The notes beneath the pieces are model-generated. The model did no database searches and had not been told where the DNA came from. It saw nothing but the letters and a program-made list of their open reading frames with translations. Shown piece by piece: positions 1 through 42,141 of a stretch of DNA of 42,141 nucleotides. Position numbers and translations under genes: made by a program. Within the stretch, counting starts at the first letter, position 1. Each line of letters starts with the position of its first letter. This DNA is from an uncultured SAR86 cluster bacterium (GTDB lineage Bacteria; Pseudomonadota; Gammaproteobacteria; Magnimaribacterales; D2472), in NCBI GenBank assembly GCA_902556355.1, contig CACDVW010000010.1, positions 1 through 42,141 of the forward strand, given 5' to 3'.

Positions 1-1467
1 CCTAATCGTCAACCCGAAGCTCCGTTAATTTCGGCTATATTAGAATTCGATGCAGAAATTGATGAAGATGTTCTTAAAAAAGAAAGAGAAGCAACTTTAA
101 GAGACGGCTCATCTATTATGTATGACACAACTGCTTTTAATTTTACTATGATGTATGGATTAGAAGCAGTGACAGTACCCGAATATGTAAAAGGAAATCT
201 TTCGTTATGGGAGCCCTCCTCTGTAGAAATAGACGTTGATGAAAAGGCTATTATGTGGATTGTTGATGGTACAGACGATCTATCAGTGACCTTTGCAGCA
301 AGATTAATGGAGCAAGATGTTCAGGTAAGAATTGTTGATAAAGATATTAGTCTTTCTGGCAAGAACTTATCTAGAGGAAGCCCTGTTGTAATAGCTATGG
401 ATAATCCTAAAAACTCTAGGTTAGTACAATTAATTAAAAATACTGCTAAAAATTTAAATGTTTCAGTATCATCACTCTATACAGGTTTTGGTCCTGAAGA
501 ATTACCTGATTGGGGAGGAAGACATTTTAGATTACTAAATAAACCTCAAATTGCAATATTAAGTCATGAGGGTTTTAGTTCATATGATGTAGGTGTTAGC
601 TGGTGGTCACTTGATCATCATTTAGGCATTAGACACAGTCAACTTAATACATCAATGATTGGTTATGCAGACTTAAGAAGATATAACACATTAGTAATGC
701 CAAGCGGTTATAGATCTCTTAATCAAGGTGAAATGTCTGTTCTGAAAGAATGGGTAAAACAAGGTGGAACATTAATTGCTAATAACGGCAGTACAAGAAT
801 GCTAGTAGCTGACAATTCAATTACAAGCATCAAAGATGTAAGTGATTCATTTGAGAATAGCCATGATTACAACATAAAGTTACAACGAGAATTTTTATCA
901 AAAGATGTATCCATAGATTTAGACTATGTGAATAATAATAAAATTACCTCAGATATATCATATCCATGGGAAGAAACTGAAAATAGAATCGACTCTGATA
1001 CATTGAAAAAACGCGATAAATGGCAATCACTATTCATGCCATCAGGAGCTTTTGTTTCAGGAAGAATTGATGATAAACATTGGCTTACATTTGGAACAAT
1101 AGATACTTTACCCCTTCTCTATTCAAATTTTCCTGTATTGATGGCTGATTCAGGTTCAAAGGCTGTAATAAGAGTTGGTGAATTGACCAAAAATAATAAT
1201 CAAGATATATATAAGTCTATTAACTGGTCTGACATTCCTGCAGGTAATGATTTAAACGTTAGAATGAGCGGTTTGGTATGGCCTGAAGCCTCAGCAAGAA
1301 TTGCGAATTCAGCATATTTAACTCAAGAAAGATACGGTAAAGGTCAAATAATTTTATTCTCTGGAGAACCTAATTTTAGAGGGTCCAGTTTAGGAACAAA
1401 TAGAGTTTGGCTGAATGCAGTAGTCTATGGCTCTGGTATGGGCACTTCAGCAAGAATAAATCCTTAG
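1..1467 (+). CDS. C-terminal part of M14-family zinc carboxypeptidase-like protein with amidotransferase-like C-terminal domain (5' end outside window)
   Basis: Frame is open from base 1 (PNRQPEAPLISAILEFDAEIDEDVLKKEREATLRDGSSIMYDTTAFNFTMMYGLEA...), so the listed ATG at 118 is internal. 'YDTTAFNFTMMYGLEAV' resembles the M14 peptidase 'YDVTAW..P...G' segment; 'PQIAILSHEG..SYDVGVSWWSLDH' resembles the C-terminal region of these proteins. Confidence 0.65.
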   Translation, partial: PNRQPEAPLISAILEFDAEIDEDVLKKEREATLRDGSSIMYDTTAFNFTMMYGLEAVTVPEYVKGNLSLWEPSSVEIDVDEKAIMWIVDGTDDLSVTFAARLMEQDVQVRIVDKDISLSGKNLSRGSPVVIAMDNPKNSRLVQLIKNTAKNLNVSVSSLYTGFGPEELPDWGGRHFRLLNKPQIAILSHEGFSSYDVGVSWWSLDHHLGIRHSQLNTSMIGYADLRRYNTLVMPSGYRSLNQGEMSVLKEWVKQGGTLIANNGSTRMLVADNSITSIKDVSDSFENSHDYNIKLQREFLSKDVSIDLDYVNNNKITSDISYPWEETENRIDSDTLKKRDKWQSLFMPSGAFVSGRIDDKHWLTFGTIDTLPLLYSNFPVLMADSGSKAVIRVGELTKNNNQDIYKSINWSDIPAGNDLNVRMSGLVWPEASARIANSAYLTQERYGKGQIILFSGEPNFRGSSLGTNRVWLNAVVYGSGMGTSARINP

Positions 1468-1496
1468 TAAAAACTTAGATTAAAATTTACTAAACC

Positions 1497-2525
1497 CTAG
1501 CTTGTAGACTTGTTTCCAATAGCGACTGGTCTTATGGGTGAAGCAGAGCTTCCCTCTGTCATCAATGGTAAGATAATTACGCATGAAAGTTCAACGTTAT
1601 CTTTTGCTAAACCTTTAAGGTTAAAGTTTTCAAGTGTATGAATACCAGCCTGTGTTAAAAAATAATGATGTGCAGGATTAGCTATACCTTGAGGGTTTTG
1701 TAATCTTTCTGGACCATATTCATCTTCATTTGCAAATGTATCAACACCCCACGTATCAAGACCAACTCCAACTACTTTTTTCTTAGAGAGATACTTAACT
1801 AAGTTATATGAAACACCAGGTGCTTTTGTATAGTAAATACCTAATTCATCTGGATCTTGATAGTTATCACTCCAGCCAGTATTTATTAATACCACATCAC
1901 CTGGAAGGATTCCTCTTTTATTTAATGATGATTTTTTGATAGTTTTTTCAATATGCTCTACCGTCACATACTCGCCTGCTTTCATTGCTCTGCCATTAAA
2001 AATATGTTTTCTGACATCTAGAAATACAGCAGTTGTTATTATTGGAGGCACGGTCTCTATACCGAGTTTTTTTAGTGGTGAGTCTGGTGATGGTTTTACC
2101 TCTTTGCCTTTAAAGTTACCAAAATACTTTAATGAGCTAAGATCCGCTTCACCCTCTCCAGTCCAAACTTCATCTGTATAACCAAAATGACCTAATGCAT
2201 CCATTTGCGTACCTTGGTTACCATCGTTAACATTTTCGTTTAATACATCCATTGTAAAAACTTGTTTAGAACCTGCCCAAGCTATTTCTGGTAAAAATTT
2301 TGGTTTATATTCTCCAGCAAATGGTGATAGAGGCATTGTAGATGTTCTTTTATATGACAACTCATAGGCTTTTGCTTTTGGATCCGCTAAAAAATTAGAA
2401 CATCTTAAATATGTCTCAGGCCCTAATAATTTAGTCATACCTCTTTCATCTAAATGATTGTTATTATCAAATGCAGAGATTTCTATTATCACTAAAAATA
2501 AAGCAATTACTATTTTGTACATCAT
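1497..2525 (-). CDS. Cyclase family protein (kynurenine formamidase-like), putative signal peptide
   Basis: 'GTQMDALGHFGY' matches the metal-binding 'GTHxDxxxH' cyclase motif; 'GDVVLINTGWSDNY' and 'GVGLDTWGVD' are typical of the cyclase fold; hydrophobic N-terminus MMYKIVIALFLVIIEISA. Confidence 0.8.
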   Translation of the reverse strand: MMYKIVIALFLVIIEISAFDNNNHLDERGMTKLLGPETYLRCSNFLADPKAKAYELSYKRTSTMPLSPFAGEYKPKFLPEIAWAGSKQVFTMDVLNENVNDGNQGTQMDALGHFGYTDEVWTGEGEADLSSLKYFGNFKGKEVKPSPDSPLKKLGIETVPPIITTAVFLDVRKHIFNGRAMKAGEYVTVEHIEKTIKKSSLNKRGILPGDVVLINTGWSDNYQDPDELGIYYTKAPGVSYNLVKYLSKKKVVGVGLDTWGVDTFANEDEYGPERLQNPQGIANPAHHYFLTQAGIHTLENFNLKGLAKDNVELSCVIILPLMTEGSSASPIRPVAIGNKSTS

Positions 2526-2537
2526 CTATTTTTAATC

Positions 2538-3707
2538 CTAAATACTCAGATCCTCGAGGTTATAGTCTTTTAAATCTTTTCGAGCATTATTATCCCAAAT
2601 ATAAGTCTTACCTGAATCTTTAAAAGGCTTATATTTATATGGTGTTTCATCTTTATATTTAGCTTTTCTAGCTTCTATTGCATAACCTATAGATTTAGAT
2701 CTCCTTTCAATTATCTCATCATCAAAGACTTGGGCTTCACTGTGAACGCCTCCACCCTTCACACCTAAAACAGATGAGCGCTTATGAAAACCAAAATTAA
2801 CAGTAACTCTTTTTTCATAACCACAGTTAGGAAAAGATCCATGAAGTAATTGACGATTACATATAACTGCATCACCTGGGTTACAGACTATAGGAACTGC
2901 TCCCTCAAGTCTTTCACTACCTGATTCAGCAACAAGTTTTTTAATGTCTATTTTTCCAATTTTATGTGTTCCTGGCATGACCCAGACTCCATTTACAGCG
3001 GTACTTCCATATGCTTGAACCATAAAATTAAAGCCATGAATATCTTCATCAAAATTTTCACTATCCCAATGAGTAACACCATCTTGATGCCAAGATACAG
3101 CTGCACCAACACCAGGTTCCTTTATAAATAAAGCCTCATTAAAGGGAGCAAAATCCTCTCCATTAATAGCTTCAGCAACTTTTAAAAGCTCAGGATGCGC
3201 ATAAGTTCTTAGACATGCATCAGAAAATTGAAGAGAACCCAAGAGAATAACAGGTACAGCTGGAGGAGAATCAGATTTAGCCTCTGGCTCAAATAATTTA
3301 ATTTGATGTCTTCCATTAGCTAACTCAGTACCTCCAAGAGGATCACCAAGTGGTTTTGACCATACTAAAGTTAAAGCTTTAGATTCTGCATTGAAAGCAG
3401 GATTGCCATTTACATCTATATTAGATTCTGGCCCTATTGGAAAATTAGTTCTTAATTTCTCTAAATCTTCTTTAATATCTTCTAATTCATCAGGGTTTAT
3501 AACATTTTCAAAGATGTAAAAACCATTATCAGAGTAAGCTTTACGTATTTCAGGGCAAAGATTTCCATTTTCGTCAAATTTAATTGGACCTCTATTTCCT
3601 AATTCTAAAGCTTTTTTCTCTCCTTCTTTAAGATAGGACTCCATAGCGTCTGCATTATCTCCATAATATGCTGCGCATGCTTTTATTGAACGTGATGCAT
3701 CTATCAT
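2538..3707 (-). CDS. Phytanoyl-CoA dioxygenase (PhyH) family protein
   Basis: 'YSDNGFYIFENVINPDELEDIKEDLE' N-terminus, 'SWHQDGVTHWD' (HxD iron ligands) and 'GDAVICNRQLLHGSFPN' (distal His). Confidence 0.8.
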   Translation of the reverse strand: MIDASRSIKACAAYYGDNADAMESYLKEGEKKALELGNRGPIKFDENGNLCPEIRKAYSDNGFYIFENVINPDELEDIKEDLEKLRTNFPIGPESNIDVNGNPAFNAESKALTLVWSKPLGDPLGGTELANGRHQIKLFEPEAKSDSPPAVPVILLGSLQFSDACLRTYAHPELLKVAEAINGEDFAPFNEALFIKEPGVGAAVSWHQDGVTHWDSENFDEDIHGFNFMVQAYGSTAVNGVWVMPGTHKIGKIDIKKLVAESGSERLEGAVPIVCNPGDAVICNRQLLHGSFPNCGYEKRVTVNFGFHKRSSVLGVKGGGVHSEAQVFDDEIIERRSKSIGYAIEARKAKYKDETPYKYKPFKDSGKTYIWDNNARKDLKDYNLEDLSI

Positions 3708-3756
3708 TATTGCTCCCTATTTTTTTTATAAAATAATAACTAAAAACAGATTATTT

Positions 3757-5310
3757 TTAAACATTTAACTCAATTAAAGATGGTCCAGGTTCATTAATGG
3801 ATTTATTAAAAAAATCAGTAAATTCTTTAACTGTTTTTGGATTATATGCAGGCACTCCCATAGATTCAGATAATTTACACCAGTCTATAGGTGGGTTATC
3901 TAATGAAAACATAGAGGCTGCTCTATCACCTGTTTCTATTGCTTGGACCCTATCAAGCTCAATTTTTAAGATTTCATATGAGCGATTAGAAAATATAATA
4001 TTGGTAATATTTAAATTTTCTCTAGCTTGTGTCCAAAGTGCTTGAACTGTATACATTGCTCCACCATCTCCATGAAGTGTAATAACAGGCCTGTCTGGTT
4101 TTGCTAATGATGCTCCTACAGCCAATGGCAGCCCCTGACCTATAGATCCTCCACAAAGTGCTAACCAATCATGGGGTTTTGCTTGAAGAGCAAACGGTGA
4201 AACTAAAAGGCTTGACGTAGTTGCTTCATCAGAAACTATTGAATCCTCTGGCATCAAACCAGCAAGCAATGGACCTAGCGTAGTTGCATCAAGATCCCCA
4301 CTAGTTGGCACATCACCAATATGAGATTGAATAAATTTTTCATCAATTTTGGTAGAACCTGATAAATCTTTAAGCTCATTTAACGCACTTACTCCATCAT
4401 CATCATTTGAACAAAGCTCAAATAATTCAGCAGAATCAGGAGATAAAAAACTTTTTTTATCAGGATAGGCGAAAAATGAAACCGGAGGTCTAGAGCCAAT
4501 AAATACGATAGATTGAGTATCAGCTAAGAAAAGTTCTGCCATTTCAGCAAAATAAGGTACTTGTTCAATAATAGGCAATCCAGCGCCCCTTCTAATTTTA
4601 GGTATAAATGTGTCAGTCACTAACCTACAATTAGTTGCACTTGCTATATGAGAAGCCAATTTGAGACATTCTTCATCAAGAAATCTACCACCTATAAATA
4701 ACATAGATTTATCCTTCTTAAGTAAATCATATGCTTTGTTAATATCATTATAATCAACTGATTTAGGGTTATTAATTGATATATTTGGTTCAACATCTAT
4801 ATCAATTTCACTCCAAGCATAGTCAGCAGGAATAATCATTGTTGCTACCTTCCCACTGGGACTGTTAGCAGTTTGCCACGCAGTATTTGCTAGTTTGGAT
4901 ATATTTTTTGGATTATCTAATCTTCCTACCCAGTCAGAACTAGCATTAGATAATCCATCTAAATCTGAAGTTAGAGGAGCATTATGTTTTAAATGATAAG
5001 AAGCATGATCACCAACGATATTAATCATTGGAGAATTAGCTTTCCTTGCATTATGAATATTTGCAAAGGCATTACCTAGACCAGGACCAAGATGAAGTAA
5101 ATTTGCTGCAGCCTTGCCTGACATTCTTGCATATCCATCTGCAGCACCACTCACTACACCTTCAAATAATCCAAGAACCGGTCTTACTTTGGGGTTATGA
5201 TCAATTGCTGCAACTAAATGCATTTCTGAAGTTCCCGGATTAGCAAAGACAACCTCGAGACCGTTATTAATTAAAGTCTTAATTAATGCATCTGATGCAT
5301 TTAATTTCAT
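3757..5310 (-). CDS. ThDP-dependent enzyme of the acetolactate synthase large subunit / benzoylformate decarboxylase-like group
   Basis: 'FANPGTSEMHLVAAIDHNPKVRPVLGLFEGVVSGAADGYARMSGKAAANLLHLGPGLGNAFANIHNARKANSPMINIVGDHA' PYR domain and 'GGSIGQGLPLAVGASLAKPDRPVITLHGDGGAMYTVQALWTQARENLNITNIIFSNRSY' PP domain (GDG..N-type motif). Confidence 0.85.
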   Translation of the reverse strand: MKLNASDALIKTLINNGLEVVFANPGTSEMHLVAAIDHNPKVRPVLGLFEGVVSGAADGYARMSGKAAANLLHLGPGLGNAFANIHNARKANSPMINIVGDHASYHLKHNAPLTSDLDGLSNASSDWVGRLDNPKNISKLANTAWQTANSPSGKVATMIIPADYAWSEIDIDVEPNISINNPKSVDYNDINKAYDLLKKDKSMLFIGGRFLDEECLKLASHIASATNCRLVTDTFIPKIRRGAGLPIIEQVPYFAEMAELFLADTQSIVFIGSRPPVSFFAYPDKKSFLSPDSAELFELCSNDDDGVSALNELKDLSGSTKIDEKFIQSHIGDVPTSGDLDATTLGPLLAGLMPEDSIVSDEATTSSLLVSPFALQAKPHDWLALCGGSIGQGLPLAVGASLAKPDRPVITLHGDGGAMYTVQALWTQARENLNITNIIFSNRSYEILKIELDRVQAIETGDRAASMFSLDNPPIDWCKLSESMGVPAYNPKTVKEFTDFFNKSINEPGPSLIELNV

Positions 5311-5476
5311 AATTCGCCCCTATTTTAATTGTTGTGTAGAAGTTAAATATTTTATCAAAACGTAATATCTATTGGTGATTTATAAAATATATACAATATA
5401 TGATTAATTTATATAAGTATTTTTATTAATTAATATGTGTTTTATGTATTACTATGAAAGAAGTCAATTTTAATTT

Positions 5477-5484
5477 GGGAGGAG
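5477..5484 (+). promoter_or_regulatory. Strong Shine-Dalgarno (GGGAGGAG) upstream of the 5488 ORF
   Basis: 'tttgggaggagaaaATG'; extended anti-SD complementarity at suitable spacing. Confidence 0.75.
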
Positions 5485-5487
5485 AAA

Positions 5488-5868
5488 ATGACTGAATATC
5501 AAATATTTAATTTAATGTATGTAGGATTTATCAGTAATTCTATGTATTTTGTAGGTATGGTCTTATTAACCTGGCTTGGTTTCAGAATGGCCAATAATAT
5601 CTTTAACAGCACTGATGTAAACATGGCGGCAAAAGTATTTACTTCAATATACTGTATTCTAGTTGGCATAATGCTGTTTTATACCCAGCAAATCGGTGCA
5701 GCTATACTAGAAACTGCAGCTAATAATTTAGTTGCAATTGAGGCAGCTTCAGCAGAAAGAATGTCAACATACCCTAATTCACCACTATCGGTTGGCGGTC
5801 CCGTTCAGACTTTCTTTGTACTATTAGTTGTTGTATTTCAGTTAGCTATAGTTTGGAGTAAAAAATAA
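5488..5868 (+). CDS. Small membrane protein (about 3 TM helices), unknown function
   Basis: 126 aa with hydrophobic segments around MYFVGMVLLTWLGF, VFTSIYCILVGIMLFY and TFFVLLVVVFQLAIVW; strong SD; stop overlaps next start (TAATG). Confidence 0.75.
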   Translation: MTEYQIFNLMYVGFISNSMYFVGMVLLTWLGFRMANNIFNSTDVNMAAKVFTSIYCILVGIMLFYTQQIGAAILETAANNLVAIEAASAERMSTYPNSPLSVGGPVQTFFVLLVVVFQLAIVWSKK

Positions 5869-6590
5869 TGAATATAAGTAAATATATATTTGCTTTATCA
5901 ATAATTTTTGCCTTTACGGTTAATGCTAATAATGTAAAACCTGGTGAAGAAACAGGTGAATTTCATTACTTTAATGTAACTAATCCTGCTGGATTTGTTA
6001 ATGCTATAGACGAACATTATGCATCTGACTGTGCTAAAAAATGGCAATCAGAATCAGGGGCAGAAGTTGTACTTATGGGTGTTCTAGGTTCTGTTCATAC
6101 TCACTTTATATATGTTGGATATAAAAATAATGAGATGTTAGAAAAAGGAAGATCTATTGTTAACTCATGTCCTGAAACCGCAATGCTTATAAAAAAATTA
6201 GCAAAACATTCAGAATCAACTGACTATGTAAGTAGACTTGGTGAGCAATCTCTCGAAGTTGGTGATTGGACTAAAGATAAACATTTTATGAAATTTGATT
6301 TTAATGTAGAACTTGGTAAAGCTCCAATGTATGCAAAAGAATGGACAAAAATGATGAACTCATTAGAGCAAACAAATTCAGCTGGCTTGATTACTCATAG
6401 AGCTGGAAATGGTTGGATGTCTCATTTTGTTTATGTTGGTGGTAATTCAATTGATGATCTATACACTACTTTTGATGCAAATTCACAAACTGAAGCGTTT
6501 CAAACATTTGCAAAAAATGTAGCTTCTATTCGTGAGCTTAGAAATGTAAGCCTTATAACACCTGTTAAGGCTTATCCATCAACAAGATAA
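5868..6590 (+). CDS. Exported protein with two related domains, unknown function
   Basis: N-terminal signal-like MNISKYIFALSIIFAFTVNA; two halves align around 'THFIYVGYKNNEML' / 'SHFVYVGGNSIDDL'; overlaps upstream CDS by 1 nt. Confidence 0.7.
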   Translation: MNISKYIFALSIIFAFTVNANNVKPGEETGEFHYFNVTNPAGFVNAIDEHYASDCAKKWQSESGAEVVLMGVLGSVHTHFIYVGYKNNEMLEKGRSIVNSCPETAMLIKKLAKHSESTDYVSRLGEQSLEVGDWTKDKHFMKFDFNVELGKAPMYAKEWTKMMNSLEQTNSAGLITHRAGNGWMSHFVYVGGNSIDDLYTTFDANSQTEAFQTFAKNVASIRELRNVSLITPVKAYPSTR

Positions 6591-6618
6591 AAATTCAAGG
6601 TAAAACAAGGTAAAAAAT

Positions 6619-6642
6619 GAGGACCGTAAGGTCCTCTTTTTT
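6619..6642 (+). terminator. Rho-independent terminator after the 5488-6590 gene pair
   Basis: GAGGACC-GTAA-GGTCCTC followed by TTTTTT; 7-bp GC-rich stem, 4-nt loop; A-tract on the 5' side could let it work on both strands. Confidence 0.9.
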
Positions 6643-6781
6643 ATCATAAGAAATAATGTAAATTTTTTATTTATAAGTCTTAATATAAATAATATATAAG
6701 CACTTAATTAGCTAAAACTGTAAAGAATTTATTTAATTAAAAATAAATTTATATATAAGATTGTATTAAAAATAATTGTGA

Positions 6782-6787
6782 TAGAAT
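6782..6787 (+). promoter_or_regulatory. Putative extended -10 (TGTGATAGAAT) for cysteine synthase
   Basis: TGnGATAGAAT about 25 nt upstream of ATG 6812; no good -35 at optimal spacing. Confidence 0.35.
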
Positions 6788-6811
6788 TCTTTCCTTTTAA
6801 TACTTTAAACA

Positions 6812-7855
6812 ATGATATATTCAAGCATTTTAGAAACTGTAGGTAATACTCCTGCAGTAAAAATTAATAATTTAGCTCCTGAAGGTATTAATCTTTATGT
6901 TAAACCAGAGTTTTTTAATCCAGCATCATCCGTAAAAGATAGGCTGGCTTTTAGCATAATTAATGAAGCTGAAAAGCAAGGAATCTTAAAACCTGGTCAA
7001 ACTGTTGTCGAAGCGACTAGTGGCAATACAGGAATTGGTCTAGCTTTTGTGTGTGCAGCAAAGAATTACCCTTGCGTAATTACAATGCCCGAAAGCGCAT
7101 CCATAGAAAGAAGAAAAATGATGAGATTTTTAGGTGCAAAGGTTATTATAACCCCAGCTCCTGAAGCTGGTTCTGGTGCATACAAAAAAGCCAAAGAATT
7201 AGCAGATCAGAATGATTGGTTTTATGCTCGACAATTTGAAAACGAAGCAAATGCTAATATTCATGAGAGTACAACTGGTGAAGAAATAATATCTGATTTT
7301 AAAGAATTGGGTTTAGATTATTGGGTTTCAGGCTATGGTACTGGTGGAACTTTCTCAGGAGTTGCTAGGGTCTTAAAAAAATCTATGCCAAATACTAAAT
7401 TAATAATGGCAGAACCTGATGTAGCGCCTCTTGTTACCAAGGGAACGACTCAAGAAAGAACTGATGATGGTGCTCCAGCAGCCTCGCATCCTGACTGGAA
7501 TCCCCACCCTATTCAAGGATGGACTACAGATTTCATTCCTCTTGTATTACAAGAAGCGATCGATAATAACTTTATTGATGAAATAATACCTGTTGCTGGG
7601 GCTGATGGTGTTAAATGGTCACAAAGGCTTGCAGCTAATGAAGGAATATTAACAGGTATATCTGGTGGATCTACATTTGCTGTAGCTATGGAAGTAGCAA
7701 ATAAAGCTCCTAAAGGATCTACCATATTATGTATGCTAGCTGACACTGCAGAAAGATACTTATCTAGCGTTTTATTTGAAGATATATCATCTGATATGAA
7801 TGGTGAGGAAATTAAAATTTTAAATTCAACTCCTGCATACAAAACATCTGAATAA
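6812..7855 (+). CDS. Cysteine synthase family protein (PLP-dependent)
   Basis: 'ILETVGNTPAVKINN', 'NPASSVKDRLAFSII' (PLP Lys), 'VEATSGNTGIGLAFVCAAKNY', 'SGYGTGGTFSGVARVLK'. Confidence 0.88.
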   Translation: MIYSSILETVGNTPAVKINNLAPEGINLYVKPEFFNPASSVKDRLAFSIINEAEKQGILKPGQTVVEATSGNTGIGLAFVCAAKNYPCVITMPESASIERRKMMRFLGAKVIITPAPEAGSGAYKKAKELADQNDWFYARQFENEANANIHESTTGEEIISDFKELGLDYWVSGYGTGGTFSGVARVLKKSMPNTKLIMAEPDVAPLVTKGTTQERTDDGAPAASHPDWNPHPIQGWTTDFIPLVLQEAIDNNFIDEIIPVAGADGVKWSQRLAANEGILTGISGGSTFAVAMEVANKAPKGSTILCMLADTAERYLSSVLFEDISSDMNGEEIKILNSTPAYKTSE

Positions 7856-7861
7856 CATTAT

Positions 7862-8785
7862 TTAAGACACTGATATTAAATAAGCCATTGGTATTACACA
7901 AAGCCAAACAATTAGTGCTAAAGCTAATGGCTTAATACTAAGTTCTTTATATTCTATTTTTGATGACTGTAATCCAATACAAAAAATACCCAAGATTATA
8001 AAAATCTCACTTAGTATTTTTAAATATTCAATTAATGAATACGACAATTCATATATATTGGCTAAAGTTAAAGCAATAAAGAAATAAATAATAAAACTTG
8101 GAAAAATAAACCCTTTTTTATTTGTATTAAATTTATAGTTAAGCAAAAGAATTAATGGAATTAAACCCAAAGTTCTTAATATCTTCAAAGATGTTGCAAC
8201 TTCTACTGATGGGTTCGAAAATGCTAGTGCAGCACCAACAACTGATCCAGTATCATGAATAGCTAAGGCAGAAAACACACCAAATTCAAAATTAGACATT
8301 TTTAAAAAATCACCTAACAGAGGAAAGAGAATAATCGCTAGGGTATTAAAAGAAAAAAGAATTGCCAAAGATATAAATATAAATTTTGTGCTAGCTTTAA
8401 TTAATTGGCCAACCAGGGCTATTGCTGTTGCTCCGCAAATCGATAAACCAGATGCTAGTAAAATATTAAGCTTTATATCTAAACCAAACACCTTTCCTAA
8501 AATAAAAGATATTACAAAAGAAAATATTATAAAAAATAAAACCCAAATGGCATAAGAATCTATTATGGGTATTAAAGTAACTTTACTAATAGTGAAACCT
8601 AATAAAACAATGCCGATCTGTAATGGAATTGTGGTGACTTGTGTTGATATCTTTTGAGCATTATTTTTATATAACAACGAATAAACCAACCCTAAAGATA
8701 TAGATAAAATAGGACTTAGTACTACTATAGCTAAAAGAGAAAATATAATTAGTAATAAATTAGACGGTGTAAAAATCCATTTCAT
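7862..8785 (-). CDS. YeiH/UPF0324 family (putative sulfate exporter family) membrane protein
   Basis: Multi-TM protein with family-like 'GLSICGATAIALVGQLIKA' and 'ALAIHDTGSVVGAALAFS' motifs. Confidence 0.75.
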   Translation of the reverse strand: MKWIFTPSNLLLIIFSLLAIVVLSPILSISLGLVYSLLYKNNAQKISTQVTTIPLQIGIVLLGFTISKVTLIPIIDSYAIWVLFFIIFSFVISFILGKVFGLDIKLNILLASGLSICGATAIALVGQLIKASTKFIFISLAILFSFNTLAIILFPLLGDFLKMSNFEFGVFSALAIHDTGSVVGAALAFSNPSVEVATSLKILRTLGLIPLILLLNYKFNTNKKGFIFPSFIIYFFIALTLANIYELSYSLIEYLKILSEIFIILGIFCIGLQSSKIEYKELSIKPLALALIVWLCVIPMAYLISVS

Positions 8786-8798
8786 GAAAATAAAATTT

Positions 8799-11042
8799 TT
8801 ATGCTTTCACTTTATCTTTGATTTCAGAAAATTTTAAAGATTCATTAACTATATCAAGTTTTATTTGACCACCAGATTTAAGATTACCAAATAATAATTT
8901 ATCCACTAAAGGTTTTTTAATATTTTTAGAGATAAATCTTTCCATTGGCCTTGCACCCATTTCCTTGTCATAACCATTATCTGCTATCCAATTAATAACA
9001 GACTTTGATACAACAATTTCAACATTTCTTTTATCCAATTGAGCCTGAAGCTTTGTAAGGAACTTATCTACAATCGATAAGATAATAGACTTATCTAGGT
9101 AATTAAATTGAATTGTTTCATCGAGTCTATTTCTAAATTCAGGAGTAAATAATTTATTTAAAGAGTTCATAGCATCAGATTCATTAGATGAAGAACTAAA
9201 TCCTATATTTCTTTTTGCTAACAATTCAGCGCCAATATTAGTTGTCATAATTAAAATTACGTTTCTAAAATCTGCTTTTCTGCCATTATTGTCAGTTAAA
9301 ACACCAGCATCCATTACTTGAAGAAGAATATTAAAAATATCAGGATGTGCTTTTTCAATTTCATCTAATAACAGGACACAGTGTGGTGATTTAACAATTG
9401 CTTCAGTAAGTAAACCACCTTGATCAAAACCAACATATCCTGGAGGTGCACCAATCAGCCTTGAAACTGTATGCCTTTCCATATATTCACTCATATCAAA
9501 TCTAATAAGATCTATACCCATAATTTCTGATAACTGTTTTGATATTTCTGTTTTTCCTACACCAGTTGGTCCAGTAAATAAAAATGAGCCAATTGTTTTG
9601 TTGTCATCTCTAAGACCAACACGAGACAGCTTTATAGCACTTGCTAATGTTTCTACAGCTAAGTCCTGACCAAAAATAACTCTTTTAAGATTTTCTTCTA
9701 AGTTTTTAAGATCTTTCTTATCTGAAACAGTTATGTTCTGTTCTGGTATCTTAGTAATTTTGGATATAGTTTTTTCTATATCAGACTGTTTTACGGTTAT
9801 ATTTTTCTTATTTTTTCTTGCTATATTAAGCATAGCACCAGTTTCATCGATAACATCTATAGCCTTATCAGGTAAAAATCTATCATTAATATATTTTGAA
9901 GACAGGTCAACAGATGCCTTAACAGCTTCATTTGAGTACGCAACATTATGATAGTCCTCATATATATTTTTAATGCCATTTATTATCTCAATACATTCAT
10001 CAAACGAGGGTTCAACAACGTCAATTTTTTGAAATCTTCTAGACAGAGCCTGATTTTGATCAAAAATACCTCTGTATTCCTGGAATGTGGTTGAACCAAT
10101 GCATCTTAAAGAACCTTTTCCAAGGGCTGGTTTAAGAAGATTTGATACATCTAGAGAACCACCTGATGCAGAACCTGCCCCTATAATAGTATGTATTTCA
10201 TCTATGAATAATATTGCTTTATCTTTAGTTTCTAAGAATTTTAAAACTTCTTTAAGTCTTTTTTCAAAGTCACCTCTATATTTTGTGCCAGCAATCAATG
10301 CAGCAATATCTAATGAATAAATAACTGAATCGCTTAAGATATTTGGTACTTTATTATTACAAATTAGATATGCCAAACCCTCTGCTATTGCAGTTTTTCC
10401 AACACCTGATTCGCCTACAAGTAATGGATTATTTTTTGTTCTTCTTGATAGAATTTGAATTAGACGATCAACTTCCTTAGTTCTTCCAATTAAATTATCA
10501 ATCTTATCCTCATTAACTAGGTTATTTAAATTTATTAAATATGCGTTTTCTTCTGTTTTTAATTTTTCTTGTCCAGCACTTTCTTCTTCTGTAGTGATAC
10601 TTTCATCTATTTTTTTATCAGATGGACCATGAGATATGTATGTCACAACATCAAGCCTATTAATATTATTCTTATTTAAAATATAAACAGACCTAGATTC
10701 TTTTTCAGAAAATATAGCAACCAATAAATTGATAGGCTTTACTACCCCTTTTCCAGATGATTGGATGTGAAAAACAGCTCTTTGAAGAACTCTTTGAAAA
10801 CCAAGTGTTGGTTGAACAGCTTTATGATTATCTGTTCTCATGATACTAGATTTTTTTAGATGCTCATTAAGTTCATCTTTTAAGGTATCAACGTTAACAT
10901 TTTGTGCCTCAATAAAATCCTTTACGTCATAGTCATTGAGTATCATCAAAAAAAGATGTTCAACAGTTAGATATTGAATATTAATTTCTTGAGCCTTATC
11001 AAAAAGGTTGGCTATTGAAACTTCTAAATCTTTGCTAAACAT
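8799..11042 (-). CDS. clpA: ATP-dependent Clp protease ATP-binding subunit ClpA
   Basis: Clp N domain, two AAA+ modules (GESGVGKTAIAEGLA; GPTGVGKTEISKQL), IGF loop followed by 'LNKLFTPEFRNRLDETIQF'; directly downstream of clpS. Confidence 0.95.
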   Translation of the reverse strand: MFSKDLEVSIANLFDKAQEINIQYLTVEHLFLMILNDYDVKDFIEAQNVNVDTLKDELNEHLKKSSIMRTDNHKAVQPTLGFQRVLQRAVFHIQSSGKGVVKPINLLVAIFSEKESRSVYILNKNNINRLDVVTYISHGPSDKKIDESITTEEESAGQEKLKTEENAYLINLNNLVNEDKIDNLIGRTKEVDRLIQILSRRTKNNPLLVGESGVGKTAIAEGLAYLICNNKVPNILSDSVIYSLDIAALIAGTKYRGDFEKRLKEVLKFLETKDKAILFIDEIHTIIGAGSASGGSLDVSNLLKPALGKGSLRCIGSTTFQEYRGIFDQNQALSRRFQKIDVVEPSFDECIEIINGIKNIYEDYHNVAYSNEAVKASVDLSSKYINDRFLPDKAIDVIDETGAMLNIARKNKKNITVKQSDIEKTISKITKIPEQNITVSDKKDLKNLEENLKRVIFGQDLAVETLASAIKLSRVGLRDDNKTIGSFLFTGPTGVGKTEISKQLSEIMGIDLIRFDMSEYMERHTVSRLIGAPPGYVGFDQGGLLTEAIVKSPHCVLLLDEIEKAHPDIFNILLQVMDAGVLTDNNGRKADFRNVILIMTTNIGAELLAKRNIGFSSSSNESDAMNSLNKLFTPEFRNRLDETIQFNYLDKSIILSIVDKFLTKLQAQLDKRNVEIVVSKSVINWIADNGYDKEMGARPMERFISKNIKKPLVDKLLFGNLKSGGQIKLDIVNESLKFSEIKDKVKA

Positions 11043-11044
11043 AA

Positions 11045-11383
11045 TTAATCAGTTAATGGTTCTATTTCACTTAATAAAGGATGGTTGTGATGCTTTGCCA
11101 TATTATTAACCTCATATGACATCATCTCAGCGATCTCTTTAGAAAATATACCACAAACACCCTTTCCTTTTGTATGAACCGCCATCATTATTTGTGTGGA
11201 TTTCTCATGGGTATGATTAAAAACAGTCTGAAGAACATAAACAACGAATTCCATAGGAGTATAATCATCATTAATTAAGATGACTTGATATAAAGGCGGT
11301 TCTCTAAGTTCTGGATCTTTTTCTAGTACTGCTGACCCTAAATCATTTGATGCATCGATGGTATCTTTAGATAACCTTATCAT
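11045..11383 (-). CDS. clpS: ATP-dependent Clp protease adaptor ClpS
   Basis: 'PPLYQVILINDDYTPMEFVVYVLQTVFNHTHEKSTQIMMAVHTKGKGVCGIFSKEIAEMM' is canonical ClpS. Confidence 0.96.
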   Translation of the reverse strand: MIRLSKDTIDASNDLGSAVLEKDPELREPPLYQVILINDDYTPMEFVVYVLQTVFNHTHEKSTQIMMAVHTKGKGVCGIFSKEIAEMMSYEVNNMAKHHNHPLLSEIEPLTD

Positions 11384-12636
11384 TACATCCTTTTGACCAT
11401 CTCTTCACCAAAACCTGAACATGATACTAGATCAGCGCCATCCATCATTCTTTCAAAATCATAGGTTACTTTTTTGGCTAGAATTGTTTTTTCCATTGAG
11501 CTAATAATTAAATCTGCAGCCTCAGTCCAACCCATGTGCCTCAACATCATTTCTGCAGACAATATTAGACTTCCAGGATTAACTTTATCTTGACCAGCAT
11601 ATTTTGGTGCGGTTCCGTGGGTAGCTTCAAATACCGCATATTCATCTGATAAATTAGCTCCTGGGGCAATGCCGATACCACCAACGCAAGCGGCTAAAGC
11701 ATCTGATATGTAATCACCATTTAAATTCATTGTTGCGATAACGTCATAATCTTTGGGTCTTAATAATATTTGCTGTAAAAAAGCATCACAAATTACATCT
11801 TGAATAACTATATTTTTACCATTCTTTGGATTTTTAATTACCTGCCAAGGGCCTCCATCTAAGTCTTCTCCGTTATAAGCAGACTTAGCAAGTTCATAAC
11901 CCCAATCTCTAAATGCACCTTCGGTATATTTCATAATATTACCTTTATGAACAAGAGTTACTGAACTTCTATCATTAGCAATTGCATAATCTATTGCTTT
12001 TTTAACAAGTCTTTCTGTTCCTTCTTTTGAAATTGGTTTAACACCTATACCTACGGTATCTGGAAATCTAATTTGGACAATACCAAAATCATCTTCTAAA
12101 GTTTTAACAATTTTTTTGGATTCATCTGATTCAGCTTTGAATTCAATTCCAGCATAAATATCTTCAGAATTCTCTCTAAAAATAACCATGTCAGTATCTT
12201 GAGGTCTTTTTACCGGCGAAGGTACTCCATCAAAATATCTAATAGGCCTAAGACATACATATAAATCTAATATTTGCCTTAATGAAACATTAAGTGATCT
12301 AATGCCACCTCCAACAGGCGTAGTTAAAGGTCCCTTTATACTAACTACATATTCTTTTAGAGCTTCAATTGTTTCATCTGGTAACCAAGTATCTTTTTCA
12401 TAGACCTTGGTCGATTTCTCACCACAATAAATCTCCATCCATTCGATTTTCCTTTTTCCGCTGTATGCTAATTTCACAGCATTATCAACTACATTTAACA
12501 TTGCAGGAGTAATATCTACACCAATACCATCACCTTCGATATAAGGAATAATTGGATTGTCTGGCACATTTAATACACCATCAATGTAAGAAATTTTTTC
12601 TCCTGAAGTTGGTTCTTTGATTTTATTGAATTTCAT
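11383..12636 (-). CDS. icd: NADP-dependent isocitrate dehydrogenase
   Basis: '[23 protein letters not shown]', '[23 protein letters not shown]', '[25 protein letters not shown]'; 1-nt overlap with clpS. Confidence 0.96.
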
Positions 12637-12698
12637 TTATTTACCGTTCCCTATAGTAAGATTAAATAGCTTGAAAATGGGCATTATTATACTATCAA

Positions 12699-12722
12699 TT
12701 AATGCAATATAATATGCATTAA
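12699..12722. promoter_or_regulatory. Perfect 8-8-8 inverted repeat TTAATGCA-atataata-TGCATTAA enclosing a TATAAT box upstream of mnmA
   Basis: Directly visible dyad; TATAAT at 12708-12713; mnmA ATG at 12733. Confidence 0.5.
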
Positions 12723-12732
12723 AATAAAGAAT

Positions 12733-13812
12733 ATGGCTAAAAAAACTGTTGTTGTAGGACTTTCGGGAGGTGTTGACTCATCTGTCTCTGCTTATTTGTT
12801 AAAAGAAGCGGGATATGATGTTAAAGCTTTGTTTATGAAAAACTGGCAATCAGAACCAGGTGAAGTTTGTACATCAGAGATAGATTTTAAGGATGCTTCT
12901 GATGTCTGCGATAAATTGGACATACCATTATATAAAGCAAATTTTTCAGATGAATATTGGGATAGAGTATTTACTAATTTTTTAAGCGAGCATGAAAAAG
13001 GTAGAACACCTAATCCAGATGTATTGTGTAATAGAGAAATAAAATTTAAATCATTTTTAGACTACTCATTTAAAATAGGTGCTGATTATATTGCTACAGG
13101 TCATTATGCAAAGATTATAAATAAAGACGGTAAGTATCACCTTGCTAGAGCAAAAGATATAAATAAAGATCAAACTTATTTTCTACATGAGGTTTCTGAA
13201 AAAGAATTTTCGAAATGCCTCTTCCCTTTAGAAAATTTAATGAAATCAGAAGTAAGAGAAATAGCGTTAAAAAATAATTTAGTTACGGCTAATAAAAAAG
13301 ATTCTGTTGGTATATGTTTTGTAGGTGAGAAAAACCTTAAAGATTTTTTAAACAGATTTATAGAATTTAAAAAGGGAAATATAAAAGATGAAAATAATAA
13401 TGTAATTGGCCAACACCAAGGTGCAATTTTGTACACCCAAGGTCAAAGACAGGGTCTTATGATTGGAGGTGTCAAAGGCAAAGAAGAACTACCATGGTAT
13501 GTTTATAAAAAAGATATTCCAAATAATGAGATATATGTATGTCAAGGTGGCGACAATGAATTACTAATGAATAAAGGTCTTTATGTTGAAGATATAAACT
13601 TTATAAATGATATAAATTATCAATATCCAATTAATTGTTCAGTTCAGGTAAGACACCAACACACTCCTGTTAAGTGTTTTATCGAAAAATTATCTAATGA
13701 AACTAAAGTTACATTCTCTGAACCAATTAGAGCAATTGCACCGGGACAATCAGCAGTATTTTATGATAGTGAAATATGTCTGGGTGGCGGAGTTATTTGT
13801 AAGACTTTTTAA
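12733..13812 (+). CDS. mnmA: tRNA-specific 2-thiouridylase MnmA
   Basis: 'VVVGLSGGVDSSVSAYLLKEAGYDVKALFMKNW', 'TPNPDVLCNREIKF', 'ADYIATGHYAKI', 'GICFVGEKNLKDFL'. Confidence 0.96.
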   Translation: MAKKTVVVGLSGGVDSSVSAYLLKEAGYDVKALFMKNWQSEPGEVCTSEIDFKDASDVCDKLDIPLYKANFSDEYWDRVFTNFLSEHEKGRTPNPDVLCNREIKFKSFLDYSFKIGADYIATGHYAKIINKDGKYHLARAKDINKDQTYFLHEVSEKEFSKCLFPLENLMKSEVREIALKNNLVTANKKDSVGICFVGEKNLKDFLNRFIEFKKGNIKDENNNVIGQHQGAILYTQGQRQGLMIGGVKGKEELPWYVYKKDIPNNEIYVCQGGDNELLMNKGLYVEDINFINDINYQYPINCSVQVRHQHTPVKCFIEKLSNETKVTFSEPIRAIAPGQSAVFYDSEICLGGGVICKTF

Positions 13813-13847
13813 TATATAATTCTTACTTTCAAATACAAGATTAAAAT

Positions 13848-15209
13848 ATGAAATTTGATCACAACAATATTTCACCACTAGATAGTAGGTACGCAAATAA
13901 AATATCTAATTTTAGAGAAAATTTCAGCGAATCTGCATTAATAAAAATTAGATTTGAAATAGAAATAGAATGGATTTTGTTTTTATGTAATAAGCTTCCA
14001 AAAACATTCAAACCTTTATCAAAAAATTCTATAGAAAAAATAATTAACTTTAAAAATAAATTTGATAATAAATCAGTATTAAAAATAAAAAAAATTGAAG
14101 CCACAACAAATCATGATGTTAAAGCAGTCGAATATTTTATTAGAGATTATTTCAAAAAAGATAAAGTCCTTTCTTCATATATTCATTTAATTCATTTTGG
14201 ATTAACAAGTGAAGATGTGAATTCTCTTAGTTATGCGGTGATGATAAAAAAAGGAATATCCATATATGTAAATGAAATCACTAGACTAAATAAAGTATTA
14301 AATTCATATTCAAAAAAATGGTCTAATGTAGCTTTTTTAGCAAGAACTCATGGCCAACCTGCATCACCTTCAACATTAGGTAAAGAATTTAAAGTTTTTG
14401 CATCGCGACTAGATAGAGAAATATCAATTTTAAAATCAGTTAAACCGATGGCAAAATTTAGTGGTGCAACAGGAAATTATCATACTTTTGATATTGTAGA
14501 TAATAAAGTTAAATGGTCGCATATTAATAAAAAGTTTATTAAGCAATTTGCTGTTGAACAAAATCCATATACTACTCAGATTGAGCCACATGATTGGATA
14601 GCTGAGATATGTCACTCTATGGTAAGAATTAACAATATACTCATAGATCTTTGCCAGGATGCATGGATATATATATCAAATGATATTTTTGCACTGAAAC
14701 TTTTAAAAAATGAAGTTGGATCTTCAACAATGCCTCATAAAGTAAATCCAATAGATTTTGAGAATGCTGAAGGAAATTTTGGAATCTCTTCTGCACTATT
14801 AGAGTTTTTTGCGAACAAACTTACAAAATCAAGACATCAAAGGGACCTATCAGATTCAACTGTTTTAAGAAACGTGGGTTTAGGATTTGGTTATTCAGCT
14901 TTAGCTATAAAATCTGCAATTAATGGGCTAAGTAAAATAACTCCTAATAAAATCCAAATACAAAATGAACTTAATGATAATTGGGAAGTGTTAACTGAAG
15001 CAGTACAAACATTAATGCGATATGAAGGAATTCCAGATGCTTATGAACAACTAAAAAAATTATCTAGAGGTTCAAAATTAGATCAAGAAACATATATTTC
15101 TTTTATAAAATCTCTTTCAATTAGCGAAGATTCAAAAGAAAAACTACTTAATTTAAAACCCAACCTCTATATTGGAAAAGCAAGAGAAATAGCTAAATCC
15201 TCATATTAG
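13848..15209 (+). CDS. purB: Adenylosuccinate lyase
   Basis: 'SPLDSRYANKISNFRENFSESALIKIRFEIE', 'ATTNHDVKAVEYFI', 'HFGLTSEDVNSLSYA', 'GSSTMPHKVNPIDFENAEGN'. Confidence 0.96.
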   Translation: MKFDHNNISPLDSRYANKISNFRENFSESALIKIRFEIEIEWILFLCNKLPKTFKPLSKNSIEKIINFKNKFDNKSVLKIKKIEATTNHDVKAVEYFIRDYFKKDKVLSSYIHLIHFGLTSEDVNSLSYAVMIKKGISIYVNEITRLNKVLNSYSKKWSNVAFLARTHGQPASPSTLGKEFKVFASRLDREISILKSVKPMAKFSGATGNYHTFDIVDNKVKWSHINKKFIKQFAVEQNPYTTQIEPHDWIAEICHSMVRINNILIDLCQDAWIYISNDIFALKLLKNEVGSSTMPHKVNPIDFENAEGNFGISSALLEFFANKLTKSRHQRDLSDSTVLRNVGLGFGYSALAIKSAINGLSKITPNKIQIQNELNDNWEVLTEAVQTLMRYEGIPDAYEQLKKLSRGSKLDQETYISFIKSLSISEDSKEKLLNLKPNLYIGKAREIAKSSY

Positions 15210-15260
15210 CTAGATTTTGTAGTAAAGCTACACATAAATATCCCAATAAATACATTTAAA

Positions 15261-15284
15261 TCAACATTCTTTAGATAATGTTGA
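15261..15284. promoter_or_regulatory. Perfect 8-8-8 inverted repeat TCAACATT-ctttagat-AATGTTGA upstream of aceA
   Basis: Directly visible dyad; right arm overlaps a TTGACA hexamer at 15281-15286; aceA ATG at 15345. Confidence 0.45.
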
Positions 15285-15344
15285 CATAAAAAACCTATTA
15301 TTATCTACTACACTACATAACTTAAGAGGTAATAGGGAAATACC

Positions 15345-16925
15345 ATGTCAAAACACGAAGAAATAAAAAATAATGTTATGGATATAGAATCAATATCTTC
15401 ATCTGATTGGAGTTCTATCAGTCCAGAATATGTCACAAGAATGAGAAAACAAAACCGCTTTAAGACTGGTTTAGATATTGCAAAATATACAGCATCTATT
15501 ATGCGTAAAGATATGGAAGAATACGATGCAGATTCATCAAAATATACACAGTCTCTTGGTTGTTGGCATGGTTTTATTGGTCAACAAAAGCTAATTTCAA
15601 TAAAAAAACATTTTAAAACCACTAATAAAAAATACTTATATCTATCAGGTTGGATGATAGCAGCATTAAGATCGGATTTTGGACCACTTCCTGACCAATC
15701 AATGCATGAAAAAACTTCGGTTGCTAATCTTATTGAAGAGCTTTATACATTTCTAAGACAGGCTGATGCAAGGGAATTAGGAGATTTATACAGAAAATTA
15801 GACAATGCAAATGATTCTGATAAACAAGTAATACAAGAAAAAATTGATAATTTTGAAACACATGTTGTCCCGATAATTGCAGACATTGATGCGGGTTTTG
15901 GAAACGAAGAAGCTACATACTTGATGGCTAAACAAATGATTGAAGCAGGTGCATGTGCCATACAAATTGAAAATCAAGTTTCTGATGAAAAACAATGCGG
16001 ACACCAAGACGGAAAAGTTACTGTTCCACATGCAGATTTTTTAGCAAAAATTAATGCTGTCAGATATGCTTTTTTAGAATTAGGTGTTGATGAAGGTATT
16101 ATTGTAGCTAGAACTGATTCTTTAGGTGCCGGCCTTACTAAACAAATTGCTATAACAAATGAAAAAGGTGATCTTGGTGATCAATATAATTCCTTCTTAG
16201 ATATGGAAGAAGTTGCACAAGAAGATATGAAACATGGTGATGTGATGATTAACAAAGATGGTTATTTATTACGTCCAAAAAGACTTCCTAGCAATTTATA
16301 TCAGTTTAAAAAAGGTACTGGAGAAGCAAGATGTATTTTGGATTCAATTACAAGTCTTCAAAATGGTGCAGATTTAATATGGATTGAAACTGAAAAACCT
16401 CATATTGGACAAATTGGTGCAATGATGGATGAAATTAGAAAAGTAGTTCCAAATGCAAAACTTGTCTATAACAATAGTCCATCTTTTAACTGGACTTTAA
16501 ATTTTAGACAACAAATATTTGATGCAATGGAAAATGATGGAAAGGATATGTCAGCATATAATAGAGATGACTTGATGAATGAAGCTTATGATAATTCAGA
16601 ATTAGGTATAGAAGCAGATAATAAGATAAGAACATTCCAAGAAGATGCTGCTAGAGAGGCAGGAATTTTTCATCACCTTATAACCCTCCCCACCTACCAT
16701 ACCGCTGCTTTGTCTACAGATAATTTAGCTAAAGAATATTTTGGAGATCAAGGAATGTTGGGATACGTAGCAAATGTTCAGAGAAAAGAAATTAGAGAAG
16801 GTATTGCATGTGTGAAACATCAAAATATGTCTGGCTCAGATATGGGTGATGATCATAAGGAGTATTTTGCAGGTGACGCAGCATTAAAAGCAGCCGGTAA
16901 AGATAATACTATGAATCAGTTCTAG
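15345..16925 (+). CDS. aceA: Isocitrate lyase (long ~530-aa form)
   Basis: 'GCWHGFIGQQKLISIKKHF', 'DIDAGFGNEEATYLMAKQMIEAGACAIQIENQVSDEKQCGHQDGKVTVPH' with KQCGH active-site motif. Confidence 0.94.
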   Translation: MSKHEEIKNNVMDIESISSSDWSSISPEYVTRMRKQNRFKTGLDIAKYTASIMRKDMEEYDADSSKYTQSLGCWHGFIGQQKLISIKKHFKTTNKKYLYLSGWMIAALRSDFGPLPDQSMHEKTSVANLIEELYTFLRQADARELGDLYRKLDNANDSDKQVIQEKIDNFETHVVPIIADIDAGFGNEEATYLMAKQMIEAGACAIQIENQVSDEKQCGHQDGKVTVPHADFLAKINAVRYAFLELGVDEGIIVARTDSLGAGLTKQIAITNEKGDLGDQYNSFLDMEEVAQEDMKHGDVMINKDGYLLRPKRLPSNLYQFKKGTGEARCILDSITSLQNGADLIWIETEKPHIGQIGAMMDEIRKVVPNAKLVYNNSPSFNWTLNFRQQIFDAMENDGKDMSAYNRDDLMNEAYDNSELGIEADNKIRTFQEDAAREAGIFHHLITLPTYHTAALSTDNLAKEYFGDQGMLGYVANVQRKEIREGIACVKHQNMSGSDMGDDHKEYFAGDAALKAAGKDNTMNQF

Positions 16926-17091
16926 TACAGGAGTTCATTTCTGTTTTACCACATATAGAGCATGTACCATCTTCTGATGTCATAACACCACCGCATGAAC
17001 CTTCTATGGGTTTATTCCTCAATATTAATCCAATAGCGAGTGCTGAAAATGCAACAGCAATGACTATAAATGTTGCTAAAAATGTACTCAT
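16909..17091 (-). CDS. nqrM: Na+-NQR maturation protein NqrM
   Basis: 60 aa: one TM plus 'KPIEGSCGGVMTSEDGTCSICGKTEMNSC' cysteine pattern; last gene of the nqr/apbE cluster; 4-nt overlap with apbE. Confidence 0.88.
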   Translation of the reverse strand: MSTFLATFIVIAVAFSALAIGLILRNKPIEGSCGGVMTSEDGTCSICGKTEMNSCTRTDS

Positions 17092-18077
17092 AATCCGAGA
17101 TTATACCATTCATTAGAAAACATTAATTTAAATTCATTATCTAACTCAACCACCAACATTAAGGCTATATTATGCTTGTTAGCGTAGTTAAGAGACTCTG
17201 GGTAACCAATGGCATTAAATGCTGTAGCTAGAGCATCTGCATAGGTAGCAGAAGTCTGATGGGCAACTGTTACCGATAAAGCGTTGGATTTAATTGATGA
17301 TAGTGTTTTTGGATTTAAAGTATGAGAAATTTTTTCATTATCTGAGTTAATTTTGTAATTCCTATACTCACCTGAAGTTGCTATGGATAAAAAATTATTT
17401 TTATTTTCAATGATATAAATTGCATTATCTGATAGAGCAGCTGGATTTTGTATTCCAACTTTCCATGGTAGTTCGTTGTTAGAACCATTAATTATTAATT
17501 CGCCTCCAATATCAATAAGATGATTAGGTAGATTATTTTGTAATAAATATTCGTGTATGAGCTGAACAGCATAGCCTTTAGCAATTGAAGATAAATCAAA
17601 CCAATTATTAGATGATTTAATAATTGTATAGTTATCTAGCAATAAATAACCGGATAATAAATCTTGCTTTAAATCTTGATTAAATGACGGTGCGAATCCT
17701 AACTCACTTGAGACTTTACCTAAGGTGATGTCATAGAAACCATCAGAAATATTATGAATATCTTTTGCAATTTCTAAAATATTATACAAATCAGAACTTA
17801 TTGTTATGGGTGTTTCTAGTGGTTTTTGATTCAATAAGGCTATTTCTGAATTAGGTTTATAATTCGAGGCAACAAGATCAACTTTGTTAATAATTTTTTT
17901 AATATTCTTTTCATGATGGTCAGCAATAAATTCTGTGGACGTAACTGACCAGTAAGTACCGTATGCATAGCCGTTAATTGTGTATGTATTACTATTATTA
18001 GATGAATAAGCAATATAAACACATATACAGCCTACTATTAATGCAAGTAATTTAGAAAAAAATTTTCTCGAAATCAA
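17088..18077 (-). CDS. apbE: FAD:protein FMN transferase ApbE
   Basis: 'YAYGTYWSVTSTEF', 'WFDLSSIAKGYAVQLIHEYL', 'NHLIDIGGELIING', 'SHTLNPKTL', 'ATYADALATAFNAIGYPE'; located in the nqr operon. Confidence 0.92.
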   Translation of the reverse strand: MISRKFFSKLLALIVGCICVYIAYSSNNSNTYTINGYAYGTYWSVTSTEFIADHHEKNIKKIINKVDLVASNYKPNSEIALLNQKPLETPITISSDLYNILEIAKDIHNISDGFYDITLGKVSSELGFAPSFNQDLKQDLLSGYLLLDNYTIIKSSNNWFDLSSIAKGYAVQLIHEYLLQNNLPNHLIDIGGELIINGSNNELPWKVGIQNPAALSDNAIYIIENKNNFLSIATSGEYRNYKINSDNEKISHTLNPKTLSSIKSNALSVTVAHQTSATYADALATAFNAIGYPESLNYANKHNIALMLVVELDNEFKLMFSNEWYNLGL

Positions 18078-18083
18078 ACTAGA

Positions 18084-19310
18084 TTAGCCACCAAAATCAT
18101 CTAAGGCAATATTCTCAGGCTCAACACCAATATTGGTAAGAAGATCAATGACAGCCTTATTCATCATTGGAGGTCCACACATATAGTATTCACAATCCTC
18201 TGGTGCTTCATGCTGTTTTAGATAATTTTCATATAAAACATTATGTATAAAACCTGTATCACCATCCCAATCATCCTCAGGTTGAGGGTCAGATAAGGCA
18301 ACATGCCATTCAAAATTATCATATTTTTCTGCTAATGCATTAAATTCATCAACATAGAACATTTCTTTTAAACTCCTGGCACCATACCAAAATGTTATTT
18401 TTCTATCTGTATTAATTCTAAGCAATTGATCAAATATATGTGAACGCATTGGCGCCATACCAGCTCCACCACCTACAAATACCATTTCATTAGTTGTTTC
18501 CTTTGCAAAAAATTCACCAAAAGGACCAAAAACTTTTACCTTATCACCTGGTTTTAAGTTGAATGTCCATGATGACATTATCCCAGGAGGAAAGTCAGTT
18601 CCTGGAGGTGGAGATGCTATTCGAATATTAAATTTAATAATACCCTTTTCCTCAGGATAATTAGCCATTGAATAAGCTCTAATAACTGGTTCGGTATTTA
18701 TTGATCTGTTATCCCAAATCTTAAATTTATCCCAATCAGTATGGTACTCTTCTTGAATATCAAAAGATTTATAATCTATATCATATGCAGGTGCTTCAAG
18801 CTGTACATATCCACCAGCTCTAAAATCTACATTCTCTCCTTCTGGAAGCTTTAAAACTAATTCTTTAATAAATGTAGCAACATTATCATTTGATATAACT
18901 TCGCACTCCCACTCTTTAACACCAAATATTTCTTCAGGGACTTCAATTTTCATGTCACTTTTAACAGGAACTTGGCAAGAAAGTCTCCAACCATCATTTT
19001 TTTCGCGTGAATTAAAATGTGACTCTTCAGTTGGAAGGATTGAACCACCTCCATCTAGAACAACACATTTACATTGACTGCATGTACCGCCGCCACCACA
19101 TGCAGATGATAGAAATATCTTATTGTCAGCAAGTGTTTGAAGTAATTTTGAACCAGCGGGAACAACTAAAGGGTTTGAAGAATCACCATTAATTTCTATT
19201 GAAACATCACCAGTTGAGACAAGTTTTGATCTAGCACCAATAATTACTATAACTAATGTTAAAACTATTCCTGAAAAAGCTAAAACTCCAAGTATTAAAT
19301 CAATCTGCAT
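18084..19310 (-). CDS. nqrF: Na+-translocating NADH:quinone reductase subunit F
   Basis: 2Fe-2S motif '[14 protein letters not shown]', FAD-binding '[11 protein letters not shown]', NADH-binding '[20 protein letters not shown]', '[13 protein letters not shown]', C-terminal '[10 protein letters not shown]'. Confidence 0.97.
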
Positions 19311-19324
19311 AATTCATTTCTCTT

Positions 19325-19936
19325 TTATAGAGATATACCTCCAAATGACATGAAACCAAAACTCATTAGTCCAACAATGATAAAGGTAGCACCTAAACCT
19401 TTTAAACCTTCAGGAATATCAGAATATTTAAGCTTTTCTCTTATTCCAGCAAGAATAACAATTGCCATTGCCCAACCAAAACCAGCACCAAGACCATATA
19501 CAACACTTTCACCAAACATAAGATCTTTTTCAACCATGAATAAAGAGGCCCCTAGAATAGCGCAATTAACAGTAATTAGCGGTAGAAATACGCCTAAGGC
19601 ATTATATAAAGCTGGCACATATTTATCTAAAAACATCTCTAATATTTGAACAGCTGCTGCAATAACTCCTATGTAACTAATAAGTTCTACGAATTCTAAA
19701 TTTGTATCAGGTAGGCCTGCCCAAGCTAAAGCACCATCCCTAAGTACATAGTTAAATATCAGATTATTGAGAGGCACTGTTATCAAACAAACTACTATAA
19801 CAGCAATTCCCAACCCTATAGCTGCATCAATTTTTTTTGAAATAGCTAAAAATGTACACATACCAAGGAATACGGAAAGAGCAATATTCTCAATGAATAC
19901 TGTTGTGATAAATATATTTAAATAATGTTCAAACAT
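19325..19936 (-). CDS. nqrE: Na+-translocating NADH:quinone reductase subunit E
   Basis: '[34 protein letters not shown]', '[14 protein letters not shown]', six-TM NqrE pattern. Confidence 0.96.
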
Positions 19937-20615
19937 TTAATTCTCTTTTAGTTAAATCTTCGCTAGTTTGATGTTTTGATAAAGCAAAATCATCCTCTTC
20001 AACCTGTGATGGTTTGTATGATCTTATAGCCCATATAAATAAACCAATAATAATAAATGAACTAGGTGGTAATAACAGAAGATTATTAGCCATATACCAA
20101 CCACCATTCGATACTAGAGGAAGTATTTCATGACCCATTAATGTTCCAGCTCCAAAAAGCTCTCTAATGGTAGCAACACCAATTAAAATAACACTATATC
20201 CAAGTCCATTCCCAAGACCGTCAAAGAAACTAAGTAAAGGCTTCTCTTTCATGGCGAAGGCTTCAGCTCGTCCCATTACAATACAATTAGTAATTATAAG
20301 ACCGACAAAAACTGACAACTTTTTGCTAGTTTCATAGTCATATGCTTTTAATAATTCATCAACAACAATAACTAGCGATGCGATAATAGTCATTTGAACG
20401 ATTATTCTAATACTGCTGGGAATATGATTTCTTATTAAAGATATAAATAAATTTGAAAATGCACAAACACTTGTTAAAGCAACGCACATTACCAAAGTAA
20501 CTGTTAAATTATTTGTAACAGCCAAAGCAGAGCATATGCCTAAAATCTGAAGAGTTATTGGATTCTCATCGATAAGTGGTTTAAATAAAGCTTCTTTATA
20601 TCTATTAAGATTCAT
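19929..20615 (-). CDS. nqrD: Na+-translocating NADH:quinone reductase subunit D
   Basis: '[20 protein letters not shown]', '[36 protein letters not shown]', 'GAGTLMG'. Confidence 0.96.
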
Positions 20616-21393
20616 AATCTAATTCACTAAATAAATTTGCATAACCAGAATCACTAAACCAATATTTAATCATATTGCTTACACCCCTACTTGTAATAGT
20701 GGCGCCAGAAAGTCCATCGACTTTATATGCTAGATTGGAGTCATCTTCAGGAACCTTCCCTTTAATAACCTCTAATACAACCTCATTATCTCTATAAAGT
20801 TGTTTGCCTGGCCATAGTGCTTTCCATTTTGGATTATCAACTTCAGCACCAAGACCTGGAGTCTCTTTATGTTCATAAAATTCAAGACCAGCAACTGTAT
20901 TAAAATCATTTTCAATAGAAATGTAACCGAATAAAGTTCCCCATAAACCGTAACCTCTAACAGGAAGTATTACTTTGTTAATAGAGTTATCTTCATTTCG
21001 CAATAAATAGAATTTACCAACATTTTCTCTATTTTTAATAATAGCAATGTCTTCTGAAGTTGAAAGAGATTTAGAATAGTTGCTGTCTCTTGTTGCAGCA
21101 ATTTGATCGTAATCACCTTTATGCTCAGATAAAAATTCTTCTAAAGATGAGCCAGTTAAAAGTTTACCTGAATTAAAATCAATATATTTGGGCTCAAGGG
21201 TCTCAAATTGTTCTTTAATGTCTTTAGAAGGATCAAAAATACCAGCCGCTTGAAGAATTTTCATCCTTTTATCATTGGCTTTGTTCTCATTTTGCATATC
21301 CCGCAGACTTACAGCAGTGGAAGATACAACGAAAGAACAAATTAAGCATATTGCAAATGCAACACCTAAAGTTTTTACTATTGAATCATTCAT
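20605..21393 (-). CDS. nqrC: Na+-translocating NADH:quinone reductase subunit C
   Basis: N-terminal TM, '[18 protein letters not shown]', '[21 protein letters not shown]', covalent-FMN motif '[17 protein letters not shown]'. Confidence 0.96.
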
Positions 21394-22616
21394 TGCGCCA
21401 AAGCCTTTCTTCTGTTTATATTTGAAACCATAACCATATGATCAATTACTGGAGCCAGTAAATTAGCAAAAAGAATTGCTAACATCATGCCTTCAGGAAA
21501 CGCTGGATTAATAACCCTTATTAATACAACCGTGACACCTATTATAAACCCATAAATCCATCTTCCGGTATTAGTTCCGGAACCAGAAACAGGTTCTGTT
21601 GCCATAAAAACTAAGCCAAATGCAAAACTTCCTATGACTAAATGCCAATACCAAGGAATTGCAAACATAGGATTGGTATCAGAACCCACTATATTTAGGA
21701 TTCCAGACATAAATATCATTCCTAACATAGTTGCAACAACTATTCTCCAAGATGCTACTTTTGTAGCTAGAAGAATTATTAATCCTAGACCAATAGCTAT
21801 TATTGAGGTTTCACCTATTGAACCTGGTATATATCCTAGAAATGCATCCATCCAAGTAAAGTTTTGATTAATACCAGCCATACCACTTTCTGCTGCTACT
21901 CCTAATGCTGTTGCTCCACTATAGCCCTCTGGAACAATGTTATTATCAGCCAAACCTGCAATCCAGACTTTATCTCCTGATATTTGTGAAGGATAGGCAA
22001 AATATAAGAACGCTCTTCCTGTTAATGCCGGATTAAGGAAGTTTTTACCAGTTCCGCCAAATATCTCTTTACCAATTACTAATCCAAATGTGATACCAAG
22101 GGCTGCTTGCCACAATGGTAAATCAGGCGGACAACTTAATGAAAATAAGACAGTAGAAACAAAAGCTCCCTCATTTATTTCATGTTTTCTAACGACTGCA
22201 AATAAAGTTTCCCAACCAATTCCAACCACAAATACGGTTATGTAGATAGGCATAAAATAGCATGCGCCAAACCATAGCTTTGAAATAAAGCTTGATGATT
22301 CGTAACCCACTAAACTTACTAGATAATGATGCCAATCACCTGTATTTAATTGATTAATTGATTCTAAATATTCAAGTGAATGAGCACCAAGATTATACAT
22401 ACCAAAAAACATTGCTGGAAAAGTAGATAACCATACGATTACCATAATTTTTTGGATATCAACACCATCACGAACATGAACTGGATTTGAGGTTTTTGTT
22501 TGTGTTGAAAATACAAAATTTTCTACAGCATCAAATAATGGGAACCATTTTGAATATTTACCCTCACCAACAAAATTTGGTTTGATAGAATTTATGTAAC
22601 TTCTTAAACCTTTCAT
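21390..22616 (-). CDS. nqrB: Na+-translocating NADH:quinone reductase subunit B
   Basis: 'HVRDGVDIQKIMVIVWLSTFPAMFFGMYNLG', 'GKNFLNPALTGRAFLYFAYP', FMN attachment context 'YSGATALGVAAE', 'AFPEGMMLAILFANLLAPVIDHMV'. Confidence 0.97.
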   Translation of the reverse strand: MKGLRSYINSIKPNFVGEGKYSKWFPLFDAVENFVFSTQTKTSNPVHVRDGVDIQKIMVIVWLSTFPAMFFGMYNLGAHSLEYLESINQLNTGDWHHYLVSLVGYESSSFISKLWFGACYFMPIYITVFVVGIGWETLFAVVRKHEINEGAFVSTVLFSLSCPPDLPLWQAALGITFGLVIGKEIFGGTGKNFLNPALTGRAFLYFAYPSQISGDKVWIAGLADNNIVPEGYSGATALGVAAESGMAGINQNFTWMDAFLGYIPGSIGETSIIAIGLGLIILLATKVASWRIVVATMLGMIFMSGILNIVGSDTNPMFAIPWYWHLVIGSFAFGLVFMATEPVSGSGTNTGRWIYGFIIGVTVVLIRVINPAFPEGMMLAILFANLLAPVIDHMVMVSNINRRKALAQ

Positions 22617-23917
22617 TGTTCTAAATATAGATCATTTAAATTATTAGCTAGTATTGAACAATAGTCATACTTACTAGGACAGATGTAAGAGCATATAGCT
22701 AAATCTTCAGGTGCTAGTTCTAGCATTCCTAAATCAACAGCTTGTTCTCTATCACCAACTACCAATGCTTTTAATAATTGCGGAACTAATATGTCCATAG
22801 GAAGGACTTCATCATACGATCCAACTGGAACTATAGCTCTATCACCACCATTCACTGAGGTATTAAATATAAACTTAGAAGGCTTTAACAATGAAGAAAT
22901 AAAAACATTTAATTTTGAATGTAAGTGTGAGCCAGGCATTAACCAATTTAAAAATATATCATTAGCTTCGTCAGGAATTGCAGAAATAAGAGAGTCATAA
23001 AAACCTAGATAATTCATTACACCCTCAGATGCGTGACCATAAAGAACTGAACCTGAAATAATTCTAGATCCAGATTCAATTTTACCTGCAGTAATTTCAT
23101 CAATATTTCCTGAAATCCTAGCTTTAATTAATGATGGATTAAATACAGATGGGCCACCAAGCGCAATTGTCTTATGTGTTCTCAATGAATTATGCTCAAG
23201 AAGATATCCAATAGAGATTAAGTCTTGGAATCCAATGGTCCATGCTACTCTTTTTAAATTAACAGGATATATTTTATTAATGTGTGTGCTGGATAGACCA
23301 GCTGGATGAGGGCCAGAAAATTGATGATAATAAACATTATCAATTGAAGTATCAAAATCAGAATTTTGATAACAACAATGAACAGGACATGAAAAAGATT
23401 CGGATAATACTTTTAATGCTAGATTGAAGTATTTCAGATCATCTTGAATTATATAATGAGGATCTATAGCAAGCGGATTAGTGTCACAAGCATTAATAAA
23501 TAATGCATCGGGGTTTGCCTCTATCCCTGGTGTTCTGTTAAATGGTCTAGACCTAAAAGCATTCCACAGACCTGACTCAACTAATAGTGATTTAACATTG
23601 CTAGTATCAAAATGGACATACTCTTCGTTATCAGAAATCTCAATATCAATTGATAAAAACTTTCTTTTATCCCCTCTGCTAACTTCCTTAACAACTCCTC
23701 CTGCTGGAGATGTAAAGAAAACACCTGGATTTTTTTTATCTTCAAAAATTTTAGTTCCTCTTTTTACAGAGTCACCTAATTTGACAAGCATTGTTGGCTT
23801 CATGCCAATAAAATCATTGCCCAATAGAGATACAGATGTAACTTTAGGAGTATCTGTAATTACGGGGTCAGGAATACCTGAAATTGGTAAATCTAGACCT
23901 TTAGAAATTTTTATCAC
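22613..23917 (-). CDS. nqrA: Na+-translocating NADH:quinone reductase subunit A (GTG start)
   Basis: 'MIKISKGLDLPISGIPD' N-terminus matches NqrA; 'KPTMLVKLGDSVKRGTKIFEDKKNPGVFFTSPAGGVVKEV'; first gene of the operon. Confidence 0.96.
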   Translation of the reverse strand: MIKISKGLDLPISGIPDPVITDTPKVTSVSLLGNDFIGMKPTMLVKLGDSVKRGTKIFEDKKNPGVFFTSPAGGVVKEVSRGDKRKFLSIDIEISDNEEYVHFDTSNVKSLLVESGLWNAFRSRPFNRTPGIEANPDALFINACDTNPLAIDPHYIIQDDLKYFNLALKVLSESFSCPVHCCYQNSDFDTSIDNVYYHQFSGPHPAGLSSTHINKIYPVNLKRVAWTIGFQDLISIGYLLEHNSLRTHKTIALGGPSVFNPSLIKARISGNIDEITAGKIESGSRIISGSVLYGHASEGVMNYLGFYDSLISAIPDEANDIFLNWLMPGSHLHSKLNVFISSLLKPSKFIFNTSVNGGDRAIVPVGSYDEVLPMDILVPQLLKALVVGDREQAVDLGMLELAPEDLAICSYICPSKYDYCSILANNLNDLYLEQ

Positions 23918-23995
23918 GTGTGCTTAGCCTAAGTATATATAAATCCATCGAAAACGTGATGATTATAAATGTAAAGAGCCCTTGATTCTAGCGTT

Positions 23996-25498
23996 TTATT
24001 GAATTGGTTTAGGAAATCTTTTTAACGAGATTCCAGCAACTTTTTTAGCTAAATTAATAACTTGTTTAGAGTATCCATACTCATTATCGTACCAACAATA
24101 TAAAGTAACTCTTTTGCCGCTTGTTATTGTTGCTTGAGAGTCAATAATTGAAGCAAAAGGACTTGAATAAAAGTCTGATGACACAATCTCAGGTGAATTA
24201 ACAAAGCCAATGATTTCTCTATATTTTGAATGAAACGCCATTGATTTTAAGTAATCATTAAAATCTTCTCTAACAACTTCTTCATCTAAAACCAATGAAA
24301 GTATTGCTAAACTTACATTCGGAGTAGGTACTCTAATTGCATTTCCTGTTAATTTGCCCTCTAATTCAGGTATAGCTTTGGCAACAGCTTTTACAGCACC
24401 GGTTGTGGTTATTACCATATTCAATGGAGCTCCGCGGCCCCTTCTGTCACCTTTATGAAAGTTATCAATCAAGTTCTGATCATTAGTATATGAGTGAACA
24501 GTTTCAATATGTCCACCATCTACACCATACTGATCATTGATAACTTTTAAAACAGGAACGATTGCATTAGTTGTACATGAAGCAGCTGAGATAATATTAT
24601 CTATATCTTCTAAAATCGAATCATTAACTCCGTAAACAATATTTTTAATATTTCCCTTGCCTGGAGCTGTAAGAATTGTCTTTGAGGCTCCTGAATTAAT
24701 ATGCTTGGAAAGACCATCTTCATCTCTCCATACACCTGTGTTATCTATGACAAGCGGGTCATGAATACCATGGTCTGCATATTTGACATCATCCGGACCT
24801 GAAGCATAGATAATTTTTACAGGATTTCCATTGATAACAAGTAAAGATTTTTCTTCATCAACTCTTACTGTGCCATCAAATGAACCATGAACAGAATCTC
24901 TTGTTAATAAACTTGCTCTTTTGTATATATCATCGTCACCAGCTTTTCTTATAACTACTGCTCTTAATCTATAGTAATTACCAGGACCAGTATTTTGGAT
25001 CATCATTCTTGTTACAAGACGACCAATTCTACCAAAGCCATATAAAACAATATCTTTAGGCAATTTAGGTCTAGCTGATTTAACATCTATTACATCAGCA
25101 AGTTCAGCATTTATATATTCGCTTAAACCAGAAGTATCATTTTTTAGTTGACTAAAATTTGGGAATTTAATTGCTAATTCACCAATATCTATCTCGCAGT
25201 CAGCTAAATTTAGAGTATCAATGTATTGAAGTATTGGAAATGTTTCTAATTCGCTTAACTCATTGTCGTCTGCTTGGCGGGCAAATCTATGAGCTCTCAT
25301 AATTTCTACAGGAGACTGATTAACAAGAGATTTTCCATATATAAGAATATTAATACCATCGCGATATAGTCCACCTATAATTGGGACCATTAATTCAGAG
25401 AGACCTTCTCTCCACTTCCAATCCCCAAATGAATCTTCAGGTAATATACGATTCTGACGTTTTGTTGATTGAAAACTTAAATCTCTTTTATCATCCAT
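23996..25498 (-). CDS. gap: Glyceraldehyde-3-phosphate dehydrogenase, long form with ~145-aa N-terminal extension
   Basis: 'LYGFGRIGRLVTRMMIQ', 'SAASCTTNAIVPVLKVIND' catalytic Cys, 'WYDNEYGYSKQVINLA'; N-terminal ~145 aa precede the Rossmann fold. Confidence 0.9.
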   Translation of the reverse strand: MDDKRDLSFQSTKRQNRILPEDSFGDWKWREGLSELMVPIIGGLYRDGINILIYGKSLVNQSPVEIMRAHRFARQADDNELSELETFPILQYIDTLNLADCEIDIGELAIKFPNFSQLKNDTSGLSEYINAELADVIDVKSARPKLPKDIVLYGFGRIGRLVTRMMIQNTGPGNYYRLRAVVIRKAGDDDIYKRASLLTRDSVHGSFDGTVRVDEEKSLLVINGNPVKIIYASGPDDVKYADHGIHDPLVIDNTGVWRDEDGLSKHINSGASKTILTAPGKGNIKNIVYGVNDSILEDIDNIISAASCTTNAIVPVLKVINDQYGVDGGHIETVHSYTNDQNLIDNFHKGDRRGRGAPLNMVITTTGAVKAVAKAIPELEGKLTGNAIRVPTPNVSLAILSLVLDEEVVREDFNDYLKSMAFHSKYREIIGFVNSPEIVSSDFYSSPFASIIDSQATITSGKRVTLYCWYDNEYGYSKQVINLAKKVAGISLKRFPKPIQ

Positions 25499-25561
25499 AA
25501 TTCTGTAAAAAATTTACATTAAAGAATTATTTTAATCGATAAAAGTTTAAATAAAAATCAT

Positions 25562-26653
25562 TTATTTAGAGAATGATTTTAGATGGAAATCAGCGTTACC
25601 AAACATAGCATCAATAGCAACCATCTTTTTTAAATAATGGCCAATCATCATTTCTTCACTAACGCCCATACCTCCATGAAGTTGAACAGCGTTTTGAGCA
25701 GATAGCTTACCAAATTTCCCAACATGAGCTTTTAAAGCAGAAACATGTTTAAACTTATCTTCAGAATCAGCATCAACTTCTAACATCGCTTTAAATAAAA
25801 GTGATTTGGCAAGCTCACTGTCAATAAACATGTCTACCATGCGGTGTTGTAGAACTTGAAAATTTGATATTGGCTGATCAAATTGCTCTCGTTCTTTTGT
25901 GTATTGTACTGTCTTGTTATAACAAGAAACCATGCAACCAACAGCTTCAGCACTAATGCATAAAGTTGCAAGGTTAATGGTTTCAGTTAGTAGATTTTTT
26001 GCCTCGTCACCAGAAGCAATAATATCTGAATCCTGAATAGATACATTTTCAAAGGTAAATTCAGCACATGTCTTTTCATCAATAGTTCTAAAAGTATTAA
26101 AAGAAACACCATCAGCAGTTGTATCGACTAGCACCAAAGACAATTCTTCATTCATAACACATGAAACAATTAGCTTAGACGCATTTTTACCATTTAATAC
26201 AAGTGTTTTAGTGCCATTGAGCTTACTATCAGATACATTAGTATCAGGTTTTAAGTATTCATAAGAATGAGCTGCCTCAGCATATGCAAGCGATACATGC
26301 ATAGATCCTGAACAAATATTTTCTATAAGCTCAACTTTACCTTCAAAGTTAGATTTATCTAAAACAGAACCAGCTAAAACAACATTAGATAAATATGGTT
26401 CTATCACGAGTGATTTTCCAAACTCTTCGAATAAAATAGAAAGCTCTACTGGGCCAAAACCAAAACCACCTGATTCTTCTGAAAATGGCATTGATAACCA
26501 ACCTTGTTCTGCAAATAATGACCAAGCATTTGCATCAAAATCATCCTCTGATTTCACAACTTCTTCTCTTTTATAAAAATCGTATTCTGTTTCACAAAAT
26601 TTCTGAATCTGTTCTCTGAGCATTACTTGCTCTTCTGTATAACTTAAATTCAT
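25562..26653 (-). CDS. Acyl-CoA dehydrogenase family protein (candidate beta-type partner of the adjacent ACAD)
   Basis: 'EEQVMLREQIQKFCETEYDF', 'FAEQGWLSMPFSEESGGFGFGPVELSILFEEFG', 'AVQLHGGMGVSEEMMIGHYLKKM'. Confidence 0.9.
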   Translation of the reverse strand: MNLSYTEEQVMLREQIQKFCETEYDFYKREEVVKSEDDFDANAWSLFAEQGWLSMPFSEESGGFGFGPVELSILFEEFGKSLVIEPYLSNVVLAGSVLDKSNFEGKVELIENICSGSMHVSLAYAEAAHSYEYLKPDTNVSDSKLNGTKTLVLNGKNASKLIVSCVMNEELSLVLVDTTADGVSFNTFRTIDEKTCAEFTFENVSIQDSDIIASGDEAKNLLTETINLATLCISAEAVGCMVSCYNKTVQYTKEREQFDQPISNFQVLQHRMVDMFIDSELAKSLLFKAMLEVDADSEDKFKHVSALKAHVGKFGKLSAQNAVQLHGGMGVSEEMMIGHYLKKMVAIDAMFGNADFHLKSFSK

Positions 26654-26655
26654 GT

Positions 26656-27825
26656 TTATACCCCTAGTACAAATTTCGAAATAATATTTTTTTGGATTTC
26701 GTTACTTCCACCATAAATAGATGTTTTTCTGAAGTTCAAGAATCTTTCTAACGAAACAGCTGCATGCTCAGGGCCAGATGGTTTATCGTTTGATCCGTAG
26801 CCTCCTGCTCCGGGATACATTAATGCATATTCACCTGCTGCTTCAACAAAAAGCTCAGTAAGGCCTTGTTGTATTTCTGTGCCTTTAATTTTTAAGATAG
26901 ATGATTCAGCGCCTGGATGACCACCATTTTCAAGATCTGATAGCAATCGTAATTCTGTCATTTCTAGAGCAGATATAGCAATTTCCATTTCAGCAACTTT
27001 CTTATCTAAATCTGAATTATTTAACTCAGAAACAACTTCTTTTAACTGATTTAGAGCTCTCATAGAAGCTCCAACAGCAGCTATACCAAATCTTTCATGA
27101 GCAAGTAAGAATTTAGCGTATGTCCAACCTTTACCCTCTTCACCAACTAAGTTCTCTACTGGAACTTTTACATCTGTGAAAAATACAGAGTTAACTTCGT
27201 GATCACCATCAATAGTTATTATCGGTTTAACTTCTATACCAGGAGTTTTCATATCAACTAAAAGGAACGATATGCCTTCTTGTTTCTTACCAGAAGAATC
27301 AGTTCTAACTAGTAAAAAGATCCAATCAGCATTTTGAGCTAAAGTCGTCCATGTCTTGGAACCATTAACTACATAATGATCACCATCTTTGACAGCTTTT
27401 GTTTTGAGTGATGCTAAATCAGAACCGGAACCTGGTTCAGAATAACCCTGACACCACCAAGTATTGAAATCTAAAATATCAGGTAAGAACCTTTTCTTTT
27501 GTTCTTCGTTTCCAAATGTCCAAATAACAGGCGCAACCATGCTTACACCAAAAGCTAATAGCGGCGGACACCCTGCCATTCCGAACTCTTTATTAAACAA
27601 ATACAGTTGAGTTGCACTCCAACCAGTTCCACCATATTCAACAGGCCAGTTATAACCCATCCACCCTTTTGCAGATAATGCTTTATGATAATCAACCATG
27701 TCTTGTCTAGTAAGGTGTTCACCTTTATCCATTTTATCTTTAACATGCTTTGGATAGTCATTTGCCAGCCATTCTCTTAGTTCATCTCTAAAAGCTAAAT
27801 CTTCTTTTGAAAAATTAATGTCCAT
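26656..27825 (-). CDS. Acyl-CoA dehydrogenase family protein (candidate alpha-type partner)
   Basis: 'MDINFSKEDLAFRDELREWLANDYP', 'WCQGYSEPGSGSDLASLKTKAV', C-terminal 'RKTSIYGGSNEIQKNIISKFVLG'. Confidence 0.92.
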   Translation of the reverse strand: MDINFSKEDLAFRDELREWLANDYPKHVKDKMDKGEHLTRQDMVDYHKALSAKGWMGYNWPVEYGGTGWSATQLYLFNKEFGMAGCPPLLAFGVSMVAPVIWTFGNEEQKKRFLPDILDFNTWWCQGYSEPGSGSDLASLKTKAVKDGDHYVVNGSKTWTTLAQNADWIFLLVRTDSSGKKQEGISFLLVDMKTPGIEVKPIITIDGDHEVNSVFFTDVKVPVENLVGEEGKGWTYAKFLLAHERFGIAAVGASMRALNQLKEVVSELNNSDLDKKVAEMEIAISALEMTELRLLSDLENGGHPGAESSILKIKGTEIQQGLTELFVEAAGEYALMYPGAGGYGSNDKPSGPEHAAVSLERFLNFRKTSIYGGSNEIQKNIISKFVLGV

Positions 27826-27900
27826 AATTACCTATATTATTATTGAGTTGATAGAATACGCACAACATTATACAAGTATTTGTAAAAAATTTACCATTAA

Positions 27901-30900
27901 ATGCATAAAAATAACGACCATAGATTCGCACATCAATTGATTAATAAATATCATGATTCTGATGTTTCTTTATGTGTTGTTGTTAAAGATAATAAGGAAG
28001 CTAGACTCATAAATAATGAACTGTCTTTATATTTAAATTCAGAGAGTATTAATTATTTTCCAGAAAATGAAATACTACCTTACGACCATTTTTCTGCACC
28101 TGATAATATTTTAAGCGATCGTTTCTCAATCCTTAATACATTAGATAAAGAAAAGAAAATTATTATTACAACAATAAAGAGTTTATTTGAGCTATACCCT
28201 ACAAAAGATTTTTTTCAATCAAAAGAAACTTTTAATTTAGGTGATTCTTTATCGTTAAATAAGCTTGAAAAAATTCTTATTTCTTTAAATTACGAAAAGG
28301 TAAACAAAATTGAAGGTATTAATCAGTATTCACTTAGAGGAGGAATTATAGATATCTATACTCCTATATATAGAAATCCCTTGAGAATTGAGATTTTTGA
28401 TGATTCAGTTGAGTCTGTTAGATTCTTTGATCTTGAAACACAATCATCTGTTGAAAAATCAAATAATTTTAGGCTATCTAAAAGTTCTTTATATACATTC
28501 GATGATCATAATTTAAAAATATTTCGAGATAATTGGAGAGAATATTTTCAAGAATATGACGAAAGACATTGTGAAATATTTCAAAATTTAAATACCTCTA
28601 GAAAAGCAGAAGGTTCAGATATTTACTTGCCATTATTTTTTTCAAAAACTTCAAATTTTTTTGAAATATTTAATAGTCATTCATTCATTGTATTAGATAA
28701 TTTTGATGACGAAATAGACTCATACAATAACTATATTCAACAAAGATTTGATGACGAGAATATTGACTCACAAAGACCGTTATTATCACCTAGTGATTTA
28801 TTTTGTTCGTTAGAAACTATTAAAAATAAACTCCCACAAAAAAGTATCTGGGATTTTGATATTTATGAAGATTTTAATTATAAAAATATTAATGAGCTTG
28901 TTAACGATATTGGTCAAAACAAATTAGAAAAATATCAAATTGTCTTAATTACATCACTTCAAAGTGAATACGAAACATTATTTGAACTACTGAAGCCAAA
29001 TATTAAAGAAATAAAAAATATATCTCAGGCTTCATTTGGAGTAAATTTAATGATTTCTGATATTGTTAGACCTATTCATATAAAAGAAAAACTTATTATT
29101 TTTCATAATGAATACAAACAAGATTCAAACTTAATATTTCTAGAGACTCAGGAAAGAAAATCAGTAACGCAAAGCAGAGATCAACTATTTAGTGATGGCG
29201 ATTATGTTGTTCATGAGAATTATGGTATTGGCATATATGAAGGTTTAGAGGTCGTAGAAACTAATAATAATTCTAATGAATATATGAAGATTATGTATTC
29301 TTCAAATGAAGCTTTATATGTGCCACTTAGAAGTGTTGACTTAATTAGTAAATATCACAAAAATGATTTAACTGAAAATATAAAACTTGATTCTCTATCA
29401 TCTAATAAATGGCTAAAAAATAAAGAAAAAGCTCAAAAAAGAGCATATGATCATGCCGCTGAAATATTAGATATCGAATCAAGAAGACTTGAATCTACTG
29501 CGTTTGTTTTAAGAGCTAATGATGAAGATTTAAATATTTTTAATAAGGATTTTCCATTTAAAGAAACTGCAGATCAATTAGAAGCAATTAGCGCAATTCA
29601 GAAGGATATAGCTTTAATTAAACCTATGAATAGAGTTTTATGTGGAGATGTTGGTTTTGGTAAAACTGAAGTTGCTATGAGATCTGCTTTTGTGGCAATT
29701 AATTCAGATAAGCAAGTAGTTTTGTTATGTCCAAGCACCGTCCTGAGCGAACAACACTATGAATCATTTTTAGAAAGATTTAAAAATACAGGCGCATCTA
29801 TAAAACTAATTAATAGACATACTTCTAAAAAAAATAAAGATAATTATGTAAAAGGGTTTAATAATAAAAACATTGATATAGTTATTGGTACGCATGCATT
29901 ATTTACTTGCGGTATTGATTTTTCAAATACTGGTATTTTGATTGTAGATGAAGAACATAAGTTTGGAATCAGACAAAAAGATCTTATTAAGAGCAAACAA
30001 GAAAATATACACATACTCTATTTATCAGCAACACCCATTCCTCGAACAATGAATTTTATTTTTTCAGGTTTAAAAGAATTCTCTTTTTTACACACACCAC
30101 CATCTAATAGATTGAGCATCAAATCTTTTCTTAAGATTGAAACACATCAGCTTTTTAAAGAGGCTATTTCAAGAGAAATATCAAGAGGTGGTCAATGTTT
30201 TATAGTGCAAAACAATATAGACAAAATGAATTCTCTTAAAAATCAACTAAACAAACTATTACCAGATATTAAAATCGACATCGCGCACGGTAAATTAAAA
30301 AAAGATGAAATATCAAATGTTATGAGAAGCTTTGATACTGGCTCTCTGGATGTTCTGATTTGTACAACTATCGTAGAAATGGGCTTAGACATACCAAATG
30401 CAAATACAATGTTAATAATAGATTCTCAAAATTTTGGATTATCACAGCTTCATCAGCTAAGAGGTAGAGTTGGAAGATCTGCAAAACAAGGTTATTGTTA
30501 TTTTTTAACTCCTTCACCTGAATTATCTAAAATTGCAAAAAATAGATTAGATTCAATAATTAAACTTTGTAATTTAGGTTCTGGATTTTTCATTGCTCAA
30601 GAGGATCTTGAAATTAGAGGCGGTGGAGAAATCTTAGGTGAAAAACAAAGCGGCCACATTAATACTATTGGTATGAGCTTATATTTATCAATGTTAAAAA
30701 ATGCAATAAATACCTTTAAAACTAATGATGAAAAAGAGTTTATAAATACAGAAATAAATTTTTATGACTCATCTTATATTAACGACTCCTATCTGCCCTC
30801 CCCAGTTGAAAGATTAAAAATTTATAAAAATCTTAATAATGCATCTTCTATTAATGATGTTAATAATATTTCAGAAGATCTGAGAGACAGATGTGGTTCA

Positions 30901-31179
30901 TTTACAAATGAAGTTCAAAACTTAATAGATGATTCTAAGATATTAGTGATGATTAAAAATACAGGCGTTATAAATATTAAATCTAATTCCTCAAGAACAT
31001 CATTATTGCTCTCTGCAAATATTAATAAATCTGTTTTTGAGAATATATTGACTCTAGTAACAAACAAGCCCAATATTTATTCTATTAATAAAGAGAATAA
31101 ATTTATTATCGAGTTAAATGAAGATAATTCATCCCTTAGAAGAAAAACAGTTATAAAGTTATTAAATGAAATTATTTAA
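27901..31179 (+). CDS. mfd: Transcription-repair coupling factor Mfd
   Basis: N-terminal UvrB-like region, CarD-like RID '[21 protein letters not shown]', helicase motifs '[22 protein letters not shown]', '[12 protein letters not shown]', '[12 protein letters not shown]', '[18 protein letters not shown]'. Confidence 0.97.
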   Translation: [1092 protein letters not shown]

Positions 31180-32026
31180 ATTATTATTTGTATCATTATT
31201 TTTAAGCTCTCTATCAGCAAATTCAGAATTAAATTTAGATTTAAAAGAATATGAAATAGAACTAATAATTTTTAAACATGCTAATGTTTTGACTGATGAA
31301 AACTTTGATGAAGAATTTACAACACCTTCAATTGAAACAGTATCTTTTTATAAACCAACCTTACAGATTAATGAAAATGCCTATCAATCAAAACCAAAAG
31401 ATAATTTTTTTAACAGGCTGTTTAAGGATTTTAATCCAATAAAAAAAAGCAATAATGTTTTAATAAAAGACCAAGATATTTCAAAAGTATCTAATCCAAA
31501 AACTTGGTATAGAAAAACTGACAACTTAGTAGTTTTAAAAAAAATAAATAATAAATTAGAAACCAATAGTAACTATGAGTTATTAGATAGTTTCAAATGG
31601 ATACAAAATATTGATTATAAGGATGATGCTCAATTCTTATTTTATGAAGATAAACAAAAGGAATATGGACTATATTTAAAATTTTACAGAAGTAGATTCC
31701 TTCATGCAGATCTAAAATCATATATAGGTGTTATAGGTAATGACTCTATTGATATTACAACAGATAAAATTGCTAAGTTTGAAAAAAAAATATTAGAAGC
31801 TAATAAAGAGAACAATAAAGATTTTAAAAATGATCTAAAAATTGAATTAAATAAACCTAACAAGTATGTAGATATAAATAGTAGTAAAAATGCACCTTCA
31901 TTAAATATACCCAAATCTAATGAAATCAATATCTTTATTGATGAACAAAGAAGAATATTTAATGAAGAAATACATTATTTTGATCATCCATTGTTTGGAT
32001 TAATACTATCAATAAAAGAAATCTAG
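31166..32026 (+). CDS. CsiV-like protein (peptidoglycan-binding CsiV family), signal peptide
   Basis: 'YEIELIIFKHANVLTDENFDEEF' N-terminus after signal peptide and C-terminal 'EQRRIFNEEIHYFDHPLFGLILSI' resemble CsiV; location after mfd also seen in gammaproteobacteria. 14-nt overlap with mfd. Confidence 0.6.
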   Translation: MKLFKLLFVSLFLSSLSANSELNLDLKEYEIELIIFKHANVLTDENFDEEFTTPSIETVSFYKPTLQINENAYQSKPKDNFFNRLFKDFNPIKKSNNVLIKDQDISKVSNPKTWYRKTDNLVVLKKINNKLETNSNYELLDSFKWIQNIDYKDDAQFLFYEDKQKEYGLYLKFYRSRFLHADLKSYIGVIGNDSIDITTDKIAKFEKKILEANKENNKDFKNDLKIELNKPNKYVDINSSKNAPSLNIPKSNEINIFIDEQRRIFNEEIHYFDHPLFGLILSIKEI

Positions 32027-32617
32027 CTACTTATAATAGGCATTATCATCAATAGAATGATCTGTTGAGTCTTTAACAGATTTTAACTCCGGTATTTGTT
32101 CTAATAGCGTTTTTTCAATTCCATCTTTAAGCGTCACATCTACCATGCCGCATCCTTGGCAACCTCCTCCAAATTGAAGGATGGCCTCACCTTGGTCAGT
32201 AAACTTAACAAGACTTACTTCTCCCCCATGAGACTCAAGCATTGGATTTATTTCATTATATATAACATAGTTAATCCTATCCTCAGGAGGACTATCTGGA
32301 GATATATTGGGTAATCTTGCATTTGGAGCTTTGATAGTTAGTTGACCGCCAAAAGTATCATTATCATAATTAACTTCTGCATCTACTAAAAAAGGAATAC
32401 TTCTTTCCTCTACATGAACAGTAATCTTATCAAGCTTAAGAACAACATCATCTTTATCTGCCTCTTCTGGTTTACAATAAGCTAAACATGTCTCAGCTTT
32501 TGGTGTTCCAGGGTCAGATATAAAAATTCTGACAGCAAGATTAGGTTCATTTTTATCTTGAAGAAGTTTTGCTAAATACTCTTCAGCTGATTCTGTAATA
32601 TTTACAATTTTTTCCAT
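32027..32617 (-). CDS. nfuA: Fe-S biogenesis protein NfuA
   Basis: N-terminal A-type-like domain plus NifU domain 'INPMLESHGGEVSLVKFTDQGEAILQFGGGCQGCGMVDVTLKDGIEKTLLEQIPELKSVKDSTDHS'. Confidence 0.95.
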   Translation of the reverse strand: MEKIVNITESAEEYLAKLLQDKNEPNLAVRIFISDPGTPKAETCLAYCKPEEADKDDVVLKLDKITVHVEERSIPFLVDAEVNYDNDTFGGQLTIKAPNARLPNISPDSPPEDRINYVIYNEINPMLESHGGEVSLVKFTDQGEAILQFGGGCQGCGMVDVTLKDGIEKTLLEQIPELKSVKDSTDHSIDDNAYYK

Positions 32618-32623
32618 AAATAT

Positions 32624-32791
32624 ATGTGGTTTAAAAGAATAATTGATTCATTATTGGGCATCAGAACAAAGCAAGACTTTGAAAAAGATATTAAAAAATT
32701 CTCAATAATAAAAATAATTATCTTATTTATTCTTATCAATATAACATTTATAGGGCTAATATTTTTTATAACAAGATTCTTTATCAATTAA
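32624..32791 (+). CDS. DUF2970-like small membrane protein (not in ORF track)
   Basis: Manual translation: MWFKRIIDSLLGIRTKQDFEKDIKKFSIIKIIILFILINITFIGLIFFITRFFIN*. 'SLLGIRTKQDFEKD' followed by one TM matches the DUF2970 layout; ends directly before the trmA ATG. Confidence 0.65.
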   Translation: MWFKRIIDSLLGIRTKQDFEKDIKKFSIIKIIILFILINITFIGLIFFITRFFIN

Positions 32792-33802
32792 ATGAATAAA
32801 TTTCAGAAAGCAACATCATTAATAGACGAACATTATAAAAATAATATTGCAATTAATTTAAGTCCTTCTTATGGCTATAGATCAAGATGTGAATTTGGTT
32901 ATAAAAATAATTTTTATACTATGTACTCCCCTTCAGGAGAGATAGTTTATTTAGAAACTTTTGCAGTAGCTAGGCCATCTATACAAGCTTTAATGCCAAA
33001 TCTCTTAAATCAAATAAATAAATCGAATGTTCTTAAAACCAAATTATTCCAAATTAACTTTAGATCAAATAGAAAAAACAGAGTTTTAGTGTCATTGGTT
33101 TATCACAAATTATTAGATGATGAAATTAAGGGTTTAGCAGATAAAATCGCAAATATTTTAAATATTAGCATCAATCTCAGATCTAAAAATAATCTATATT
33201 CAACTCACAGTGACCTACTGGAAGATAATATTGAGCATCTAGAAACTATACTTTATCAAACTGATCAATCATTCTATCAACCAAACCATTTTCATATGCC
33301 TGAAATGGTTGCAAAGGCAATGAGTTTTATAAAAGATCCAAAAGATCTTCTAGAACTCTACTGTGGATCTGGAACATTTTCTCTTCCAATGAGAAAGTTA
33401 TTTAACAAAATATTTGCAACTGAGAGTAATCGTCAATCTATAAGATGCCTAAAAAAATCTATAAATGAGCAAAATATTAAAAACATTTTTCATGCGAGGC
33501 TTTCAGCAGAAGAAGTTTCTGAGTTGTTCGATGGTAGAATTTTTACAAGAATGAAAGGAATTAATATTTCTGATTTTAATTTTTCTCATGTTTTAGTTGA
33601 CCCACCGAGAGCAGGACTTGATGAAAATATTATTAAATTAATTAATAAATTTGAAAATATAATTTATGTTTCATGTAACTATGAAACATATTCTAGAGAT
33701 ATTAAAAATCTTTCATCGTATAAAATTAAAAACATAGAGTTTTTTGACCAATTTCCAAATACAAAACATCTTGAAATAGTATCTCTGTTATCAAAAAAAT
33801 AA
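32792..33802 (+). CDS. trmA: tRNA (uracil-5-)-methyltransferase TrmA
   Basis: 'SFYQPNHFHMPEMV', 'DLLELYCGSGTFSLPMRKLFNKIFATE', 'HVLVDPPRAGLDENII', 'IIYVSCNYETYSRDIKNL' (catalytic Cys). Confidence 0.94.
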   Translation: MNKFQKATSLIDEHYKNNIAINLSPSYGYRSRCEFGYKNNFYTMYSPSGEIVYLETFAVARPSIQALMPNLLNQINKSNVLKTKLFQINFRSNRKNRVLVSLVYHKLLDDEIKGLADKIANILNISINLRSKNNLYSTHSDLLEDNIEHLETILYQTDQSFYQPNHFHMPEMVAKAMSFIKDPKDLLELYCGSGTFSLPMRKLFNKIFATESNRQSIRCLKKSINEQNIKNIFHARLSAEEVSELFDGRIFTRMKGINISDFNFSHVLVDPPRAGLDENIIKLINKFENIIYVSCNYETYSRDIKNLSSYKIKNIEFFDQFPNTKHLEIVSLLSKK

Positions 33803-33846
33803 ATATAAATATATTTAATTTATATACATTTTATTTTATTAAGAAC

Positions 33847-33876
33847 TTGATAATTAAGAAGTTTTGATAGTATAAA
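33847..33876 (+). promoter_or_regulatory. Putative sigma70 promoter TTGATA-18-TATAAA
   Basis: TTGATA 33847-33852, 18-nt spacer, TATAAA 33871-33876; 34 nt upstream of the 33911 ATG. Confidence 0.55.
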
Positions 33877-33910
33877 TAAATATTCATTAAATACCTTGGG
33901 AGGGGAGATT

Positions 33911-34339
33911 ATGGATTTATTTACAAGCGTTTCCTATGAAATTGAATTATGGAATCTTTTTGCTGACTCTAGGGGAGCCAATGCAACTATATTTCTTGCA
34001 ACTGTAATTGCTGTCTGGGTTGCTGCTAGATTTAGCAGTGTGATGGTAGATAAGGGTGCAAATACATTAGCTAAATTAATTGGAACAGCTTTTGCTGTTT
34101 CAGTATTTTTAATAGGACTAAATTTAGCTGGTCTTATTAATGGAACCTTTGAAGGCCATGCTATGGCACTAAATGCACTTGATGTCGCTAATGGAGATAT
34201 TGATCTTGGAGCTGGCTCACAAGCTTGGCTTGCAGCACAGGCTGAGGGAAATATGATTGCCTCACTAGGTGGCTGGATGTTCTATATTTCAGGATTATTG
34301 ATTGCTGTTTTGCCTTTATGGTTCAATCCTAACGATTAA
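33911..34339 (+). CDS. Small membrane protein (about 3 TM helices), unknown function; candidate paralog of the 5488 ORF
   Basis: Track start at 33896 is a TTG inside the SD (ttGGGAGGGGAGattATG); real start is probably ATG 33911. Hydrophobic segments IFLATVIAVWVAA, LIGTAFAVSVFLIGLNLAGLI, GGWMFYISGLLIAVLPLW. Confidence 0.75.
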   Translation: MDLFTSVSYEIELWNLFADSRGANATIFLATVIAVWVAARFSSVMVDKGANTLAKLIGTAFAVSVFLIGLNLAGLINGTFEGHAMALNALDVANGDIDLGAGSQAWLAAQAEGNMIASLGGWMFYISGLLIAVLPLWFNPND

Positions 34340-34351
34340 TTCTTAATCATT

Positions 34352-34379
34352 AAAGGCACTTTAAATAGTGCCTTTTTTT
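34352..34379 (+). terminator. Rho-independent terminator after the 33911 ORF
   Basis: AAAGGCACT-ttaaat-AGTGCCTTT with T7 tract. Confidence 0.9.
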
Positions 34380-34417
34380 ACTTTACTTTGTATTAGCATA
34401 GTAATACACTAGCACGC

Positions 34418-34684
34418 ATGAAAAACTTAAATGAAATATTTTTATTATTAAAAAGTAAAAATGAAGTAGATGATTTTTTAAAAGATCTTTGTACTCCAGC
34501 AGAATTAAAAGCATTAGAAGAGCGCTGGGCTGTTGCACAACTTTTATATGAAGATAATTTATCTTACAGAGAGATTGCGGCTAAATTAAAAACCAGCACA
34601 ACAACTGTAACCAGAGTAGCAAGATTTTTATCAAGTGAGCCGTATCAAGGATATAAACGAATTCTTAAAAGGATAAATAAATGA
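34418..34684 (+). CDS. YerC/YecD-type TrpR-like DNA-binding protein
   Basis: 'DFLKDLCTPAELKALEERWAVAQLLYEDNLSYREIAAKLKTSTTTVTRVARFLSSEPYQGYKRIL' is typical of the TrpR/YerC family; 4-nt ATGA overlap with hisG. Confidence 0.9.
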   Translation: MKNLNEIFLLLKSKNEVDDFLKDLCTPAELKALEERWAVAQLLYEDNLSYREIAAKLKTSTTTVTRVARFLSSEPYQGYKRILKRINK

Positions 34685-35544
34685 AAAATAGATTAACTAT
34701 TGCTGTTCAAAAAAAGGGTCGTCTGTTTGATCAAAGTATTGATTTGATTAAAAAGTCTGGTATTAATTTCTCAACAAAAGGAGATAATTTATTAGCAAAA
34801 TCAAATAATTTACCTATTGATATTCTTTTTGTAAGAAGTGATGACATACCCTCTCTTGTTTCAAATGGAGATGCTGATTTAGCTATAGTCGGTGAAAACG
34901 TATTACTAGAAAAATCATTATTTAAAAGAACTTATATTGATAAAGTCCTTAATTTGGGATTTTCAAGGTGTAGGCTATCTTTTGCATGCCCAGAAAATAT
35001 AAATATTAAATCATTTAAAGGTAAGAAAATTGCTACCTCATATCCGAATACAGTTAAAAAATACTTAAAAGATAAAAATATTAATGCCTCTGTTATTAAT
35101 ATTCACGGGTCAGTCGAACTTACGCCATATATTGGAATGTCTGATCTAATATGTGATCTTGTTTCGTCTGGTGCAACTTTAGAAGCTAATAATTTAAAAG
35201 AAATTGAAACCATCCTTGAATCACAAGCTATCCTTATAAAAAATAAAAATCTAACAACTACTAAATCAAAAATTGCTGAAAAAGTTATTAGCAGAATGCA
35301 AGGTGTTGTTAATGCTATTGAGAGTAAGTATGTAATGCTGAATGCTGACTCTTCAAAAGTTAAAGAAATTTGTAAGATATTGCCAGGATCAGAATCTCCA
35401 ACGGTTATACCTCTTGAAAATGAAAATAAAGTTGCAATACATGCTTTATGCCAAGAACCAATATTTTGGGAAACTATGGAAAAACTAAAAGCTAAGGGAG
35501 CGTCCTCTATTTTGGTTATGCCTGTTGAAAAAGTCTTAAATTAA
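34681..35544 (+). CDS. hisG: ATP phosphoribosyltransferase (long form)
   Basis: 'LTIAVQKKGRLFDQSIDLIKKSG', 'RSDDIPSLVSNGDADLAIVGENVL', 'DLICDLVSSGATLEANNLKEIE', C-terminal regulatory domain present (287 aa). Confidence 0.95.
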   Translation: MKNRLTIAVQKKGRLFDQSIDLIKKSGINFSTKGDNLLAKSNNLPIDILFVRSDDIPSLVSNGDADLAIVGENVLLEKSLFKRTYIDKVLNLGFSRCRLSFACPENINIKSFKGKKIATSYPNTVKKYLKDKNINASVINIHGSVELTPYIGMSDLICDLVSSGATLEANNLKEIETILESQAILIKNKNLTTTKSKIAEKVISRMQGVVNAIESKYVMLNADSSKVKEICKILPGSESPTVIPLENENKVAIHALCQEPIFWETMEKLKAKGASSILVMPVEKVLN

Positions 35545-35545
35545 T

Positions 35546-37420
35546 ATGAAAGAATTACTATTAAATAATAAATCTAAGATCTTAGAATTTACTGAGTCAA
35601 AAATTTCATCAAAAGATATTTCAACCATTAATAAATTTAAAAAGCTTGTTATCGATGAAGGTGACAATGGTTTAAGAAAGATATCTAAAATCTTAAAAGA
35701 AAAGGAAATTAAATCTTTTAAGGTTAGTAATTCAGAATTTAAAAAAGCGGAAGAATTAATTGATGATCAATTAAAGAATAGTATTCTCACAGCATATTCA
35801 AATATTAAAAAGTATCACGAAAAACAATTAGATGGCTTGTCAATTAATAAAGTAGAAACCACAAAAGGTGTCTCCTTATGGTCAGAATTTAAGCCTATTG
35901 ATAGTGTTGGGTTATATATACCTGGTGGCACTGCCCCACTGTTCAGCTCACTTCTAATGCAGGCAATTCCAGCAATTATTGCTGGTTGTCCAAATATTGT
36001 TATTTGCACACCTCCTGATACTAATGGAAAAATAAATCCAACTATATTATGGGTTGCTGGGTTACTAAATATTAAAAATGTATATAAAGTTGGTGGTTCT
36101 CAAGCTATTTTTGCAATGGCATATGGAACAGAGTCTATTCCAAAATGTTATAAGATATTTGGACCTGGTAATAAATATGTTACAGAAGCAAAATTACAGG
36201 TTAGTAAAGATATCTCAATTGATATGCCAGCTGGGCCAAGTGAAGTTTATGTTGTTTCAGACGATATAGAAAAAGCAGACATCATAGCTTCTGACTTGCT
36301 TTCACAACTTGAACACAGTATTGACGCCAAAGCAGTTTTAATTTCAAAAAATAAAAAGTTACTTAAAAATATAAAAGCAATTATTAGCTATCAAAAAGAA
36401 TCTTTGAGCAGACAATCTATACTCAATGAAAGTATAAACAATACATATTTAGTTAAAGCCCAAAATGATAAAGAAATAATAAATTTTATTAATGATAATG
36501 CACCTGAGCACTTAATATTAATCGATGATGATTTTGTAAAAATTGCACCATACGTTAACAATGCAGGTTCTGTATTTTGTGGTAAATATTCACCTGAGTC
36601 ATTTGGAGACTATGCTTCTGGTTCAAATCATACACTTCCAACTGGACAAGCTGCTAAAACATATTCTGGACTATCTGTTAAAGACTTTGGTAAAACTATT
36701 ACCTTCCAAACTGCAACTCCTGAGGGGTTCCTTGCTCTTGCTCCAACAGTCAAGACCCTTGCAGAAGCCGAAAGCTTAGATGCTCATACAAAAGCAGTAC
36801 AAGTTAGAGAAATTTATGCTATCAATGATGCAGGCTTATTACCTAGGACTTCTTTTATAAAACGTACTACCAAAGAGACTAGTATATTTATAAATTTAAA
36901 TATTGATGGTACAGGTAACTACAATGTGGATACGGGTCTTAAATTTTTTGATCATATGCTAGAGCAATTCGCAAAACATGGTCAATTTGATATCACTATA
37001 AAATCTTTTGGTGATTTGGAAATTGATCAACATCACACTATAGAAGATGTTGCTATAGCATTGGGTGAAGCATTTAAATCTGCCCTAGGAGATAGAAAAA
37101 ATATCGAAAGATATTCATCTAATGAATCACTAGTTATGGATGAAACTATTTCAAATGTAAGTATTGATATGGCATCCAGGACGCTTCTAAAAATGAGAAC
37201 ATCTAAATTAAGAGAATATGTTGGTGATTTTCCAACTGAGATGTTTGAACATTTTTTTATATCTTTTATAAATGCTCTTAATTTTACATGCCATATAGAA
37301 ACTAAAGGAGAAAATAGTCATCACATTGTTGAAGCAACTTTTAAAAGTTTTACAAGAGCATTGAATAAAGCCTTACAAAGAAATAATACAAATATTGCAT
37401 CAACCAAAGGAAGTCTATGA
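35546..37420 (+). CDS. Fused histidinol dehydrogenase (HisD) - imidazoleglycerol-phosphate dehydratase (HisB C-terminal domain)
   Basis: Residues 1 to ~425 are HisD (GLYIPGGTAPLFSSLLMQAIPA; FGPGNKYVTEAKLQV; MPAGPSEVYVVSD; NHTLPTGQAAKTYSGLSVKDF; LAEAESLDAHTKAVQVRE); residues ~435-624 are IGPD (RTTKETSIFINLNIDGTG; FFDHMLEQFAKHGQFDI; DQHHTIEDVAIALGEAF; EMFEHFFISF; STKGSL). Single uninterrupted ORF; IGPD begins near nt 36848. Confidence 0.95.
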   Translation: MKELLLNNKSKILEFTESKISSKDISTINKFKKLVIDEGDNGLRKISKILKEKEIKSFKVSNSEFKKAEELIDDQLKNSILTAYSNIKKYHEKQLDGLSINKVETTKGVSLWSEFKPIDSVGLYIPGGTAPLFSSLLMQAIPAIIAGCPNIVICTPPDTNGKINPTILWVAGLLNIKNVYKVGGSQAIFAMAYGTESIPKCYKIFGPGNKYVTEAKLQVSKDISIDMPAGPSEVYVVSDDIEKADIIASDLLSQLEHSIDAKAVLISKNKKLLKNIKAIISYQKESLSRQSILNESINNTYLVKAQNDKEIINFINDNAPEHLILIDDDFVKIAPYVNNAGSVFCGKYSPESFGDYASGSNHTLPTGQAAKTYSGLSVKDFGKTITFQTATPEGFLALAPTVKTLAEAESLDAHTKAVQVREIYAINDAGLLPRTSFIKRTTKETSIFINLNIDGTGNYNVDTGLKFFDHMLEQFAKHGQFDITIKSFGDLEIDQHHTIEDVAIALGEAFKSALGDRKNIERYSSNESLVMDETISNVSIDMASRTLLKMRTSKLREYVGDFPTEMFEHFFISFINALNFTCHIETKGENSHHIVEATFKSFTRALNKALQRNNTNIASTKGSL

Positions 37421-37992
37421 AAATTGGAATTGTTGATTGCGGAGGTGCAAATCTTAATTCAATCTATTATTCCTTTAAAAGATTGAATATAGATTCATTT
37501 ATTTCTAATTCCATAGATGAACTCTCACAAATGGATGCATTGGTATTACCCGGTGTCGGTTCTGCAGGAAAAGTTATGGATACATTATCAAAAAAAAATT
37601 TAGTTAGTTTTATTAAGGAAACCAATAAACCAGTACTTGGAATTTGTATAGGTATGCAAATTTTATTTGATTATTCTGAAGAAGATAATACTAAGTGCTT
37701 AGGTTTGATTAAAGGAAATATAACTAAATTTAATAAAAAAGATGTTATTGCTGTACCTCAGATGGGCTGGAATAAAGTCGAATGTAAGGTTGATAATACT
37801 TTGGATGGTTACTATTACTTTGCTAACAGTTATTTCAATAAAGACAGTGATTATACAGTTGGGTATACCTCATATGGTAGTCAATTCACATCAATTATAA
37901 AAAAAGATAATCTTTTGGGATGTCAATTCCACCCAGAAAAATCTTCTAATGCAGGCGAAGTGTTTTTAAAAAATTTTATTAATTCAATATGA
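37417..37992 (+). CDS. hisH: Imidazole glycerol phosphate synthase subunit HisH
   Basis: 'VDCGGANLNSIYYSFKRL', 'LVLPGVGSAG', 'VLGICIGMQILFDYSEE', 'LLGCQFHPEKSSNAG'. Confidence 0.95.
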   Translation: MKIGIVDCGGANLNSIYYSFKRLNIDSFISNSIDELSQMDALVLPGVGSAGKVMDTLSKKNLVSFIKETNKPVLGICIGMQILFDYSEEDNTKCLGLIKGNITKFNKKDVIAVPQMGWNKVECKVDNTLDGYYYFANSYFNKDSDYTVGYTSYGSQFTSIIKKDNLLGCQFHPEKSSNAGEVFLKNFINSI

Positions 37993-38708
37993 AAATAATT
38001 CCTGCTATTGATATCTTAAATGGTAAATGTGTTAGGTTGCTAAAAGGAAATTATTCTCAGGTTACTGAATATAATAATGATCCATTAAGACAGGTAAATA
38101 TATTTAAAAAAGCAGGCTTTAAAACTATTCATATAGTTGATTTAAATGCTGCTAAAACTGGTGGCAATGAAAACCTAAAAATTATTAAAGATATTGCAAA
38201 TACTGAAGATTTAGAAATCCAAGTTGGTGGCGGTATAAGAACGATTGATAAAGCGAAAGATCTTATATCTAACAATGTAAAAAGAGTTATTGTAGGTACA
38301 GCAGCTATTAAAGATATTAAATTTAGAAATGATCTAAAAGAAAATATTAATGTTGAAAACATTATATTTGGATTGGACTTTAATATTGTTAAAAACTCCC
38401 CTCTTCTTTCAGTAGATGGATGGACAAATAATACAAATATAAATTTGTTTGACTATATTAATGAAAACCCATGGATTAAAAATATATTAGCTACTGATAT
38501 TTCTGTTGATGGAACACTTCAAGGTCCAAATCTTAATATATATAAAAATCTATTAAATTATAAAAATATAAACTTAATAGCATCTGGCGGCATTGGATCT
38601 ATAAATGATATTTTCAACCTAAAATCAATATCATGTAATGAATGCGTTGTAGGTAAGGCTATATATGAAAATAAAATATCGCTTGAGGATTTGCTAAATG
38701 TTAACTAA
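37989..38708 (+). CDS. hisA: Phosphoribosylformimino-5-aminoimidazole carboxamide ribotide isomerase HisA
   Basis: '[26 protein letters not shown]', '[12 protein letters not shown]', '[17 protein letters not shown]', '[12 protein letters not shown]'. Confidence 0.95.
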
Positions 38709-39465
38709 AAGAATTATTCCATGTTTAGATGTTAAAAATGGATATGTAGTTAAAGGTATAAAATTTAAAAATCATGAGATTGTTGGATCGATTTTAGATT
38801 TGGCAAGTAAATATAATGAAGAAGGTGCTGATGAGTTAGTTTTTTATGACATTGGTGCAAGTACTTATGATGGTATTGTTTCTAAAGAATGGGTAAAACA
38901 GATTGCAGAACTTATTAATATTCCTTTTTGTGTTGCAGGTGGAATAAAAAATCTTAAAGATGCTAGAGATATTCTAAATAATGGTGCAGATAAAATTTCA
39001 ATAAATTCTCCAGCTCTAGCAAACCCTAATTTAATACAAGAGCTAGCAAATGAGTTTGGGAGTCAATGCGTTGTTGTGGGTATTGATTCTAGATATACAG
39101 ATAACAAATATATTGTCTATTCAAATACTGGAGATGAAAAAACTATAAAAAATACACAAATAGAAACTAAAGAATGGATAGATCAAGTCCAAAATCTTGG
39201 TGCGGGAGAAATCGTTTTAAATTGCATGAACAAAGATGGTGTTAGAGATGGGTATGATATCAATCAGTTAAATATTATGTTAAAAAATTGTGACGTTCCA
39301 TTGATAGCATCTGGTGGAGCGGGAACAAAAGGTCACTTTAAAGATGTACTCACCAAGACTGAATCTAGTGGAGCTCTTGCTGCAAGTGTATTTCATAAAG
39401 ACTTAATTAAAATAAATGAACTTAAAGACTTTTTAAGAAAAAATTCAATAAACATAAGGTACTAA
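38698..39465 (+). CDS. hisF: Imidazole glycerol phosphate synthase subunit HisF
   Basis: '[20 protein letters not shown]', '[13 protein letters not shown]', '[31 protein letters not shown]', '[18 protein letters not shown]'. Confidence 0.96.
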
Positions 39466-39467
39466 AA

Positions 39468-40064
39468 ATGGATATAGAAAATTTAAGCTATGATAACAGA
39501 GGTTTAATTCCAGCAATAATTCAAGATTCGATATCTTTTAATGTTTTAATGCTTGGATATATGAATAAAGATTCGCTACAACACACACTTAAAACCGAAG
39601 AAATTACATTTTTTAGCAGGTCAAAACAGAGGCTTTGGACTAAAGGAGAAACATCAGGAAATAAATTATTACTAAAATCAATTGAATTTGATTGTGATAA
39701 AGATGCTTTGCTGGTTAAAGCAGAGCAATTAGGACCAACATGCCATCTAGAAAATTATTCATGCTTCAAATCAGAGAAAAAACATTCTTTTTCAATAATT
39801 TCAGAACTAGAAGCTGTTATTGATGAAAGAAAAGGTAAGTCTTCAGAAAATTCATATGTCGCATCTTTGCTAGATAAAGGTGTTAAAGAAATTGCTAAAA
39901 AAGTTACAGAAGAAGCAGGTGAAACATCAATAGCTGCAGTTACAAATGACGGAAGATTAATAGAAGAATCTGCAGATTTACTCTTTCATCTGATAGTTCT
40001 TTTAAAAGATCAAAATTATTCTTTAGAGGATGTGTTTGATGAGCTAAAAAAACAGATCTTCTAA
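39468..40064 (+). CDS. hisI: Bifunctional phosphoribosyl-AMP cyclohydrolase / phosphoribosyl-ATP pyrophosphatase HisIE
   Basis: 'LMLGYMNKDSLQHTLKTEEITFFSRSKQRLWTKGETSGN', 'GPTCHLENYSCF', then 'VTEEAGETSIAAVTNDGRLIEESADLLFHLIVLL'. Confidence 0.95.
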   Translation: MDIENLSYDNRGLIPAIIQDSISFNVLMLGYMNKDSLQHTLKTEEITFFSRSKQRLWTKGETSGNKLLLKSIEFDCDKDALLVKAEQLGPTCHLENYSCFKSEKKHSFSIISELEAVIDERKGKSSENSYVASLLDKGVKEIAKKVTEEAGETSIAAVTNDGRLIEESADLLFHLIVLLKDQNYSLEDVFDELKKQIF

Positions 40065-41161
40065 TCAATAGATTTAATCTCTACATACTCAATTAACATA
40101 CGCCCTCTATCTTTATCAGATAGATTAGAGCATTCTTGATCTTTACAATAATATCTTTGATCAGGAGTACCGCCTCCATTTCCTCCAACTGCAACATTTA
40201 AAATAAGATAGAAATCATTATTAAAAGGCCAATAATCATTATTGAATTCTGTTTGAGTATTTTTATCAATAGAAAAATAAGGATCTGTTTGAGTATCTAA
40301 AAAATACTCGATTTTATCAGTCTGCCATCTCATTGTTACAGAATGAAATTTATCGTAAAAATCTACATCTGCTGGAACACCCCTAATTTGATAAATATTT
40401 CTAGCACCGTTTGACCCAAAATGAATTGTTGATTGTGTCTCGTACGCTTGATGATTTTGCATATGTTCAACCAAATCATTTTCTCCATCAACGGGCCATC
40501 GTTTTTGTCCTTCAACAAATCCTTCAGGGAGCATCCAAATTGCTGGCCAATGACCCATACCCTCAGGATGTTTAAAACAAACGGTTACCTCTGTACCAGG
40601 TGAAATAATTTTTTTACCAGATGTCATTATACGAGCTGAAGTATAATCCCAAGTGTAATTACAAGACTTGTCTGAACAATATGGATCAGGCAATGGATTA
40701 GCTTCGTTAAAAATTGGTTGTATTTTTAAAAGACCGTCTTCAATAAAAGCATTTTCAGTTGTATTATTTTCTTGATTACAGTTTTTTGAATATCCGTCAT
40801 TGCAACTTGTATAATACTGAGCTTCATTATTACCCCATCCTTGTATAAAGTCATCATCACCGTTTGGGCAACCAGGATTTACACAGAAACCATTTGATTC
40901 TTGATAAGTAAAAATATTTTCATCTAAAACATCTGAATCAAATTCTTCGATCCAGTAAGAAGAAGAATCATTTACTGGAGTTGCGCAATATGAATCTTTT
41001 TTTACATCATATATAGATGTAGAACCACCTGAACCACCTGAACCACCTGAACCGCCTGAACCGCCTGAGCTTCCATCATCAGAGGGCCCGCCGCCACCGC
41101 CTCCGCCACAAGAGACAAGCAATGCCAATAACAAAAAGTTAAGCAAGGATTTTTTATACAT
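40061..41161 (-). CDS. Putative GH16 family glycoside hydrolase, lipoprotein with Gly/Ser linker
   Basis: Lipobox LLVSC; (SGG)n linker; 'GHWPAIWMLPE', catalytic-type ExDxxE in 'WPVDGENDLVEHM', 'FYDKFHSVTMRWQTDKIEYFLD', 'PFNNDFYLILNVAVGGNGGG'. Confidence 0.88.
   Translation of the reverse strand: MYKKSLLNFLLLALLVSCGGGGGGGPSDDGSSGGSGGSGGSGGSGGSTSIYDVKKDSYCATPVNDSSSYWIEEFDSDVLDENIFTYQESNGFCVNPGCPNGDDDFIQGWGNNEAQYYTSCNDGYSKNCNQENNTTENAFIEDGLLKIQPIFNEANPLPDPYCSDKSCNYTWDYTSARIMTSGKKIISPGTEVTVCFKHPEGMGHWPAIWMLPEGFVEGQKRWPVDGENDLVEHMQNHQAYETQSTIHFGSNGARNIYQIRGVPADVDFYDKFHSVTMRWQTDKIEYFLDTQTDPYFSIDKNTQTEFNNDYWPFNNDFYLILNVAVGGNGGGTPDQRYYCKDQECSNLSDKDRGRMLIEYVEIKSID
41022..41066. repeat. Five tandem 9-bp units (GAACCACCT / GAACCGCCT)
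   Basis: gaaccacct x3 then gaaccgcct x2, encoding the GGS linker of the GH16 lipoprotein on the minus strand. Confidence 0.9.
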
Positions 41162-41195
41162 TTTATTTGTGATGATTAATTACGAGCAAATTATA

Positions 41196-42141
41196 TTAGT
41201 TTTCTTTAACAAAATCATTAGTAAGATCTTTCATTTCATTTCTTAAAACAAATAAAGCAATTAAATTAGGTATGGAGACTAAGGCAACAACAACATATGC
41301 GATATTCCATACAATTGTTGTATCAATTACAGCTGCTAATATAAAACACAAGACATAAAAGTTCCTATACCAAAATACACCTCTTTCACCAAAGATATAT
41401 GCAGTTGATCTGTCTCCGTAATAGCACCAGGTTATTGCTGTTGAAAAAGCAAATAAAAGGAGTGCTATTGCAACTAATTTTCCACCATATTCTCCAAAAA
41501 CACCTTGAGAGAAAGCTTTTGCAGTTAATTCAGCAGAGCTGACTAATGATTTTCCTTCAACTATAACCGGTTCTGATATTTTTCCATCAACTATGTTCAG
41601 AGTTCCTGTATATAAGTTCTTATCATTATTTATAACCTTTATATCTTCAGCTATTGATCTGGAATGAAGAACTGTTATATCAGAATCAATTATCATTCCA
41701 TCTTCAATATAAATGGTTCCAGAATATTCTTTTACATCTGAATCTAATGATTGAACGTAGCTTGTTAATTGATTTATATGGTCAGGGTGGATATATGAAC
41801 CATCAGTATTCTTTTCATCAGAATAAATACCATCAAGAATGACCATATCTGTTTTAGCAAATGTTGTATCAAATTTTTGTGTCCAAACTCCGCTTGATAA
41901 GATAACTAAAGCTGTAACACTACATACCACAATAGTATCAATGAATGGTTCTAATATTGATACAACTCCTTGATCTATAGATTTATTTTTAGATGATGCA
42001 TGAGCAATTGGTGACGAGCCTTGGCCTGCTTCATTTGAATACAATCCCCTAGCAACACCATATTTTAAGCTCATAGCAAAGCTTGCTCCTAGAAAACCAC
42101 CCACTGCAGCAGAACCTGTAAATACTTGAGAAAAAATAGCA
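41196..42141 (-). CDS. Sodium:alanine symporter (AGCS) family protein, C-terminal part (5' end outside window)
   Basis: Frame open to window edge (AIFSQVFTGSAAVGGFLGASFAMSLKYGVARGLYSNEAGQGSSPIAHA); 'LVAIALLLFAFSTAITWCYYGDRSTAYIFGE'. The listed start at 42104 is an internal GTG. Confidence 0.9.
   Translation of the reverse strand, partial: AIFSQVFTGSAAVGGFLGASFAMSLKYGVARGLYSNEAGQGSSPIAHASSKNKSIDQGVVSILEPFIDTIVVCSVTALVILSSGVWTQKFDTTFAKTDMVILDGIYSDEKNTDGSYIHPDHINQLTSYVQSLDSDVKEYSGTIYIEDGMIIDSDITVLHSRSIAEDIKVINNDKNLYTGTLNIVDGKISEPVIVEGKSLVSSAELTAKAFSQGVFGEYGGKLVAIALLLFAFSTAITWCYYGDRSTAYIFGERGVFWYRNFYVLCFILAAVIDTTIVWNIAYVVVALVSIPNLIALFVLRNEMKDLTNDFVKEN

Follow-up and report, generated by a model that had tools for sequence, protein, structure and literature searches.

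A HisD–IGPD fusion in the histidine operon of a SAR86 family and candidate genes for the two steps missing from that operon

The window analysed here, a 42,141-nt stretch of DNA, comes from an SAR86 cluster bacterium (family D2472) whose 1.07-Mb genome is 75% complete and lies in 47 contigs. In its histidine operon, the frame encoding HisD continues directly into the dehydratase part of HisB (IGPD), and neither hisC nor the histidinol-phosphatase (HolPase) domain of HisB is present between them. The locus therefore raises the questions of whether one protein unites the two enzymes, how such a protein could have arisen, and which genes might supply the two steps missing from the operon. For research on how operons and pathways evolve, fused histidine enzymes are a classic example. 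We consider it about 82% probable that the locus encodes a bifunctional HisD–IGPD protein whose origin lies in the in-frame removal of hisC and the HolPase domain, that a hisC gene in the aro cluster and a HAD-IB phosphatase fill the resulting gap, and that the operon is under HisR-type control.

The fused reading frame and its operon

Positions 35,546–37,420 of the forward strand form one 624-aa ORF with an ATG start and no internal stop codon, composed of a full-length HisD, a 12-aa linker and a full-length IGPD. The HisD domain (residues 1–421; 35,546–36,808) matches Pfam Histidinol_dh (PF00815) over residues 26–421 (profile positions 13–410 of 411, E 2.7e-143) and the NCBIfam hisD model (TIGR00069) with 465 bits against a cut-off of 243.8. 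The IGPD domain (residues 434–624; 36,845–37,420 including the stop codon) begins at residue 434 according to NCBIfam and covers the entire Pfam IGPD profile (PF00475, positions 1–144 of 144, E 7e-54) with residues 463–606. The Pfam and NCBIfam profiles identified no HAD domain in the ORF, and the score with the bifunctional HisB model (234.7 bits) was under its cut-off of 443. These searches bear out the single HisD–IGPD frame proposed in a preliminary description of this DNA.

Alignment with the E. coli enzyme identified the HisD zinc ligands as Q254, H257, D355 and H414 (Q259, H262, D360 and H419 in E. coli) and the catalytic pair as E321/H322 (E326/H327 in E. coli). All of these residues are invariant in 15 aligned fusions with identities down to 48%, as are H470, E473, H496, H497, E500, D501, H569, H592, H593 and E596 of the IGPD domain. 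Both domains are under purifying selection, with dN/dS of about 0.04–0.14. An AlphaFold monomer model of the fusion has a mean pLDDT of 85.8 and a pTM of 0.84, with HisD and IGPD as its nearest solved structures, and extends the C-terminal helix of HisD to residue 428. Judged by these sequence features, the fusion is probably a working bifunctional HisD–IGPD enzyme.

The linker (residues 422–433; 36,809–36,844) is weakly conserved and is bounded by R421 and R434, both invariant. It had been described as about 10 aa long; the family alignment gives 12 aa here and 8–12 aa in relatives. Its dN/dS was 0.6–0.9 against three more distant relatives and 0–0.27 against two very close ones, and selection is looser on the linker than on either domain. 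In comparison with E. coli, these 12 residues replace the last few residues of HisD together with all of HisB that precedes the start of IGPD. At this point E. coli carries about 1.57 kb that comprises hisC together with the HolPase half of hisB, both of which are absent from the junction, as originally described. Because residues 400–460 contain no in-frame ATG, GTG or TTG codon, we regard it as unlikely that IGPD is also made on its own from an internal start.

The surrounding genes, all on the forward strand, follow the order TrpR-like regulator, hisG, hisD-IGPD, hisH, hisA, hisF and hisIE, so the gene order on either side of the fusion is intact, as had been reported. Neighbouring genes overlap by 4 to 11 nt or are separated by 1–2 nt; hisG ends 1 nt upstream of the fusion ORF and hisH overlaps it by 4 nt. 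The hisG gene (34,681–35,544; HisG and HisG_C) is of the long form with a regulatory C-terminal domain. Downstream of the fusion lie hisH (37,417–37,992; IMP_synth_hisH, 191.7 bits, cut-off 105.4), hisA (37,989–38,708; above the TIGR00007 cut-off), hisF (38,698–39,465; above the TIGR00735 cut-off) and hisIE (39,468–40,064; PRA-CH and PRA-PH, above the NF002747 cut-off). Two further genes flank the operon. A 147-aa ORF with hydrophobic segments and no Pfam match (33,896–34,339, forward strand) is kept upstream of it in most of the genus, and a glycosyl hydrolase family 16 gene whose product begins with a signal-like segment and contains a glycine-rich stretch (40,061–41,161, reverse strand) adjoins it in much of the genus.

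The first gene of the operon (34,418–34,684) encodes an 88-aa TrpR-family protein (Trp_repressor, E 1.6e-21), which NCBIfam places above the cut-off of the YerC/YecD family and below that of TrpR. A HisR-like gene occupies the equivalent position in many other gammaproteobacterial his operons. Directly upstream, ending 9 nt before the start codon, we identified the palindrome TGTATTAGCATAGTAATACA (34,389–34,408; half-sites TGTATTA and TAATACA around GCATAG), which is the one place in the window where TGTnTTAN6TAAnACA matches. Palindromes of this form are found at the equivalent place across much of the host family, and their half-sites covary (for example TGTTTTA...TAAAACA). The sequence agrees with the published proteobacterial HisR motif, TGTAnTArnnnnyTnTTACA (PMC9413887), apart from two mismatches. 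A TrpR-family gene at a his operon thus occurs here together with an upstream TrpR-like palindrome, and the expression of the operon is probably controlled by this repressor through the putative operator at 34,389–34,408. Histidine synthesis in SAR86 would then apparently be under HisR control.

Distribution and origin of the fusion

The fusion protein is present in 55 of 107 genomes of the host SAR86 family, many of which are incomplete MAGs related to one another. The junction lies within one open frame in 54 of the 55 and is interrupted by a contig end in the last. None of the 107 genomes has separate hisD and hisB genes; the remaining 52 gave no hisD or hisB match whatsoever, and genus g6 is entirely without them. 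In other families of the SAR86 order, hisD and hisB are found separately at distant loci, or neither is present. No further HisD–IGPD fusion was identified among 369 other gammaproteobacteria or among 399 Pseudomonadota genomes, the nearest cases in these samples being adjacent hisD and hisB genes with stop codons between them. A scan of the GTDB collection with two peptide patterns placed the fusion in SAR86 only among its best 80 loci.

Other gammaproteobacteria have this operon arrangement, except that hisD is followed by hisC and a HolPase-IGPD hisB before hisH, and the operons of Bacteroidota are likewise arranged. In a tree of concatenated HisG, HisD, IGPD, HisH, HisA and HisF, the host family is sister to the gammaproteobacterial operons with long HisG, of the enterobacterial type, with support of 100/100. 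Bacteroidota operons form the next group out, and the split operons of the sister SAR86 families group with other short-HisG gammaproteobacteria. A Bacteroidota origin, considered in view of HisD identities of 42–52%, was rejected because this tree puts the gammaproteobacterial operons closer. Measured against the enterobacterial-type operon (G-D-C-[NB]-H-A-F-IE), the long HisG, the gene order and the tree position of the host operon all fit, and what is missing is hisC and the HolPase domain, as a deletion requires. The IGPD domain does not reveal its origin when analysed by itself: its tree gives a weak grouping with monofunctional IGPDs of Firmicutes (95/67), and no placement tried was rejected by AU tests.

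Since the nearest operon relatives hold hisC and HolPase-IGPD exactly at the junction, the simplest reading, and a well-supported one, is a loss of both hisC and the HolPase domain in the fused lineage. The in-frame deletion suggested at the outset thus gains support from both the relatives' operons and the concatenated tree, although one deletion and a series of losses would look alike. The fusion would have arisen once, before the family diversified, inside a HisR-hisG-D-C-[NB]-H-A-F-IE operon. Judged by the spacing in E. coli, about 1.5 kb holding hisC and the phosphatase half of hisB would have dropped out in frame, a loss that would have been tolerated because other genes in the genome could provide for both steps.

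Two other explanations of the junction have to be weighed against such a loss. An assembly collapse or a sequencing error could have deleted the same segment artificially, as might be suspected of a source genome that is three-quarters complete and fragmented. However, the same junction recurs in the 54 assemblies mentioned above, at protein identities down to 48% and with natural divergence of the linker sequence, and two of its carriers are single-contig genomes (G018 and G023). The survey of relatives therefore rules out an artefact for practical purposes, and we give this explanation a negligible probability. A stepwise history deserves more weight, although we still hold it to be rather unlikely. 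According to it, losses at different times removed hisC and the HolPase domain, or the IGPD was never bifunctional, and neighbouring hisD and monofunctional hisB genes then fused by loss of a stop codon. Adjacent hisD–hisB pairs without hisC are known in Firmicutes and a few proteobacteria; in some of them (G203, G315 and G515) the two genes share a frame and nothing but stop codons separates them. Such a history would also agree with the weak affinity of IGPD alone to the Firmicutes type. However, the concatenated tree puts those adjacent pairs that it includes, which have a short HisG, in other places, and the unfused intermediate was found neither among the 107 host-family genomes nor in the class sample of 369.

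Candidate genes for steps 7 and 8

The preliminary description had left two alternatives, that the aminotransferase and phosphatase are supplied from elsewhere or that the pathway is incomplete. A search of the genome points to the former. The hisC gene of the source genome (G000:C7:16436-17491) lies within the cluster gyrA-serC-pheA-hisC-tyrA-aroA-cmk-rpsA, and its product scores 339.7 bits with TIGR01141 (cut-off 276.55). It occupies the same place in the sister families f2 and f3, and in g5 it has been relocated to the end of the his operon. Within the host family, hisC is present in 47 of the 55 genomes with the fusion versus 13 of the 52 without it. Four his-less genomes, three from genus g6 and one from g5, retain an intact aro cluster with no hisC between pheA and tyrA. 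Since only hisC has left an otherwise complete cluster, HisC appears to go with histidine synthesis and seems dispensable for aromatic amino acids in these genomes. In g5 the absence may be a block loss, given the position of hisC at the end of the his operon, and in g6 it looks like an independent excision. The g6 genomes in question (L223, L224 and L225), in which no hisD or hisB was found and pheA and tyrA overlap by 4 nt, are likely histidine auxotrophs.

For the histidinol-phosphatase step, the candidate is a HAD-IB phosphatase gene that adjoins rppH (G000:C6:45709-46311) and is found in both the host family and the sister families. The top NCBIfam match of its product is HolPasePseu (NF052360), the Pseudomonas-type histidinol-phosphatase, over the full length (E 2e-72). 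Because its score of 243.4 bits (176.1 in g5) is below the curated cut-off of 280, we refer to it as a homologue and not as a member of that family. The gene co-occurs with the fusion in 52 of 55 genomes, versus 20 of the 52 fusion-less ones; the genomes being related and incomplete, neither these figures nor those for hisC are independent and no probability is claimed for them. All seven fusion-bearing genomes of g5 (L212–L218) have HAD-IB, hisR, hisG, hisD-IGPD, hisH, hisA, hisF, hisIE and hisC at one locus. The HAD-IB gene there is on the opposite strand, divergent from the his operon, and in two of these genomes an exact-pattern scan identified a HisR-type palindrome between them. There are exceptions to the association: the single-contig genome G023 has the fusion without HAD-IB, and the his-less genus g6 mostly retains it. 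At the locus where its relatives have a gcvP-like gene, HAD-IB and rppH, G023 carries one 509-aa ORF ending in RppH (L221:4792-6321), which looks like another deletion with fusion.

Other phosphatase types were sought and set aside. With regard to dedicated PHP-type HolPases, the sole finds in fusion-bearing genomes were PHP domains carried by DNA polymerase III, in frames of about 1150 aa. The HisB-type HAD HolPase (TIGR01656) was above its cut-off only in fusion-less genomes of the family, fusion-bearing ones showing weak partial matches.

The phosphatase assignment and the completeness of the pathway each face an alternative. Step 8 could be carried out by a SuhB/CysQ-like member of the inositol-phosphatase family, or by another promiscuous HAD protein, since the source genome encodes three proteins of the former family and G023 has the fusion but no HAD-IB. 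However, these proteins, one of them CysQ-like and one SuhB-like by their neighbours, reach only 87–101 of the 275 bits set for HisN and occur just as often in the family's his-less genomes, whereas HAD-IB has the HolPasePseu match and the linkage in g5. We accordingly judge the alternative phosphatases improbable. It is also conceivable that the pathway is decaying, with the fusion being lost and histidine imported, as the 52 his-less genomes of the family and the wholly his-less genus g6 might indicate. Against this, the operon is complete wherever it is present, its catalytic residues are intact and its dN/dS is about 0.1; hisC and HAD-IB are retained alongside the fusion, and g5 has all the genes collected at one locus. 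Decay therefore seems very unlikely, and the pathway appears to be complete, with the two missing steps apparently covered by genes elsewhere in the genome.

Working of the fusion and comparison with known systems

In the pathway so reconstructed, the C-terminal domain would catalyse step 6 (imidazoleglycerol-phosphate dehydration) and the N-terminal domain steps 9–10 (histidinol to histidine), with steps 7 and 8 carried out by separate proteins, the aro-cluster HisC and the HAD-IB phosphatase. With these intervening steps left to other proteins, direct hand-over between the fused active sites would be impossible; plausible effects of the fusion are a fixed 1:1 stoichiometry and co-location. 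IGPD forms 24-mers and HisD forms dimers, and E. coli HisB already carries an N-terminal partner on IGPD, by analogy with which the architecture appears feasible. It is a long shot that a 24-subunit IGPD core with HisD dimers on its surface recruits HisC and HAD-IB, so that steps 6 to 10 take place on one particle; if it did, the fusion would have been selected for channelling and would be more than a harmless by-product of deletion.

The HisD–IGPD combination unites non-consecutive steps and is new relative to the literature that we searched; this search covered part of the literature, so an earlier report is possible. The case is unusually readable, as the operon lacks exactly two functions, both of which other genes in the genome could supply. 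It also nominates genes that can be tested for the aminotransferase and histidinol-phosphatase roles in SAR86, the latter enzyme being one that is often missing. SAR86 is abundant in the sea, and the same partial search returned nothing relevant on histidine auxotrophy in it. Annotation pipelines that look for hisB, hisC and hisN as separate genes could misjudge such genomes as histidine auxotrophs.

Pathway fusions described in the literature that we searched comprise HisNB, HisIE, HIS4 (I-E-D), HIS7/HisHF, the heptafunctional protein of Acanthamoeba and archaeal ones. HisNB of enterobacteria and Bacteroidota, in which a HAD histidinol-phosphatase precedes IGPD, resembles the SAR86 protein in joining a histidine enzyme to the N-terminus of IGPD, in the same slot before hisH of a related operon. 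However, its N-terminal partner is the HolPase of step 8, whereas the SAR86 fusion has HisD (steps 9–10) and is without a HolPase domain. HIS4 of fungi and other eukaryotes, a HisI-HisE-HisD fusion, also joins HisD to non-consecutive steps (PMC1963479), but its partners are HisI and HisE, HisD is C-terminal, and IGPD is not included. The Acanthamoeba protein is likewise a multi-enzyme fusion that includes HisD, with IGPD encoded by a separate gene (PMC6029752).

Among the genomes surveyed, a 551-aa HisC–IGPD ORF of an uncultured Bacteroidales (E19__bin68; L135:7302-8957) is a second, independent case of a fusion between IGPD and its left-hand partner in which the HolPase domain is missing. It differs in that the partner is HisC and hisD is separate, and it occurs in a single genome. 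The left part of the operon in a gammaproteobacterial genome (L177, G124) contains a 788-aa HisD–HisC ORF; hisH and hisA of that genome also look broken, so sequencing errors are possible. The sister SAR86 families of the same order share the hisC of the aro cluster and the rppH-linked HAD-IB gene with the host family. However, their operons are split (hisG of the short form with hisD; hisB-H-A-F), hisD and hisB lie far apart and are monofunctional, and their enzymes fall on another branch in the trees.
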